DNA of 64,000 nucleotides from positions 372,001-436,000 of the forward strand of contig NZ_JAIFXZ010000001.1 of assembly GCF_021033825.1 (NCBI RefSeq), read 5' to 3'. The notes beneath the pieces are model-generated. The model worked only from the letters and a program-made list of their open reading frames with translations, was not told where the DNA came from and did not search any database. The first letter of the stretch is position 1. Each line of letters starts with the position of its first letter. This stretch comes from Dietzia aurantiaca (GTDB lineage Bacteria; Actinomycetota; Actinomycetes; Mycobacteriales; Mycobacteriaceae). Shown here piece by piece: positions 1 through 64,000 of this stretch. A program made the translations under genes and the position numbers.

Positions 1-6
1 CCGCTC

Positions 7-1167
7 ATGCGTCGCGCCGGCCGCGCGCTGATCGCCACCGCCGCCGCCACCGCGCTGGCGGCCGGCCTCACACCGTCGATCGCGAACGCGCAGGAGGTCG
101 GCACCCTCAGCCCGGAGTCGGTCGCCAACGACGCACTCGGGACGTTCTCCCCCGAGAGCCTGAGTCAGTTGCTGTACTTCGGCAACCTGCCCGGCTCCTC
201 GGGCTCGTCGATGATGGGCATCGCCAACACACTCGGCTTCTCGCCCAACATGTTCGCCGGCCCGCCGCCGCCGTCGCCGCAGCCCAACCCGAACATCACC
301 GAGACGAAGATCGTCGGTGAGCCTGTGGTGGACGGCCGCTACGAGCGGTGGCTCATCGACTCCGGGGACATGAAGCGCGGCATCACGGTCGAGGTCTACC
401 GCGCCGCCAACCCGGGCGCGCCGTTCCTCTACCTGCTCGACGGCGTCGGCTCCGAGCTGCCCAGCGGTTTCATGCAGTGGGGCGCGAAGGAGCAGTTCGC
501 GAACGAGAACGTCAACCTCGTCATCCCGACCGGCGGCCAGGGCTCCATGTGGTCGGACTGGAACCAGCAGGACCCCGTGCTAGGCATCAGCAAGTGGGAG
601 AAGTTCATCACCGGCGACCTGCCGCGGCTGCTCGAGCCGCGCATCAGCACCAACAACAACCGCGCGATCGGCGGCATCTCCATGGGCGCGGGAGCGGCCG
701 TGACCATGGCGACCCGCCATCCGGACCTCTACAAGGGCGTGTTCGGCGTCTCCGGCTGCTACTCCACCGACGCGCTGGGCCAGATCCTGACCCGCTTCAC
801 CGTCGAGAGCCGCGGCGCGACGCTGAACAACATGTGGGGTGAGCCCGGCAACGAGCAGTGGGTCGCCCACGACGCGATGATCAATGCCGAGAAGCTGCGC
901 GGCAAGGCCATCTACATGTCCTCGGGCACCGGTGTGGCGAACCCGGGCGACTGGGCCGCGTACAACAACGACGCCGCCAACTTCGTCGCCGGAATGGCGC
1001 TCGAGCAGGCCACGGGCCAGTGCACCCACGCCGCCGACCGGCGCCTGGCCGACCTGGGCATCCCCGCGGACATCGACCACCTGCCCACCGGCATGCACAA
1101 CTGGTCGTACTACTCCAAGCAGATCCCCGTCGCCTGGAACTCGATCAAGCACTCGGTGGGCGCGTGA
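7..1167 (+). CDS. Secreted mycolyltransferase-like esterase (antigen 85 / alpha-beta hydrolase family)
   Basis: 386 residues. A signal peptide is visible (Arg-rich start, Ala/Leu hydrophobic core, likely cleavage after ANA near residue 28). The nucleophile elbow G-I-S-M-G centres on Ser225, and a C-terminal G-M-H-N-W motif places the catalytic His at 364, as in antigen 85/corynebacterial mycolyltransferases. A Pro-rich linker lies near residues 84-95. Members of this family transfer mycolic acids between trehalose and arabinogalactan in the envelope; transferase rather than plain esterase activity is inferred. The start is only 6 nt from the window edge, so no ribosome-binding site can be judged and an upstream start is possible. 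Confidence 0.75.
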   Translation: MRRAGRALIATAAATALAAGLTPSIANAQEVGTLSPESVANDALGTFSPESLSQLLYFGNLPGSSGSSMMGIANTLGFSPNMFAGPPPPSPQPNPNITETKIVGEPVVDGRYERWLIDSGDMKRGITVEVYRAANPGAPFLYLLDGVGSELPSGFMQWGAKEQFANENVNLVIPTGGQGSMWSDWNQQDPVLGISKWEKFITGDLPRLLEPRISTNNNRAIGGISMGAGAAVTMATRHPDLYKGVFGVSGCYSTDALGQILTRFTVESRGATLNNMWGEPGNEQWVAHDAMINAEKLRGKAIYMSSGTGVANPGDWAAYNNDAANFVAGMALEQATGQCTHAADRRLADLGIPADIDHLPTGMHNWSYYSKQIPVAWNSIKHSVGA

Positions 1168-1223
1168 TCACCGCCCCGGTGCACTGACACCACGGGCCAA
1201 ACGGCCCACCTCGTTCGCCCCTG

Positions 1224-1255
1224 ACGGCGGCCCGCCCTGACCGGCGGGCCGCCGT
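1224..1255 (+). terminator. Strong hairpin after the esterase gene
   Basis: A perfect 13-bp inverted repeat (1224-1236 with 1243-1255) with a 6-nt loop lies 56 nt after the stop. There is no T tract. It ends directly against the -10 box of the next gene. Confidence 0.65.
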
Positions 1256-1261
1256 TAGGCT
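1256..1261 (+). promoter_or_regulatory. -10 box TAGGCT for the AAA ATPase
   Basis: TAGGCT ends 7 nt before the GTG at 1269, the spacing expected for a leaderless transcript. It abuts the upstream terminator hairpin. Confidence 0.5.
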
Positions 1262-1268
1262 TCTATGC

Positions 1269-3632
1269 GTGAACCCGCGCCCGGATCTGGACCTGACCCT
1301 GCGTCTGACGGCCTCGGCCGCCGACGCCCGCCGCGGAATCGTGCGGGCGCACCCGGAGGTGATTCTCGCTCTCGGCATGCGCGAGTGGGACGCCATCGAG
1401 ATCGTCGGCGCGCGCACCACCGGCGCGGTCGTGGCGGCGGCCGCCGCCGGCTCGCCGAGCGGGGTGCTGGTCGTGGACGAGGTCGTGGCCGCGAACTGCG
1501 GACTCGGCGAGGACGCGCGCGTGACCGTGCGGGCCGCGCAGGTCACGGGCGCGCAGAGCATCGAGGTGCAGGGGCTGCCGCCGGCGGGCCGGGGCGTGGC
1601 CGAGCGGGTGCTGCGTTCGGCGTTGCTGGGCAAGGTGGTGCGCGTGGGCGATTCCGTCACGCTGCTCCCCCGCGACCTCGGCCCCGACTTCCCCACCGCC
1701 GACACCACCCGCACCCTGCGCAACTCCATGGGCGCGCAGTGGAGCACCGAGCTGCTCACCGTCACCGCGACCGTCCCGGACGGGGTCGTGTCGGTACAGC
1801 CCACCACCGCGGTGATCGAGGCGGGCGGCCCCGGTGCCGCGCCGGCCGTGGGAGCCCGGCCCGGTTCGACGACGACGACCCCCACCCCGCACTCGTCCAC
1901 CGGCGGTGCGGCGCCAATGAACTCCCGGCCCTCGGGTTCTCCCGGTGGATCGGCTTCCGGCAGTGCGACATCACCCGGGGGCTCCTCCACACCCGGCGGC
2001 GGCTCGGAGGCCATCGCCGCCGTCGCCCGCGAGGACCTCGTGGGCGTCGCGGACCAGGCCGAGGTCCTCGCACAGTGGCTGTCACTCGCCCTGGATCGCG
2101 CCGAGCTGCTGCGCTCGCTCGGCACCTCACCTCACCTCGGGGTGCTGGTTGCGGGCCCGCCCGGGGTGGGCAAGGCGACAATGGTCCGATCGGTCACCGG
2201 CGACCGCCGTCTCGAGGTCATCGACGGCCCGTCCATCGGCGCGATTGACCCCGCCGCGCGTCTGGAGGCGGTCCGTGCCGCCGCCGAGAGGACGCGCGAG
2301 AACGGCGGAGTCCTGCTGGTCACGGACATCGACGCGCTCCTGCCCGCCGACACCGAGCCGGTGTCGACGCTGATCCTGGACCGGCTGCGGTCGGTCGTGG
2401 CACACCCGGGTTCCGTGCTGGTGGCCACCTGTGTCCGGCCCGAGGAGGCCGACGCCCGACTGCGCGAGCCCGAGATCTGCGACCGGGTCCTGGATCTGCC
2501 GCTGCCCGACGCCGCGGACCGCGCGGCGCTGCTCGAGGTGATGCTGCGGGACGTGCCCGCCGGCGAGCTCGACCTGACCGCCGTCGCCGAGCGGACCCCC
2601 GGCTACGTGGCCGGGGACCTGCGCGCCCTCACCCGGGAGGCGGCACTACGCGCGGCCGCCCGCGCCACGGAATCCTCCGCCACGGACCCTGATTCCGCAC
2701 GGCTTGATTCCTCGGACTCCGCAGCCACCGCCCCGGTCGACGCACGGCTGGAGCAGGAGGACCTGATCGGCGCGGTCAGCGTGATCCGTCCGCTGTCCCG
2801 GTCGGGCACCGAGGAGCTGAGCCTGGGCTCGATCACCCTCGAGGACGTGGGCGACATGGAGGAGGTGCGGCAGGCACTCACCGAGACGGTGCTGTGGCCG
2901 CTGCAGCATCGAGAGTCGTTCCAGCGCCTCGGCGTCGAGCCGCCCAAGGGCGTGCTGCTGTACGGGCCTCCGGGCTGCGGTAAAACCTTCGTCGTCCGGG
3001 CACTGGCGGCGAGCGGGCGCCTGACGGTGCAGATGGTCAAGGGCGCCGAGCTCATGGACAAATGGGTGGGCTCGTCGGAGAAGGCGGTGCGCGACCTGTT
3101 CCGCAAGGCCCGCGACTCCGCCCCGTCGCTGGTGTTCCTCGACGAGATCGACGCGCTGGCCCCGCGCCGCGGCCAGACCGGCGACTCCGGGGTCGGCGAC
3201 CGCGTGGTCGCGGCTCTGCTCACCGAGCTCGACGGCGCGGAGCCGCTCGACGACGTGGTGATCCTCGGCGCCACCAACCGCCCCGAGCTCATCGACCCCG
3301 CCCTGCTGCGGCCCGGGCGGCTCGAGCGCCTGGTGTTCGTGCCGCCGCCGGACGCCGAGGCCCGCGCCGACATCCTCCGCGCGGCAGGCCGGGACGTCCC
3401 GCTCGCGGAGGATGTGGACTTGGCCCGGGTGGCCGAGGAGCTCGACGGTTACTCCGCGGCCGACTGCGCCGCACTGCTGCGCGAGTCCGCGCTCACCGCG
3501 ATGCGCCGCGACATCGACGCGGCCGAGGTCACCGCCGAGGACGTGGCCCGCGCACGGGACGCGGTCAAACCCTCACTCGACCCGGATCAGGTCGAGAACC
3601 TGCGGCAGTACGCCGACCGACGGGAGAGCTGA
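1269..3632 (+). CDS. CDC48/p97-like double AAA ATPase (Rv0435c-type)
   Basis: 787 residues from a GTG start, chosen because TAGGCT lies 7 nt upstream. Order: an N-terminal CDC48-type domain (about 1-180), a Ser/Gly/Pro-rich linker (about 200-250), AAA domain D1, then D2. D2 is canonical: GPPGCGKT with Lys572-Thr573, Walker B D625-E626, a GATNRP sensor and RPGR. D1 is degenerate: GPPGVGKA (Lys302 followed by Ala303) and a Walker B reading T-D-I-D (353-355) with no Glu. The family remodels or unfolds protein complexes; the actinobacterial substrate is unknown. D1 probably binds but may not hydrolyse ATP (inference). Confidence 0.85.
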   Translation: MNPRPDLDLTLRLTASAADARRGIVRAHPEVILALGMREWDAIEIVGARTTGAVVAAAAAGSPSGVLVVDEVVAANCGLGEDARVTVRAAQVTGAQSIEVQGLPPAGRGVAERVLRSALLGKVVRVGDSVTLLPRDLGPDFPTADTTRTLRNSMGAQWSTELLTVTATVPDGVVSVQPTTAVIEAGGPGAAPAVGARPGSTTTTPTPHSSTGGAAPMNSRPSGSPGGSASGSATSPGGSSTPGGGSEAIAAVAREDLVGVADQAEVLAQWLSLALDRAELLRSLGTSPHLGVLVAGPPGVGKATMVRSVTGDRRLEVIDGPSIGAIDPAARLEAVRAAAERTRENGGVLLVTDIDALLPADTEPVSTLILDRLRSVVAHPGSVLVATCVRPEEADARLREPEICDRVLDLPLPDAADRAALLEVMLRDVPAGELDLTAVAERTPGYVAGDLRALTREAALRAAARATESSATDPDSARLDSSDSAATAPVDARLEQEDLIGAVSVIRPLSRSGTEELSLGSITLEDVGDMEEVRQALTETVLWPLQHRESFQRLGVEPPKGVLLYGPPGCGKTFVVRALAASGRLTVQMVKGAELMDKWVGSSEKAVRDLFRKARDSAPSLVFLDEIDALAPRRGQTGDSGVGDRVVAALLTELDGAEPLDDVVILGATNRPELIDPALLRPGRLERLVFVPPPDAEARADILRAAGRDVPLAEDVDLARVAEELDGYSAADCAALLRESALTAMRRDIDAAEVTAEDVARARDAVKPSLDPDQVENLRQYADRRES

Positions 3633-3789
3633 CCCTACGGCGCGGCGTCGTGGCGGGGCGGGGCCTATCCGTGAGCCGGGGTCTGGTCGTGAGCTGTGCC
3701 GAGGCTGCGGAGGCGGCTAACGGTCCGAGTGGGGCCCGCCTCGCGACCCATCACCTGGCCTTGCCGTTCCGGCCCGGCCCGGCCGCGGC

Positions 3790-3795
3790 TAGAGT
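3790..3795 (+). promoter_or_regulatory. -10 box TAGAGT for the leader peptide
   Basis: TAGAGT is followed by 7 nt and then the ATG at 3803, so transcription would start at or within 1 nt of the leader peptide start codon. Confidence 0.55.
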
Positions 3796-3802
3796 GCGGG
3801 CC

Positions 3803-3844
3803 ATGCGGAATCTACTCGTAGTAACCGGACGTAACGGGGTCTGA
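3803..3844 (+). CDS. Leu/Val leader peptide (attenuator-type uORF), 13 aa
   Basis: The peptide reads MRNLLVVTGRNGV. Codons 4-7 are CTA CTC GTA GTA: two Leu and two Val in a row, three of them A-ending codons that are rare in DNA this GC-rich. That is the signature of a ribosome-stalling leader for branched-chain amino acids. It sits 76 nt upstream of a gene resembling the LeuA regulatory domain, and strong alternative hairpins overlap it. The initiation context is leaderless. Leader-peptide control of branched-chain amino acid genes is established in bacteria generally; its use here is inferred. Confidence 0.6.
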   Translation: MRNLLVVTGRNGV

Positions 3845-3920
3845 CAGACCGGCATCCCCGTTGCGTGGTTGCTCGTCCTCCGTCGGTCGCCGCACCGACG
3901 TCGAGAGACACGAGAGAACC
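3820..3920 (+). promoter_or_regulatory. Mutually exclusive RNA hairpins between leader peptide and LeuA-like gene
   Basis: Helix A: 3820-3826 pairs with 3867-3873, and 3829-3839 pairs with 3856-3866 (18 pairs, two of them G-U, with a 2-nt bulge). Its 5' arm lies inside the leader ORF just after the Leu codons. Helix B: 3867-3870 pairs with 3917-3920, and 3872-3876 pairs with 3910-3914; it would bury the purine-rich region just before the ATG at 3921. A and B share 3867-3873 and cannot coexist. Hairpin C (3881-3887 with 3894-3900) fits inside B. No U tract is present, so control of translation rather than termination is likelier. Confidence 0.5.
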
Positions 3921-4502
3921 ATGAACGCCTCCGCACACCCGTTCCCCCGGACCACCGAGTTCATCGCCGCACCGACCGGTGCGCGAAATCCCTTCACCGA
4001 GCGATATCGTCGTCGTCTCCCTCGGGGGTTCGCCGACGAGGCGGTCGGCATGGACTGGCGGACGATGGTCGACACCTTCGCCCCCTCCTCCGACCACTTC
4101 CACCTGGCCGACTTCTCCCGCCGCCCGCTGGGGCGCGGGATCACCGCCTACGAGGCGATCCTGGCCACACGGGGCCCGGAGGACGAGCCCGGCCACTTCA
4201 CCACCCGTCGCCTGACCACCTCCTCGTGCGGGGACCTCACGGCGATGTCCGAGATGTTGGGCCGCGTCGGTGCGCGGGTCGAGATCGAGAAGTTCCACCA
4301 GTACGAGGGCAACCATCACGAGGGCACCACCTTCGCAGGCAACGCGTCATGGTGCACCATCCTGCGCGCCACCTGCGGGCGCCGCGAGGCGTGGGCGATG
4401 GGCTTCGGCCAGAGTTCGTCGGAGGCGTCGATCGCGGCTCTGCTCAACGCGGCCACCAGGCTTCACCTGCGCGGACGACCAGCACGAAACGCTGTTCTGT
4501 AA
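3921..4502 (+). CDS. Stand-alone LeuA regulatory-domain-like protein
   Basis: 193 residues from ATG 3921. The C-terminal 60 residues, ending G-F-G-Q-S-S-S-E-A-S-I-A-A-L-L-N-A-A-T-R-L, match the pattern of the C-terminal allosteric/dimerisation domain of 2-isopropylmalate synthase (G-V-G ... A-S-L-K-A-V-V-S-A-V-N-R). The preceding V-E-I-E-K-F-H-Q-Y resembles V-R-V-L-D-Y-H-E-H of that domain. No TIM-barrel catalytic domain is present. A free domain of this kind could modulate LeuA or bind leucine (inference). The upstream Leu/Val leader peptide supports a branched-chain amino acid role. An earlier in-frame ATG at 3861 would lie inside the hairpin region and is less likely. Confidence 0.6.
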   Translation: MNASAHPFPRTTEFIAAPTGARNPFTERYRRRLPRGFADEAVGMDWRTMVDTFAPSSDHFHLADFSRRPLGRGITAYEAILATRGPEDEPGHFTTRRLTTSSCGDLTAMSEMLGRVGARVEIEKFHQYEGNHHEGTTFAGNASWCTILRATCGRREAWAMGFGQSSSEASIAALLNAATRLHLRGRPARNAVL

Positions 4503-4607
4503 AGTAGCCACAGAAACCACGCCCCGGTCGACCACCGGCTACCCGTCCCTGAAAGGCGGGTCCGTCCACATGTCGTCGTCCGATCGACGCAAGGAGAGGA
4601 GCCGCCG

Positions 4608-7600
4608 GTGATCGTGATTCTCGCGGCCCACGCCGTGGCCGCCCTGATCGCGATCCCCTTGGTGTTGCGGCTCGGACGCCGAGCGTTCCCGCTACTGGCC
4701 CTGGTGCCCGCCCTCAGCACGGTGTGGGTGGCGGCCAACCTGGACACTACTCCCACGGAGACCCTCCAATGGGCTCCCGCCATCCATCTCGCCCTCGACC
4801 TGCGGATGGACGCGCTATCAGCGTTGATGGCGCTCATCGCGCTCGGCGTCGGCGCGCTCGTGCTCTTCTACTGCACCTGGTATTTCGATGATTCCGAGCC
4901 CCGCCTGCACCTCTTCGCGGCGGAGATGGTGGCCTTCGCCGGTGTCATGTTCGGCCTCGTGGTGGCCGACAACCTGATCCTGCTCTACATCTTCTGGGAG
5001 ATCACCTCCGTCCTGAGCTTCCTGCTGGTCGGCCACTACGCGGAGCGCGCGTCGTCCCGCCGGGCAGCCGCCCAGGCGCTGCTGGTCACCACGCTCGGTG
5101 GGCTGGCGATGCTCGTCGGCATGATCATCCTGGCCCAGGAGACCGGGTCATACCTGCTCAGCGACATCGTGGCCTCGCCGCCCTCCGGCGCACTCGTGCA
5201 CTGGGCGTTGGGACTGGTGATCGTGGGCGCCACCAGCAAGTCCGCCATCGCGCCGCTGCATTTCTGGCTCCCGGGCGCCATGACCGCACCGACCCCGGTC
5301 AGTGCCTATCTGCACTCCGCGGCGATGGTCAAGGCCGGCGTCTTCCTGGTCGCCGCCATGAGCCCCGGCCTGTCGGGCTCGTCCACGTGGCAGTTGCCGC
5401 TCGTCGGCCTGGGCCTGGTCTCGCTGCTCATGGCGGGTTGGCGGGCGCTCCGCGAGAGCGACCTCAAACTGGTGCTGGCCTTCGGCACCGTCTCCCAGTT
5501 GGGCTTCCTACTGACCCTGGTGGGTATCGGCTCGCGCGACACCATGCTCGCCGGGCTGACGATGCTGCTGGCGCACTCGCTGTTCAAATCGGCGCTGTTC
5601 ATGTCCGTCGGCGTGATCGACAAGACCACCGGGACCCGCGAGATCCGCGAACTGTCCGGGCTCGGCCGCAAGCGCCCCGCCCTCGCGGTGTTCTTCACCC
5701 TCGCCGCCGCGTCGATGGCGGGCCTGCCGCCGTTCCTCGGGTTCGTCGGCAAGGAGGCCGCGTTCGCCACCGTCCTCAGCGAGGGCCGGCTGCACGGTAT
5801 GCCGTCTCTCGTCGTCACCGCCGGCCTCGTGGTGGGCTCCATCCTCACGTTCTCCTACACGGCCCGCCTGGTCATGGGCGCGTTCCGCACCAAGAGGATC
5901 TTCGACGGCAAGGCGAGCCCCGCGGTCGCCGAGTCGCGGCCGGCCGGCGTGTTCTTCCTTTCGGTGCCCGCGGTTCTCGCCACGGCCGGACTGGTGCTCG
6001 GCCTGTGGTCCGCCCCCGTCGAGTCGCTGCTCTCGCGCTTCGTCGACACGGCATTCCCGCCCGGCAGCCCCTGGGCCGCCGGGGAGACCTACCACCTGGG
6101 CCTGTGGCACGGCATCGGCATCCCGCTGGCGTTGACGTTCGTAGTCTACGTGCTGGGCATGATGCTCTACGTCGCCCAGCGGACCGTCGAGCGTCTGAGG
6201 TTCCAGTCTCCCGCCCTCGGTAACGCCGACCGCATCTACGACGCGGTCCTGCGCTTCTTCGACGTGCTCTCCCTGCGCCTGACCGGCTCCACCCAGCGCG
6301 GCTCGCTCCCGCTGACCCTCGGGATCATCCTGTTCACGCTCGTGATGTTCCCGCTGGTCTCGCTCCTCGTCGGCACCCGCGAGGGGCTACAGATGGAACT
6401 GTCGAGCAACCCGGTCGTGCTGATCGTCATGATCCCCATGACGATCGCGGCCATCGCGGCCACCCTGCTGCGCAATCGTCTAGCGGCCGTCATCGCGATG
6501 TCCGTGACCGGCTACGGCGTGGCCGTGGTCTTCGCGTTCCACGGCGCCCCGGACCTGGCGCTGACCCAGGTCCTCGTCGAGACCCTGATGATGGTCGCGT
6601 TCGTGCTGGTCCTGCGCACCATGCCCGCCGAAGTCCCGCTGTCCAACGGTTTCCGGCGCCTGCGCGCCTGGCTCGGCATCGGCGTGGGCCTGCTGGTGAT
6701 CATCGTCGGCGCATACGCCATCAACGCCCGCCAGGACCCGGCCGTGTCCACCGTCTTCGCGGACATCGCCTACCGGATCGGCAACGGCTCCAACGCCGTC
6801 AACGTCACCCTCGTCGACATCCGCGCCTGGGACACCCTGGGTGAGATCACGGTGCTGCTGGTCGCCGCCACCGGCGTGGCCAGCCTCGTCTTCCGCAACC
6901 GGCGCTACGGTTCCGGCCCCCGCATCGCCGACGCCGACAAGACGCTCTCGGGTCGCCGGGGCATGGAGGCCGCCCGCATCGTCATCGAGGCGCCCGGCGC
7001 CTCCCCCGGCCGCTGGCTCGTGGGCGCCACTGTCCGCGACCCACGTGCCCGCTCGCTGGTCCTCGAGGTCACCACCCGGCTCATCTTCCCCACCATGATG
7101 GTGCTGAGCCTGTTCTTCTTCTTCGCCGGACACAACAATCCCGGCGGCGGCTTCGCGGGCGGACTCGTCGCCGGCCTCGCACTGGTGCTGCGCTACCTCG
7201 CGGGCGGCCGATACGAGCTCGGCGAGGCCATCCCGTTCGACGCCGGCCGCATCCTGGGCGCGGGCCTCCTGCTCGCCGCAGGCACCGCGGCGGCCTCGAT
7301 GGCCTTCGGCGCGCCCCCGCTGTCCAGCGCCACGATCGAGTGGACCATGCCGGTGTTCGGCGACGTCAAGTTGGTCACGGCGCTGTTCTTCGACGCCGGC
7401 GTCTACCTCATCGTCGTGGGCCTGGTCCTGGACATCCTCCGCAGTCTCGGTGCCAGACTCGATCTCAACGAGGAGGACCTCGAGGAGCTGCGCGCCATCT
7501 ACGTCGACGCCACTGATTCACCGTCCACCGCAGCCCTGCGCCGGGTCCCCGGGGTGGACTTCCCCGGGCCGCGGTCCGATCTGTCCGTCCGCCGCGCCGA

Positions 7601-7652
7601 GCGCTACGAGGCCGCGGAGAACCAGGGCGTCACGCCGGAGGGGATGCCATGA
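4608..7652 (+). CDS. mrpA: Na+/H+ antiporter subunit A fused to B (MrpA-MrpB)
   Basis: 1014 residues from a GTG preceded by an AAGGAGAG Shine-Dalgarno at 4591 with good spacing. The N-terminal two thirds is a multi-spanning NuoL/MrpA-type channel subunit with conserved K-S-A-I-A-P-L-H-F-W-L-P-G-A-M and H-S-A-A-M-V-K-A-G motifs. Two more membrane blocks follow, ending in the MrpB-type segment F-F-A-G-H-N-N-P-G-G-G-F-A-G-G (about 840-855). The fusion explains why no separate mrpB follows. Mrp complexes exchange cytoplasmic Na+ for protons at the plasma membrane, supporting pH and salt tolerance. First gene of a tightly coupled operon. Confidence 0.95.
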   Translation: MIVILAAHAVAALIAIPLVLRLGRRAFPLLALVPALSTVWVAANLDTTPTETLQWAPAIHLALDLRMDALSALMALIALGVGALVLFYCTWYFDDSEPRLHLFAAEMVAFAGVMFGLVVADNLILLYIFWEITSVLSFLLVGHYAERASSRRAAAQALLVTTLGGLAMLVGMIILAQETGSYLLSDIVASPPSGALVHWALGLVIVGATSKSAIAPLHFWLPGAMTAPTPVSAYLHSAAMVKAGVFLVAAMSPGLSGSSTWQLPLVGLGLVSLLMAGWRALRESDLKLVLAFGTVSQLGFLLTLVGIGSRDTMLAGLTMLLAHSLFKSALFMSVGVIDKTTGTREIRELSGLGRKRPALAVFFTLAAASMAGLPPFLGFVGKEAAFATVLSEGRLHGMPSLVVTAGLVVGSILTFSYTARLVMGAFRTKRIFDGKASPAVAESRPAGVFFLSVPAVLATAGLVLGLWSAPVESLLSRFVDTAFPPGSPWAAGETYHLGLWHGIGIPLALTFVVYVLGMMLYVAQRTVERLRFQSPALGNADRIYDAVLRFFDVLSLRLTGSTQRGSLPLTLGIILFTLVMFPLVSLLVGTREGLQMELSSNPVVLIVMIPMTIAAIAATLLRNRLAAVIAMSVTGYGVAVVFAFHGAPDLALTQVLVETLMMVAFVLVLRTMPAEVPLSNGFRRLRAWLGIGVGLLVIIVGAYAINARQDPAVSTVFADIAYRIGNGSNAVNVTLVDIRAWDTLGEITVLLVAATGVASLVFRNRRYGSGPRIADADKTLSGRRGMEAARIVIEAPGASPGRWLVGATVRDPRARSLVLEVTTRLIFPTMMVLSLFFFFAGHNNPGGGFAGGLVAGLALVLRYLAGGRYELGEAIPFDAGRILGAGLLLAAGTAAASMAFGAPPLSSATIEWTMPVFGDVKLVTALFFDAGVYLIVVGLVLDILRSLGARLDLNEEDLEELRAIYVDATDSPSTAALRRVPGVDFPGPRSDLSVRRAERYEAAENQGVTPEGMP

Positions 7653-8242
7653 CCGCCGACTTCGCACTCCTGCTCCTGGCCGGCATCCTCTGCGCCGCCG
7701 GGGTCTACCTGCTCCTGGAGCGGGCCATCATCAAGATCCTGCTGGGCATCATGATCATGTCCAACGGCGTCAACCTGCTGATCCTCGCCGCCGGCGGCGC
7801 CCCCGGCAACCCGCCGATCCGGGACCGCGGCTGGGGCGACAACACGATGGATTCCGATCCGTTGTCACACGCGATGATCCTCACCGCGATCGTCATCACC
7901 GCCGGCGTCGGCGCGTTCATTCTCGGGCTGGCCTACCGCTCGTACCAGTTCACCACCGTGGACGAGGTCGCGGACGACGCCGAGGACGCGAAGATCGCCA
8001 AGCGGTCGCCCATGGACGCCTCGTCCGCCCCGGACCGCGACGCCTCCGATGACCCGACCACCGGCATGCCCACCGAACTCGGTGAGCACGTCGACTACGA
8101 CGACGAGGACCTCGAGGAGGCCGAAGCCGAATACGAGGCCGAGGCCCGCGCGGAGGCCCAGGCGCGGGCGGAGGCGGACGCCCGGGTGGAAGCACTGCGA
8201 AAGAAGCTCACCAAGGACGACGACGAGGAGGAGAACCGGTAA
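7649..8242 (+). CDS. mrpC: Na+/H+ antiporter subunit C (MrpC) with long charged tail
   Basis: 197 residues, overlapping mrpA by ATGA. Residues 1-110 hold the three membrane segments and the conserved G-I-M-I-M-S-N-G-V-N-L block of NuoK/MrpC proteins. The remaining roughly 85 residues are a hydrophilic tail rich in Glu, Ala, Arg and Asp with an alternating E-A-E-A-R-A pattern, probably helical or coiled-coil. Usual MrpC proteins end near 110-150 residues, so the tail is unusual; its function is unknown. Confidence 0.92.
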   Translation: MTADFALLLLAGILCAAGVYLLLERAIIKILLGIMIMSNGVNLLILAAGGAPGNPPIRDRGWGDNTMDSDPLSHAMILTAIVITAGVGAFILGLAYRSYQFTTVDEVADDAEDAKIAKRSPMDASSAPDRDASDDPTTGMPTELGEHVDYDDEDLEEAEAEYEAEARAEAQARAEADARVEALRKKLTKDDDEEENR

Positions 8243-9864
8243 TGTCCGCTGATCTCTTCGGTTACCTCATCCCGTCCGTATTCCTGCTCCCGCTGCTCGC
8301 CGCGGCACTGTGCCTGGTGGTCTCGCGCCGCCCGCACGTGCAGAACATCATCACGATCATCACGCTGTTCATCCTGCTGGTGATCTCCGGTCTGCTGCTG
8401 GTGCTGACCGATCAACACGGCATGCACGTCGTCCAGGTGGGCGGGTGGGACGCACCGGTCGGCATCTCGCTGGTCGCGGACCGCCTCAGCGCGCTGATGC
8501 TGTGTGTCGCGGCCGTGGTGCTGTTGACCGTCATCATCTACGCCGTCGGTCAGGGAGTCCGCGACGGCGACGGCGACCAGCCCACGTCGATCTTCCTGCC
8601 CACCTACCTCGCGCTGGCGGCGGGGCTGAACGGCGCGTTCATCGCCGGCGACCTGTTCAACCTGTTCGTCGGCTTCGAGATCCTGCTCGCTGCCTCATAC
8701 GTGCTCCTCACCCTGGGGGCCAGCCAGGAGCGGGTCCGCGCCGGTGTCTCCTACACCGTCGTGTCGATGGTGTCGTCGATGGTCTTCCTGCTCGGCATCG
8801 GTCTGACGTACTCGGCCGCCGGCACCCTCAACCTGGCGCAGCTGGCCACCCGGATGGCGGACATCCCGGACGGGCTGCGGAACACCATCTTCGCCGTGTT
8901 CCTCGTGGCCTTCGGCATCAAGGCGGCCGTCTTCCCGCTGTCCACCTGGCTGCCGGACTCCTACCCCACCGCGCCCGCGCCCGTCACCGCAGTGTTCGCG
9001 GGGTTGCTCACCAAGGTCGGCGTGTACGCGATCATCCGCTTCCACACCCTGGTCTTCGCGGGCGGCAGCATGGACAACGTCCTGCTCGTCGCCGGGCTGT
9101 TGACGATGGTCGTGGGCATCCTCGGCGCGATCGCCCAGTCCGACATCAAACGGATATTGTCGTTCACCCTGGTCAGTCACATCGGCTACATGGTGTTCGG
9201 GGTGGCGCTGTCCACCGAGTCGGGGCTCAGCGCCGCGATCTACTACGTCGGCCACCACATCATCGTCCAGACCACGCTGTTCCTGGTCGTCGGTCTCATC
9301 GAGCGACAGGCGGGGTCGTCCTCGCTCCGCCGCCTCGGATCCATGGCCGTGCTCAGCCCGGTCCTGGCCGTCACGTTCCTCGTCCCGGCCTTCAACCTCG
9401 GCGGCATCCCCCCGTTCTCCGGGTTCATCGGCAAGCTCGCCGTGGTCCAGGCCGGCGCCGAGGTCGGCGGTCCGCTCAACTGGATCCTCATCGGCGGCGC
9501 CATGGCGACCAGCCTGCTCACCCTCTACGTCGTGGCCCGCGTCTGGTCCAAGGCGTTCTGGCGGCCCCGCGCGGACGCCCCTGAGGGTGCCCTGGCGCTC
9601 GCCAAGCCGCTCGCGCTGCTGCCGTCGGACGAGTACGTCGAGTTCGACGAGCGCGACGACGTGGGCAAGATGCCGATGAGCATGCTCGCCCCGACCGTGG
9701 CGCTGATCGTGGTCTCCCTCCTGATGACCGTGTTCGCCGGCCCGCTGCTGGCCGTGACGGACCGCGCCGCGGAGAGCCTGATGGAACGCGGCGAGTACGT
9801 CTACACCGTCCCGACGGACGAGACGCCCGGCCGGTACGTCGGCAACGTGACGGGGGTGCGCTGA
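8242..9864 (+). CDS. mrpD: Na+/H+ antiporter subunit D (MrpD)
   Basis: 540 residues, start overlapping the mrpC stop (TAATG). A 14-helix NuoM/NuoN-like proton channel subunit with F-N-L-F-V-G-F-E-I (conserved Glu), F-G-I-K-A-A-V-F-P-L and S-D-I-K-R-I-L-S-F-T-L-V-S-H-I-G-Y motifs. A soluble insertion near 450-480 precedes the last helix. It works with MrpA as the ion-translocating core. Confidence 0.95.
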   Translation: MSADLFGYLIPSVFLLPLLAAALCLVVSRRPHVQNIITIITLFILLVISGLLLVLTDQHGMHVVQVGGWDAPVGISLVADRLSALMLCVAAVVLLTVIIYAVGQGVRDGDGDQPTSIFLPTYLALAAGLNGAFIAGDLFNLFVGFEILLAASYVLLTLGASQERVRAGVSYTVVSMVSSMVFLLGIGLTYSAAGTLNLAQLATRMADIPDGLRNTIFAVFLVAFGIKAAVFPLSTWLPDSYPTAPAPVTAVFAGLLTKVGVYAIIRFHTLVFAGGSMDNVLLVAGLLTMVVGILGAIAQSDIKRILSFTLVSHIGYMVFGVALSTESGLSAAIYYVGHHIIVQTTLFLVVGLIERQAGSSSLRRLGSMAVLSPVLAVTFLVPAFNLGGIPPFSGFIGKLAVVQAGAEVGGPLNWILIGGAMATSLLTLYVVARVWSKAFWRPRADAPEGALALAKPLALLPSDEYVEFDERDDVGKMPMSMLAPTVALIVVSLLMTVFAGPLLAVTDRAAESLMERGEYVYTVPTDETPGRYVGNVTGVR

Positions 9865-9865
9865 C

Positions 9866-10495
9866 ATGACCAAGAAGGTGAAGATGGACGCGCGTGTGTT
9901 CGGCTCACGCGTCTTCATGACCCTGTGGCTGGCCTTCGCGTGGACGCTCCTGTGGGGCTCGTTCGAGCTCGGGACCATCGTGGCCGGGCTGGGCGTGGCC
10001 GTGATCATCATGACGGTCCTGCCGCTGCCCCGGGTCCCGGTCGAGGGCCTGTTGCGCCCGATCTCCACGGCGTGGCTGATCATCATGGTGGGCTACTACC
10101 TGGTCCGCTCCTCGGTGGTCGTCGCGTGGCAGTCGGTCCGACCGGCCGCACCGCCGGAACCGGCCGTGCTGCGGGCCCCGATGCGGCTGAAGTCCGACTT
10201 CACGCTCGCGCTCGCGGTGAACTCCCTCAACCTGATGCCCGGTGGCATCGTGGTCCGGGTGGACCCGGTGGCCCGGTACGTCTACATCCACGTCCTGGAC
10301 GCCGGTACCGACAAGGCGGTCGAGTCCTTCTACCGCCAGACCGGGCACGTGGAGCGGCTGTTCCAGCGGGCGTTCGAACGGCCCGAGGACTGGCACCCGA
10401 ACCCCGGGCACTACACCGCGCCCGCCGACAGCGGGCCGCAGAAGGCCGGCCCGAGGAACCCGGGCTCCGCCGCGGGCCAGGAGGTGTCCCGATGA
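9866..10495 (+). CDS. mrpE: Na+/H+ antiporter subunit E (MrpE)
   Basis: 209 residues beginning 1 nt after mrpD. Two to three N-terminal membrane segments are followed by a conserved cytoplasmic domain containing S-L-N-L-M-P-G-G-I-V-V and Y-I-H-V-L-D, typical of MrpE. The last 40 residues are a low-complexity Gly/Pro tail. MrpE is needed for assembly or activity of the complex in characterised systems. Confidence 0.92.
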   Translation: MTKKVKMDARVFGSRVFMTLWLAFAWTLLWGSFELGTIVAGLGVAVIIMTVLPLPRVPVEGLLRPISTAWLIIMVGYYLVRSSVVVAWQSVRPAAPPEPAVLRAPMRLKSDFTLALAVNSLNLMPGGIVVRVDPVARYVYIHVLDAGTDKAVESFYRQTGHVERLFQRAFERPEDWHPNPGHYTAPADSGPQKAGPRNPGSAAGQEVSR

Positions 10496-10785
10496 GCTTC
10501 ACCCTGGTCCTTTGGACCCTGACCGTCATCGCACTGACCGCCGCCCTGTTCGTCACGATGGTCCGGCTCGTCGGCGGCCCCAACACGCTCGACCGCATGA
10601 TCTCGCTGGACATGCTGGCCGCAGTCGCCCAGGGAGGGCTCGGCGTCTACATCGCCTGGACCAAGGACACCACCGGCGCCGCCGCGCTCGTCGCCCTCGC
10701 GTTGGTCGCGTTCCTCGGTTCGGTGTCCGTGGCCCGCTTCCGCGTCAGCGACACCACCGGAGTGCCCGAGGAGCCCATGTCATGA
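10492..10785 (+). CDS. mrpF: Na+/H+ antiporter subunit F (MrpF)
   Basis: 97 residues, ATG overlapping the mrpE stop by 4 nt. Three membrane segments with the family motif R-L-V-G-G-P-N-T-L-D-R-M-I-S-L-D. The length is normal for MrpF. Confidence 0.92.
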   Translation: MSFTLVLWTLTVIALTAALFVTMVRLVGGPNTLDRMISLDMLAAVAQGGLGVYIAWTKDTTGAAALVALALVAFLGSVSVARFRVSDTTGVPEEPMS

Positions 10786-11150
10786 CCGACGACCCCCGCG
10801 AGATCATCTCCGCCCTGTTCGTGCTCGCCGGGGCCCTGCTGACGCTCGCCAGCGCCATCGGGCTCCTGCGGTTCCGCGACACCCTCAGTCGCATGCACCC
10901 GGCGGCCAAGCCCCAGGTGCTCGGCCTGGTCCTCATCCTCTTCGGCGCCGGGATCCGGATCTTCCCGAGTTCCGACCTCGGCATGCTCGTGCTCGCCGCC
11001 ATCGTCGCCGTGTGTACCGCGCCGGTGATCGCCAACCGCGTGGGCAACGTCGCCTACCGGGAGAGCGTCGAGGACGGCACCATCACCCACGAGGCGCCGG
11101 TACTGGAGAAGTACACCAAGCGGGCGAGCGACCCCCGCTCCCGCCGCTAG
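10782..11150 (+). CDS. mrpG: Na+/H+ antiporter subunit G (MrpG)
   Basis: 122 residues, overlapping mrpF by ATGA. Three membrane segments with G-L-L-R-F-R-D-T-L-S-R-M-H-P-A-A-K, the conserved MrpG loop. The C-terminal 40 residues are charged and soluble. Last gene of the six-gene mrp operon; the A-CDEFG order with no separate B is consistent with the A-B fusion. Confidence 0.93.
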   Translation: MTDDPREIISALFVLAGALLTLASAIGLLRFRDTLSRMHPAAKPQVLGLVLILFGAGIRIFPSSDLGMLVLAAIVAVCTAPVIANRVGNVAYRESVEDGTITHEAPVLEKYTKRASDPRSRR

Positions 11151-11174
11151 CCGTTCAGCCCCGCCCCTAAAAAC

Positions 11175-11208
11175 TCGAGCCCTGCCTCCACTCGGAGACG
11201 GGGCTCGA
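11175..11208 (-). terminator. Intrinsic terminator of the lipoprotein gene
   Basis: An 8-bp stem (11175-11182 with 11201-11208). Read on the minus strand, the stem is followed by GTTTTTA, a usable U tract. It lies between convergent mrpG and the lipoprotein gene, so it can also slow plus-strand read-through. Confidence 0.6.
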
Positions 11209-11260
11209 TTCGGCGCTGGGCCGCAGCCCGCTGCCGGGCCGACGCCCGGCGCAGAAGAGA

Positions 11261-11617
11261 TCAGTTACCGGCGACGCCGCCCGGCTGGCGCTCGGCCTCC
11301 GGGACCACCGGACCGTCGACGCCGTCGGCCTCGTCGACGCCGACCGGGTCACCATCGAGTCCAAGGCCCGGGTTGGTGGTGGGGGTCGGGGTGCCCTGAA
11401 TCCACTCCTCCTCGGAGGCGTCGACGCCACCGGCCGACTCGGGGGCCGGCGACGTGGTGGTGGCCGTGGTGGGATCGAGCGTGTAGCTGGGAAGCGTGTA
11501 CGGCGCGTCCGGATCGGCAGGCTGCTCGTTGGGCGGGCTGCACGCGGCCAGGCCCAGCGCGAGGGCGAGTGCGGGAGCCGCGACCAGGAGGCGGCGGGCG
11601 GTCTGTCGCGGGGCCAT
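11261..11617 (-). CDS. Small lipoprotein of unknown function
   Basis: 118 residues. The start at 11617 is chosen because GAAGGAG lies 6 nt before the ATG. A signal peptide with lipobox G-L-A-A-C is followed by an acidic, Pro/Thr/Asp-rich, probably disordered chain with no recognised domain. It is expected to be lipid-anchored on the outer face of the cytoplasmic membrane. Its own terminator follows. Function unknown. Confidence 0.65.
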   Translation of the reverse strand: MAPRQTARRLLVAAPALALALGLAACSPPNEQPADPDAPYTLPSYTLDPTTATTTSPAPESAGGVDASEEEWIQGTPTPTTNPGLGLDGDPVGVDEADGVDGPVVPEAERQPGGVAGN

Positions 11618-11739
11618 GGGGGCTCCTTCGATCTCGGGAGGCTGCAAGTCTCTACAGTGCACGGATCCCGCGCGGCGGAATCCGTCGACTCATCATATCC
11701 TCAGGCCTCCGCGCCCGAGGCCACGGGGGACGACAGGCC

Positions 11740-12492
11740 TCAGCGGTCGAGGTCCTGGGTGACGATCACGATCACGCCGGGAGCGTCTGCGGCCATGTCC
11801 GCGGGGCGCGGCTTGGCGGAGATGCCGAGCTGGCCCGCGATGGCCTGTGCGGCCTGCTGCTCGCCCGGGCCGGTCCCGTAGAAGGCGGTCGACTCCGCCA
11901 CGACACCCCGGTTGGACGGCATGTTGGCCACGTCGCCCACCGCGAATCCGGATTCCCGCAGCTGCTCGCCGGTCCGCCCCGCAAGGCCGGTGACGGTGCT
12001 GTTGTTGTAGATCTGCACGGGCACCGCGGTCGCGGCCGGCGCGCCGGCGCCGGGGGCCTGCCCCTGCTGGCCGTTCTCCCCCGAGGCCGGGTCCGCCGGG
12101 GCTGCGGGTTCCTGGTCCGCACCCGGGGGCAGCGACTCGCCATCGCCCGGGGCGGCCTGGCCGTCCGCGCCCTGACCGGCGGCCCCCTGTCCTTCGGCAC
12201 CCTGGTGGTTCTGGCCGGTCTGCTCGATCTGGGAGGTGCTCTCCTCGACGGCGCTGACGCCCTCGTCGTCGTCGCCACCGAACAGCTGCACCAATCCCAC
12301 GCCGATCGCCAGAACTACCGCGGACAGCAGCACCATCGCGATGGCCCGGTACGGCGGGCCGCTCGGCTCGTCGGCGTAGGGGCCGTCACCCTGCGCGTTC
12401 GGGTCGGCGTCGTAGCCGGCGGCGTAGGCGCCGTCGTGCTCCGCGTCGTACTGCCGGTCGTCGTACTGCGGGTTCTCGGGCTGGGTGTTCAC
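11740..12492 (-). CDS. LytR C-terminal-domain membrane protein (Rv0431-type)
   Basis: 250 residues from a GTG with TACACT 7 nt upstream. A Tyr/Asp-rich cytoplasmic N-terminus (1-47) is followed by one membrane helix (about 48-70), a long Gln/Gly/Ala-rich linker (75-150), then a LytR_C domain (V-Q-I-Y-N-N-S-T-V-T-G-L-A-G onwards). In the M. tuberculosis layout the equivalent gene follows the def-DUF3263 pair, as here. LytR_C domains are found on cell-wall-linked proteins; the exact role is unknown. Confidence 0.8.
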   Translation of the reverse strand: MNTQPENPQYDDRQYDAEHDGAYAAGYDADPNAQGDGPYADEPSGPPYRAIAMVLLSAVVLAIGVGLVQLFGGDDDEGVSAVEESTSQIEQTGQNHQGAEGQGAAGQGADGQAAPGDGESLPPGADQEPAAPADPASGENGQQGQAPGAGAPAATAVPVQIYNNSTVTGLAGRTGEQLRESGFAVGDVANMPSNRGVVAESTAFYGTGPGEQQAAQAIAGQLGISAKPRPADMAADAPGVIVIVTQDLDR

Positions 12493-12499
12493 GCGCCCG

Positions 12500-12505
12500 A
12501 GTGTA
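12500..12505 (-). promoter_or_regulatory. -10 box TACACT for the LytR_C gene
   Basis: TACACT on the minus strand ends 7 nt before the GTG at 12492 and sits just after the DUF3263 stop codon, giving this gene its own leaderless-type promoter inside the gene pair. Confidence 0.5.
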
Positions 12506-12507
12506 GG

Positions 12508-12855
12508 TCAGTCGAGCCGCATTCCCAGGTTGCGGGCCGCGCGCGCCTTCTGCCTGCTGCTGCGCATACGGCGCAGCCTCTTGACGAGGAGCGGGTCGGT
12601 GGCCAGGGCCTCGGGCCGGTCGATCAGGTCGTTGAGGATCTGGAAGTAGCGGGTGCCCGACATGTCGAACTTCTGCCGGATGGCCTCCTCCTTGGAGCCG
12701 GCGAACTTCCACCACTGGCGCTCGAACTCGAGCATCGCCTGATCCCGATCCGACAGCACGGGGTCGGCCGCGTGCAGTTCGCTCATGTCCCGCCCGCTCT
12801 CAGCCTGCCCGTTCCCGACCTGCGCGTCGTGTGCCGTAGCGGCCGCTCGACCCAT
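12508..12855 (-). CDS. DUF3263 protein (Rv0430-type)
   Basis: 115 residues from ATG 12855, chosen for its GAGGAGG Shine-Dalgarno 7 nt upstream; an internal ATG at 12786 gives a 92-residue alternative. The conserved core is [17 protein letters not shown] with a helix-turn-helix-like stretch and a basic C-terminus (R-R-M-R-S-S-R-Q-K), suggesting nucleic acid contact. Divergent from def, as in M. tuberculosis. Function uncharacterised as far as I know. Confidence 0.75.
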
Positions 12856-12915
12856 GTGCGTGCCTCCTCGGTTCGCGATGCGCCGGCACTGTGGCCGCGC
12901 CGACCCTGCGCTCGG

Positions 12916-12931
12916 ATCACACCGTTGTGAT
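12916..12931. promoter_or_regulatory. Palindrome in the DUF3263/def divergent region
   Basis: ATCACA-CCGT-TGTGAT is a perfect 6+6 bp inverted repeat in the 160-bp gap between the divergent genes. It is a candidate operator; the cognate regulator is unknown. Confidence 0.4.
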
Positions 12932-13001
12932 TCCCCCGTAGTGAACCACACCGCTACGACACCCTGCCAGACGCGAAAGGGAGAACAGGCCAGGTGCGCA
13001 C

Positions 13002-13007
13002 TAGAAT
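13002..13007 (+). promoter_or_regulatory. -10 box TAGAAT for def
   Basis: TAGAAT ends 8 nt before the def ATG. No Shine-Dalgarno lies between, so a leaderless transcript is expected. Confidence 0.55.
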
Positions 13008-13015
13008 CTGTGCCC

Positions 13016-13690
13016 ATGGCAATCCGTCCCATCGTCATCCTCGGCGACCCCGCGCTTCACGCCCCGACCGAGCCCGTCACCGAGTCCCCCGAGCAGCTCG
13101 CCGCACTCGTGCAGGACATGTACGACACGATGGACGCCGCCAACGGGGTGGGCCTGGCCGCCAACCAGATCGGCGTGGGCCGGCGCGTGTTCGTCTTCGA
13201 CTGTCCCGACCTGGACACCGAGGACGGGGGCAGCCTGTCCCGCGAGGAGGTCGAGGCGCGCGGCGGGTGGATCACGCGGCGCGGCTGCGTGGTGAACCCG
13301 GTGCTGGAGACCTCGGAGATCCCCGAGACCATGCCCGACCCCGAGGAGGACCTGGAGGGCTGCCTGTCCGTCCCCGGCGTGAACTTCCCGCGGGGGCGCG
13401 CCTGGTGGGCCCGCGTCACCGGCACCGATGAGCACGGCGAGCCGGTGTCGGTCGAGGGGTACGGCCTGTTCGCCCGCTGCCTGCAGCACGAGGTGGGCCA
13501 CCTGGACGGCTTCCTGTACACCGACCACCTGATCGGCCGGAACAAAAAGGCCGCCAAGCGACACATCCGCGACGAGGGATGGGGTCTGCCGGGCCTCAGT
13601 TGGGACCCGTCCCGCGATCCGGACCCCTTCGCCGACGAGGACGGCGCCGACGACTACGACGACAACGCGGCCAGCCCACTTCATGGCTGA
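13016..13690 (+). CDS. def: Peptide deformylase
   Basis: 224 residues. All three PDF motifs are intact: G-V-G-L-A-A-N-Q (44-51), E-G-C-L-S (114-118, Cys116 metal ligand) and Q-H-E-V-G-H (157-162, His158 and His162 ligands, Glu159 catalytic). It removes the formyl group from nascent protein N-termini in the cytoplasm. An acidic tail after residue 200 is extra to the core. ATG 13016 is chosen because TAGAAT is 8 nt upstream. The 3' end overlaps the next gene by 8 nt. Confidence 0.96.
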
Positions 13691-14777
13691 GCAGCCGCAC
13701 GGTTCCCCGGACCCGGCTCACTCCGACCGGGGGCTATCAGGCCGATCGCGCTGGAACGCCGGTCGCGAGGTGGCCCTGGGCGAGCGGGTGACGGTACGCC
13801 GGCATCTCGCTCCCGGCGAGACCTCGCACCTGTACACCGACGTGATCGGCCACGTGGTGACGCTCGAGCCGGAACTGATCGTGCGCCGCGAGTCCGGCGA
13901 GGAGGTCCGGATCCCGCACGCCGATATCGCCGTGCTCAAGGTGCTGCCGCCACGGCCGGTGCGCGCCCGCGAGATCCGCGCGCACGAGTACGCGGGCGCG
14001 CTGGCCTGGCCGGGCACCGAGTACGAGCTCGTCGACGGCTGGTTCTGCCGGGCCGGCGACGACTGGTCATACCGCCGCGACTCCGCCGTGCCGGTGCTGC
14101 CGTGGGCCAGCTGCGCCCAACTCGACGGGGTCCGCGACTGGTACGCCGCGCGCGGACTGCCGCTGCGGATAGTGGACGTGGACCGGCTGGTCAGAACCGA
14201 ACAGATGCTGCTCGATGGTCAGCCCGTCGACCCGGCCCGACTCCGGGCCGACCGCGAGCTGATGCTGTGCACCGCGGACAGCCGCGAGCTGCTGGGCATC
14301 GTGTACGCGGCGTTCCCCGCCGCCTCCCGGCCCGCCGTGACGCTGGCCGAGACCCCCGGCGACGACTGGCTGGAGCTCTACCACGCCACCGCCGACCTGG
14401 ACCCCGAGCGCGTGCGGCCCGCGATGCTCGCCACCGCCGACGCCTCGGACGGCGACCCCGCCCCCGGCGGCCACACCGTCTTCGCCCGCCTCGAGGACGC
14501 TGGCGAGCTCGCCGCGATCGCCCGCGGCGCTGTGACCGCCGGGCCCGACGGGGCGCCCCGGATCGCCGTGTCCTGCGTCCAGACCGCCGCGGGCCATCGA
14601 CGCCGGGGCCTGGCCGAGATAGTCACCGGCTCGCTCGTCGACTGGGGTCTGGGCCTCGGGGCGACCGAGTGTCACCTCCACGTCTTCGCGGACAACACCG
14701 CCGGACGGGGGTTGTGGACCAAACTCGGCCTGCAGCCGCACCATTCGCTGCGGCACGTCGTCGTCGCCCCCTCCTGA
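13683..14777 (+). CDS. GNAT acetyltransferase (Rv0428c-type)
   Basis: 364 residues, starting inside the end of def. The N-terminal part (about 30-90) looks like a small beta-barrel domain. The C-terminal third carries the GNAT acetyl-CoA motif [11 protein letters not shown], followed by [14 protein letters not shown]. Conserved position between def and xthA. The overlap with def suggests translational coupling; the substrate is unknown. Confidence 0.8.
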
Positions 14778-14869
14778 CCCACTCCCGCGGGGCGACGGAC
14801 ACGGGGCCGTGTCCCGTCGTCGTCCCCGTGTGTTCACCCACGCACCACTCGCGGCGCGAGGACGGGTAA

Positions 14870-14875
14870 TAGACT
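14870..14875 (+). promoter_or_regulatory. -10 box TAGACT for xthA
   Basis: TAGACT ends 7 nt before ATG 14883. This favours the ATG over the in-frame GTG at 14877. Confidence 0.5.
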
Positions 14876-14882
14876 GGTGCAC

Positions 14883-15683
14883 ATGCGCTTGGCCACCTGG
14901 AACGTCAACTCCATTCGTGCTCGTCGTGACCGGGTGGTGTCCTGGCTGGAACGATCGGATGTCGACGTCCTGGCCATGCAGGAGACCAAGTGCAAGGACG
15001 AACAGTTCCCGCATGAGGCGTTCGAGGAGATTGGTTACCAGGTCGCCCACCACGGTCTGAGTCAGTGGAACGGCGTCGCCGTGGCCTCGCGCGTCGGTCT
15101 GGAGGACGCGCAGATCGGCTTCGACGGGATGCCCGGCTTCCACAAGGATCCCGAGGTCTCGCAGGATCCCGAGGCGCGCGCGATCTCCGCGGTTTGCGAC
15201 GGCGTCCGCGTGTACAGCCTCTACGTGCCCAACGGCCGCGAGCTCGCCGACCCGCACTACACCTACAAGCTCGAGTGGCTGGCCCGGCTGCGCGATCACG
15301 CGGCCGCCGAGGTGGCCGCCGACTCGAGCGCGCAGATCGCGCTGGTCGGCGACTGGAACGTGGCACCGCAGAACGAGGACGTGTGGGACATGGAGGTCTT
15401 CGAGGGCAAGACCCACGTCTCCGATCCCGAGCGGCTGGCGTTCGCCGCGTTCGACGGCGCCGGCTTTCGCGAGGTCACCCGCGAATACACGCCCGGGCCC
15501 GGCGTCTACACGTACTGGGACTACACGGGGTTGAGCTTTCCCAAGCGCAAGGGCATGCGCATCGACTTCCAGCTGCACTCCCCCGCGCTCGCCGCGCGGG
15601 TGACCGGGGCGAGCATCGATCGCGAGGAGCGCAAGGGCAAGGGCGCCTCGGACCATGCGCCTGTCGTGGTGGACCTCGACTAG
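14883..15683 (+). CDS. xthA: Exodeoxyribonuclease III / AP endonuclease
   Basis: 266 residues. Shows M-R-L-A-T-W-N-V-N-S-I-R-A-R at the N-terminus, M-Q-E-T-K (metal-binding Glu), Y-V-P-N-G-R, G-D-W-N-V-A-P (Asp/Asn pair) and the C-terminal S-D-H-A-P-V catalytic His. It cleaves DNA 5' of abasic sites and degrades 3' ends in base excision repair. The leaderless ATG start is supported by TAGACT 7 nt upstream. Confidence 0.93.
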   Translation: MRLATWNVNSIRARRDRVVSWLERSDVDVLAMQETKCKDEQFPHEAFEEIGYQVAHHGLSQWNGVAVASRVGLEDAQIGFDGMPGFHKDPEVSQDPEARAISAVCDGVRVYSLYVPNGRELADPHYTYKLEWLARLRDHAAAEVAADSSAQIALVGDWNVAPQNEDVWDMEVFEGKTHVSDPERLAFAAFDGAGFREVTREYTPGPGVYTYWDYTGLSFPKRKGMRIDFQLHSPALAARVTGASIDREERKGKGASDHAPVVVDLD

Positions 15684-15745
15684 ACCCTGCCGCTCCCGGG
15701 TCGTCTGAAACGCTCGACACCACCTCACGCCAGGAGATCGACCGC

Positions 15746-16639
15746 ATGTCCACGTTCCAGCTGCGTCACTACATCGATCGGCTCCGCGCCGAGGGCTACA
15801 CGGTTCGCGACGACCACGGCGAGGACCCTGACCTCATCGACATCAATGGCCGGGCCGTGGACACGTGGCGGGAGAACTACCCGTACGACGACCGGATGGA
15901 CCGGAACCAGTACGAGGTCGAGAAGTACCTGCTGCAGATCGAGCTGCTCAAGTTCCAGCGGTGGCAGGCCGAGACCGGGCACCGGCAGATCATCGTGTTC
16001 GAGGGTCGCGACGCCGCCGGCAAGGGCGGCACGATCAAGCGGTTCACCGAGTACATCAATATCCGGCAGTCACGCACGGTGGCTCTGATCAAGCCCACCG
16101 AGACCGAGATGCACCAGTGGTACTTCCAGCGCTACGTCAGCCACCTGCCCAGCCGCGGTGAGCTCGTCCTCTTCGACCGGTCCTGGTACAACCGGGCCGG
16201 CGTCGAACGGGTGATGGGATTCTGCACCGACTCGCAGTACGAGACGTTCATGGAGCAGGCGCCGATGTTCGAGAAGATGCTGGTCGACTCGGGAATCGGG
16301 GTGACCAAGTTCTGGTTCTCCGTCACCCGCGAGGAGCAGAAGACCCGGTTCGCGATCCGCCAGCTCGACCCGGTGCGGCGCTGGAAACTCTCGCCTATGG
16401 ACCTGGAGTCCCTCGACAAGTGGGACAAGTACACGGACGCCAAGGAGGAGATGTTCCGGCGCACGGACACCGACCACGCGCCGTGGATCACCATCAAGTC
16501 GAACGACAAGAAGCGGGCCCGCATCAATGCGATGCGCTACTTCCTCAACCAGTTCGACTATCCGGAGAAGGACCCGCAGGTGGTGTTCGCTCCGGACGGC
16601 AAGATCGTCCAGCGCGGCAAGGATGCCGTCGGGGACTGA
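15746..16639 (+). CDS. ppk2: Polyphosphate kinase 2
   Basis: 297 residues. Walker A is E-G-R-D-A-A-G-K-G-G (86-95, Lys93); the lid/Walker B region has L-F-D-R-S-W-Y-N-R-A-G-V-E-R-V-M-G, both hallmarks of PPK2. The family phosphorylates GDP or ADP (or AMP) from polyphosphate, or runs the reverse reaction; the nucleotide preference cannot be read from sequence. A CAGGAG Shine-Dalgarno precedes the ATG. It follows xthA by 62 nt and may share its transcript. Confidence 0.9.
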   Translation: MSTFQLRHYIDRLRAEGYTVRDDHGEDPDLIDINGRAVDTWRENYPYDDRMDRNQYEVEKYLLQIELLKFQRWQAETGHRQIIVFEGRDAAGKGGTIKRFTEYINIRQSRTVALIKPTETEMHQWYFQRYVSHLPSRGELVLFDRSWYNRAGVERVMGFCTDSQYETFMEQAPMFEKMLVDSGIGVTKFWFSVTREEQKTRFAIRQLDPVRRWKLSPMDLESLDKWDKYTDAKEEMFRRTDTDHAPWITIKSNDKKRARINAMRYFLNQFDYPEKDPQVVFAPDGKIVQRGKDAVGD

Positions 16640-16660
16640 CTGAGCCTGCGAAGGAAGCGC

Positions 16661-16743
16661 CCCGCGCACAGGATCCGTCGGGGACTAGCGGAGCGAACGC
16701 CAGCGAGCGAAGCGATGTCCCCCGCGCACAGAACCCGTCGGGG
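16661..16743. repeat. Direct repeat after ppk2, 60-bp period
   Basis: The 23-bp string CCCGCGCACAGGATCCGTCGG-GG at 16661-16683 recurs with 2 differences at 16721-16743, exactly 60 bp later. A shorter piece (GCCGTCGGGG) overlaps the ppk2 3' end at 16626. No coding function is seen. Confidence 0.6.
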
Positions 16744-16751
16744 CGAATTTG

Positions 16752-16818
16752 GTCGGCACTACGGCGATTCTTGACGTAGTCACTGCCAGGAATCGACCTG
16801 GATTTCGCAGTGGTGCAA
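16752..16818. repeat. Intergenic repeat element, copy 1
   Basis: The ends GTCGGCACTACG (16752-16763) and TTCGCAGTGGTGCAA (16804-16818) are near-identical to the ends of a shorter element at 29406-29452 on the opposite strand. The terminal GCACTAC/GTGGTGC pair is an imperfect inverted repeat, so the element can fold back. Confidence 0.45.
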
Positions 16819-16895
16819 TCAAGCTGCGGACTACGGGCACACCGCCGACGCCGACGCTCGGGAATGTCTGCCGGCCGCGGGGCATTGCACCGGGT

Positions 16896-17312
16896 ATGAG
16901 CCATGTGAATGATCGCGATGTCATCAAGCGTCTGCTGTCCGACAAGGGCCGCTGGGCAGTCGTCGGCCTGTCCACAAACACCGGTCGCACCGCCTACGGG
17001 ATCGCCGGGTACGTCCGGGATCTCGGCCATCAGATCGTGCCCGTCCACCCCAAGGCCGAGACCGTCTACGGCCAGCAGGGATACCCGGATCTCGCGTCGG
17101 TCCCCGGCGAGATCGACGTGGTGGACGTGTTCGTGAACTCCCAGCTCGCCGGTGCGGTGGTGGACGACGCCATCGCCCGTGGTGCGAAGGCCGTCTGGCT
17201 GCAGCAGGGCGTGATCGACGAAGCCGCGGCGCAGCGTGCGAAGGATGCCGGCCTCGACGTCGTCATGGACACCTGCCCCGCGATCGAGGCTCCGCGACTG
17301 GGCCTGATCTGA
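16896..17312 (+). CDS. CoA-binding (Rossmann) domain protein
   Basis: 138 residues, a single CoA_binding domain like that of the succinyl-CoA synthetase alpha subunit: W-A-V-V-G-L-S at the N-terminus, V-P-V-H-P-K, V-D-V-F-V-N-S and K-A-V-W-L-Q-Q-G-V. The family is widespread; its role is unclear, probably nucleotide or CoA binding. No convincing Shine-Dalgarno precedes the ATG. Monocistronic. Confidence 0.8.
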   Translation: MSHVNDRDVIKRLLSDKGRWAVVGLSTNTGRTAYGIAGYVRDLGHQIVPVHPKAETVYGQQGYPDLASVPGEIDVVDVFVNSQLAGAVVDDAIARGAKAVWLQQGVIDEAAAQRAKDAGLDVVMDTCPAIEAPRLGLI

Positions 17313-17372
17313 CGGCTGAGCCCGGAGGGTCACACCACGCGGAATCACGCCCCAGGCGCTTCGCGGCCCATC

Positions 17373-17390
17373 TGTAGACAAATGTCTACA
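17373..17390. promoter_or_regulatory. Perfect palindrome upstream of the arylsulfatase
   Basis: TGTAGAC-AAAT-GTCTACA, 7-bp arms, centred about 28 bp upstream of the -10 box TACGAT, so it would overlap or abut the -35 region. Strong operator candidate for a dimeric regulator. Confidence 0.55.
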
Positions 17391-17408
17391 AGTTCGGCGG
17401 AACGTGTA

Positions 17409-17414
17409 TACGAT
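17409..17414 (+). promoter_or_regulatory. -10 box TACGAT for the arylsulfatase
   Basis: TACGAT ends 7 nt before ATG 17422, which favours this start over the in-frame GTG at 17404. Confidence 0.5.
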
Positions 17415-17421
17415 CGCCGTC

Positions 17422-19812
17422 ATGACGAGTACGAACGACGCTTCACCCTCCCCCTCAGGCGAGTTCGGGGCCCCAGCCGGATTCGCCGGCACCATCACGG
17501 AGGACCTCGGTTCCGCACAGCCGGCATGGCCCGCACGCCCGCGTCCTGACCGACGGGGACCCGGTGGGACACCGGACGTGATCGTCATGCTCGTGGACGA
17601 CATGGGCTACTCGGACATCGGTGCGTTCGGCTCCGAGATCCCCACCCCGAACCTGGATGCCGCGGCCGCGGAGGGCGCCCGGCTGACCGACTTCCACGTC
17701 ACCCCCACCTGCTCGCCCACCAGGGCCGCGCTGATGACCGGCTGCAACTCGCACGCGGTCGGGATGGGAGCGGTCGCGAACGTCGACACCGGCTTCCCCG
17801 GCTACGCCGCCGAACTGCCCGCGAACCAGCCGTCGATGGCGGAGGCCTTCCGCGACGCCGGCTACGCCACCATGGCGATCGGCAAGTGGCATCTGTGCCG
17901 CGAGCAGGACATGCACGCGGCCGGCGACCGCCATTCGTGGCCCCTGCAGCGCGGCTTCGACCAGTACTACGGCTTCCTCGAGGCCCAGGCCAACCTGCAC
18001 GCGCCGTCCCAGCTGTACGAGGGCAACAGCCCGGTTCACGTCGAGGAGTACCCGGAGGGCTACTACCTCACCGACGACCTCACCGATCGCGCCGTGCAGA
18101 TGATCGCCGAGACCCACGCCTCGGATCCCGGCAAGCCGCTGATGATGTACTACGCGCACGCGGCGGTCCACAGCCCGATGCACATCAAGGACGGCGCGGC
18201 CGACGACTTCCGGGGCCGTTACGACGCGGGCTGGGAGCAGATCCGCGCCGAGCGGCGGCAGCGCCAGGACGAGCTGGGCGTGGTGCCGGCCGCCGCCGGG
18301 ACCGGACCGATGGATGAGGAGCTGGGGCCGGACGTCGTCGGGTGGGACTCACTGTCCGACGACGGTAAGCGGCTCGCTGCCCGCCACATGGAGAACTACG
18401 CGGCCATGGTCGTGAGCATCGACGAGTCGGTGGGCCGCATCCGCGAGATCCAGCGCCGCCTCGGCCGGCTGGAGAACACGATCTTCGTCTTCTTCTCCGA
18501 CAACGGCGCGGCCACCGGGGGCTCCGGAGGCACGGTCGGCATGTTCAACTTCCTCTCAAACCTCGACCGCAGCCGCACCCTCACCACCGAGGAGCGCATC
18601 GCGGAGGAGATCGGCCGGATCGACGAGCTCGGCGGCCCCGCCTCCTGGCCGCACTACGCGTCCGCGTGGGCGACGGTCGCCAACACCCCGTTCCGCCGCC
18701 ACAAGTTCAGCACGTACCGGGGCGGGCACCAGGTCTCGTGCGTGATGTCCTGGCCTGCCGGGCTCGGGCAACTGGGGGGAGAGAACGACGACGACGGCGC
18801 CATCCGCCACCAGTACGCCCACGTCACGGATGTCTTCCCGACCGTGGCTGAGCTGGCAGGGGTGGAGATTCCGAGGAGCCGGGCGGGCCTGGAAGCGCGG
18901 CCGCTGGACGGCTCCTCGATGGTGGCGGCGCTGAAGGACGCCAATGCGCCGAGCAGTCACGGCGATCAGTACTACGAGTGCCTGGGTGAGCGCGCGTACT
19001 ACGCCGGGGAGTTCGAGCTGGTGGCCCGTCACGCCAAGGCGACTCCGTTCTCCGCGGACCGATGGGAGCTCTTCCGACCCGGGAGCGACCCGGTACAGCT
19101 CGAGGACCTGGCCGATCAGTATCCCGAGGTCGTCGCCGAGCTCGTGGATCGGTGGGAGGCAGCGGCCCGGGACAACATGGTGTACCCGATGTCCAACGGC
19201 AGTCCGCTGCACTTCTACCAGCGTGACCCGGCCGAGCAGCTGCTTGCGGTGGAGACCTCGATGGTCCCGGAGACCCCACCGCTCGAGCGGTTCCGGGCGA
19301 GTCAGCTCATCGACGGCCGCGGGTTCACCGTCGAGGTGGCGCTGGGTGCGGGCGGCTTCCGGCCGGGCGACGAGGGTGTCCTCTACGCCCATGGAGGCCA
19401 GGAGGCAGGCGTGGTCCTCTTCGTGAAAGACGGCGCCCTTCAGGTGGAGCAGAACGCCTGGGGCCGGGTCGTGACCTCGGAGCCCGCCGACATCCCGGCG
19501 GGCGCGACACGGATCGGAATGCGCGTCGACGCCCCGGGCGGCAGCAGGTGGATCGCCACCCTCGAGATCGACGGCTCCCCGGTCGCGGAGGGGATCGACC
19601 TGACCCAACTGTCGTGGCTGGTGCCGTTCAGCGGGATCTCGGCGGGCCGGATGCACCGCTCACCGGTGTCCGACCGCCTCTACCGTGAGCACGGCATGTT
19701 CCCGTACTCGGGCACGTGGGAGACCGTGACCATACGGCCGGGCGCGTTCTCGCCGGACGCACCGTCCCAGCTCCTCGACGTCATCCGGACGATGGGCGCG
19801 GCCACGCAATAG
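17422..19812 (+). CDS. Arylsulfatase (AtsD-like)
   Basis: 796 residues. The formylglycine motif C-S-P-T-R is at 97-101 (Cys97 is the residue oxidised by formylglycine-generating enzyme), preceded by V-D-D-M-G-Y-S-D metal ligands and followed by G-K-W-H and S-D-N-G-A. The C-terminal 200 residues form a beta-rich domain typical of the long actinobacterial AtsD type. It hydrolyses sulfate esters; no signal peptide is seen, so it is probably cytoplasmic. The leaderless start at 17422 and the upstream palindrome suggest dedicated regulation, perhaps by sulfur supply (inference). Confidence 0.88.
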   Translation: MTSTNDASPSPSGEFGAPAGFAGTITEDLGSAQPAWPARPRPDRRGPGGTPDVIVMLVDDMGYSDIGAFGSEIPTPNLDAAAAEGARLTDFHVTPTCSPTRAALMTGCNSHAVGMGAVANVDTGFPGYAAELPANQPSMAEAFRDAGYATMAIGKWHLCREQDMHAAGDRHSWPLQRGFDQYYGFLEAQANLHAPSQLYEGNSPVHVEEYPEGYYLTDDLTDRAVQMIAETHASDPGKPLMMYYAHAAVHSPMHIKDGAADDFRGRYDAGWEQIRAERRQRQDELGVVPAAAGTGPMDEELGPDVVGWDSLSDDGKRLAARHMENYAAMVVSIDESVGRIREIQRRLGRLENTIFVFFSDNGAATGGSGGTVGMFNFLSNLDRSRTLTTEERIAEEIGRIDELGGPASWPHYASAWATVANTPFRRHKFSTYRGGHQVSCVMSWPAGLGQLGGENDDDGAIRHQYAHVTDVFPTVAELAGVEIPRSRAGLEARPLDGSSMVAALKDANAPSSHGDQYYECLGERAYYAGEFELVARHAKATPFSADRWELFRPGSDPVQLEDLADQYPEVVAELVDRWEAAARDNMVYPMSNGSPLHFYQRDPAEQLLAVETSMVPETPPLERFRASQLIDGRGFTVEVALGAGGFRPGDEGVLYAHGGQEAGVVLFVKDGALQVEQNAWGRVVTSEPADIPAGATRIGMRVDAPGGSRWIATLEIDGSPVAEGIDLTQLSWLVPFSGISAGRMHRSPVSDRLYREHGMFPYSGTWETVTIRPGAFSPDAPSQLLDVIRTMGAATQ

Positions 19813-19827
19813 GGCGGCCGCGCAACA

Positions 19828-19870
19828 GGACGGGGCTGCCCCGGGTTCAGCACCCGGGGCAGCCCCGTCC
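19828..19870. terminator. Bidirectional terminator between arylsulfatase and CD225-like gene
   Basis: A perfect 19-bp stem (19828-19846 with 19852-19870) with a 5-nt loop, between convergent genes. It is the strongest hairpin in this part of the window. Confidence 0.8.
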
Positions 19871-19915
19871 TTCGTGGTCAGCCGGCGTATCGGGTCAGTG
19901 CCCGGTCGTCGCTGC

Positions 19916-20380
19916 TCAGTACCCGGCCGTCGCGGCCGCGCCGACCAGGATGAAGAGGAACACCACGTAGAGCACGATCAGCAGCGCCACCAGGGCCAGC
20001 GAGATCATCCCGAGTTTCTTGGCGGTCGCGCTGGCCGCCTCCGCCTCGGCGTGCCGTCCTGCCGCCCACAGCGGGTAGACCTGCAGCGCGCGGGTCATCG
20101 CGACGAACGACAGCGGCCAGAAGAACAGGATCGAGGCGACCGCCCAACCCACGTTCGACGGCGGACCGATCTGGGCCGCACCTGCGTTGCCGAACGACGG
20201 GTTCTGTGCGGCGTAGTCGGCCTGTGCGTAGCCCGACTGCCCGTAGCCCGACTGCCCGTAGCCCGACTGGCCGGGCGCCCCCTGCCCGTACGCGGACTGC
20301 GCGCTGTACCCGGACTGCGACGAGTAGTCGGTGTAGCCGTTGCCCTGGCCGGCGTTGTCACCCTGGGGCGGGTAGGTCAT
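19916..20380 (-). CDS. CD225/dispanin-type membrane protein
   Basis: 154 residues. The start at 20380 has GAAGGA 6 nt upstream. The N-terminal 75 residues are rich in Gly, Tyr, Gln and Ser with tandem G-Y-G-Q-S units (matching DNA repeats around 20228-20275). Two membrane helices follow with the connecting loop A-L-Q-V-Y-P-L-W-A-A-G-R-H-A-E-A-E-A-A-S, the CD225 arrangement (W-x-x-G-x-x-x-x-A-x-x-x-S). The function of bacterial members is unknown. Confidence 0.75.
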   Translation of the reverse strand: MTYPPQGDNAGQGNGYTDYSSQSGYSAQSAYGQGAPGQSGYGQSGYGQSGYAQADYAAQNPSFGNAGAAQIGPPSNVGWAVASILFFWPLSFVAMTRALQVYPLWAAGRHAEAEAASATAKKLGMISLALVALLIVLYVVFLFILVGAAATAGY

Positions 20381-20455
20381 GTCGATCCTTCGTTCGTGGC
20401 GGTTCACTCGAACGCCCAGACTACGCCCGCCACCGGCGCCTCCGGCCCGCGCGTG

Positions 20456-20752
20456 TCAGTTGGCCGCGACGAGCAGCTGATACTCGGGGAACCGGACGAG
20501 GAAGCGCCGCACGTAGCTGCACACGGGACGGATCCTGGCCCCGTCGAGCCGCATCCGGGTGAGCACCAGGCTGACCAGCAGCCGGGCGATGCCCTGCTGC
20601 CCGAATCGCTCCTCGATGACAGTGTGGAGCAGGATGAAGACCTCGCCGTCCATCTCATAGCCGACGAGCCCCATGAACGTCTCGTCGTCCCACAGTTCGA
20701 ACCGATCGCGATCCGAGTTGTGGACCAGCTTCAACGACGTTGCGGTGGACAT
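20456..20752 (-). CDS. YjdJ-like small GNAT N-acetyltransferase
   Basis: 98 residues, the length of the minimal GNAT family (COG2388 type). Contains D-R-F-E-L-W-D-D ... L-V-G-Y and H-T-V-I-E-E-R-F-G-Q-Q-G-I-A-R-L-L-V, where Q-Q-G-I-A corresponds to the acetyl-CoA loop, then I-R-P-V-C-S-Y-V. GAAGGAG precedes the ATG. Substrate unknown. Divergent from thiC. Confidence 0.8.
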   Translation of the reverse strand: MSTATSLKLVHNSDRDRFELWDDETFMGLVGYEMDGEVFILLHTVIEERFGQQGIARLLVSLVLTRMRLDGARIRPVCSYVRRFLVRFPEYQLLVAAN

Positions 20753-20830
20753 CTCGACTCCTTCGGGCCGACGGTGCTACTTCCGGAGACCCTACTCCCC
20801 GCGCTACCCTCGGACGGCACAACTTCATAA

Positions 20831-22786
<1,956 letters not shown>

Positions 22787-22835
22787 CCCGGCCCGGAACC
22801 GCCGGGACGTGCGCGCCGGGAATGCACACATCACC

Positions 22836-22880
22836 TGCACTTACGCGCCCGGAATGATCCATTCCGGGCGCGTAGGTGCA
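22836..22880. terminator. 21-bp hairpin between convergent thiC and ABC permease genes
   Basis: 22836-22856 pairs with 22860-22880 (one G-U) around a 3-nt loop. Fragments of the same sequence flank it (GCGCGCCGGGAATGCA near 22811 and TTCCGAGCGCGTAGGT near 22894), so it may be part of a small repeat family as well as a terminator. Confidence 0.65.
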
Positions 22881-22954
22881 CCGAAACCGAGCGTTCCGAG
22901 CGCGTAGGTCGTGCCTACCGGCCGGCGGCGGGGCGGCGGCAGAGGCTGGGCGGC

Positions 22955-22994
22955 GTGGCCGCGGGGCCGCGGGGCCGCGGGGCCGCGGGGCCGG
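22955..22994. repeat. 8-bp tandem repeat GGGGCCGC
   Basis: Three perfect units (22963-22986) flanked by one imperfect unit on each side, ending directly at the stop codon of the ABC permease gene. Confidence 0.7.
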
Positions 22995-22996
22995 GA

Positions 22997-23761
22997 TCAG
23001 GCGTCGCGGCGCAAGGTGACGACCAACCCCACGACCCACAGGGCCACACACACCGCGGCGAACCAGGCGAACGCCGGCCACTGGCCCCAGGTGACGAACC
23101 CGCGCATGGCTTCGCCCTGCGTCCAGTAGTCACCATTGGAGAACGGCATCCAGGCGGCGATGTCCTGGCCGATCCTGGGGATCAGCGAGACCATGCCCTC
23201 GACCGCCAGGATCCACACGAGGAACAACGAGATCGTGCCGGCCGCGTTGCGCATCAGGTACGCCAGGCCCATCACCGCCACCGTGCCCAGCGCGGAATAG
23301 ACCGGGAAGCGCCACAGCAGCGTCAGACCCTCCCCGGAGAACGGGGTCCACTCATCGTTGCCGGACAGCACGCCCGCCACGAGAAGCGAGACGATCACCG
23401 CGACGGCCACCACGATCATCGACAGCACGACGAACAGCACCGTCTTGGCCACCACGGCCGGCCACCGCGCGGGCGTGACCAGGAAGGTCGACCGGATCGT
23501 GTGGTAGCGGTACTCGCCGGTGACCGCGACGATCGCCGCGATCCACACCAGCAGCACCGTGAAGGCGCTGACGCCTGTGATCGCGAACAGCGGTGAACTC
23601 CCGCCACCCGGCGCGCCCGCGACCGGCTCGCCGCCCGAGGACTGCTCGAGCTGGCCCAGGAGAACGGCGATCCCCAGCGCGAGGACGATCCCGATCCCGT
23701 ACAGCCAGTAGGCGCTCTTGGTGGTGGTGACCTTGATCCACTCGGACTTGAGAAGGTTCAT
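22997..23761 (-). CDS. ABC-2-type permease
   Basis: 254 residues with six predicted membrane helices and the usual short cytoplasmic start (M-N-L-L-K-S-E-W-I-K). Overlaps the ATPase gene by 4 nt, so the two are co-translated. Such two-gene units export drugs, lipids or peptides; the substrate cannot be told from sequence. Confidence 0.85.
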   Translation of the reverse strand: MNLLKSEWIKVTTTKSAYWLYGIGIVLALGIAVLLGQLEQSSGGEPVAGAPGGGSSPLFAITGVSAFTVLLVWIAAIVAVTGEYRYHTIRSTFLVTPARWPAVVAKTVLFVVLSMIVVAVAVIVSLLVAGVLSGNDEWTPFSGEGLTLLWRFPVYSALGTVAVMGLAYLMRNAAGTISLFLVWILAVEGMVSLIPRIGQDIAAWMPFSNGDYWTQGEAMRGFVTWGQWPAFAWFAAVCVALWVVGLVVTLRRDA

Positions 23762-24672
23762 CGGGCGGACTCCTGACCGTGGTACTCGACGTCCTGATCG
23801 GTGAGGGCCATGAAGGCCTCCTCCAGCGACGCCCGCTTCTCGTGTAGTTCGTGGATCGTGATCCCCAGACTGGCGGCGAGATCGCCCACCTGGCGGGCGC
23901 TCTGACCGTCGATCAGGAACACGCCCTGCTGCGCGTCGAAGTTGGCATCGATCCCCTCCTCGCGCGCCGCCGACGCGAACTCGTCGACGTGCGGCGTACG
24001 GAGAACGACCGCCGAGCTCGCCTGCGAGAGGAACTCCTCGACCGACGTCTGGGCGCGCAGCTGACCGCGGCCGATCACCACGAGATCCTGCGCGGTCTGC
24101 GCCATCTCCGACAGCAGATGCGAGGACACCAGCACCGTGCGGCCCTCCGCCGCGCGGGCGTGCATGAACCGGCGGATCCAGAGGATGCCCTCCGGGTCCA
24201 GTCCGTTGACGGGCTCGTCGAACATGAGGATCTCGGGATCGCCGAGCATGGCCGTGGCCAGGCCGAGGCGCTGGCGCATACCCAGCGAGTAACCGCCGAC
24301 CTTGCGACCGGCGACGTCGGCCAGACCGACCAGGGTCAGCACCTCGTCGACCCGCGAGACGGGGATGTCCGCCGCCGCGGCGATCATCTTCAGATGTGAG
24401 CCGGCGGAACGGTTGGCGTGGGTCCAGGACGCGTCGAGCAGACAGCCCACCGTCCGCGCAGGAGCGTCCAACTCCCGGAACGGCACGCCGTTGACCAGCG
24501 CTTCTCCCGAAGTGGGAGTGTCAAGGCCGACGATCATGCGCATCGTCGTGGACTTTCCGGCCCCGTTCGGGCCGAGGAATCCGGTGACGACACCTGGTCG
24601 CACCGAGAAGGAGAGGTCGTCGACGGCGGTGGCCGCGCCGAAGCGTTTGGTGAGATTCCGTACCTCGATCAT
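23758..24672 (-). CDS. ABC transporter ATP-binding protein
   Basis: 304 residues. Walker A G-P-N-G-A-G-K-S-T, signature S-L-G-M-R-Q-R (in place of LSGGQ, common in this DrrA/CcmA-like class), Walker B I-L-M-F-D-E-P-V-N-G-L-D, and an H-loop in V-S-S-H. The C-terminal 80 residues form the extra domain seen in multidrug or lantibiotic-type exporters. CACACT 7 nt before the ATG suggests a leaderless transcript. Confidence 0.88.
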   Translation of the reverse strand: MIEVRNLTKRFGAATAVDDLSFSVRPGVVTGFLGPNGAGKSTTMRMIVGLDTPTSGEALVNGVPFRELDAPARTVGCLLDASWTHANRSAGSHLKMIAAAADIPVSRVDEVLTLVGLADVAGRKVGGYSLGMRQRLGLATAMLGDPEILMFDEPVNGLDPEGILWIRRFMHARAAEGRTVLVSSHLLSEMAQTAQDLVVIGRGQLRAQTSVEEFLSQASSAVVLRTPHVDEFASAAREEGIDANFDAQQGVFLIDGQSARQVGDLAASLGITIHELHEKRASLEEAFMALTDQDVEYHGQESAR

Positions 24673-24679
24673 GGAGTCC

Positions 24680-24685
24680 AGTGTG
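24680..24685 (-). promoter_or_regulatory. -10-like box CACACT for the ABC operon
   Basis: CACACT on the minus strand ends 7 nt before the ATG at 24672, the same geometry as the TANNNT boxes elsewhere. Confidence 0.35.
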
Positions 24686-24720
24686 CCTGCCCCGGCAGCG
24701 TGACAGGGAGCCGCCCTTCA

Positions 24721-25272
24721 TCAACCGCCGTACATCAACAGGAGTTGGTCCATCACCGCGGCCACTCCCTCGGGCGCCGTGGGCTCGAGAGATGCGGGGG
24801 CCGAGTAGTTGACATTCAACGTCAGGTCGTCGTTTCGCAGGATGTACCTCGCCATGCCCGGCGAATCGTAGAAGATCTCGACTTCCTGGCCGTTGTCCAG
24901 GGTTGTGACCTCGTTCGCAGGGTCCGCAGGGGTCTCACCCTCGACCCAGTAATAGAGACTGGTCTCGCTGTACGGGCCCTCCTCCCAGGCGCACGTGGGC
25001 GAGGAACTGGCCCCTTGACCCCGAACAAGGTCGGCGGGATCCAGGGAGAGTTCGGCCAGGAACGACTCATCCAGCCCGCACGGATCGATGTCCTCGCTGT
25101 TCGGCGCCTCGCTCACGCTCTCGGTGACGGTCTCGCCGTTCTGCGTGTGCGTGACCTCCGAGACAACGCACCCGCTCGTCAGGAGGACAGCCAGTGACGC
25201 GGCCGCGACGAATCTCGTTCCGCGCACGCGGCGTCGCAACGATCCCGGAACAGGATTCATCACAATGTTCAC
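24721..25272 (-). CDS. DUF3558-type lipoprotein
   Basis: 183 residues from GTG 25272; ATG 25260 is a nearby alternative. Signal peptide with lipobox L-L-T-S-G-C (Cys35), then a short linker and a soluble domain with D-P-C-G-L ... P-T-C-A-W-E, a Cys pair typical of DUF3558. Surface-anchored; function unknown. It lies upstream of the ABC genes on the same strand but 48 nt away, with its own promoter. Confidence 0.7.
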   Translation of the reverse strand: MNIVMNPVPGSLRRRVRGTRFVAAASLAVLLTSGCVVSEVTHTQNGETVTESVSEAPNSEDIDPCGLDESFLAELSLDPADLVRGQGASSSPTCAWEEGPYSETSLYYWVEGETPADPANEVTTLDNGQEVEIFYDSPGMARYILRNDDLTLNVNYSAPASLEPTAPEGVAAVMDQLLLMYGG

Positions 25273-25279
25273 GGGCCTT

Positions 25280-25285
25280 ATTATG
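25280..25285 (-). promoter_or_regulatory. -10 box CATAAT for the lipoprotein gene
   Basis: CATAAT ends 7 nt before GTG 25272, inside a locally AT-rich stretch. Confidence 0.45.
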
Positions 25286-25388
25286 CTTCATTCTCGTAGC
25301 CGATCGGCGGGTTCTCGACGCGGGTCACGACGGGGGCCGTGAACAGATATCCGATGCGCACCGGGCCCGCGGCCCGGGTTGCGGAGCC

Positions 25389-25394
25389 TAAACT
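25389..25394 (+). promoter_or_regulatory. -10 box TAAACT for the DUF1707 gene
   Basis: TAAACT ends 6 nt before ATG 25401; a leaderless start is expected. Confidence 0.5.
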
Positions 25395-25400
25395 CTCAGC

Positions 25401-26081
25401 ATGGACGACGACGCCACCTCGGACCCCGACCGGAACATCCCCGTGGTGCGGGCCTCGGATGCCGAGCGCCACGAGACCGCCCGGATCCTGCAGGAGGCCT
25501 TCTCCGAGGGTCGGCTCACCGTCGCCGAGTTCGACGAACGCACCACGCAGGCCTACCAAGCGCTATTCCGGACCGACCTCGCCGCGCTGACGGTCGACCT
25601 CTCGCCGGCCCGGCGGCAGTTCGACCCCCGACCGGCTCCGGAGTCCGACGTGCGCCCCGAGCCGCGCCATGACCGGGTGCCGGCGAACCGCGTGACCGGC
25701 CAGCCCGGCACCAGCGCGTCGGTGGCGGTGATGAGCGGATGCGAACGCTCCGCCGTGTGGACCATCGCCGACTCCCACACCGCGGTGGCGGTCATGGGCG
25801 GCATCTCGATCGACCTACGGGAGGCCGACCTGCAGTCTCGGGAGACCACCATCCGCGCGTTCGCCGTATGGGGCGGGATCGAGATCATCGTCCCCGACGA
25901 CATCCACCTCGTGGTGGACGGGTTCGGCCTGATGGGCGGGTTCGCCGAGGACCGCAGCACCTGGAAGGAGGACCCGCGGCCGGTGCGGCAGGCCCCGCCC
26001 GGCGCGCCGACCGTCCGGGTGACCGGGCTCGCGCTGATGGGCGGCGTAGGGGTGCGGCGCGTGCCGCGCCCGGAGCGCTGA
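25401..26081 (+). CDS. DUF1707 / LiaF-like cell-wall-response protein
   Basis: 226 residues. The N-terminal DUF1707 domain (V-R-A-S-D-A-E-R-H-E-T-A-R-I-L-Q-E-A-F-S-E-G-R-L, then E-F-D-E-R-T) is followed by a linker and a C-terminal right-handed beta repeat with A-V-M-G-G-I, W-G-G-I-E and L-M-G-G, as in LiaF/DUF2154 proteins. No membrane helix is seen. Related proteins respond to cell-envelope stress; here the role is inferred. Confidence 0.8.
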   Translation: MDDDATSDPDRNIPVVRASDAERHETARILQEAFSEGRLTVAEFDERTTQAYQALFRTDLAALTVDLSPARRQFDPRPAPESDVRPEPRHDRVPANRVTGQPGTSASVAVMSGCERSAVWTIADSHTAVAVMGGISIDLREADLQSRETTIRAFAVWGGIEIIVPDDIHLVVDGFGLMGGFAEDRSTWKEDPRPVRQAPPGAPTVRVTGLALMGGVGVRRVPRPER

Positions 26082-26114
26082 CCGGCGCCCCGCGGCGTCC
26101 ACCCCGCCGGACCG

Positions 26115-27195
<1,081 letters not shown>

Positions 27196-27236
27196 GGAGC
27201 CTCCTGGGTACGAAAAGTGCCTGTCCACCACGGTAG

Positions 27237-28478
27237 TCACCCGCGGCGGAACCTGTCGGCCCGGGCCGCCCGCGCCGCCTCCGGGACGGGCACCCCCTGC
27301 AGTTCTGCCGCCACGGTGGCCGCGGTGATCGGGGTAAGTGCGATCCCGTTGCGGCCGTGCCCGGTGGCGTGTATGAGCCGCGGGTCGTCGGGGTCGACGC
27401 CGAGGATCGGCAGGTTATCCGGCGTCATGGGTCGCAACCCGGCGATCATCTCGGCCAGTTCGTACTCGCCGATGCCGGGGAAGATCGTCTCCGCGTCGGC
27501 CAGCAGGTCGCGCACACCAGCCACGGTGACCTGCCGGTCGTCGCCGTGCTCATACTGGGTGGCGCCCACCACGAGGCCGCCGTCGCGCGGCACGATGTAC
27601 AGCGGGCGCCCGCGCACGAACGCCCGGACAACTCCCTGCGGCGGGTCCTCGCAGCCGGGCCTGGCCCGCAGCCGCAGGACCTCCCCCTTGACGGGCCGGA
27701 TCGGCAGCCCGGCGATGGCCGCGGACCCGGAGCCCGCGGCCAGGACGACGCGGTCCGCGTCGACGTCGTCGTCCAGCGAGGCCACCTCCTCGCGCACCCA
27801 CGTCACCCCCTCTGCGCGGCAGGCCCGGGTCAGCGCGGCGAGCAGGATCCGGTTGTCGACGGCGCCCTCCGAGTCCATGCGGTAGGCGGCGCGCGCGACG
27901 CGCGCGAGGGAGGGCTCGGCCTCGCGCAGTTCGCGGCGGGTGACGCGTCGTAGGTCGGCGTCGTTGATTCCCCCGACGACGACGTCATTGCCCAACGCCC
28001 ACGACATGGCCATGTCCAGGTCGCGCGCGTCCGCGTCGTCCACGGCGAGCATGTGCGTGTGGGTGGCGCTTCGGATCGGCGGGCCGGGCGGCGTGTGCGG
28101 GGCGAGGGCCTCGAGGAAGTCGGGCCACAGACGCAGCGAGGCCACGCCCAGCGCGAAGACGGACTCCTCGCCCGGCCAGGCCTCGCTGAACGGGGCGAGC
28201 ATCCCGCCGGCCACCCAGCCCGCGCCCGAGGTGGGGACGCCGTCGGGGCCGGAGTCGTCGGGCTCGTGGACCACGACCTCTGAGGCGAGGCGCGAGCGGG
28301 CGATCGTCCATGCGCAGGCGAGACCGATCACCGAGCCGCCGATCACCGCGACCCGGCGGGCGCCGACTTGGGCGACGCCGGTGCCAGCGTCGACGGCGGC
28401 CACTCGGACGGCAGCGTCGGCAGCCGGGTCGGTAGCGGCCGCGGCCTCGGGGGCGACGGTGGGGTCGGGCGCGGTCAT
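27237..28478 (-). CDS. thiO: Glycine oxidase
   Basis: 413 residues from ATG 28478, chosen because TAGGCT lies 7 nt upstream. The first 40 residues are an Ala-rich extension; the FAD motif [11 protein letters not shown] follows. [12 protein letters not shown] and the C-terminal [12 protein letters not shown] are typical. ThiO oxidises glycine to the imine used by ThiG. First gene of thiO-thiS-thiG. Confidence 0.92.
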
Positions 28479-28485
28479 GACGGCC

Positions 28486-28510
28486 AGCCTAGTGGGGCGT
28501 GGCCTACGGT
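28486..28510. promoter_or_regulatory. Overlapping divergent leaderless promoters of thiO and thiE
   Basis: Minus-strand TAGGCT (28486-28491) lies 7 nt before the thiO ATG; plus-strand TACGGT (28505-28510) lies 7 nt before the thiE ATG. The two start codons are separated by only 39 bp and the two -10 boxes by 13 bp, so each promoter uses the other's core as its -35 region. Confidence 0.55.
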
Positions 28511-28517
28511 TGAGCCC

Positions 28518-29327
28518 ATGACCTCCCGCGCCGCCAGCCTTCGCGCCCGCCTCGCCGATGCACGCCTCTATCTCTGTATTGACGCGCGACGGCATCTCGA
28601 CGAGCAGGCCCGCGAGCAGGGCTGGACGGGCGCGTATCCGGCACTGCGGCGTGACGTCACCGCCGCGCTGGCCGGCGGGGTGGACCTGGTGCAGCTTCGG
28701 GACAAGAACTCGCCCGGTGAGCGAGAGCAGGGTCCGCTGGAGGCCGGGCACGAGCTCCAAGCCCTGGCCGTCATGCGCGAGGTGTGCGACGCCCACGGTG
28801 CGCTGCTGTCGGTCAACGATCGCGCCGACATCGCCGCGGCCGCCGGCGCAGACATCCTGCACATCGGCCAGGACGACCTCCCGGAAGAGTGGGCGCGCCG
28901 GATCATCGGCGACGACATGGTCCTCGGCATCTCCTGCCACGCGACCGACGAGGTCGACGCCGCCGCCGCGGACCCGCTGGTCGACTACTTCTGCACCGGG
29001 CCCGTCTGGCCCACGCCCACCAAGCCGGGGCGGCACGCTCCGGGGCTGGAGCTGGTGCGGCACGCCGCCGGGCTCGGCAGCCGTGCAGGTGCGGGCGCGG
29101 AGCCTGGAGCAGGTGCGGGCGCTGACGCGGGTGCTGGTGCGGAGGCGGGCATTGACGCGGGCGCGGCTGCGGCGGTGAAGCCGTGGTTCGCGATCGGCGG
29201 GATCGATTCCGACAACCTGTCCGAGGTGCTGGCCGCGGGCGCGAGCCGGGCCGTGGTGGTCCGCGCGATCACCGACGCCGCCGACCCCACGGCCGCCGCC
29301 CGCCAGCTGCGAGACGCGCTCGGCTGA
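28518..29327 (+). CDS. thiE: Thiamine-phosphate synthase with Gly/Ala insertion
   Basis: 269 residues, against roughly 210-220 for usual ThiE. Motifs: [31 protein letters not shown], and A-I-G-G-I at the end. The extra length is mostly a repetitive Gly/Ala/Glu stretch (about residues 190-220) inserted before the last beta-strand. It joins HMP-PP and the thiazole phosphate. Leaderless start. Confidence 0.92.
29089..29170. repeat. Degenerate short tandem repeat inside thiE
   Basis: Imperfect units of GGTGCGGGCGC / GGAGCAGGTGC type encode the Gly-Ala-Gly-Ala linker. In-frame repeat slippage would change the linker length. Confidence 0.6.
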
Positions 29328-29367
29328 CCGCCCACGACCGCAGACCGCCGGACCGCCCGGCTGCCGG

Positions 29368-29395
29368 CCGCTGGCCGCTGGCCGCTGGCCGCTGG
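29368..29395. repeat. 7-bp tandem repeat CCGCTGG, four units
   Basis: Four perfect head-to-tail copies in the 178-bp gap between convergent thiE and the phosphatase gene. Confidence 0.7.
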
Positions 29396-29405
29396 CGAAA
29401 CCTTG

Positions 29406-29452
29406 TTGGCACCACTGCGAAGATTCGCCTCGATCCTCAACGTGGTGCCGAC
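29406..29452. repeat. Intergenic repeat element, copy 2 (inverted, shorter)
   Basis: TTGGCACCACTGCGAA (29406-29421) and CGTGGTGCCGAC (29441-29452) match, on the opposite strand, the two ends of the element at 16752-16818. The internal inverted repeat GGCACCAC/GTGGTGCC could also act as a terminator between the convergent genes. Confidence 0.45.
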
Positions 29453-29505
29453 GCTTCTCGCAGCCATGCAGACAAAGTTCCCGGGCGGGGCGCGAAACGC
29501 TTCCG

Positions 29506-31395
29506 CTACCCGGTGAGGTCCTTGGTCACCGTGCGGCGAAGCACCTGACGTGGCTTGCGCTCGAGGGAATCGCCGCCTTGTCGTCGTTCCCTCGGGCTCG
29601 TCGCGCCCTGCCGCGGGGCGCCACCGCCGCGCTCGCCGCCCCGCTCGCCACCGTCGGCCCGGCCGCCACCGCGCCGGCCCCAGGAGTCCGGCGCCAGGTT
29701 CGGCACCAACGTCAGCAGCTTCCCGAGGCCGCGTGCGGGCCACTCCACGACGGCGTGGTCGACCTGCACGGAGGCGCGACGGCCGCGCAGGACGAGGGTC
29801 ATGACGCCGTTGTCGAACCACACCCCGTCCGTCACCCGCCACCGCACGGCAGGCTCGCGCACCCCGACCGATCGGGCCAGGCGGCGCGTGATCGCGGGCA
29901 CCGGCTCCCGCACCGACAGGCGGTTCACCACACGGATCGGCTGGTGCAGCGGGTTCCGGAACGGCGACATGACCAGCTGGTGGACGCGCGTCGGCGAGTC
30001 GGCCGCGGCCGGGGCGGTGAGGTCGATCTCCTCGAGGTAGGAGCAGTGGACGTCGCCGCCGAGCATGAGAATCGACGCCGGCGCCCGCGTGCCCTCGCGA
30101 GCCGCGACCTCGGTCAGCAGGCCGACCAGGTCGTCGAAGCTGCTGCGGAACGCGGCCCAGTGCTCGAGGTCCACCGTCAGTCGGATCCACTCCCCGACCC
30201 GCGCGCTGACCGGCTTGTTCGGCCGATCCCGCGCCGTCACCTCGTTCCAGCCCTCCACGTGGTGCAGCGCCGGCAGCATGAACGCCGGCAACGACGAGCC
30301 GATCACCAGATGGTCCACGTCGGCGTCCAGGCAGGCGCGGCGCGTCCACTCCCACTCGCCGTCGTCCATCACACGCCGATCCCCGGGCTCGAGGTGGCGG
30401 GAGGCGCGCACGTCGAGCATCACGACCCGCACCCGGCCGAAGTCACGCTTGAAACTCCACTGGGAGGCGCCCCGCTCGCAGTCGGCGGCCACGGCGAAGT
30501 CGGACAGGATCCGCTCGCGCTCGGCGTCCGAGTCGGCCGTCCTGATCGCCTGGTAGACGGAGTTCTCGTCGAGCTCGTCCGGCGCCAGGTTACCGAGGTG
30601 CTGGTAGACGAAGTAGCTGGCGAACGCCCCGATCACCCGGTCGCGCCACCACGGCTGCGCGGTCATCTCGCGGCGCCACGAGTGCGAGGAGTTCCAGTCG
30701 TCGCGCAGGTCGTGGTCGTCGAGGATCATGCAGCTGGGCACCGTCGACAGCAGCCAGCGCACATCCGGGTCACGCCACGACTCGTGGTACAGCCACGAGT
30801 ACTCCTCGAAGTCGCAGATCTCGCCGGAGACGTCGCGGTCGCCGCCCGCCCCGGCCGAGTCGCGCACCGCCTGCGGGCCACCACCCGCGCGCCGACGCTC
30901 GGCCAGCCGTTCGGCGATGTCGCGGCTGGGGATGTCGGCGTACACCTGGTCGCCGAGCAGCAGCATCGCGTCGGGCCAGTTGTCGTGGTCGGTGTGGGCC
31001 ATCTGATGCGACAGCGCCACCAGCGCGTCCGCCCCGATCTTGCGCAGCGCCCCCGGGGTCTGGCTCTCGCCGCGCCGGCACGAGCCGAACGCCAGCCGGA
31101 CCGTGTCGTCGGCGCGCGGCGTGCGGATCACGCTTGGCCGGTCGGGGTCGAGCGGCCAGGCGGTCCGGCCGTCGAGCTCCAGCTCGTACGGCGTCTCGAC
31201 GCCCGCGCGCAGCTGCCGCAGGTGCAGGACCGCGAAGTGATGCCCGAACACGCCCCAGCTCGCCTCGGTGACCTCCTCGCCGCCGGCACGGATCGTCACC
31301 CTGCACGGGGCGGACACCTCGACCCACACCGTGGCATCGGTGGCGTCGACGTACCGCAGCAGCGGGCCGACGAGGATCTCGGGACTCGGACTCAT
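29506..31395 (-). CDS. PhoD-like alkaline phosphatase / metallophosphatase
   Basis: 629 residues. An N-terminal fibronectin-like segment (V-G-P-L-L-R-Y-V-D-A-T-D-A-T-V-W-V-E) precedes the PhoD catalytic domain: F-G-S-C-R, L-L-G-D-Q-V-Y-A-D, I-L-D-D-H-D-L-R-D-D-W, W-E-W, and M-L-G-G-D-V-H-C-S-Y. A C-terminal basic, Gly/Arg-rich tail follows. No signal peptide is seen, unlike secreted PhoD, so it may be cytoplasmic; a phosphodiesterase or phosphatase activity is inferred. CACACT lies 7 nt before the ATG. Confidence 0.82.
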   Translation of the reverse strand: MSPSPEILVGPLLRYVDATDATVWVEVSAPCRVTIRAGGEEVTEASWGVFGHHFAVLHLRQLRAGVETPYELELDGRTAWPLDPDRPSVIRTPRADDTVRLAFGSCRRGESQTPGALRKIGADALVALSHQMAHTDHDNWPDAMLLLGDQVYADIPSRDIAERLAERRRAGGGPQAVRDSAGAGGDRDVSGEICDFEEYSWLYHESWRDPDVRWLLSTVPSCMILDDHDLRDDWNSSHSWRREMTAQPWWRDRVIGAFASYFVYQHLGNLAPDELDENSVYQAIRTADSDAERERILSDFAVAADCERGASQWSFKRDFGRVRVVMLDVRASRHLEPGDRRVMDDGEWEWTRRACLDADVDHLVIGSSLPAFMLPALHHVEGWNEVTARDRPNKPVSARVGEWIRLTVDLEHWAAFRSSFDDLVGLLTEVAAREGTRAPASILMLGGDVHCSYLEEIDLTAPAAADSPTRVHQLVMSPFRNPLHQPIRVVNRLSVREPVPAITRRLARSVGVREPAVRWRVTDGVWFDNGVMTLVLRGRRASVQVDHAVVEWPARGLGKLLTLVPNLAPDSWGRRGGGRADGGERGGERGGGAPRQGATSPRERRQGGDSLERKPRQVLRRTVTKDLTG

Positions 31396-31402
31396 GCCGA
31401 CC

Positions 31403-31408
31403 AGTGTG
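31403..31408 (-). promoter_or_regulatory. -10-like box CACACT for the PhoD-like gene
   Basis: CACACT ends 7 nt before the ATG at 31395, matching the spacing used elsewhere. Confidence 0.35.
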
Positions 31409-31554
31409 CACGCGCGCGGCGCAGACGGCCCTCGGATCGGGGTGGGAGGGGACGGCCCGGGCAGGTGAGCGGCGCGGATAGGCGGCGCGCGACGAGCGTG
31501 GACGGTCAGCGCGGAACGAGTGCGGGCGAGCGGGCGCGACTGAGCGGGCGCGGG

Positions 31555-32646
31555 TCAGCCGAGCAGGGCGCGGGGCCCGACGACGACAACGTCTTCCGGC
31601 AACCGGGCCCGCAGTCCCCGATCGGCCGTCACGACCACCACTCGTCGGGGCCCGCCATCCAGCTCGGTGGCCAGGTCGACGATCGAGTCGTCGCCCTCGC
31701 CGGCGGCGCGGTGCACGACGAACGGCCCGGAGTGCTCGGCCGCACGGGCGGCGCCCTCGATCACGGCGTGCGCGCGGGCCACCCAGCCGAAACGGACCGG
31801 ATCGTCGGCGTCCGCCGGCAGTTCGAGGGTGCGGGGCATCCCGGCCCCCAGTTCGTCGAGGAGTGTGGCGGTGGCGCCGGCCCGGTCCTTCCACCAGCCG
31901 TTCGGCCGCGAGCCCAGCACGTTGGCCACGTCCACGACCAGTTCGACCGGCTCGGTGCGCAAACCGTCCGCCCACGCGGCTGCGAACGCGGGCATCAGCG
32001 GCATCTCCGAGACCAGCGTCTCGGGCACCCACCGCAACTCGAGGCTCTCGTTGTTCGGCACCGTCTCCAGCGCGCTGGGCGCATCCGCCACGACGGTCGT
32101 GTACGTCCACTCCACCCGGTCCTCGGAGATCTGCACGAGCGGTGGAATCCGTGGACCGCCCCGCGCGGGGGTATCGGGCTGCCCGGAGGGGGCCTGCGCC
32201 GCGGCCCCGGACGTGAGCGGGGTGCCGGTGGTGGCGTTGTCGTCGTCGGACTCGGGGTGGTTCTGATCCGGGCGCAGGCGGCTCAACATCCGCGCCACGT
32301 GCCGCATGTCCAGCCCCGGGCGGTGCCAGACCGTGCCCGGCATCCGGGAGGTCACCCGCTCTGCGCGGACCACCACGTCGGCGGGGCGGATCTCCGCCTC
32401 CTCCTCGGTCTCGCGCAGCGCGGCCACGGCCGCGTCCTCGTGCGAATCCCGCGCGCCGCCCGGCAGCGCCCACGTGTCGCCCGACGCCGTCCACACCGCG
32501 CGGTGCTGCAGCAACACCAACGGGATGTCGGGGTCGGTGGGGTCGGCGGCGCGCAGCAACAACCCGGCCGCGCCGAAGCGCCCCCACCGGCGGTCGCCCG
32601 CGTCGGACACCACCCAGCCGTTGCCGTCTCCCTCTTGCACGACCAC
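31555..32646 (-). CDS. Nudix hydrolase fused to a NYN-type domain
   Basis: 363 residues, probably from GTG 32646. Residues about 10-205 are a Nudix domain; the box reads G-G-A-R-D-S-H-E-x7-R-E-T-E-E-E-A-E-I, intact except that the final Gly is Glu. A disordered Asp/Pro-rich insert lies near 125-165. Residues about 230-363 form a NYN-like domain: V-D-V-A-N-V-L-G-S-R-P-N-G-W-W-K-D-R-A-G, G-D-D-S-I-V-D-L and V-V-V-V-T-A-D-R-G-L, the pattern of small proteins often annotated NTP pyrophosphohydrolase. It occupies the position of mutT3 in M. tuberculosis. Possible roles are nucleotide sanitation plus RNA cleavage (inference). Confidence 0.75.
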   Translation of the reverse strand: MVVQEGDGNGWVVSDAGDRRWGRFGAAGLLLRAADPTDPDIPLVLLQHRAVWTASGDTWALPGGARDSHEDAAVAALRETEEEAEIRPADVVVRAERVTSRMPGTVWHRPGLDMRHVARMLSRLRPDQNHPESDDDNATTGTPLTSGAAAQAPSGQPDTPARGGPRIPPLVQISEDRVEWTYTTVVADAPSALETVPNNESLELRWVPETLVSEMPLMPAFAAAWADGLRTEPVELVVDVANVLGSRPNGWWKDRAGATATLLDELGAGMPRTLELPADADDPVRFGWVARAHAVIEGAARAAEHSGPFVVHRAAGEGDDSIVDLATELDGGPRRVVVVTADRGLRARLPEDVVVVGPRALLG

Positions 32647-32810
32647 CGGCCGACCACCTTCCTGCGCGCTGCCCGCCCCACGGTTCGGGCGCGACCTTGC
32701 CTACTCGCCGACCAGTCTGCCCGACGAGGCGCCGCCACTTCACTAACCTGGGACACACTCCCGTCGGATCCGCGTCCCGGCGGGCCGGGACCGGGGAGGT
32801 GAACCACGCG

Positions 32811-34208
32811 ATGAGCGCCCCCACCCTGCCCCGAGCCAAGTACCCCGCCGGCACCGGTTCCGGCGCGGAAGCGGAGTCCTCCACGCTCGTCCAGCCCCGC
32901 CGCCACGTGCGCCGGCGCGCGGCCCGGATGTGGTCGGACGTGCTCACCACGCCGGGGCGGATGTCGGTGTTCGCGGTGCTGGCGATCATCGCGGTGCTGG
33001 CCGGCGGGATCGTCGCGTCCGGCACCATCACGCAGCGGCAGAGCCACCACGAGACGCTGCTCGCGGAGGTCGAGCCGGTCGCCAACGCCTCCCAGACCCT
33101 GTACAGCTCGCTGACGATCGCCGACTCCGCGGCCAACACGGCGTTCATCACCGGCGGGATCGAGCCGGCCGAACTGCGCGACCGCTACCTGCAGGCCATC
33201 GCCTCCTCGTCGGCCGCGATCATCGCCGCCTCCCAGGGCCTCGACCGCACCGACTCCGAATCCATCGACCAACTCGCCAACATCAACGCGCAGCTGGCCA
33301 CCTACACCGGGCTCGTGGAGACCGCGCGCACCAACAACCGCGTCGCCAATCCGGTCGGCTCGGCGTACCTGGCGTCGGCTTCATCGCTGATGCAGGACAC
33401 GATCCTGCCCGCCGCCGCCGACCTGTACGACCGGCAGTCCACGTCGGTGGGTGAGTCGGACCGGGAGTGGTCGTCGCCGCCGTGGGGGTCGTTCTTCCTG
33501 CTGGGGCTGGCGATCACCGTGCTGGTGGTGCTGCAGCAGTGGCTGTGGCGGCTCACCGGGCGGCGGATCAACCCGGCGCTGGCGCTCGCGTCGCTGCTCA
33601 TGGTGGCGACGATGCTGCTGACGATGATCGCCGGGTTCCTCGCCGCGAACGACAACGCGCGCGGGCTGTCCGAGGGGGCGGCGCCGATGAACGAGCTGAC
33701 CCGGCAGCGGATCAACGCGCAGAAGGTGCGCGCGCAGGAGACGCTCAACCTGGTGCGGCGCACCGATCCGGAGGGCTCGGCCGCCGAACGCGCCGCCACG
33801 CTGGGCGGGGTGCGGGACACGCTCACGGTCTACCTGGGCGACGACGAGCCCGGCGGCGGCGCCGACATCAGCCTCGACGAGAACGGGGCGGTCACCGCTG
33901 CGATCGAGTTCCTCGACCAGTGGATGGCCGCCCAGAACCGGGCCGACTCGCTGTACCAGCAGGGCGACTACCAGGGCGCGATCAGCATCTCGTCCGGTCA
34001 GGAGGCCGGCGACTCGGGTGCGGCGTTCGACGAGTTCGACCAGTCGATGCAAGAGGCCATCGAGGAGGCGCGGGAGACGCTGCGCACCCGGATCGACAAG
34101 GCCCGCCGCACGTCGTCGGCCGGGCCGGACCTCATCATGGCGCTGTCCACGCTCGCCGCGTTCGCGGTCGTGGTGGGGGTCGCGCCCCGGATCAGGGAGT
34201 ACCTGTGA
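32811..34208 (+). CDS. glnX: GlnX-type membrane protein
   Basis: 465 residues from ATG 32811 with a GGGGAGGT Shine-Dalgarno 10 nt upstream. A basic cytoplasmic N-terminus, then helix 1 (about 55-75), an extracytoplasmic all-alpha sensor region, two central helices (about 225-310), a second helical region, and a C-terminal helix. In mycobacteria and corynebacteria GlnX links the binding protein GlnH to the kinase PknG; the same three-gene order here supports that role. Confidence 0.85.
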   Translation: MSAPTLPRAKYPAGTGSGAEAESSTLVQPRRHVRRRAARMWSDVLTTPGRMSVFAVLAIIAVLAGGIVASGTITQRQSHHETLLAEVEPVANASQTLYSSLTIADSAANTAFITGGIEPAELRDRYLQAIASSSAAIIAASQGLDRTDSESIDQLANINAQLATYTGLVETARTNNRVANPVGSAYLASASSLMQDTILPAAADLYDRQSTSVGESDREWSSPPWGSFFLLGLAITVLVVLQQWLWRLTGRRINPALALASLLMVATMLLTMIAGFLAANDNARGLSEGAAPMNELTRQRINAQKVRAQETLNLVRRTDPEGSAAERAATLGGVRDTLTVYLGDDEPGGGADISLDENGAVTAAIEFLDQWMAAQNRADSLYQQGDYQGAISISSGQEAGDSGAAFDEFDQSMQEAIEEARETLRTRIDKARRTSSAGPDLIMALSTLAAFAVVVGVAPRIREYL

Positions 34209-35328
34209 GTCGGCGGGGTGTGATGCGGGGCGGTACGGCGCGGATTGGCGCGGTGCGGGGTGGCGCCGTGGTGGGCGGCGCGACGCGGGGCCGCGCCCTC
34301 CGGAGGCTGGTCGGGGGCGCGCTGGTGGCGGCCCTGGCGGTGACGAGCGCCTGTGGTGTCGACGACGACGAGGGCGGCCTCCCCGACGCCCCCGCGGACT
34401 CGACGTCGGTCGACTCGGCCGACGCGGGGATCCCCGAGGTCGACGCGGTGATGCCGTTGCCCGCGGGGGCCGTGATCAGCACCGGCATCCCGGGTGAGCT
34501 GCCGGCGGAGGACGACTCCTGCAATCCCCTCGCCAGCCTGCGGCCCGACGACGCCGACCCGGAGGAACGCGTCCCCAAGATCGTCGAGCGCGGGCGGCTC
34601 ATCGTGGGCCTGGACCAGGGATCCAACCTGTTCTCCTTCCGCGACCCCGCCACCGGCGAGCTGACCGGCTTCGACGTGGACCTGGCGCGCGAGATCGCCG
34701 ACGACATCTTCGGCAATCCCGACCAGGTGGAGTTCCGGTCGCTGACGTCGGCGAACCGCATCGAGGCGCTCGAGGACAACCAGGTCGATCTGGTCATCCG
34801 GTCGATGTCCATCACGTGCGAGCGGCGAGAGCAGGTCACCTTCTCCGCCCCCTACTACCAGGCCTATCAGCGGGTGCTGGCGGTGCGCGGGTCCGGGATC
34901 GAAGACCTGGAGGACCTCGAGGGCAAGCGAGTCTGCGTGGCCTCCGGGACCACGTCCGCCGCGCGGCTGTGGGCGGAGCTGGACCGGATCACGGTGCTGT
35001 CGGTCAACACGTGGGCGGACTGCCTGGTGGCGATCCAACAGAACCAGGTCGACGCCATCACCACCGACGACGCGATCCTCGTGGGGATCACCGCCCAGGA
35101 CCCGTACCTGGAGATCGTGGGCCCGCAGCTCGCGGCAGAACCGTACGGGGTGGGGATCGCCAAGTCGACGCCGAGCAACAACACCGACGGGCTGGTCCGG
35201 CAGGTCAATTCGACACTCGCACGGATCCGCGCCGACGGCACGTGGAACCGCATATACTCGACGTGGCTCTCCGGCCTGGGCTCGAGCCCCGGCATGCCGG
35301 CGCCGACATACCTCCCGGAGCCGCAGCA

Positions 35329-35332
<4 letters not shown>
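34205..35332 (+). CDS. glnH: GlnH amino-acid-binding lipoprotein
   Basis: 375 residues from GTG 34205 overlapping the glnX stop; ATG 34223 is an alternative. An Arg/Gly-rich signal peptide ends in a lipobox V-T-S-A-C. The solute-binding fold (SBP_bac_3) has L-I-V-G-L-D-Q-G-S-N-L-F-S-F-R-D, L-T-G-F-D-V-D-L-A-R-E-I-A and Y-Q-A-Y-Q-R-V. It is expected to bind Asp/Glu/Gln outside the membrane and signal through GlnX. Confidence 0.9.
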
Positions 35333-37818
<2,486 letters not shown>

Positions 37819-37915
37819 TCGCTCGCGGACTGCCTAGGCGCGGCCGCCGTTTGCGAGCCTCGGTCGTCGGCGTGACAGGCCCAGCAGAGAGGCCGCAAGG
37901 GGTCAGGGCCGCGGG

Positions 37916-39139
37916 TCAGGCGTCGGGGCCGAGGCCGAGGCCGAGGACGTAGTCGCAGGCGCGGGCGATCGCGAGCTCCTCGTCAGTGGGAACGACGAGT
38001 ACCTTCACGCGGCTGTCCCGAGCCGAGATGAGGCGTTCGCCAGAACCGTTCTCGTTGGCCTCCGCGTCGACCTGCACCCCCCAGTCCTTCATCGTGGACA
38101 GAGCATCCGCGCGAAGCCGGGCGACGTTCTCGCCGACGCCGGCCGTGAACGTGATCGCGTCGACGTGACCGAGCACCGCCCAGTAACCGCCGATATAGCG
38201 GCGCAGGCGATGGATCACCACGTCGTAGGCGAGGACGGCGTCGTCGTCGTTGTCGTCGACACGGGAGAGCAGCTCACGGAAATCACGCGCGCCCGACAGG
38301 CCCTCCAACCCGGACCGGCGGTTGAGCAGGGTCGAGACATCGCCCGGCGACATCCCGCGGTCCCGGATCAGATGGATGATCAGTCCCGGGTCCAGGTCGC
38401 CGGGACGGGTTCCCATGACCAGCCCCTCCAGCGGCGTCAGGCCCATGGAGGTGTCGACGGCGCGGCCGGCGGCGATCGCCGACGCCGAGGCGCCGTTACC
38501 GAGGTGGAGGACGATCTGGTTGAGCTCGTCGTAGGGACGGTCGAGGACGGCGGCCGTCCGACGGGAGACGAACTCGTGACTGGTGCCGTGGAAGCCGTAT
38601 CGGCGCAGGTCCCAGCGGCGGGAGGTCTCGCGATCGATCGCGTACGTGTGGGCGGCGGCCGGCAGGGTGTGGAAGAAGCCGGTGTCGAACACCGCCACGT
38701 GCGGCAGGCCCGGGAGCAACTCGCGGGCGACGCGGATGCCTCGCAGGTTGGCCGGATTGTGGAGCGGGGCGAGGAGCTCGAGCTTCTCGATGTCCGCCTC
38801 GACCTCGGGCGTCACGAGGACCGGCTGGTGGAACTCCGGCCCACCGTGGACCACGCGATGGCCGATCGCCTCGACGCCCAGGTCCGTGGGGTGGACGTGC
38901 AACTCCCCGGCGAGCTCGAGGACGCGGCCGAGGGCGGCGGTGTGGTCCGCAAATGCCTCATCGGCGGTGCGCTCGTCGGCCAACTCCCCGGTCATGGCCG
39001 TGCGACGAACCGTGAGGGAGCCGGTCGGCTCACCGATCCGCTCGACCAGGGCCCACGCGAGCTCTTCTTCGCCGGCGGTGTCGAGGATCTGCAGCTTGAG
39101 CGAGGACGATCCGGAGTTGATGACGAGCACGCGGGTCAT
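37916..39139 (-). CDS. ackA: Acetate kinase
   Basis: 407 residues. V-L-V-I-N-S-G-S-S-S-L-K at the N-terminus, F-D-T-G-F-F-H-T-L, R-Y-G-F-H-G-T-S-H, L-H-L-G-N-G-A-S and F-T-A-G-V-G-E-N are all present. It converts acetyl phosphate and ADP to acetate and ATP (reversible). Overlaps pta by ATGA, forming a pta-ackA operon. Confidence 0.97.
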   Translation of the reverse strand: MTRVLVINSGSSSLKLQILDTAGEEELAWALVERIGEPTGSLTVRRTAMTGELADERTADEAFADHTAALGRVLELAGELHVHPTDLGVEAIGHRVVHGGPEFHQPVLVTPEVEADIEKLELLAPLHNPANLRGIRVARELLPGLPHVAVFDTGFFHTLPAAAHTYAIDRETSRRWDLRRYGFHGTSHEFVSRRTAAVLDRPYDELNQIVLHLGNGASASAIAAGRAVDTSMGLTPLEGLVMGTRPGDLDPGLIIHLIRDRGMSPGDVSTLLNRRSGLEGLSGARDFRELLSRVDDNDDDAVLAYDVVIHRLRRYIGGYWAVLGHVDAITFTAGVGENVARLRADALSTMKDWGVQVDAEANENGSGERLISARDSRVKVLVVPTDEELAIARACDYVLGLGLGPDA

Positions 39140-41544
39140 GAGCGGCTTCCGTTCTTGTCGGCGGGGCCGGAGGCGGTGTCACCGGAGGAGGCGGGGGCCT
39201 CGGCGACGCCCTGGGCCTGGACTGCCGTGATGGCGACCGTGTTGACGATGTCCTCGACCAGCGCGCCGCGGGACAGGTCGTTGATCGGCTTGCGCAGGCC
39301 CTGCAGGACCGGGCCGATCGCCACCGCGCCCGCCGTACGCTGTACGGCCTTGTACGTGTTGTTACCGGTGTTGAGGTCCGGGAAGACCAGAACCGTGGCG
39401 CGGCCCGCAACCGGGGAATCCGGCATCTTCTTCTTGGCGACTGTCGGGTCGATGGCCGCGTCGAACTGCAACGGACCGTCCACGAGGAGGTCAGCCGCCG
39501 AGGCGGACGAGTCTGCCGCCGCGGCGATCGCGGCAGCGGCGGGGTCGGAACTGGAGTCCGAGTCTGTGGCGGGCTCGGAGCCGGAGTTCGGGTCGGTGGC
39601 GGGCTCGGTGTCGGTCGCGGAGTCGCCGTCGGCCGCGGCCTCCGCGATACGCGAGCGCACGATGGCGGTGGCGTCACGGACCTTGTCCACGTCCGCACCA
39701 CTGCCGGAATCACCGGTGGAGTACGAGAGCAGCGCGACCCGGGGATCGATGCCGAACCGGGAGGCCGTCTCCGCCGACGACAGCGCGATATCGGCGAGCT
39801 GCTCGGCCGTCGGATCGGGCACGACCGCGCAGTCGCCGAAGGCCAGCACGTGATCCGACAGGCACATCAGGAACACGCTCGACACGGTCTTGACGCCCGG
39901 GCGGGTGCGGATGATCTCCAGCGCCGGACGGATGGTGTGCGCGGTGGTGTGGGCGGCGCCCGAGACCATGCCGTCGGCGAGTCCGGTGTGGACCATCATC
40001 GTGGCGAAGTAGGAGATGTCGAGAATGCGGTCGCGGGCCACGTCCATCGTCATGCCCTTGTGCTTGCGCAGCTCCGCGTACTCGACCGCGAACTTCTCGG
40101 CGTGCTCGCTCGTGCGCGGGTCGAGGAGCTGCGCCCCCGAGAGGTTGATGCCCAACTCGTCGGCGCGGCGTCGGATGGCGTCGACATCTCCGAGGATCGT
40201 CAGATCGGCCACGTCACGACGGAGCAGGCGACCGGCCGCGTGGAGGATGCGGTCGTCGTCGCCCTCGGGAAGAACGATGTGACGACGATCGGCACGCGCA
40301 CGCTCGAGGAGCTGGTGCTCGAACATCTGCGGCGTCATCACGTCGGGGGTGTCGACGCGCAGGCGGGCGAGCAACTCCTCGGTGTCGACGTGCTTCTCCA
40401 TCAGACTCAGCGCCGTCTCGACCTTGCGGCCCGAGCCGGAGTAGACGCGGCCCTGGGTGTCCGCGGCGAGGCGCGCGGTGTCGTAGGTGCCGTGCTCCGT
40501 GCAGACGATGGGCAGCGTCGACCGCATGCCGTGGACCAGCCGATCCATGGCCTCGCTCGGCCGGAGCCCGCCGTTCCAGATCATCCCCGCCAGCGCGGGG
40601 AAACCCTCGGCCGCGTGCGCGCCCATGATCGCAAGCACCGCATCCGTGCGGTCGGCCGGGACGATCACCACCATGCCGTCGACGAGACGCTCGAGAATCC
40701 GGTCGCCGGTCATTCCTCCGACCATCACCGCCATGACCTCGCGGTCCAGCAGCGCGGGATCGCCCGAGTACAGCGAACCGCCCACCGCCTCCATGAGCTC
40801 ACCCATCGTGGGCGCCGTGAGGAAGGGCAGGTTCGGAAGAGTCCAGGCGGGCACGTCGAGGGAATCGAGCTCGGATTGGATCGCCTCGAGGTCGTCCACA
40901 TCGCAACGATTGGCGACCACACCGATCGGGTGGGCGTGGTCGACGCGGAGCTGATCGAGCGTGAGGCGGGCGTTGGTGGCGATCTCCTCCGGCTCGCGAC
41001 CCGAAGCGCGGAGGACCAGCAGGACGGGGGCGCCGAGATTCACCGCGAGTGTCGCGTTGAAATCGAACTCGGCGGGACTGGGCACTCCCGTGTAGTCGGT
41101 TCCGAGGATCACCACGACGTCACATTCGCGGGCCACCACCTGATATCGGTCGACGATCTCGGTGAGCGCCGCGTCGCGGTCCTCGTGAACGCGGGCGTTG
41201 GTGACGCCGATGCAGTCCTCGTAGTCGAGATCAACGGTGGTGTGCTGGAGCAGCATCTCGAGAATCCTGTCCCGGGTCGGCTCCTCACCGTTGGCGCGGG
41301 GCGCGACGGTGACCGGGCGGAAGACGCCGACGCGCTGCACGGTGCCGGCGAGGATGCGCAGCAGCCCCAGCGCGACGGTGGACTTACCGGTGTCACCCTC
41401 GGGAGCGGCGACGAACACCGCCGACGACGAGAGCGGCGCCGCGCTCGACTGGGCGGGAATCGAGAGTGCCGCGGCGTCCTGGTCGGGCGCGTCGGCGTCG
41501 GTCGATGCGGTCGGGCGGGAATCGGACTTGCTGGATTCGGGCAC
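39136..41544 (-). CDS. pta: Phosphate acetyltransferase (long type)
   Basis: 802 residues from GTG 41544. A BioD-like P-loop domain (A-P-E-G-D-T-G-K-S-T, near 47-56), a DRTGG domain, then the catalytic PTA_PTB domain (H-I-V-L-P-E-G-D-D-D-R-I-L, M-V-S-G-A-A-H-T-T, L-V-F-P-D-L-N-T-G-N). An unusual run of Asp/Ser/Ala/Thr/Pro residues (about 635-685) is inserted inside the catalytic domain just before L-L-V-D-G-P-L-Q. It converts acetyl-CoA to acetyl phosphate. CACAAT lies 6 nt before the GTG. Confidence 0.95.
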   Translation of the reverse strand: MPESSKSDSRPTASTDADAPDQDAAALSIPAQSSAAPLSSSAVFVAAPEGDTGKSTVALGLLRILAGTVQRVGVFRPVTVAPRANGEEPTRDRILEMLLQHTTVDLDYEDCIGVTNARVHEDRDAALTEIVDRYQVVARECDVVVILGTDYTGVPSPAEFDFNATLAVNLGAPVLLVLRASGREPEEIATNARLTLDQLRVDHAHPIGVVANRCDVDDLEAIQSELDSLDVPAWTLPNLPFLTAPTMGELMEAVGGSLYSGDPALLDREVMAVMVGGMTGDRILERLVDGMVVIVPADRTDAVLAIMGAHAAEGFPALAGMIWNGGLRPSEAMDRLVHGMRSTLPIVCTEHGTYDTARLAADTQGRVYSGSGRKVETALSLMEKHVDTEELLARLRVDTPDVMTPQMFEHQLLERARADRRHIVLPEGDDDRILHAAGRLLRRDVADLTILGDVDAIRRRADELGINLSGAQLLDPRTSEHAEKFAVEYAELRKHKGMTMDVARDRILDISYFATMMVHTGLADGMVSGAAHTTAHTIRPALEIIRTRPGVKTVSSVFLMCLSDHVLAFGDCAVVPDPTAEQLADIALSSAETASRFGIDPRVALLSYSTGDSGSGADVDKVRDATAIVRSRIAEAAADGDSATDTEPATDPNSGSEPATDSDSSSDPAAAAIAAAADSSASAADLLVDGPLQFDAAIDPTVAKKKMPDSPVAGRATVLVFPDLNTGNNTYKAVQRTAGAVAIGPVLQGLRKPINDLSRGALVEDIVNTVAITAVQAQGVAEAPASSGDTASGPADKNGSRS

Positions 41545-41550
41545 GAGGGC

Positions 41551-41556
41551 ATTGTG
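41551..41556 (-). promoter_or_regulatory. -10-like box CACAAT for pta-ackA
   Basis: CACAAT ends 6 nt before GTG 41544, in the leaderless arrangement. Confidence 0.35.
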
Positions 41557-41709
41557 TCAGCGCTCGCGAACTCGCACACCTTGTACCGCTCGGACTACCA
41601 CACAAGCACACCCGACGAACGGGGAATCGCCAGGTGTGAGGGTGCGGGAAATGTCCAGTCGCCAAGACACGGGCCAGCGCTCCGCAGGCGGCCGACGCGG
41701 AGACACGGA

Positions 41710-42989
41710 TCAGGCGGCGGTGAGTCGATCGGTGCCGGGCGGCAGCCAGGTACAGCGGCCGGGACTGTCCGGGTTCGCGATGGTTTTCCAACTGGACGGA
41801 CCGTCGCCGACGAACCCGTGGTGGACATGGCACCCGAGTGCGCCGTTGGCGACTGTGGTCGGCCCGCCTCTGGACCATTCGAGCACGTGGTGGAACTGAC
41901 TTCGTCTCGCCGGGACCGTGCAACCCGGGAAGGTGCACCCTCCGTGTGCGGCGTAGAGGACCAGCCTCTGGATGGCCGAGGCCAGCCTGCGCCCGGGGTG
42001 GGCGTCCACGTCGATGCGGTGTAGCTCCTCGCGGCCGTCACGCAGCACGGAGACGAACCATGGCATGCCGCCGGCCATCGAGACGGCCTGACGCACGCTG
42101 AGCTGGGTGCCTGCGTCGGTGCGGACGAGCGCATGGGGTCCTCGAGCTGCTCTGGCGTCAGCCGGATCACGATGGTCGCGATGCCTTTGGGCCGGGCCGG
42201 GTCGACGGTCGAGCCCAGGGCCCACTGATGCACCAGCGCGTCGTGGGCACGCTGCTCGGGAGCCCGTTCGTCCGAGCCCGGCTCACAGCCCACCGCCCCG
42301 CCGGGCCCGCCGAAGTCGCACAGCGCCCGCTCCACCAGGGCCCGGCCCCGCGGTGTGAGGGTCATGGTCAGCATGCTGGTGCCGTCCGGCCGCACCGCAC
42401 CGAGTCGCGCCGAGCGTTGACGCTCCTGGTGCTTCTCGCGGTCCTTCCCTCGGTCGGGGCACAGCTCCGCGAGCCGGCGGGCGACCTCGGCCCGTAGATC
42501 AGCGGGCGCAGCGGTGCGCGCGAACTGCGTGAGCTCCTCGGCGAGCCTGGTCTTGGCGGCGCCGCCCATTTTCCCGGGCAGCCCGGCGACCGCCTTGGCG
42601 ATGATCCGCTCGTGCTCGCACGAGATCACTCCGCGTGCCGCAGCCCGCCCGGCCGGGGTGGCCTGCCGACCTCCGGCCTCGATCCGGCCGTGCACCGTCC
42701 CGCGGGCGAGCCCCAACTTCGCGGCGAGCAGCGCGGCCACTCCGCCCGGGCTGCGCCCCTTCTGCTGGTGCAACCCGGCCAGCTCGGCCGTGGCCCGCGA
42801 CCCCGCCGACTCGAGCCGCCTGGCCACGATCTCGGTCCGCGTCACCGCATCCGCCAACTGGCCGGCGTCGTAGCCCGCCCAGTCCACGGCACACAGCGTC
42901 TCGATGGAGGCCTCCAGAAACGCGAGCACGTCATCCAGCGGGGCCATGACGGCGCCCCGCCCGTTGGTGTCCCGCACTCCCTGCGTCAT
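41710..42989 (-). pseudogene. DUF222/HNH endonuclease gene with a single frameshift
   Basis: The first frame (ATG 42989 down to about 42139) encodes the DUF222 domain (E-I-V-A-R-R-L-E-S-A-G ... L-T-P-E-Q-L-E-D-P). The chain then continues in another frame, A-L-V-R-T-D-A-G-T-Q-L-S-V-R-Q, to the HNH domain C-T-F-P-G-C-T ... F-H-H-V-L-E-W-S-R-G-G-P ... H-V-H-H, ending at 41710. One added base in the run of four G (42135-42138, plus strand) restores a single frame of about 426 residues. It is either a real homopolymer deletion or a sequencing error. Such genes are multicopy in actinomycetes. TAGGTT lies 7 nt before the ATG. Confidence 0.75.
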
Positions 42990-42996
42990 GCCCCAC

Positions 42997-43002
42997 AACC
43001 TA
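42997..43002 (-). promoter_or_regulatory. -10 box TAGGTT for the DUF222/HNH gene
   Basis: TAGGTT ends 7 nt before ATG 42989, a further leaderless-type promoter. Confidence 0.5.
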
Positions 43003-43048
43003 GAACACACGTACGACACGAACTCATCGCCAGTGCAATCAATGCAGG

Positions 43049-43804
43049 TCAGATGATGAAGTCGGTGTCGTCGTCGCCCTGGTCTTCACGTCCTCCCACG
43101 CCCAGCTCCTCCCGCCGACGCCGCACGTCCACGAGCATCGCCGAGGCCCGCTCCGTCGCCAGGTTCCGCTCCACCTCGGCGAACCGCGGCATCCGCGCGT
43201 CGACCGCCGCGCGGTCCCCCCGCCCCAGGTCCCGCGTGATCTGCTGATAGAGCATCTCAAACTCGGCGAAATCGCTGACCCGCTCGGTCGCGAGCCGGCC
43301 GATGTGCGCATGTTCGCGCCCCTGGTCGCCGGCCGTCTCCACGATGCGGCGGACGGCGCTCAGCGCGATGCGGGCGCGGGCGGCGTCCGGCTCATCGCGA
43401 TCGGTCGACGGACCGAGCGCGGCGGATAGCGCCTCGACGCAGTCGGCGACGGCCGCCAGGTCCTCGAGGAACGAGTCCAGCACATCCCGCCCTGTCAGGA
43501 GCGCAGGGGCATACAGCGCCGCCTTGCGCCGGTCGGTGGCCCTGCTGATCCTCTGAGCGATGGCCAGGACGTCCTGCACGACGTCCTCGATCACCTCCTC
43601 GAGGTTCTGGGCCTCAGCGAGAAGCTCGCGCGCCAGCCCGGGCGCCTCGCCCGGACCGGGATGACCGTAGATCATGTGCAGGCTGTGCCCGGCGGGGGCA
43701 CGGCCGCGGCCATCAGGCCGGCCGGAGCGCTCGGCACGATCAGAGCGATCTGGGCTACCGGGGCGATCCGGCTCGCCGGGATCAGGTTGGTCCGGTGACG
43801 TCAT
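43049..43804 (-). CDS. Helical hypothetical protein
   Basis: 251 residues from ATG 43804, chosen for GAAGGGGG 6 nt upstream. The first 45 residues are rich in Asp, Pro, Arg and Ser with repeated P-D-R-S/P-D-Q-P. The rest is predicted to be long amphipathic helices (L-L-A-E-A-Q-N-L-E-E-V-I-E-D-V-V-Q), without membrane segments or Cys. I do not recognise a family. It precedes the DUF222/HNH gene on the same strand but 59 nt away. Confidence 0.6.
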   Translation of the reverse strand: MTSPDQPDPGEPDRPGSPDRSDRAERSGRPDGRGRAPAGHSLHMIYGHPGPGEAPGLARELLAEAQNLEEVIEDVVQDVLAIAQRISRATDRRKAALYAPALLTGRDVLDSFLEDLAAVADCVEALSAALGPSTDRDEPDAARARIALSAVRRIVETAGDQGREHAHIGRLATERVSDFAEFEMLYQQITRDLGRGDRAAVDARMPRFAEVERNLATERASAMLVDVRRRREELGVGGREDQGDDDTDFII

Positions 43805-44027
43805 GGAGTACCCCCTTCGACGACCGTCGCGGCAGGTGGCACGACGGGGCCGGCGACACAGCGCCGACAGCGGTGCGGGCGCCGAGGTGTCGACGCCGAG
43901 CATGACATGCCGGAACCGCCTGAGGTCACAGCGATCCGAACGCCCACAACCTACGCCGCGGGTACGACACCACCCCGCCGACGCGAGACAGATCCCTGTT
44001 CAGGAGGGGTGTGCGCGAAGCCGGCCC

Positions 44028-44990
44028 CTAGTCGACGACGACCACGCCCACCCCGAAGTCGCCCGCAGGATCGGTCCAGACACCCGGGCGACCGAACCCG
44101 TGCCCGACGAGTTCCTCCACCAGACCGTTCGCCCCGAACTTACGCGCGATCTCGGTACGGATGCCCTCCCCGGCCGCCAGAGTCCGCGCGAGCCCGAGAC
44201 CGGGGAACTCGACCCGCACGTCGCGGGCGGCCCGCAGCCACATCTCGATCCGGCTCTCGCGCTCGTTCCACACGGCCTCGTGGCGGAAGTCCCGGGGATC
44301 GAGCCCCTCGCAGGGCACGGTCGCGGCGATCACGTCGAGCATGTTGAGGTTGAACTCGGCGGTGAGGCCGTCGGCGTCGTCGTACGCGTCGACCAACCTC
44401 TCACGCTTCTTGACCAGGTCGAAGCCCACGGCGAACCGGTCGCCCGGATCCATGATGCCGCGCAGCATGGCGAAGAATGCGGCGCGCTGAGCCTCGGTGA
44501 AGTTGCCGACGGTCCCGCCGAGGAACAGCACCAGCCTTCCGCCCGGCTCCCCCGGCAACGGCCCGTCGAGCGCGAGGAAGTCCCCGGCCACCGGCTCGAT
44601 CCGCAGACCCGGATAGTCGGCGGCGAGCGACCGCGCCGAGTCCTCGAGCATCTCCGTGCTGATGTCCACGGGGACGTATGTCGCCCCGCCCTCCCGGCCG
44701 GCCAGCACGTCCAGCAGCACGCGCGTCTTCTCGCACGTGCCGGCCCCCAGCTCGACGAGTGTGGTGGTGTCGTCGACGATCTCGGCTGCCCGCGCGCGCA
44801 GGATCTCCGCCTCCGCCCGCGTGGGGTAGTACTCGTCCAGCCGGGTGATCCGGTCGAAGAGCACGCTGCCCTTCTCGTCGTAGAACCAGCGCGGCGGCAC
44901 GGTCGGCGGGTCGTCGAAGAACCCCGCGAGCAGGTCGGCCTCCAGGGCCGCGGTGTCCGCGGGGTCGGCGACGGGCTTCGTCGTCGTCAT
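44028..44990 (-). CDS. egtD: L-histidine N-alpha-methyltransferase
   Basis: 320 residues. W-F-Y-D-E-K-G-S-V-L-F-D-R-I-T-R-L-D-E-Y-Y-P-T-R, E-L-G-A-G-T-C-E-K-T, V-P-V-D-I-S and F-L-G-G-T-V-G-N-F match EgtD. It trimethylates histidine to hercynine with SAM, the first step of ergothioneine synthesis. Starts 26 nt after egtB with GGAGGAG upstream, so the two are one operon. Confidence 0.95.
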   Translation of the reverse strand: MTTTKPVADPADTAALEADLLAGFFDDPPTVPPRWFYDEKGSVLFDRITRLDEYYPTRAEAEILRARAAEIVDDTTTLVELGAGTCEKTRVLLDVLAGREGGATYVPVDISTEMLEDSARSLAADYPGLRIEPVAGDFLALDGPLPGEPGGRLVLFLGGTVGNFTEAQRAAFFAMLRGIMDPGDRFAVGFDLVKKRERLVDAYDDADGLTAEFNLNMLDVIAATVPCEGLDPRDFRHEAVWNERESRIEMWLRAARDVRVEFPGLGLARTLAAGEGIRTEIARKFGANGLVEELVGHGFGRPGVWTDPAGDFGVGVVVVD

Positions 44991-45016
44991 CCTCGTGGTC
45001 TCCTCCCGCGCCCGCG

Positions 45017-46372
45017 TCACCGCGCGAGCCTCAGGCCGGCCGCCGCCCAGCGTGATGCGGCCGGGAAGAAGTTGCGGTAGGTGTGACGCGTGTGACCGGC
45101 CGGGGTCAGTGCACTGCCGCCGCGTAGGACGTGCTGGTCGGACATGAACTTGCCGTTGTACTCGCCGGCCGCGCCTTCCTCGGTGACGAAACCGGGATAC
45201 GGCAGGTAGGCGCTGGACGTCCACTCCCACACACCGCCGATCGTGCGCTCGGTCACGGGTCGCGGGTGGCAGCGCGCCGGGTCGAGCTCGTCGCGCACCT
45301 CCCAGCCGACGGTGGCGGTCTCCCATTCGAACTCGGTGGGCAGCCGCGCCCCGGCCCAGCGCGCGTAGGCGTCTGCCTCGTAGAAGGACACGTGGAGCAC
45401 GGGCTCGGCGTCGACGACCGGCCGCCGCCCGTTGAGGGTGAAGGTGGTCCACTCGGCGTCGACCTGGCCGGCGGCTCCGGGTGGCCGGTCCGACCCGTCC
45501 TCGGCCTCGCGCCGCCAGTAGCCGGGCGCGTCCCAGTCCTCGGCCTGCACGGTGGCCCAGCCGTCGGAGAGCCACAGTTCGGGGCGGGAGTAGCCGCCGT
45601 CGGCCATGAACTGCTTCCACTCGCCGACGGTGACCTGTCTGGTGGCCACCTCGCCGCCGGGGATCCACACGCGATGGCGGGGCCGCTCGTTGTCGTAGGA
45701 GAAACTGCCGGGAGCGGCGCCGCTGGTGGGATGGGTGCCGCCGGTGGGATGGGTGTCGCCGTGGGTGGTGCCGGCGCCCTCGGCGCCGATCTGGGCGACG
45801 CCCTCGACGACGACGAGCCAGTCCGTCTCCCCCGGCGTCGCGGCCGCGGGGTCGACGTCCCGGGCCACGTACACGGGATCTGTCGGGTTGTGGGAGAACA
45901 GGTGCTTGATATCCATGAGCAGCAGCTCCTGGTGCTGCTGCTCGTGGTGGCACCCCAGTTCGAGCAGTTCGAGCCCGCGCTCGTCGATACGGCCGGCCTC
46001 GAGCGCGCTGACCACGGCTTCGTCGATGCGCGCCCGGAAGTCGCCGATCTCGGCCACCGACGGGCGGGTAATGAGTCCGCGCTCGGGCCGGGGCTGCCGA
46101 GGGCCGACGGCCTCGTAGTACGAGTTGAACAGGAACCGGAAGATCGGTTCGGGCGACTCGTAGCCGGGCACGCGGCCGAGCACGAACTCCTCGAAGAACC
46201 AGGTGGTGTGGGCGCGGTGCCAGGCGGCGGGGCTGGCCGCGGTCATGGATTGCGGGACCTGGTCTTCCGCGCTCAGCCGCGAGGCGAGCAGGTCGGTCAG
46301 GCCTCGGACCTGCAGGAATCTGTCGGCGGCGCTCTGGGTACGCGGCGCGGTGGTCACTGATCCGACGGTCAT
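45017..46372 (-). CDS. egtB: Hercynine oxygenase (sulfoxide synthase) EgtB
   Basis: 451 residues from ATG 46372 (AGGGGAG upstream). The DinB-like N-terminal half carries the iron-binding His motif (H-R-A-H-T-T-W-F-F-E-E and H-H-E-Q-Q-H-Q-E); the C-terminal half is the FGE-sulfatase domain ending F-F-P-A-A-S-R-W-A-A-A-G-L-R-L-A-R. EgtB joins hercynine to gamma-Glu-Cys or Cys with oxygen. A short His/Pro/Thr/Gly repeat (H-P-T-G-G-T-H-P-T-S-G) lies near 220-232. egtA, egtC and egtE are not adjacent. Confidence 0.93.
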   Translation of the reverse strand: MTVGSVTTAPRTQSAADRFLQVRGLTDLLASRLSAEDQVPQSMTAASPAAWHRAHTTWFFEEFVLGRVPGYESPEPIFRFLFNSYYEAVGPRQPRPERGLITRPSVAEIGDFRARIDEAVVSALEAGRIDERGLELLELGCHHEQQHQELLLMDIKHLFSHNPTDPVYVARDVDPAAATPGETDWLVVVEGVAQIGAEGAGTTHGDTHPTGGTHPTSGAAPGSFSYDNERPRHRVWIPGGEVATRQVTVGEWKQFMADGGYSRPELWLSDGWATVQAEDWDAPGYWRREAEDGSDRPPGAAGQVDAEWTTFTLNGRRPVVDAEPVLHVSFYEADAYARWAGARLPTEFEWETATVGWEVRDELDPARCHPRPVTERTIGGVWEWTSSAYLPYPGFVTEEGAAGEYNGKFMSDQHVLRGGSALTPAGHTRHTYRNFFPAASRWAAAGLRLAR

Positions 46373-46421
46373 GTGCTCCCCTGTGCGTTGTGGACGGCGG
46401 GTGGGCTCGTGCGTTGGGGCC

Positions 46422-46452
46422 ACCGTAACCACACGGCGGCGGGTGTCACACC
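46422..46452 (-). promoter_or_regulatory. Candidate egtB promoter with palindrome in the -35 region
   Basis: Minus-strand TACGGT (46422-46427) could be the -10. The 11-bp palindrome GGTGTCACACC (46442-46452) sits where the -35 would be, about 15 bp upstream, so a bound regulator would compete with RNA polymerase. Confidence 0.35.
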
Positions 46453-46505
46453 GCTAACGGATCCAACCCGGCGCGAGCCCGCCACGCCTCACAGTGCGCC
46501 CGCCG

Positions 46506-47567
46506 CTAGGGAGACGCGGCCGCCTGCGGCTGCAGCACGAGCTTGCCGACGTGGTGGCGTCGGGCCAGCTCTTCCTGGGCCCGCGCCGCGTCCTCGAGTG
46601 CGTAGGTCTGAGCGATGACGGGCCGGACCTGCGCCTGCCGGGCGATGTCCATCAGAAGGTCGAAGTGCGCGGGTGTGTGCATGCTGGACCCGACGATCCG
46701 GGCATTGTGGAGATAGAGGCGACGCACATCGAACCGGACCTCGTGGCCGCCGATCGCACCCGCGACCACCCAGCTACCTCCCTCGCGCAGCAACGGAAGT
46801 CCTGCCCCCACATGATCCCCGGCCACCACGTCCAACACCACGTCGACGCCGCCGCCGGCAGCAGCACGGACCTGCTCGATGACGTCGTGCCCGCGGTCGA
46901 TGACGTGGTCGGCGCCCGCTCGGCGTACGTCGTCGAGCTTGGATCCGCTGCTGACCGCGATCACCCGTGCGCCCCGGGCGGCTGCGAGTTGGACCAGTGC
47001 CAGTCCCACGCCCCCGGACGCTCCGGTCACCAGGACGGTGTCGCCGTCGCGGACTCCGCCGCGTTCGATCATTCCCAGCGCCGTGCCGTACGCCGTGGGC
47101 AACGCGGCGAGCTGGGCGTCGGAGAGCGGCGAGTCGGTGGCGTCGTGCACGCGATCGGCCGGCGCGGTGACGTACTCGGCGTACCCGCCGTCACGCTCGC
47201 TACCCATGAGTCCGATCGGGTTGGCGTCGGGCCCGTCGGCGTCGTAGATCGCCGGGTCGATCACCACCCTGCGGCCGACCAGGTCCGCATCGACTCCCGG
47301 GCCGACCGAGGCGACGACACCGGCCACGTCCGCTCCCTGGATGAGTGGGAACTCAATCGGACCGCGCCATCCCGACAGAGCATCAGGATCGCCGGGCGCC
47401 CCGTAGGCGCCCTCCCGGGTCCACAGGTCGGTGTTGTTGAGCGCCACCGCACGGACCTCGACCAGCACCTGCCCCGTTTCGGGCACCGGAACGGGCACCC
47501 GTGCCACCTCCAGCATTTCCGGGCCACCGTGCGCTGTCAGCCGGACGGCCGTCATCTGGTTCACCAT
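46506..47567 (-). CDS. Zinc-independent alcohol dehydrogenase / quinone oxidoreductase-like protein
   Basis: 353 residues from ATG 47567 (GGAGGAG upstream; ATG 47555 is a close alternative). MDR fold: N-terminal GroES-like domain with N-N-T-D-L-W-T-R-E-G, then the NADPH-binding A-S-G-G-V-G-L-A-L-V-Q. Catalytic zinc ligands are not in the usual places, as in quinone reductases. Substrate unknown. Monocistronic. Confidence 0.82.
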   Translation of the reverse strand: MVNQMTAVRLTAHGGPEMLEVARVPVPVPETGQVLVEVRAVALNNTDLWTREGAYGAPGDPDALSGWRGPIEFPLIQGADVAGVVASVGPGVDADLVGRRVVIDPAIYDADGPDANPIGLMGSERDGGYAEYVTAPADRVHDATDSPLSDAQLAALPTAYGTALGMIERGGVRDGDTVLVTGASGGVGLALVQLAAARGARVIAVSSGSKLDDVRRAGADHVIDRGHDVIEQVRAAAGGGVDVVLDVVAGDHVGAGLPLLREGGSWVVAGAIGGHEVRFDVRRLYLHNARIVGSSMHTPAHFDLLMDIARQAQVRPVIAQTYALEDAARAQEELARRHHVGKLVLQPQAAASP

Positions 47568-47643
47568 CGCCGTTCTTCTCCTCCGTTGGTGCACTCAACT
47601 TCCGGTCTCTGCCTAGCCGATCCTCCGCCCACTGGCCACCCCG

Positions 47644-48195
47644 CTAGTCGCTATAGCCCCGCGGGAACACCACGGGCCGGTCCGCGTGGAGGTTGCGCCG
47701 CTCGTGTTCGAGGAGTTGCAGCCGGTGCTCGGGGCAGGCGCCGAGCCCGCCGTCGGCGCGGATGACGCGGTGCACCGGAATGAGGAACTGCGCGGGCACG
47801 AGGCTGCACAACCGCCCGACGCGACGCGCATTCCGCGGGCGCCCGGCGTCCACGCTGATCTGCCCGTACGTGCTGGTTTCGCCGTACGGGATGTGCTGGA
47901 TCTCCCGGTACACCTCGCGGGAGAACTCGTCGTGGACGCCGGCGGCCTCGAGGTCCAGCGGCACGTCGATACTGCGCCGCGTCCCGGCGAGGTAGCCGTC
48001 GAGGTGCTCGGCCAAGCGGGCGAGATGGTCCGCCGCCGGGTCGATGGAGGTTGGATCGGCGTTGTCGTCGTCGTGGTCATCCCCCACCACCACGTCCGAC
48101 CCGACGCGGTCGATCCGCACGATGCCCCGCGCGGTGGCCTCCACCACGAGTCGCCCGGCGAGGGTGTCGAGGACGCGCACCAGCACGGTGCTCAT
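47644..48195 (-). CDS. Alkyltransferase-like protein (AGT/Ogt homologue without catalytic Cys)
   Basis: 183 residues from ATG 48195, 13 nt after the SUFU stop. The AGT DNA-binding domain is clear: E-V-Y-R-E-I-Q-H-I-P-Y-G-E-T-S-T-Y-G, R-N-A-R-R-V-G, and V-H-R-V-I-R-A-D-G-G-L-G. But the P-C-H-R-V active site reads P-V-H-R-V: residue 141 is encoded by GTG (47773-47775) where Cys is needed. It cannot be a normal suicide methyltransferase. Characterised alkyltransferase-like proteins have Trp at this place and flag lesions for excision repair; a similar role is inferred. Confidence 0.8.
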   Translation of the reverse strand: MSTVLVRVLDTLAGRLVVEATARGIVRIDRVGSDVVVGDDHDDDNADPTSIDPAADHLARLAEHLDGYLAGTRRSIDVPLDLEAAGVHDEFSREVYREIQHIPYGETSTYGQISVDAGRPRNARRVGRLCSLVPAQFLIPVHRVIRADGGLGACPEHRLQLLEHERRNLHADRPVVFPRGYSD

Positions 48196-48208
48196 GCCCG
48201 TCGCCTCG

Positions 48209-48847
48209 TCAGACGACGCTGGGCCGGTCGGGGTTGGTGACGTCGGCGTCCGCGGTGTCGAGTTTCTCGAACAGCGCGTCGGCACCCTCCTTCACGATCG
48301 CGGACATCTCGGCGGTGGTGATGGGCACGGCCTGCAGCCGGGTGAGGAGCGGCCCGGTGCCGTCGGCGCCGCCGGACTCGTCCACCACCTCGAGGTCGGG
48401 CCACAGGAACGGCGGGGACAGGACGAGGTGCTCGCAGCGTCGCCCGGAGTCGACGAGCCCCACGGCGTTGGGGATCACCGCGCCGGGGGCGACGTGGATG
48501 GAGCCGGTCGCGACGGCGAGCGCACAGGCGTCGAGCACGTCGGCCATGGCGCGGTGCTCGGTGCGGCCGACGGTGACGAACTCACTGCGGATCTGTCGCC
48601 CCTCGGGCGTGGTGACGTTGGTGGGGAGCTCACGCGCGCCGATGGTGGCGTAGGTGGAGAAGCCGGGGGCGGGCATGTCGTCGACGACGACGATGTCGCA
48701 GTGCCACTCGGTGGTGTTCCCCTCCTCATCCGGCTCGGTCTCGTGCGGATAGCGCAGGACGCGGACGGAGGCCTTGCCGCCGAGGATGCCCTCGAGCCCG
48801 GCGAGGTCGGCCGAGACCGGGCCGGTAAGTTCGTTCTCTTCGCTCAT
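48209..48847 (-). CDS. Suppressor-of-fused (SUFU) domain protein
   Basis: 212 residues. Shows the SUFU-like pattern [42 protein letters not shown] and P-I-T-T-A-E-M. No membrane or signal segments. Bacterial SUFU proteins have no settled function; some act as immunity proteins for secreted toxins. Overlaps fgd by ATGA, so it is translationally coupled to it. Confidence 0.7.
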
Positions 48848-49863
48848 GCCAGGTTCCTCAATCGCGGTTCGAGATCGGTCTTGAACAGATCCAGGAATCG
48901 TTTCTGGTCGTGGCCGGGGGCGTGGAAGACCAGGTGGTTCAGGCCGGCGTCGACGTACTGCTTGACCTGCTCGACGGCGTCGTCGGGGTCGGAGGCGACG
49001 ATCCAGCGCTTGGCGACCTGCTCGATGGGCAGCTCGTCGGCCAGGCGCTCCATCTCACGCGGCGAGTCCACCGAGTGCTTCTGCTCCGGGGTCAGCGACA
49101 GCGGCGCCCAGAACCGGCAGTTCTCCAGCGCCGCGGCCGGGTCGGGGTCGTAGCTGATCTTGATCTCGATCATCCGATCGATCGCCGCCGAATCACGCTC
49201 GTTGATCGCGGCGCCCTCCTCCACGGCCGGCAGCAGCTTGTCGGTGTACAACTCCATCCCCTTGCCCGAGGTACAGATGAACCCGTCCCCCACGCGGCCG
49301 GCGTACTTGGCCACCACCGGACCACCGGCGGCGATGTACACCGGCACACCACCGGAGGGCACGTCGTAGAGGAACGCGTCGTTGGTCGAGTAGAAGTCAC
49401 CCTCGAAACTGGTGGTCTCACCCGTCCACAACTCACGCATGAGCCGGACCGACTCACGCAACCGAGCGAAACGCTCCTTGAACGCCGGCCACTCACCCTG
49501 GTGACCGGTCGCGATCTCATTCAGGGCCTCACCGGTCCCCACACCGAGGAACACTCGGCCCGGGTACAGGCACGCCATGGTCGCGAACGCCTGCGCCAGC
49601 ACCGCCGGGTTGTAACGGAACGTCGGCGTGAGCACCGACGTGCCCAACTGCAGCCGCTCGGTGCGCTCACCGACCGCGGTCAGCCACGACAGAGAGAACG
49701 GCGCGTGACCACCGTCGTGACGCCACGGCTGGAAATGATCCGACACCGTCGCCGAATCCATCCCCGCCTGCTCGGCCAGAACCGCGAACTCCACCAGATC
49801 ACGCGGACCGAACTGCTCGGCCGAGGCCTTGTAACCGAGCTTCAGGGGCGGGGTGGTGGGCAT
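48844..49863 (-). CDS. fgd: F420-dependent glucose-6-phosphate dehydrogenase
   Basis: 339 residues from ATG 49863 with GAAGGAG upstream; an upstream in-frame extension has no support. [26 protein letters not shown] and [11 protein letters not shown] match mycobacterial Fgd1. It oxidises glucose-6-phosphate and reduces cofactor F420, supplying F420H2. Together with SUFU and the alkyltransferase-like gene it forms a three-gene unit. Confidence 0.95.
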
Positions 49864-50261
49864 AGATGGCTCCTTCGGGGGTATGCGTGAGCAGCGTTGC
49901 CGCCGGCTCGCGCGGGCACGGTGGCGAGTATGCCAGCGGCGTCCGACACCGCGGGAGATCTTGGAGTGGCCTCCCCTCACGTGCGGTGAGCATGGCCGAC
50001 ATGTGTCAAACCTGAGAACTGGACAGCGCGATACACACCCCGCGCCGACGGTGAGCGGCTCTCCGGCCCCGAGAAATACGGACAGGCAGCAAGTTCCAGT
50101 TGATGAACTATTTCCCATCATAGAAATTTTCTGTCATCATTCTGGTGGGTCACCCCCTCATGGCCCACTGTCGATCAGCTCGGCTACTCAGTGTTTGGCC
50201 AGCACGACTTCCCTCCCCCTCGGGATCGCCTCTGCGGTCCCCCTCGGAAAGGCAGCGCCCT
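49864..50261. other. Intergenic region between fgd and the SipW cassette
   Basis: 398 bp without a gene. It holds the fgd leader on the left. On the right, at about 50095-50145, is an AT-rich island unusual for this window: TTGATG (50100), a repeated CATCAT (50117 and 50135) and an 11-bp palindrome AGAAATTTTCT (50122-50132). This is the likely promoter/operator of the secretion cassette. The remaining 110 bp are a 5' leader. Confidence 0.5.
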
Positions 50262-50951
50262 ATGGACGCCTCCACTCCCATGCCTGCGGACCTCCAGCGG
50301 CAGCAGGACCGTAAGCGCAAGCGCAAGGCCATCCTCGCTGGCGGTGTAGTCCTGGGCCTCGGCGCCGCAGTGACCTTGGCCGCCTGGTCGGATGATGTGT
50401 TCGCCGGTGGTCAGTTCACAACTGGTCAGTTCAACATCCAGGGAAATTCGAGCACCGAGAACGATTTCTCGGGCGGGACATGGAGTGACTACAACACCTC
50501 AGCCGGAGCAGCTCCCCTGTCCTTCTCGACCGGCTTCGACGCCATGGTCCCAGGGACCACCGTCTACTCCCCGATCTCGCTTCGAATCGACCCCGAGAAG
50601 GCGGCAAACTCCGCCAACGTGCGGATCGTCGACGCGTCAAGCACGGGCGACGCCAACCTGGCCGCCCTGCTCACGTATGGTGCGCGAACCGGCCTCACCC
50701 CCGCCGAGTGCGCGGCAGGCGCTGCCGGCGGAACCGTCATCGTCCCCGCTGAGACGTCAGTGAACGCCGATACCCCTGAGGCCACAACGTTCACGCTGAG
50801 CAACGCTGACGCGCCGGCTACCACCGCAGTCACTGTATGCATCGCAGTCACGCTCCCCGAGCAGGAGCCTGGCGCCCCCTCGAACGATCCGGCCTGGACG
50901 TTCGAGGCCCCCGTCACCACGACTTGGCAGTTTAACGGGGAGTCCCTCTAG
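50262..50951 (+). CDS. Exported protein with SipW-type signal (substrate 1)
   Basis: 229 residues from ATG 50262 (AAAGG upstream). A basic K-R-K-R-K-A stretch precedes the hydrophobic G-G-V-V-L-G-L-G-A-A-V-T-L-A-A-W-S-D-D and then F-A-G-G-Q-F-T-T-G-Q-F-N, the alternate signal recognised by SipW-type peptidases (TasA/CalY-like). The mature part is beta-rich with no Lys-rich or sorting-signal tail. Expected outside the cell, perhaps in a fibre or matrix (inference). Confidence 0.8.
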   Translation: MDASTPMPADLQRQQDRKRKRKAILAGGVVLGLGAAVTLAAWSDDVFAGGQFTTGQFNIQGNSSTENDFSGGTWSDYNTSAGAAPLSFSTGFDAMVPGTTVYSPISLRIDPEKAANSANVRIVDASSTGDANLAALLTYGARTGLTPAECAAGAAGGTVIVPAETSVNADTPEATTFTLSNADAPATTAVTVCIAVTLPEQEPGAPSNDPAWTFEAPVTTTWQFNGESL

Positions 50952-50988
50952 TTCCGGACGACGCAACTGAAATTCCGGGCCGTCAGCT

Positions 50989-51025
50989 GGTGCGGGCGGC
51001 GTTGTTGAGACGACCCTCCCGCACC
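50989..51025 (+). terminator. Hairpin between substrate 1 and the signal peptidase
   Basis: An 8-bp stem (50989-50996 with 51018-51025), 21-nt loop, no T tract. May reduce read-through so that the substrate is made in excess of the peptidase. Confidence 0.35.
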
Positions 51026-51094
51026 TTCTGACTTCGCGGCACAACGCAGAACGGACCGGCTGTGCGCCCCGGCATGCTGCACGGAGGAAGCTTT

Positions 51095-51634
51095 ATGGTC
51101 ACAGTTACTGAAATCGAGGCTCCGGCAACCTCCGGGCGTCGGCAGGTGCGCGTCTGGACACGGATCGAGGACCTGGCCCTCACAGCGCTCTCAATCCTCG
51201 GCGCAGTGTGCATCGCCGCGACGATCACGGCGTTCGCCTTGAACATCAGCCTGATCATGTTCAAGACGGGGTCGATGTCCCCCACAATCCCGGCTGGCTC
51301 TCTCGCCATCGTCCGTGAAATACCAGCATCGGACATCCGCGTCGGCGACGTGACGACAGTGTCCCGCGGAGATGACAACCTCCCGGTGACGCACCGAGTC
51401 ATTTCGACCACACCGATCGGCAGCGGTGCCTACTCGATCGAGATGAAGGGGGACGCCAACGGTTCAGCCGACATGGAGCCGTACGAAGTAACGGAGGTCA
51501 AAAAGGTATTGTGGCATGCCCCCAGGCTCGCCCGCCTGGTGGCCACCGTGAGTCAGCCGATCTACATGGCTGGAATCACGGTTGCGGCTGCGCTCCTCGT
51601 CGTGTGGTCCTTCTGGCCTCGAAGGCAGCAGTGA
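51095..51634 (+). CDS. SipW-type signal peptidase I
   Basis: 179 residues from ATG 51095 (GGAGG upstream). Membrane helix (about 31-53), then the catalytic T-G-S-M-S-P-T (Ser60), V-T-H-R-V (His100 instead of the Lys of classic bacterial peptidases) and M-K-G-D-A-N (Asp120); a second helix near the C-terminus. The Ser-His-Asp type marks the ER/SipW class that processes TasA-like proteins. Sits between its presumed substrates. Confidence 0.88.
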   Translation: MVTVTEIEAPATSGRRQVRVWTRIEDLALTALSILGAVCIAATITAFALNISLIMFKTGSMSPTIPAGSLAIVREIPASDIRVGDVTTVSRGDDNLPVTHRVISTTPIGSGAYSIEMKGDANGSADMEPYEVTEVKKVLWHAPRLARLVATVSQPIYMAGITVAAALLVVWSFWPRRQQ

Positions 51635-51635
51635 G

Positions 51636-52304
51636 ATGAGGCTCAACCGTCCAGGGCGCATTCATCGGGTCGCGGGGACGTCGCGCCAGCGCAAAGCCCT
51701 GCTATCCGGCGGCCTCGTGCTGGGACTAGGCGCCGCTGCCACTCTTGCCGCGTGGTCCGACAACGTATTAGTCACCGGAGCATTCAGTGCGGGGTCCTTC
51801 GGCATTGAGCTCAACGTCGGCAGTGGATGGACCACCGGCGACGGCGTCAATGAAATGACTTTCAATGCGACCGACATGTACCCGGGCGCAGTGGTGTACG
51901 CCCCGGTGCTCGTGCGCACCACCTCGCACTCCGACCTGGATGCTGAGCTGACTGTCAGCGGCGCAGGGTCGCAGGAGGCGATCGCGGACCACCTGCACTA
52001 CCGGGTCGTAAGCAAAATCGTGCACGATACTTGGACTCCCGAAAGTCCGATACCCACCTGCGATGCGGACTCATTTATCGGCAATCCAACTTACGTTCTC
52101 GGCAATTCGGACAAATGGCTTATCTTGTCAGAGCAATCGGAATCCACCTCGACGCAGCGGATCTCCGCAACAGAAGCCGACTACGCTGCCTACTGCTTTG
52201 AGGTCGGGCTTTCCATCGACGCTCCGAGCAACATACAAGGGTACGAAGCCGACCACACTTGGGCGTGGGGCGCTGTATCGGTCTTCACCGAGGATGTGCC
52301 ATGA
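51636..52304 (+). CDS. Exported protein with SipW-type signal (substrate 2)
   Basis: 222 residues; the start is 1 nt after the peptidase stop. R-Q-R-K-A-L-L-S-G-G-L-V-L-G-L-G-A-A-A-T-L-A-A-W-S-D-N then G-A-F-S-A-G-S-F closely copies the signal of substrate 1. The mature part is different in sequence, beta-rich, with two Cys (C-D-A-D and Y-C-F-E) that may pair. A second extracellular component of the same apparatus is inferred. Confidence 0.8.
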   Translation: MRLNRPGRIHRVAGTSRQRKALLSGGLVLGLGAAATLAAWSDNVLVTGAFSAGSFGIELNVGSGWTTGDGVNEMTFNATDMYPGAVVYAPVLVRTTSHSDLDAELTVSGAGSQEAIADHLHYRVVSKIVHDTWTPESPIPTCDADSFIGNPTYVLGNSDKWLILSEQSESTSTQRISATEADYAAYCFEVGLSIDAPSNIQGYEADHTWAWGAVSVFTEDVP

Positions 52305-53428
52305 CCAGACGGGGCCCAAAACTCGGCGCGACTTTCCGGCCGCGCCGATATGCGAATGTAATCATTGCCCTATTCAGCATTCTTGCCCTCGCACTTTTCT
52401 TGTCCTGCTCGCTGAGAGCCTCGGAGTCCACGGCGGCCGCCTGGCAGGATTCCAACGACGCGAAGAGCACTTTTCAGGCTCTAACCTTGGGACCTATACA
52501 GGATCCGAAATGTCTAGATCATGGCACACTGTCCGGACTCCTCAATAACGAAATTCGGCTGACTTGGGACCGGCCCGCTGGACTGAATCCTGACGTCAAC
52601 ATCAAGTATCGAATTACCGTCACCCAAGGATTACTTGGCGGAAATTCTAAAACTTTCGATGTCGACGAACCGAGTTTCACTTATTTATGGAAACCTTCAG
52701 GCCTTATAAACCTGACAATCAATTTATCCGTCAGTCCATTTATCGAAGGTTGGGTGGGGCCCGCAATCGACGGGACCGCCCTCGGGGTCAGCGTCCTTAT
52801 CCTTGGCGTAGAACTTACCTGCGGACTTTTCCCTCTACTCGGGTCGCCCGCAGTCGCCGAACGCGCCGACCGATTGCCGCCCTCCACAGTGACCTCATTG
52901 AGCGAGCACACCGCGGCATCGAAGAGCACCGCCTCCACCCCGCCGAATCCCGACGAGGCAACTAAACCGGCCACGACCAGCATCCGCGACGAACAGGCCA
53001 ACCCCGCCTTGATGGCGAGTCTCACTACCAGGACCATCTCAAGCGCCAGCACCACTGAGCCGACGTCAACGCAGGCGCCACGCAACACCGCAGCCGCGCC
53101 CACTAGCGTGCCCACCCTGCCGACGACCATCTCGACGTCGCAGGCTCTCACGGCCGCCATCCCCCGCGACCCCGGAACACTGTCGCCCACTGCGCGACTC
53201 GAAGACGTCGAGGCGATCACTGCGCGAGAGGAAGACCTCGTCGTCGTCATCGACGGCGATACCGTCCCCACCGACGCGCGGCAGGGCGCCACGGCGCTCG
53301 AGATTTGGCTCAGCGGCGGCGACCCCGGCACCACCTGGTCGACCTTCGCATCCGAGGACCCGGACGAGGACGGCTGGCGTTGGGCCGCCATCAACCAGAA
53401 GACCGGAACCGTTGTCTATATCCGCTGA
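52301..53428 (+). CDS. Exported or membrane-anchored protein with Ser/Thr/Pro-rich stalk
   Basis: 375 residues, overlapping substrate 2 by ATGA. Signal-like helix (about 16-40), then A-A-A-W-Q-D-S-N-D-A-K-S-T-F-Q-A, a weaker version of the SipW signal end. A beta-rich domain with fibronectin-like features (about 60-140), a hydrophobic stretch (about 145-185), then a roughly 110-residue Thr/Ser/Pro/Ala stalk and a C-terminal acidic domain (V-V-V-I-D-G-D). Coding bases 52330-52760 are clearly less GC-rich than neighbours, suggesting acquired DNA. Confidence 0.6.
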   Translation: MTRRGPKLGATFRPRRYANVIIALFSILALALFLSCSLRASESTAAAWQDSNDAKSTFQALTLGPIQDPKCLDHGTLSGLLNNEIRLTWDRPAGLNPDVNIKYRITVTQGLLGGNSKTFDVDEPSFTYLWKPSGLINLTINLSVSPFIEGWVGPAIDGTALGVSVLILGVELTCGLFPLLGSPAVAERADRLPPSTVTSLSEHTAASKSTASTPPNPDEATKPATTSIRDEQANPALMASLTTRTISSASTTEPTSTQAPRNTAAAPTSVPTLPTTISTSQALTAAIPRDPGTLSPTARLEDVEAITAREEDLVVVIDGDTVPTDARQGATALEIWLSGGDPGTTWSTFASEDPDEDGWRWAAINQKTGTVVYIR

Positions 53429-53461
53429 CCCGGCCGAGCGATCCACACGACACGCCGCACC

Positions 53462-53490
53462 GGCCCGTGAGATGCCCCACTCGCCGGGCC
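53462..53490 (+). terminator. Hairpin after the SipW cassette
   Basis: GGCCCGTGAG (53462-53471) pairs with CTCGCCGGGCC (53480-53490) with one bulge and one G-U; 8-nt loop. Confidence 0.4.
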
Positions 53491-53622
53491 GATATGTAAC
53501 AAGACCGGCATGGGGCGCAATACTCTAAGTGAATCGGACGCCACCACGGCCAGGGATCCCCTCCCCTGACCGGCGCCCCGCAACACCAGCACAACAGCAC
53601 CACTGCACGCTTCGGAGGCACC

Positions 53623-54264
53623 ATGCGTATCCGACACGCGGCCAGCACCCTGGTCGCCCTCGGCGCTGCCTCCGCCTGTGCTCTCGGCGCCTCGATGATC
53701 GCCCAGGACCACGAGGCCGAGCTGCGGGACTCCGAACTCCGCGCCTCCGCCTGGTCCGTCCAGGCCTCCACCGACTTCGGCACCACCTGGACCGCGCCCA
53801 TCTCCTCCGCCGGCGGTCACTTCCCGGTTCGCGTCGACACCGCGGCGCTGCGCAACCGCTCGGCCTACCAGCCGCTCACCCTGCGCACGAGCGTCGATTC
53901 CAAGTCCGACGCGCTCGTCGAGATCGGCTCCGGGGCTCTGGTCGACGGCAATCCGGACACCGCCGCCCACGTCCGCATCCGCGCGGTGTCGTCGACCAGC
54001 GGAGCCTGCGCCGAGCCCACCTTCACCCCCGGCCGACCCGGCGTGGTCTCCGGCCTCCTGGCCGGCGACCCGACCGAAGCCGTGCCCGTCGACGCCCCCA
54101 CCGCGGACGCGCCGCTGGTGCTGCCGGCGGCCACTCGCACCACACCCGGCGCGCCGGTGACCGTGTGCCTCGAGCTGAGTCTGAACGCCGACGCGCCGGT
54201 GACCGACTCGTTGCTGACGCTGGCCTGGCCCATCGACATCACTCGCCGCGACGCCGACTCGTAG
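53623..54264 (+). CDS. Secreted protein of unknown function next to the SipW cassette
   Basis: 213 residues from ATG 53623 (GGAGG upstream). A signal-like N-terminus with L-G-A-A-S-A-C-A-L-G-A-S-M, then a Ser/Thr/Ala-rich beta-type domain with W-S-V-Q-A-S-T-D-F-G-T-T-W. Lacks the A-A-W-S-D motif of the neighbours, but its C-terminal half (A-T-R-T-T-P-G-A-P-V-T-V-C-L-E-L-S-L-N-A) resembles the end of substrate 1 (A-T-T-A-V-T-V-C-I-A-V-T-L). Probably a related secreted component with its own promoter (TACTCT at 53521). Confidence 0.6.
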   Translation: MRIRHAASTLVALGAASACALGASMIAQDHEAELRDSELRASAWSVQASTDFGTTWTAPISSAGGHFPVRVDTAALRNRSAYQPLTLRTSVDSKSDALVEIGSGALVDGNPDTAAHVRIRAVSSTSGACAEPTFTPGRPGVVSGLLAGDPTEAVPVDAPTADAPLVLPAATRTTPGAPVTVCLELSLNADAPVTDSLLTLAWPIDITRRDADS

Positions 54265-54294
54265 AACTCAGCGCAGGCCCGACGGGCCAGCAGC

Positions 54295-55500
54295 TCAGCC
54301 CAGCCCGCGCGCCAGGTCGTCGATCAGATCGCCCGCGTGCTCGAGGCCCACCGAGAGTCGGATCACGTTCTGGCCGATGCCCACCGCCGCACGAGCCTCG
54401 GGATCCATGGACGCGTGAGTGGTGGTGGCCGGGTGCGTGACCAGCGTCTTGGCATCGCCGAGGTTGTTGGAGATGTCGATGACGCGCAGGGCGTTGAGCA
54501 GATCGAAGCAGCGCTGCTTGCCGCCGTCGGCGTCGTCGTCGAACTTGAGCCCGAACGTCACCACCGACCCGCCGCCCGACATCTGCGCCGTGGCCAGCTC
54601 GTGCTGGGGGTGCGATTCGAGCATCGAGTACGTCACGAAGTCCACCGCGTCATGCGACTCGAGGAACCGCGCCACCTCCAGCGCGTTGGCCGACATCCGC
54701 TCCACGCGCAGCCCCATGGTCTCCAATCCCTTGACCAGCACCCAGGCGTTGAACGCGTTCATCCCGAACCCGGCATGGCGCATGAGGTGCTTGACCGGCC
54801 CGGACACGAACTCCTCCGTGCCCAACACGGCACCGCCGAGGACGCGGCCCTGGCCGTCGATGTGCTTGGTGGTGGAGTACACCACCACGTCGGCGCCCAG
54901 CTCGAGCGGCTTCTGGTGCAGGACGGTGGCAAAGACGTTGTCCACCACGACCTTCGCGCCGGCCGCATGCGCGAGCTCGCACACCGCGCGCACGTCCACC
55001 AGCTCCTGCATCGGATTGGAGGGGGTCTCGAAGAACACGGCGTCGGTCGGCTCGCTGAGCGCCTCGCGCCACTGGTCGAGGTCGGTGCCGTCCACGAACA
55101 CGGTCTCCACGCCCCAGCGCGGAAGGATGTCGTCGCAGATCACGAAACACGAGCCGAACAGCGCCCGCGACGCCACCAGGCGCGAGCCCTCACCGCACAG
55201 CGCGGCCAGCGCCACGAACACCGCGGACATGCCCGAGGACGTCGCGAAGCAGTCCTCGGCGCCCTCGATCTGGCGCAGCCGCTCCTCGAACATGGCGACG
55301 GTCGGGTTGCCGTAGCGCGAATACACGAACCGCTCGGTCGTGCCGTCGAACGACGCCTCCGCGGCCTCGGCCGAGTCGTAGACGTAGCCCGAGTTGAGGA
55401 ACATCGGCTCCGTGGTCTCCTCGAAGCCGGTGCGCATCTGCCCGGCCCGCACGCCCAGCGTGTCGGGGTGGAGTCCGTCGGGGAGCTCGTTGTTCTTCAT
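54295..55500 (-). CDS. metZ: O-succinylhomoserine sulfhydrylase
   Basis: 401 residues, Cys/Met-metabolism PLP enzyme: Y-S-R-Y-G-N-P-T, S-S-G-M-S-A, D-N-V-F-A-T and the PLP lysine in S-T-T-K-H-I-D-G-Q-G-R-V-L-G-G. It makes homocysteine from O-succinyl- or O-acetylhomoserine and sulfide. Follows the rhodanese gene by 71 nt on the same strand, as metZ and Rv0390 are paired in M. tuberculosis. Confidence 0.9.
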   Translation of the reverse strand: MKNNELPDGLHPDTLGVRAGQMRTGFEETTEPMFLNSGYVYDSAEAAEASFDGTTERFVYSRYGNPTVAMFEERLRQIEGAEDCFATSSGMSAVFVALAALCGEGSRLVASRALFGSCFVICDDILPRWGVETVFVDGTDLDQWREALSEPTDAVFFETPSNPMQELVDVRAVCELAHAAGAKVVVDNVFATVLHQKPLELGADVVVYSTTKHIDGQGRVLGGAVLGTEEFVSGPVKHLMRHAGFGMNAFNAWVLVKGLETMGLRVERMSANALEVARFLESHDAVDFVTYSMLESHPQHELATAQMSGGGSVVTFGLKFDDDADGGKQRCFDLLNALRVIDISNNLGDAKTLVTHPATTTHASMDPEARAAVGIGQNVIRLSVGLEHAGDLIDDLARGLG

Positions 55501-55571
55501 TCGCTGCTATCTCTCGGTGTTGTCGTAGTGGGTGATGTCGTCGTCGTCAATCTTCGCCCCGCGACGGGCGG

Positions 55572-55988
55572 TCAGGACTGGCGCCAGGCCAGGCCCGCGA
55601 CCTTCCATCCGTTCACGGTGCCGCGGTGGCCCTGCGCGTCCGGGCCGCCCTCGAAGCCCTCGGCCACGTTGTAGGCGGTGGTGTATCCGGCGGCGGTGGC
55701 CACGGCCGCGGCGGCGGCGGACCGGCCCCCGCTGCGGCACAGGAACAGCACCGGAGCCTCGGGCGACAGCCCGGCCTCGGCCAGTTGCTCGACGAACCGC
55801 ACGTTGGGTTGCCCGGCGGAGGTCATCCACTCGATCCCCACCGCGCGCTTGCCCAGCTCGGACAGGTCGGCGGCGCCCACCCACTGCCATTCGGCGCTGG
55901 TGCGGACGTCGACGAGCGTGGCGTCCGGGTCCGAGGCGAGCAGCTCCCAGGCCTGGCTGGGGGCGAGATCTCCGGCATAGTCGCTCAT
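55572..55988 (-). CDS. Single-domain rhodanese
   Basis: 138 residues. D-V-R-T-S-A-E-W near the N-terminus, catalytic Cys in V-L-F-L-C-R-S-G-G-R-S, then A-Y-N-V-A-E-G-F-E-G and W-K-V-A-G-L-A-W-R-Q. Sulfur-transfer protein, probably supplying sulfane sulfur near metZ. CATAAT lies 8 nt before the ATG. Confidence 0.9.
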   Translation of the reverse strand: MSDYAGDLAPSQAWELLASDPDATLVDVRTSAEWQWVGAADLSELGKRAVGIEWMTSAGQPNVRFVEQLAEAGLSPEAPVLFLCRSGGRSAAAAAVATAAGYTTAYNVAEGFEGGPDAQGHRGTVNGWKVAGLAWRQS

Positions 55989-55996
55989 AGGAGGCC

Positions 55997-56002
55997 ATTA
56001 TG
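55997..56002 (-). promoter_or_regulatory. -10 box CATAAT for rhodanese-metZ
   Basis: CATAAT on the minus strand, 8 nt before ATG 55988. Confidence 0.4.
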
Positions 56003-56158
56003 CTCCTCCGACCATGGATCGTTCGGGTCGAGGTCTCCGTGGCCACCGCGCCGGGGCCGCTGCCTCCGCCAGCCCCCGATCCGACACCTGTCAGATCGCA
56101 GGATCCGCATCCAGCCGGACGCCCGACCTGACCGGCTGATGCGTGAGAGCATCGGACT

Positions 56159-57598
56159 ATGACGTGGCCCTCATCTTCTCCTCTCCGTATCGCCGTGGTC
56201 GGTTCCGGACCGGCCGGGGTTTTCGCCTGCGATGCCCTGCTGACCTGGGCGGATAAGCACGATCGAGAGATCGTCGTAGACCTGTTCGACTCCCTGCCCG
56301 TGCCGTTCGGACTGCTGCGCCACGGGGTCGCCCCCGACCATCCGCGGATCAAGGGAATCGCCAACAACCTCTGGAAGATCGGGCAGGACCCGCGCATCCG
56401 CTTCCTCGGCAACGTGCACTTCGGCACCGACATCACCGTCGAGGACCTACGCCGCCACCACCACGCCGTGATCTTCGCGACCGGCGCGCTCGCGGACCGC
56501 GAGATGGGGATCCCCGGCGAGGACCTGGACGGCGCGTACGGGGCAGCCGAGTTCGTGACCTGGTACGACGGTCATCCCGATGCGCATCCGAAGTGGGATC
56601 TGGCCGCCGAGCGCGCCGCCGTCGTGGGTGTGGGCAACGTGGCGCTCGACATCGCGCGGATGCTGGTGCGCACGCCGGAACAGCTCGAGGCCACCGATAT
56701 CCCCGAGCATGTCCGCACCGGCTTCGGCACCACCGCCGCGAGCACTGTGTCGGTGATCGGCCGACGCGGCCCCGCGTGGGCCAAGTTCACCACCCTCGAG
56801 CTGCGGGAGATGGAGAAGGTGGAGGGGGTCGCCGTGGTGGTGGAACCGTCCGACCTTGATGACGACGACGAGGCGGCCCGCGAATATCGGGAATCCGATC
56901 GCCGGGCGGGGCAGATCTATGCCGTTCTGGAGAAGTGGGCCACCGAGCAGACCGAGGCCGGCCACGCCGACGCCGACGAGGCCGAGGCCGCCGCGCTGGC
57001 CCGCGGGCAAAAGGTCGTGCGGTTTCGCTTCAACCGCTCCCCGGTGGAGATCCTCGGCACCGACGGCCGGGTGACCGGTCTACGCCTGGAACGCACCGAG
57101 GCGGACGGGGCCGGCCTTCGGATGACCGGCGAGACCGAGGAGCTGCTCGTCGACGCGGTCTACAGTGCCGTCGGCTACCGGTCCGCGGCGCTCGCGGGAA
57201 TCCCGTTCGACGACGCCACCGCCACCATCCCCAACGCCGCGGGGCGGGTGCTCGACGGACCCGGCGGGAAGCCGATCCCCGGGTTGTTCACCGCCGGATG
57301 GATCAAGCGCGGCCCCTCCGGGGTTATCGGCACCAACCGTTCCTGCGCCTCGGAATCGGTGACCGAGCTCCTCAGCGACCTCGACGCCGGACTGTTGCCG
57401 GACCCCGAGTCGCCCGACCCGCAGGCCGTGCGCGATCTGCTGGACTCGCGGGGTGTGAAGGTGGTCGACGGTATCGCCTGGGCGGCTATCGATGCCGGCG
57501 AGCGGGACCTGGGCGAGGCCGCGGGCCGGGAACGCACGAAACTCTCCGGCCGGGACGAGATGCTCGAAGTGGGCTTCCGCTCGCAGACCGACCGCTGA
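56159..57598 (+). CDS. Ferredoxin/adrenodoxin-NADP+ reductase (FprA type)
   Basis: 479 residues. FAD motif V-V-G-S-G-P-A-G, P-V-P-F-G-L-L-R-H-G-V-A-P-D-H, NADP motif G-V-G-N-V-A-L-D-I-A-R, and G-W-I-K-R-G-P-S-G-V-I-G-T-N near the end. Adrenodoxin-reductase family; passes electrons from NADPH to ferredoxins for P450s or other oxygenases. No clear Shine-Dalgarno or leaderless -10 is seen at the ATG. Confidence 0.88.
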   Translation: MTWPSSSPLRIAVVGSGPAGVFACDALLTWADKHDREIVVDLFDSLPVPFGLLRHGVAPDHPRIKGIANNLWKIGQDPRIRFLGNVHFGTDITVEDLRRHHHAVIFATGALADREMGIPGEDLDGAYGAAEFVTWYDGHPDAHPKWDLAAERAAVVGVGNVALDIARMLVRTPEQLEATDIPEHVRTGFGTTAASTVSVIGRRGPAWAKFTTLELREMEKVEGVAVVVEPSDLDDDDEAAREYRESDRRAGQIYAVLEKWATEQTEAGHADADEAEAAALARGQKVVRFRFNRSPVEILGTDGRVTGLRLERTEADGAGLRMTGETEELLVDAVYSAVGYRSAALAGIPFDDATATIPNAAGRVLDGPGGKPIPGLFTAGWIKRGPSGVIGTNRSCASESVTELLSDLDAGLLPDPESPDPQAVRDLLDSRGVKVVDGIAWAAIDAGERDLGEAAGRERTKLSGRDEMLEVGFRSQTDR

Positions 57599-57644
57599 AA
57601 TCCGGATCTTGCGCACGATCCGCGCGCCAGATCCGGATTTCAGC
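57594..57644. terminator. Bidirectional hairpin after the reductase gene
   Basis: A perfect 16-bp inverted repeat (57594-57609 with 57629-57644) includes the stop codon and lies between convergent genes; the 19-nt loop can form a further GCGC stem. Confidence 0.7.
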
Positions 57645-57656
57645 GGGCCATTCTCG

Positions 57657-58433
57657 TCAGCTTTCGAAGTCCCCGTGGCGACCTGCCCCACCACTGAACC
57701 GTGCCGCTCCGGAGGCGCCGTCCGTGGAGAGGGACTCCAGGCCCACGCGGATCTCGAAATCCATCGCCCCGTGCTCGGACTGCCCGAACTGCGACTTTAC
57801 GGATGCCCTGTCATTGCGCATACACGTCTGCGGGAACCCGGCTAGCTGCCGCGCGAGCTCTTCTGCCGACTGCCGGGCGCCGCCGGAATCGACCACCCGG
57901 TTCGCCAGCCCGAAGTCGAGTGCCTCCCGGGCATCCACCGGGCGCCCGGTGAGGATCATGTCCATCGCTCGGCTCTGCCCGATCAGCCTCGGCAGACGAA
58001 CAGTTCCACCATCGATCAGTGGGACCCCCCATCGCCGACAGAAGACCCCGAAGGTCGCGTCCGACGCCGCAACTCTCAGATCGCACCAGATGGCGAGCTC
58101 GAGCCCGCCCGCGACGGCAAACCCCTCGACCGCTGCGATCACGGGCTTTCCGAGGTCCAACCTGGTCGGACCCATCGGGCCATCACCGTCCACCGCTACA
58201 CGGTTGGAGGCGTCGGTCCCCACAGCTTTGAGGTCCGCCCCTGCACAGAAGTTGCCGCCATCCCCCCACAGGACCGCCACATCTGCCTCGGGGTCTGCAT
58301 CGAACGCCCTGAAGGCATGGGCGAGCTCGGACGCCATCGCGCCGTCCACTGCGTTTCGTCGCTCCGGGCGACTCATGATCACGGTCGTCACGCGATCGCT
58401 GGTCTCTACCCGGATTGAGTTGTAGTCGGTCAT
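57657..58433 (-). CDS. Enoyl-CoA hydratase/isomerase
   Basis: 258 residues from ATG 58433, which overlaps the ligase stop by 4 nt. Crotonase fold: R-P-E-R-R-N-A-V-D, N-F-C-A-G-A-D-L-K, and A-V-E-G-F-A-V-A-G-G-L-E-L-A-I-W-C-D-L-R-V-A. Probably acts in a catabolic pathway with the adjacent CoA ligase; substrate unknown. Confidence 0.88.
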   Translation of the reverse strand: MTDYNSIRVETSDRVTTVIMSRPERRNAVDGAMASELAHAFRAFDADPEADVAVLWGDGGNFCAGADLKAVGTDASNRVAVDGDGPMGPTRLDLGKPVIAAVEGFAVAGGLELAIWCDLRVAASDATFGVFCRRWGVPLIDGGTVRLPRLIGQSRAMDMILTGRPVDAREALDFGLANRVVDSGGARQSAEELARQLAGFPQTCMRNDRASVKSQFGQSEHGAMDFEIRVGLESLSTDGASGAARFSGGAGRHGDFES

Positions 58434-59965
58434 GCGCCCGATCCTTCCCACAGTGGTTCACGAAGCGCCCGTCGCAGTATCTTCCCGACTGCTGACTTGG
58501 GGATAGCGTCCACGAAGTAGATGCGCTTGGGAACCTTGTAGCCCGCCAGCTGACCGCGGACTTCCTCCTTCAGCTGTTCCTCGCTTACTCCGGCACCGGG
58601 CCGCAAGGAGACGAAGGCCGTCACGGCCTCCACCCACACGGGGTCCGGAGCTCCGACTACTGCGCACTCGGCGACCGCCGGGGACTTCGCCAGAGCATCT
58701 TCGACCTCCCGCGGATAGACGTTGTATCCGCCGGTCACGATCATGTCGCTGCGACGATCCACCAGGAAGTAGTAGCCGGCGTTGTCGACATAGGCCATGT
58801 CGCGAGTACGAATCCACCCGTCTTCAGTGATCATCTCGGCATTGAGTTCGTCGGCGTTGTCGTAACCCACCATCTGCGACGGCATCCGAACCTGAATCTC
58901 CCCGATGTCGCCGGCGGCCACTTCCAGACCATCCTCGTCCATCAGTCGGATCTGCACCCCCACGGCTGCGCGTCCGCAGGAGCCCAGCAGCGCCGGGTTC
59001 TGATGATCCTCCTGGGTGAGGACCGTGATGACCAGCGGAGCTTCCGTCTGTCCGTAGTACTGCATGAAAATCGGTCCCCACTGCTTCAAGGCCCGGACGA
59101 TCAACGGTCTGGGCATGGGGCTCGCCCCGTACAGGACCGCCCGTAGCGACGAGATGTCCGATGCTTCCAGGGCGTCACTCGCGAACAGCATTCCGAGCAT
59201 GGTCGGGACCAGGTTGACTTCGGTCGCGCGGTATCGAGCGATCGCATCAAGGAAACCCTTCGGCTCGAATCCAGGAAGAATCGCCGATGCGCCACCGCGG
59301 AGCCAGTACGGCAGGACGAACGTTCCACTGGCATGGATCATCGAGGCCGCGTGCAGCATCACGGAGTCGGTGGTCGGCGAAAAGACGTTGTCCAGAATGT
59401 TCTTAGCTACCGCAGCGAATGACGCCTGCGAGTGGACCGCGGCTTTGAGGACGCCCGTCGTTCCCGAGGTGTGAAGGACAAGGACGGGGTCGTCGGCCTC
59501 CAGTTCGACCCGGGGATCCTCGGGTGAAACCTGCTCGGCAGCGACAAGAAGGTCGGGCCCGCCACCAGCCGCCGGCCCGCCCAGCCCGACGACGGTGAGC
59601 CCGGAGATCCGCTCTCGCAGCTCGGCTGCGGACTCCTCCAACCCCGGCTCGTGGACCAGAAAGGTTGCACCGGTCCCTGTGATCATTCGCTCGTGTTCGG
59701 CAACCGAGAGCCGCGCGTTCAGGGGTACGCGCGCGATCCCCGCCTTCATACAGGCGAAATCCAGCGACACCGTCCACAAGCCGTTCCCCACGAGGATGGC
59801 GAGCCGGTCCCCCCGACCGACACCGTGTTCCGCCAACACATTGGCGAACCGATTGGCCATCTCGTCGACCTCACGGAACGTCAGGCTGTCTTCTCCGAAA
59901 TAGATCGCCACCTCGTCCGCATGTTGCCGTGCACCCTCCCTTATCAGGTCCGCCGCGAGCTTCAT
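58430..59965 (-). CDS. AMP-dependent acyl-CoA synthetase
   Basis: 511 residues. ATP-binding T-S-G-T-T-G-V-L-K (Pro replaced by Leu), Y-G-Q-T-E-A, G-W-I-R-T-R-D, D-R-R-S-D-M-I-V-T-G-G-Y-N-V-Y-P-R-E-V-E and catalytic Lys in P-K-S-A-V-G-K-I-L-R-R. GGGAGG precedes the ATG. Forms an operon with the enoyl-CoA hydratase and is divergent from a TetR regulator that shares its promoter region. Confidence 0.92.
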   Translation of the reverse strand: MKLAADLIREGARQHADEVAIYFGEDSLTFREVDEMANRFANVLAEHGVGRGDRLAILVGNGLWTVSLDFACMKAGIARVPLNARLSVAEHERMITGTGATFLVHEPGLEESAAELRERISGLTVVGLGGPAAGGGPDLLVAAEQVSPEDPRVELEADDPVLVLHTSGTTGVLKAAVHSQASFAAVAKNILDNVFSPTTDSVMLHAASMIHASGTFVLPYWLRGGASAILPGFEPKGFLDAIARYRATEVNLVPTMLGMLFASDALEASDISSLRAVLYGASPMPRPLIVRALKQWGPIFMQYYGQTEAPLVITVLTQEDHQNPALLGSCGRAAVGVQIRLMDEDGLEVAAGDIGEIQVRMPSQMVGYDNADELNAEMITEDGWIRTRDMAYVDNAGYYFLVDRRSDMIVTGGYNVYPREVEDALAKSPAVAECAVVGAPDPVWVEAVTAFVSLRPGAGVSEEQLKEEVRGQLAGYKVPKRIYFVDAIPKSAVGKILRRALREPLWEGSGA

Positions 59966-59980
59966 TGCTACCTCCCTAGA

Positions 59981-60002
59981 AAACCGACCAGTTGGTCTGT
60001 TT
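59981..60002. promoter_or_regulatory. TetR-type operator between CoA ligase and TetR genes
   Basis: A 22-bp near-perfect palindrome: arms 59981-59990 (AAACCGACCA) and 59993-60002 (TGGTCTGTTT), 9 of 10 matching. It lies 15 bp upstream of the ligase start codon (59965) and just 5' of the tetR -10 box, so one dimer could control both directions. Confidence 0.65.
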
Positions 60003-60005
60003 TAG

Positions 60006-60011
60006 TAGAGT
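60006..60011 (+). promoter_or_regulatory. -10 box TAGAGT for the TetR gene
   Basis: TAGAGT ends 7 nt before GTG 60019; the palindrome occupies the -35 region. Confidence 0.5.
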
Positions 60012-60018
60012 GCATCGT

Positions 60019-60612
60019 GTGACTGAAAGCAATAGCCGGCGTCAGGTTCGTTGGCAGATGACCCGTGCAGCGCTACTCGACGCGACCGTGCAGTCACTCG
60101 TCCGTCACGGTTACGCGGGGACGACCATGGCGAAGATCCAGGAGTATGCGGGCGTCTCCCGCGGCTCTCTGACGCACCATTTCCCTTCAATGCAGGAACT
60201 TCTGGTGGTCGCGATCGGACACGTCGCCGACGGCCAACTACTCGAAATGTCCGCGATAGTCGGAAACCTGAACGAGAAGACAGACCCGCGACAACTGGTC
60301 CCCCTCGTGCACCGGTTCATGTCCGGACCACTCTTCGTCGCGGGACTCGAGCTTTGGCTGGCTGCTCGTACAGATGACGTGCTCCGTGACGCGCTGGTAC
60401 CGGTTCAGCGGGAATTCGGCCGTCGCCTGCGTACCGCCCTCGAGGACACCGGACTCACCGGCGCTGGCGCCCAGATAACACGCGATGACCTCGACATGCT
60501 GTTTGTCCTCCTGCGAGGGCTCGCTGTTACCCAGATCCTTCGAGGTGACGACGCCCGAGAGCGTCGCCTACTAGACATCTGGGCAAGCCAGATCGGCAGC
60601 AACCGCTCGTAG
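60019..60612 (+). CDS. TetR-family transcriptional regulator
   Basis: 197 residues from GTG 60019, supported by the leaderless -10. N-terminal helix-turn-helix: R-A-A-L-L-D-A-T-V-Q-S-L-V-R-H-G-Y-A-G-T-T-M-A-K-I-Q-E-Y-A-G-V-S-R-G-S-L-T-H-H-F; the C-terminal ligand domain is not assignable. Most likely an autoregulated repressor of the divergent CoA ligase/hydratase operon, released by an acyl-CoA (inference). Confidence 0.88.
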   Translation: MTESNSRRQVRWQMTRAALLDATVQSLVRHGYAGTTMAKIQEYAGVSRGSLTHHFPSMQELLVVAIGHVADGQLLEMSAIVGNLNEKTDPRQLVPLVHRFMSGPLFVAGLELWLAARTDDVLRDALVPVQREFGRRLRTALEDTGLTGAGAQITRDDLDMLFVLLRGLAVTQILRGDDARERRLLDIWASQIGSNRS

Positions 60613-60651
60613 CGGAGAGTGGCGAGCGGAGCCGTCGAGCCCCTGGACAGG

Positions 60652-62133
60652 TCATTCGGTCTCAGCCACCAGCTGTCCGATCTCCTCGAGCGAGATGGTG
60701 CCCGAGTCGAAGTAGCGCGAATGTGAGTTCCGCGCCGCCCCCGGGCCCGAGCCGGGTTCCGTCACGTCCACGGCGAATCCTCCGAAGTCCCCGCTTCCGG
60801 GCCGCTCGCCCAACACCCCCGTGATCGACCACCACGGCACCGCATCCCAGCGGCTCGCGACGCCCGCGACTTCCCGGTCGTGGGCCCGCCGTGATGCGCC
60901 GCCCTCGTCCACCCACTGCTGCTCGATCGAGTCGACCGCCGCGCCCGGGCTGCCGACGTGGATCATCAGGTCGGCCGCCAGTCCTTTCGCATCGGAGGCC
61001 GCCGCCCCGAGCGTCGCCGAGCCGTAGCTGTAGCCCACGGTCGTGTGCGGGGCGTCCTCGCCGTCCATCGCCTCGACCGCATCCAGGCCGGCGGCATACG
61101 TACGCAGGTCCTGGGCGTGCGCTCGTGCGGATGCCAGCGATCGACCCGCCTCGGCGATGGTGTCCGGCGCGTCATAACCCTGCCACGCCACCGACACGCA
61201 CGCCTTGGTCTCTGCATCGACCGGCACCATATCGACGGGCTCTGCGTCGCGAGCTGCCGGCGAGCGGACCTCGTCCGCCGCCTCACACATCGCCTCCGCA
61301 CGCTCGCCGGTTCGCCCGAGTGATTCGAGCGAGGATCCCGTGCCGGGCACCAGCGTCACGACCCGGTCCGCGGCATCCGGATTCTCGCTCGCCACCACCG
61401 CCCGACCATCGGCGTGCAGTGCGAGCAGATGCCGACGAGGGTCGGCGTCGAGGTACTCGGACAGCGTAGCGAGCCCCGGCCCCGCGGCCGCGAGCCCGGC
61501 GTCTGCCCCGCCACGGTCGAGGGCGTCGAGCAGCCGTCGCAATCGAGTCCGATTGAGGGCATCCCGCGCGGCCGATGACAACCCCGCTACCGACCCCAAC
61601 TCCGGGTTGTCGCGGGCCAGCCGCTCGCGGTCGGCAGGCCCGAGCGAGTGCCACAGGGCGGCGATCGCACGCGGGTCGTCGCCGGTCGTCCCGGACAGGT
61701 CGAGGCACGGCCGGGTATCCGGGTCCGCGGCACCGGCCAGCGCGTCCGCCGCCTCGCGAAGCCGCTGCACGAGCGCACGATCGGCATCGACCACGGCCGT
61801 GTGATCGCCAGAGCCGGGACGGGCGAGTTCGTCGTCGTCCCAACTCATCACCGCCCGCGCCAACCTCGCGCCTTCCACGCGCAGTACATCCGACAGGAAG
61901 AGACAGGCGCCGGCGATCATCCGCGACTCGGCGGCGGCATCGGCCACACTCCCCCGCGCGCGGCGTCCCACCCGGCCGAACCACCCCCCGCCCTCGGGGT
62001 CCGCGCCCAACCGGCGGGCGACCGTGTCCAGGTCCTCGGCCGCGTCCGACACCGCGCGCCCCACGGCGGCGGAGCGCGCCTCGGCGTGGTCGATGGCTGT
62101 GACCAGCGCCTCAGCCTGCGGCGCGGGAGACAC
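60652..62133 (-). CDS. DUF1023 alpha/beta hydrolase
   Basis: 493 residues from GTG 62133 (GAGGAGG 9 nt upstream; a TTG at 62142 is an alternative). An N-terminal all-alpha region (1-200) resembles WXG/LXG-type helical hairpins; the C-terminal half holds the hydrolase with nucleophile motif G-Y-S-Y-G-S and C-terminal S-H-S-R-Y-F-D. Proteins of this design are often paired with WXG100-like partners and linked to type VII secretion. Overlaps its partner gene by 23 nt. Confidence 0.75.
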   Translation of the reverse strand: MSPAPQAEALVTAIDHAEARSAAVGRAVSDAAEDLDTVARRLGADPEGGGWFGRVGRRARGSVADAAAESRMIAGACLFLSDVLRVEGARLARAVMSWDDDELARPGSGDHTAVVDADRALVQRLREAADALAGAADPDTRPCLDLSGTTGDDPRAIAALWHSLGPADRERLARDNPELGSVAGLSSAARDALNRTRLRRLLDALDRGGADAGLAAAGPGLATLSEYLDADPRRHLLALHADGRAVVASENPDAADRVVTLVPGTGSSLESLGRTGERAEAMCEAADEVRSPAARDAEPVDMVPVDAETKACVSVAWQGYDAPDTIAEAGRSLASARAHAQDLRTYAAGLDAVEAMDGEDAPHTTVGYSYGSATLGAAASDAKGLAADLMIHVGSPGAAVDSIEQQWVDEGGASRRAHDREVAGVASRWDAVPWWSITGVLGERPGSGDFGGFAVDVTEPGSGPGAARNSHSRYFDSGTISLEEIGQLVAETE

Positions 62134-62515
62134 GGTTCGCAACCTCCTCGTCGGCCTCCGCCAACAGTCCGACCCCGCGGGTCATGGCCCGGGCGATTCG
62201 TTCGGACTCCTCCGCGCTGTCTCGCGCCCGCCGCGCAAGCAGTGCCGCGCACTCCGCCAGCGCGGTTCCGCATAGCACGCCGCCCGGCACCGCGGCAGCC
62301 ATCCCGGACGCGGCCGCCGAGGCCTCCTCGAGTGCCCCGACCAGTTCCGCCGAGCGCGTCGCGCCGGCCTCCCCGGTCTCGCGGATCCGGACCGCCTGAC
62401 CCAGGACCGCCGCCTGCTGGAACGCCAGCAACTCCGCCCCGCCCTGCTCCGGCGCCGAACCGTGGCCCGGCCCCGACCCGGGCCGTGGGTCCGACGCTGA
62501 ATCCTGCTCCGCCAT
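62111..62515 (-). CDS. WXG100-like helical partner protein
   Basis: 134 residues. A short Gly/Pro/Ser-rich start, then Ala/Glu-rich helices with a central G-M-A-A-A-V-P-G-G turn; no Cys pair, no signal peptide. GGAG lies before the ATG. Gene order (small helical protein then a DUF1023 hydrolase, overlapping) fits an ESX-type secretion partner; no W-x-G motif is present, so this rests on context and fold prediction by eye. Confidence 0.55.
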   Translation of the reverse strand: MAEQDSASDPRPGSGPGHGSAPEQGGAELLAFQQAAVLGQAVRIRETGEAGATRSAELVGALEEASAAASGMAAAVPGGVLCGTALAECAALLARRARDSAEESERIARAMTRGVGLLAEADEEVANRVSRAAG

Positions 62516-62606
62516 CTGCCCCGCTCCCCTCCGGCCCGCACGCCCGGGCCGCTCAGGGAATCACGCTAGGTGCGGGCAGCGGCCATACAGCGCTCCTGGC
62601 AGGGTG

Positions 62607-62635
62607 CTGTGGATGAGGTGGACGACCATCCACAG
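62607..62635. promoter_or_regulatory. Inverted repeat upstream of the decarboxylase
   Basis: CTGTGGATG (62607-62615) and CATCCACAG (62627-62635), 9-bp perfect arms with an 11-bp spacer, in the 239-bp divergent gap. It is a candidate operator about 60 bp upstream of the -10 box TATAAG. Confidence 0.4.
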
Positions 62636-62705
62636 GGGCGCTCGCCCCGTCGAACGGTTCCGGCCGATCCTCCCTCCGGCGGCCGACAGCGGTTATAAGG
62701 TCTTT

Positions 62706-62753
62706 ATGACGATCTCGTCACTCAGCTGGCGATTCGCCTGGAAGGCAAAATGA
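62706..62753 (+). CDS. Candidate leaderless uORF, 15 aa
   Basis: MTISSLSWRFAWKAK. TATAAG (62694-62699) ends 6 nt before the ATG, the leaderless geometry. The stop (62751-62753) is 1 nt before the decarboxylase ATG at 62755, and GGAAGG inside the uORF can serve as the Shine-Dalgarno of the next gene, so translation could be coupled. Two Trp and one Phe codons are notable for an aromatic-acid decarboxylase gene, but this may be chance. Confidence 0.35.
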   Translation: MTISSLSWRFAWKAK

Positions 62754-62754
62754 C

Positions 62755-64000
62755 ATGACCACAGTCCGCGCCGCCACGTTCCGGCTCCTTCGCGAACTGG
62801 GGTTGACGACGATCTTCGGCAACCCCGGATCGACCGAGGAGACCTTCCTCGAGAATTTTCCCGACGACTTTCGGTACATACTCGGCCTTCAAGAGGCGAG
62901 CGTTGTGGCCGCCGCCGACGGATACGCGCAGGTCACCCGTCGACCTGTGCTCGTCAACGTGCATACCGCGGCCGGGGTGAGCAATGCGCTCGGCACTCTG
63001 GACTCGACTTTCCAGAACAAGACGCCGCTCATCCTCACCGCCGGCCAGCAGACCCGCGAGATGCTGCTCCTGGAGCCGTGGCTGGTGAACCCCGATCCGC
63101 AGTCGATCGCCTCCCCGTGGGTGAAGTGGGCGCACCAGCCCGCCCGCCCTCAGGATGTGCCGGCAGCATTCATGCGGGCGTACGCGATAGCAATGCAGCC
63201 GCCGCAGGGCCCGGTGTTCCTGTCCCTCCCGCTCGACGACTGGGACGCCGAGTCCACCGTCCCCACCGCGGTGCGCAGCGTGACCAGCCGCGTGGCCGCC
63301 GACCCCGACCGGTTGGCCGAGTTCGCCGCCGCCTTGGCCAGCGCGGAGAACCCGGTCCTGGTCTTCGGTTCCGACATCGCCCGCGGTGACGGCTGGGCCG
63401 AGGCCGTGACGCTGGCCGAGAGGTTGAACGCGCCCGTGTGGGCAGCGCCGTCGAGCGAGCGTGTCCCGTTCCCCGAGGATCACCGTTTGTACGCCGGCGG
63501 CCTGCCCTTCGCACAGGGCCTGCTGTCGGAGCGGCTCGCCGGACACGACGTGATCCTGGTGGTGGGCGCCCCCGTGTTCCGCTACTACCCGTGGGTTCCC
63601 GGTGCGTACATCCCCGCCGGCTCGCAGCTGCTGCACATCACCGACGACCCGGCCGAGTCCGGTCGCGCCCCGGTGGGTGACAGCCTGGTCTCCGACTCCA
63701 CGCTGGCGCTGCGCGGACTGGCCGAGATCCTCCCCGACCGCAGTGCCGACACGGTCGTCGACACCCAGGAGCACCGCCTGGCCCCGCACGCCTCCGCCGA
63801 GCCGCGCCCCGAGGACCCGGCCGACCACGACCCCCTCACCGCCCGGCAGCTGTTCCGGGTGCTTCGCTCGGCCACCCCCCACGACACCGTGATCGTCCAG
63901 GAGTCGCCCTCGAACATCGCCGACCTGCACTCCGAGTGGGAGTTCACCCAGCCGGACAGCTACTTCGCCATGGCCAGCGGCGCCCTCGGCTGGGACCTGC
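62755..64000 (+). CDS. Thiamine-diphosphate-dependent decarboxylase, benzoylformate decarboxylase-like (3' truncated by window)
   Basis: 415 codons are visible from ATG 62755; no stop before the edge. F-G-N-P-G-S-T-E-E-T-F-L, G-L-Q-E-A-S-V-V-A-A-A-D-G-Y-A (catalytic Glu), N-V-H-T-A-A-G-V-S-N-A-L-G and A-S-G-A-L-G-W-D-L match MdlC. The ThDP-binding G-D-G motif would lie beyond the edge. It decarboxylates 2-oxo acids such as phenylglyoxylate; the substrate is inferred from family resemblance. Confidence 0.85.
   Translation, partial: MTTVRAATFRLLRELGLTTIFGNPGSTEETFLENFPDDFRYILGLQEASVVAAADGYAQVTRRPVLVNVHTAAGVSNALGTLDSTFQNKTPLILTAGQQTREMLLLEPWLVNPDPQSIASPWVKWAHQPARPQDVPAAFMRAYAIAMQPPQGPVFLSLPLDDWDAESTVPTAVRSVTSRVAADPDRLAEFAAALASAENPVLVFGSDIARGDGWAEAVTLAERLNAPVWAAPSSERVPFPEDHRLYAGGLPFAQGLLSERLAGHDVILVVGAPVFRYYPWVPGAYIPAGSQLLHITDDPAESGRAPVGDSLVSDSTLALRGLAEILPDRSADTVVDTQEHRLAPHASAEPRPEDPADHDPLTARQLFRVLRSATPHDTVIVQESPSNIADLHSEWEFTQPDSYFAMASGALGWDL

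Follow-up and report, generated by a model that had tools for sequence, protein, structure and literature searches.

A LEU-like leader with leucine and valine codons precedes a gene for a stand-alone LeuA regulatory domain in Dietzia

The locus and its downstream gene

Between a gene for a CDC48-like ATPase and one for subunit A of an Mrp antiporter, the 64-kb stretch of Dietzia DNA analyzed here (the window) carries a short upstream open reading frame (uORF) within a structured leader and, behind it, a gene for a 193-residue protein (Table 1). The 141-nt leader is predicted to fold at −60 kcal/mol (z = −2.87), and 0 of 200 shuffles folded as low. No terminator-like site was found in positions 3640-4620; an intrinsic terminator was therefore ruled out, and the leader lacks this mark of a classical transcription attenuator of the ilvB type. 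The spacer from the −35-like TTGCCG to the −10 box measures 23 nt in the window and 18 nt in three congeners (L002, L004, and L007; compared by eye), and the extra length at 3761-3795 resembles a tandem duplication of CGGCC. The flanking ATPase is of the AAA type, with an N-terminal CDC48_N match above the cut-off; AAA ATPases with this domain at the N terminus are uncommon in bacteria.

Table 1. Features of the leader, the stand-alone gene, and the flanking genes (window positions)
Feature	Positions	Strand	Remark
CDC48-like ATPase gene	1269-3632		Flanks the leader and stand-alone gene
Putative −35-like box TTGCCG	3761-3766	+	Proposed from sequence
−10 box TAGAGT	3790-3795	+	7 nt upstream of the uORF start; spacing as for a leaderless transcript
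uORF MRNLLVVTGRNGV	3803-3844	+	13 codons plus TGA (ATG at 3803; TGA at 3842-3844)
Control-codon run CTA CTC GTA GTA (L L V V)	3812-3823	+	uORF codons 4 to 7
Base stem, codon strand CTCGT	3815-3819	+	Can pair with the Shine-Dalgarno region
Outer helix, 5′ strand	3820-3826	+	Overlaps the GTA codons
Inner hairpin, 5′ arm	3829-3839	+	11 pairs
Pseudoknot, loop strand GACCGGC	3847-3853	+	7 pairs
Inner hairpin, 3′ arm	3856-3866	+	Pairs with 3829-3839
Outer helix, 3′ strand (hairpin tail)	3867-3873	+	
Hairpin B	3881-3900	+	3881-3887 with 3894-3900; alternative to the pseudoknot in Dietzia
Pseudoknot, 3′ strand GTCGGTC	3882-3888	+	Partner of the hairpin loop
Putative Shine-Dalgarno-like ACGAGA	3910-3915	+	Base-stem partner; proposed from sequence
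Gene for the 193-aa stand-alone LeuA regulatory-domain protein	3921-4502	+	
Mrp antiporter subunit A gene	4608-7652		Opposite flank of the leader and stand-alone gene

By sequence comparison, the protein of the downstream gene is homologous to the regulatory domain at the C terminus of 2-isopropylmalate synthase (LeuA). Searched by itself, the window protein matched nothing in Pfam at E ≤ 1 and, in NCBIfam, only the C-terminal end of 2-isopropylmalate synthase, weakly (E = 0.01). Across its family, 16 of 23 members matched the LeuA allosteric domain PF08502 at E ≤ 0.01 (best, 2.1e-11), and the family profile matched 2-isopropylmalate synthase of PDB entry 1sr9 in stretches 480-560 and 616-641 (E = 4.8e-8). 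The encoded protein is thus homologous to the allosteric domain of the 1sr9 chain, but it is free of the catalytic part and belongs to a separate group: a tree built from 23 stand-alone domains and 13 from LeuA separates the two kinds by a single branch (support, 100/99), a topology consistent with one old duplication behind the stand-alone domains. Such a history would also suit a relic of leuA duplication, in which both leader and gene persist through descent and the leader has ceased to regulate. Many genera of the family retain both the structure and the codon run, however, and we consider a relic extremely unlikely.

The stand-alone gene is present in all 23 genomes of the genus and was found in none of 18 others when the window protein alone served as the query. 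Of 301 genomes from the family, 296 had a match in a profile search, a count that takes in LeuA itself. Among 61 genomes of the order, matches in short frames (158 to 225 aa) occurred in 6 of 7 members of the window's family and in 0 of 54 genomes outside it; the remaining matches listed lay in frames of at least 377 aa, mostly 560 to 660. A plasmid search for the stand-alone protein returned one match, weak and partial, to an unannotated stretch of a Mycobacterium intracellulare plasmid (NZ_CP012886.2:319705-320087; 37.7% identity, in two pieces). The window protein extends nine residues (window 4473-4499) beyond LHLR, the usual end in most of the congeners compared, and its reading frame looks as if the usual stop had been lost.

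Conservation of the uORF and the RNA structure

An earlier note, made from the letters of the window alone, had described TAGAGT 7 nt before a 13-codon frame with CTA CTC GTA GTA as codons 4 to 7, and these features are present as claimed. Each of the 22 Dietzia loci for which upstream sequence exists keeps the leader and its uORF, and the uORF recurs in all 54 relatives outside Dietzia that were located with an RNA model (see below). A TA...T box lies 6 to 10 nt before the uORF in 21 of 21 distinct Dietzia loci; the sets for this genus omit L006 (contig end) and L010 (leader identical to that of L009), and the pair recounts below also omit L023. The same arrangement was found in 54 of 54 model-located relatives, for which the candidate start with the best box was taken; dinucleotide shuffles, likewise free to use any start, yielded a uORF with such a box in 21 of 2,160 cases, and a site 150 nt upstream did so in 0 of 54. 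The window uORF transcript is, judging by this arrangement, probably leaderless, with its start at or next to the ATG.

To cover other genera, 60 stand-alone loci were anchored on the protein rather than on the leader and picked from the better-scoring profile matches. The RNA model R1, trained on elements of leuA and of the stand-alone gene and on 16 of these 60 test loci among them, finds the element in 54 of the 60, and the six misses all fall in one genus, g3. The leaders of that genus (L095, L096, and L282 to L285), inspected by eye, are strongly diverged before the stand-alone gene, with changed hairpin arms; they show a loop of the GGACT(G/A)A type complementary to a later stretch, e.g., GTCGGTCC or GTCAGTCC. 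A pattern scan of named records, whose pattern contains CTCGTAGT, gave at least 117 matches, from which 80 loci were taken; these were excluded from the codon statistics. The loci listed come from Nocardia, Mycobacterium, Mycolicibacterium, Rhodococcus, Williamsia, Dietzia, Skermania, Antrihabitans, Mycobacteroides, and others. The stand-alone gene lies directly downstream of the element in 79 of the 80; in the 80th, L175, the sequence ends about 156 nt beyond the element.

The 18-pair hairpin drawn in the earlier note (3820-3839 with 3856-3873) is present, with a two-base bulge, and its inner part is conserved and covarying: over 34 elements of both classes, 97% of the inner hairpin's cells are paired, with covariation above that of 200 of 200 strand shuffles. 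Absent from that note is a pseudoknot between the hairpin loop and a strand farther downstream (3847-3853 with 3882-3888), which forms 7 of 7 pairs in the window. Over the same 34 elements, with leuA and stand-alone leaders taken together, 97% of its cells are paired and its covariation again exceeds 200 of 200 strand shuffles; the 3′ strands in this test were chosen by short patterns and, in leuA elements, by eye, and a wrong strand entered for one row, L098, works to the pseudoknot's disadvantage. In Dietzia, hairpin B offers an alternative to the pseudoknot, and each of its pairs is kept in 17 to 20 of 20 leaders (9 to 26 of 28 with other genera added). The codons can also pair with the Shine-Dalgarno region in a base stem (3815-3819 with 3910-3914) that is compatible with the first hairpin; a gap-free count of CTCGT:ACGAG found all five pairs in 15 of 20 Dietzia leaders and four or more in every one of the 20.

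Strand-swap permutation tests on 63 distinct stand-alone loci (200 permutations) gave z values of −6.2 for the hairpin, −5.9 for the pseudoknot, −11.6 for the control codons against the hairpin tail (0 of 200 permutations), and −4.6 for the control codons against the Shine-Dalgarno region. Because such permutations ignore relatedness, controls on unrelated segments matter; their z values ranged from −2.5 to +3.1. Split by group, the values for Dietzia and for the other genera were −5.5 and −1.1 (hairpin), +0.8 and −7.4 (pseudoknot), and −1.9 and −7.8 (outer helix). Pairing of the codons with the Shine-Dalgarno region reached z = −4.1 in Dietzia (control, −0.5; 0 of 200 permutations), while the z of −2.8 outside Dietzia is hardly better than that of the coding-sequence control (−2.5); for the base stem in 27 leuA leaders, z was −1.2. 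Counted by column in an alignment of 28 stand-alone sequences (A3), paired cells made up 97.6% for the hairpin, 96.9% for the pseudoknot, 68% for the outer helix, and 48% for the base stem. The full structure of these 28 sequences covaries above 500 of 500 shuffles. Five pairs have changes on both sides, a number as high in 179 of 500 shuffles, and no two-sided change was found in pseudoknot pairs within these 28 members of the stand-alone class.

The earlier note had made the hairpin one half of a mutually exclusive pair, in which the hairpin tail (3867-3876) moves from the hairpin to the ribosome-binding site (3910-3920). This second helix can be drawn in the window. In a gap-free recount, used for this helix given that the aligned count had gaps at the bases before GAG, at least seven of its nine pairs were present in 14 of 20 Dietzia leaders and the full nine in a single one. 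On A3, both its fraction of paired cells (53%, against a shuffle mean of 45%) and its covariation score exceed 500 of 500 letter shuffles; a control with the partner slid by −2, however, is 61% paired and covaries more than the helix as drawn. The strand-swap test detected no covariation between its strands (z = −0.1 over the 63 loci; −0.8 in Dietzia). The strand-swap test speaks for the first hairpin and not for the second helix, which is only partly kept in Dietzia and pairs less well than the slid control; the exclusive pair is not supported. We regard regulation by such a swap of the tail as very unlikely. The better-kept alternatives to the second helix are the loop pseudoknot and, in Dietzia, the pairing between codons and Shine-Dalgarno region.

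Relationship to the LEU element of leuA and to other leaders

LEU elements have been reported before leuA and inside one transposase gene, and those of leuA were proposed to be binding sites for a regulatory protein (Seliverstov 2005, PMC1262725). A model built from eight leuA LEU elements only gave our site the top rank among the hits in the 64-kb window, if by a modest margin (19.9 bits and E = 0.014, against E = 0.076 for the next-best site). The same model found 52 of the 60 stand-alone leaders at E ≤ 0.01 (best, 1e-7). Since a model made from leuA alone finds the window site together with 52 of its 60 relatives, the site is a paralogue of the LEU element. R1 detects an element in 146 of 150 genomes examined from the order; 19 of the 20 from the window's family have two or three apiece, and most of the other 130 have one. 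G119, the family member in which the stand-alone gene is missing, carries a single LEU-type element rather than two or three. In Dietzia, leuA is preceded by a LEU element of its own (leader MQRVLLLGCRGGAR), and a third LEU-type element of the same genome (G000:C23:130994-131064; L056, L226) lies before a second full-length LeuA-like gene (leader MRFLECLLLSRHGGA).

The window element has in common with the LEU element of leuA the leader peptide, the hairpin, and the loop pseudoknot with its alternative hairpin. The base stem between codons and Shine-Dalgarno region is shared in Dietzia; elsewhere it has no support beyond the control. The two differ in target, which is leuA for the one and a stand-alone regulatory-domain gene for the other, and in codons, a leucine run as opposed to L L V V, with LLL in 0 of the 75 leaders of the window's class. 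Because the leucine run and the leuA target are among the features that define the LEU element, we do not use that name in its strict sense and call the window site a LEU-like paralogue. No Rfam family matched at the gathering level, and permissive scans gave one subthreshold, unrelated match each; a known Rfam family was therefore rejected as the identity of the site. The literature covered, to which most subscription papers do not belong, yielded no description of this leader class or of the stand-alone domain.

The control codons divide along the same line. LLL occurs in all 30 leuA leaders and VV in none (14 distinct peptides; the 30 are 44 loci minus nine in which the script found no uORF, four classed as "other," and one duplicate), whereas the 75 leaders of the stand-alone class (54 plus 21 from Dietzia) have LLL in 0 and VV in 64 cases (41 distinct peptides). 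Of the Leu-Leu-Val-Val run put forward in the earlier note, the valine pair thus holds across most of the class, and the run as a whole varies as Leu/Ile/Val-Leu-Val-Val. GTA is rare, as had been claimed: valine codons in six window ORFs number 3 GTA, 3 GTT, 153 GTC, and 124 GTG. The corresponding counts in the 54 leaders are 84, 27, 46, and 10, so that GTA and GTT together make up 111 of 167 leader valine codons versus 6 of 283 in the window ORFs. Pairing, not the encoded amino acid, may be the reason why GTA is kept.

This division bears on the view that a regulatory protein binds the LEU-type RNA, whose uORF would only carry structure and whose codons would not be sensed. Hairpin and pseudoknot are strongly conserved, as such a site would require, and for leuA of S. 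coelicolor, work cited in PMC1262725 is reported there to have found that codon mutations do not fit classical attenuation and that mutated leucine codons leave regulation unaffected. The clean split of the control codons by target gene class argues against it, as does the retention of start codon, stop codon, and −10 spacing, and we judge a pure protein-binding site unlikely.

Leaders of other genes offer partial parallels. For M. tuberculosis ilvB1, the attenuation model in the accessible text of PMC13236596 is stalling at the LVVI codons of a uORF, with GUA as control codon, when branched-chain amino acids (BCAAs) are scarce. The ilvB/ilvB1 attenuators of actinobacteria resemble the window leader in the L-V type uORF run, with GUA as control codon in M. 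tuberculosis (PMC13236596, PMC8079986, PMC1262725), and in the BCAA signal proposed there as here. Yet the ilvB leaders, as these sources describe them, have intrinsic terminators and act on transcription, whereas in the window leader no terminator was found and the LEU pseudoknot serves as scaffold. A leaderless leucine leader peptide, MRFGLLLLSCRGEGL, is described for leuA of S. lividans, in the accessible text without a typical terminator (PMC8079986), and a putative leader with four leucine codons for leuA of C. glutamicum (PMC4046766, accessible text). Mycobacterial cysteine uORFs are likewise short and rich in one amino-acid kind before a related gene, but they concern another amino acid, and the accessible part of their description mentions no conserved pseudoknot (PMC4633059).

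A candidate mechanism and its meaning

Given a conserved leader with no intrinsic terminator, control of translation is the natural reading. With somewhat more confidence than doubt, we propose that the paralogue of the LEU element acts as a translational attenuator, in which the leucine codons have been swapped for valine/BCAA control and which is on under starvation. A LEU-element paralogue would have come to precede the gene for the free LeuA domain, its codons changing from Leu-Leu-Leu to Leu/Ile/Val-Leu-Val-Val. RNA polymerase would start at or next to the uORF ATG, and a ribosome would load without a leader and read the uORF. When branched-chain aminoacyl-tRNAs are plentiful (valine above all, through the rare GTA and GTT codons), the ribosome would reach the TGA in the hairpin loop and leave; the control codons would then pair again with the tail of the hairpin, and in Dietzia with the Shine-Dalgarno region as well, and translation of the gene would be poor. 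When these tRNAs are scarce, the ribosome would stall on the codon run and keep that strand open, while the inner hairpin and the pseudoknot could still form. The stalled state would free the ribosome-binding site, and starvation would turn the gene on. A stalled ribosome would cover the very codons that pair with the Shine-Dalgarno site, and the base stem would therefore be the more direct route in Dietzia.

The step from structure to release of the ribosome-binding site is, by our model calculations, the weak one in this attenuation scheme: when the pseudoknot strand was blocked in silico in 70 loci (five of the 75 were dropped, having no matching loop or strand), predicted accessibility of the Shine-Dalgarno region rose by more than 0.1 in 21 of the 70 and fell in 9. 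What stands of the earlier proposal of attenuation by leucine and valine supply is a conserved uORF with a branched-chain run, set in an RNA structure before a leucine-related gene; the helix switch is not supported. The uORF might instead govern premature, Rho-dependent termination of transcription in the leader rather than translation of the gene. The lack of an intrinsic terminator would suit this, and Rho has been suggested for mycobacterial cys leaders (PMC1262725); but the leader is only about 120 nt long and its structure extends to the ribosome-binding site, and we think Rho control quite improbable.

The LEU element of leuA was already known (PMC1262725); new, as far as the literature covered shows, is a LEU-type leader with leucine/valine codons before a free LeuA domain. 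The 2005 work did not settle how the LEU element works, since codon mutations in a single species were at odds with attenuation. The paralogous elements within one genome amount to a natural codon swap, with LLL before full-length leuA genes and LVV before the detached domain, and if the codons are sensed, these elements should answer to different amino acids. The stand-alone LeuA-domain protein is widespread, no study of it was found in the literature covered, and it may tune leucine synthesis, perhaps by tuning the leucine feedback of LeuA in trans. A tentative extension, which we hold to be possible though doubtful, is that the whole family makes the detached leucine-sensing domain upon valine/BCAA starvation and that the domain resets LeuA feedback in trans, by joining the enzyme or competing with it. 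If true, an RNA switch and an allosteric switch would be coupled via a domain split from the enzyme.
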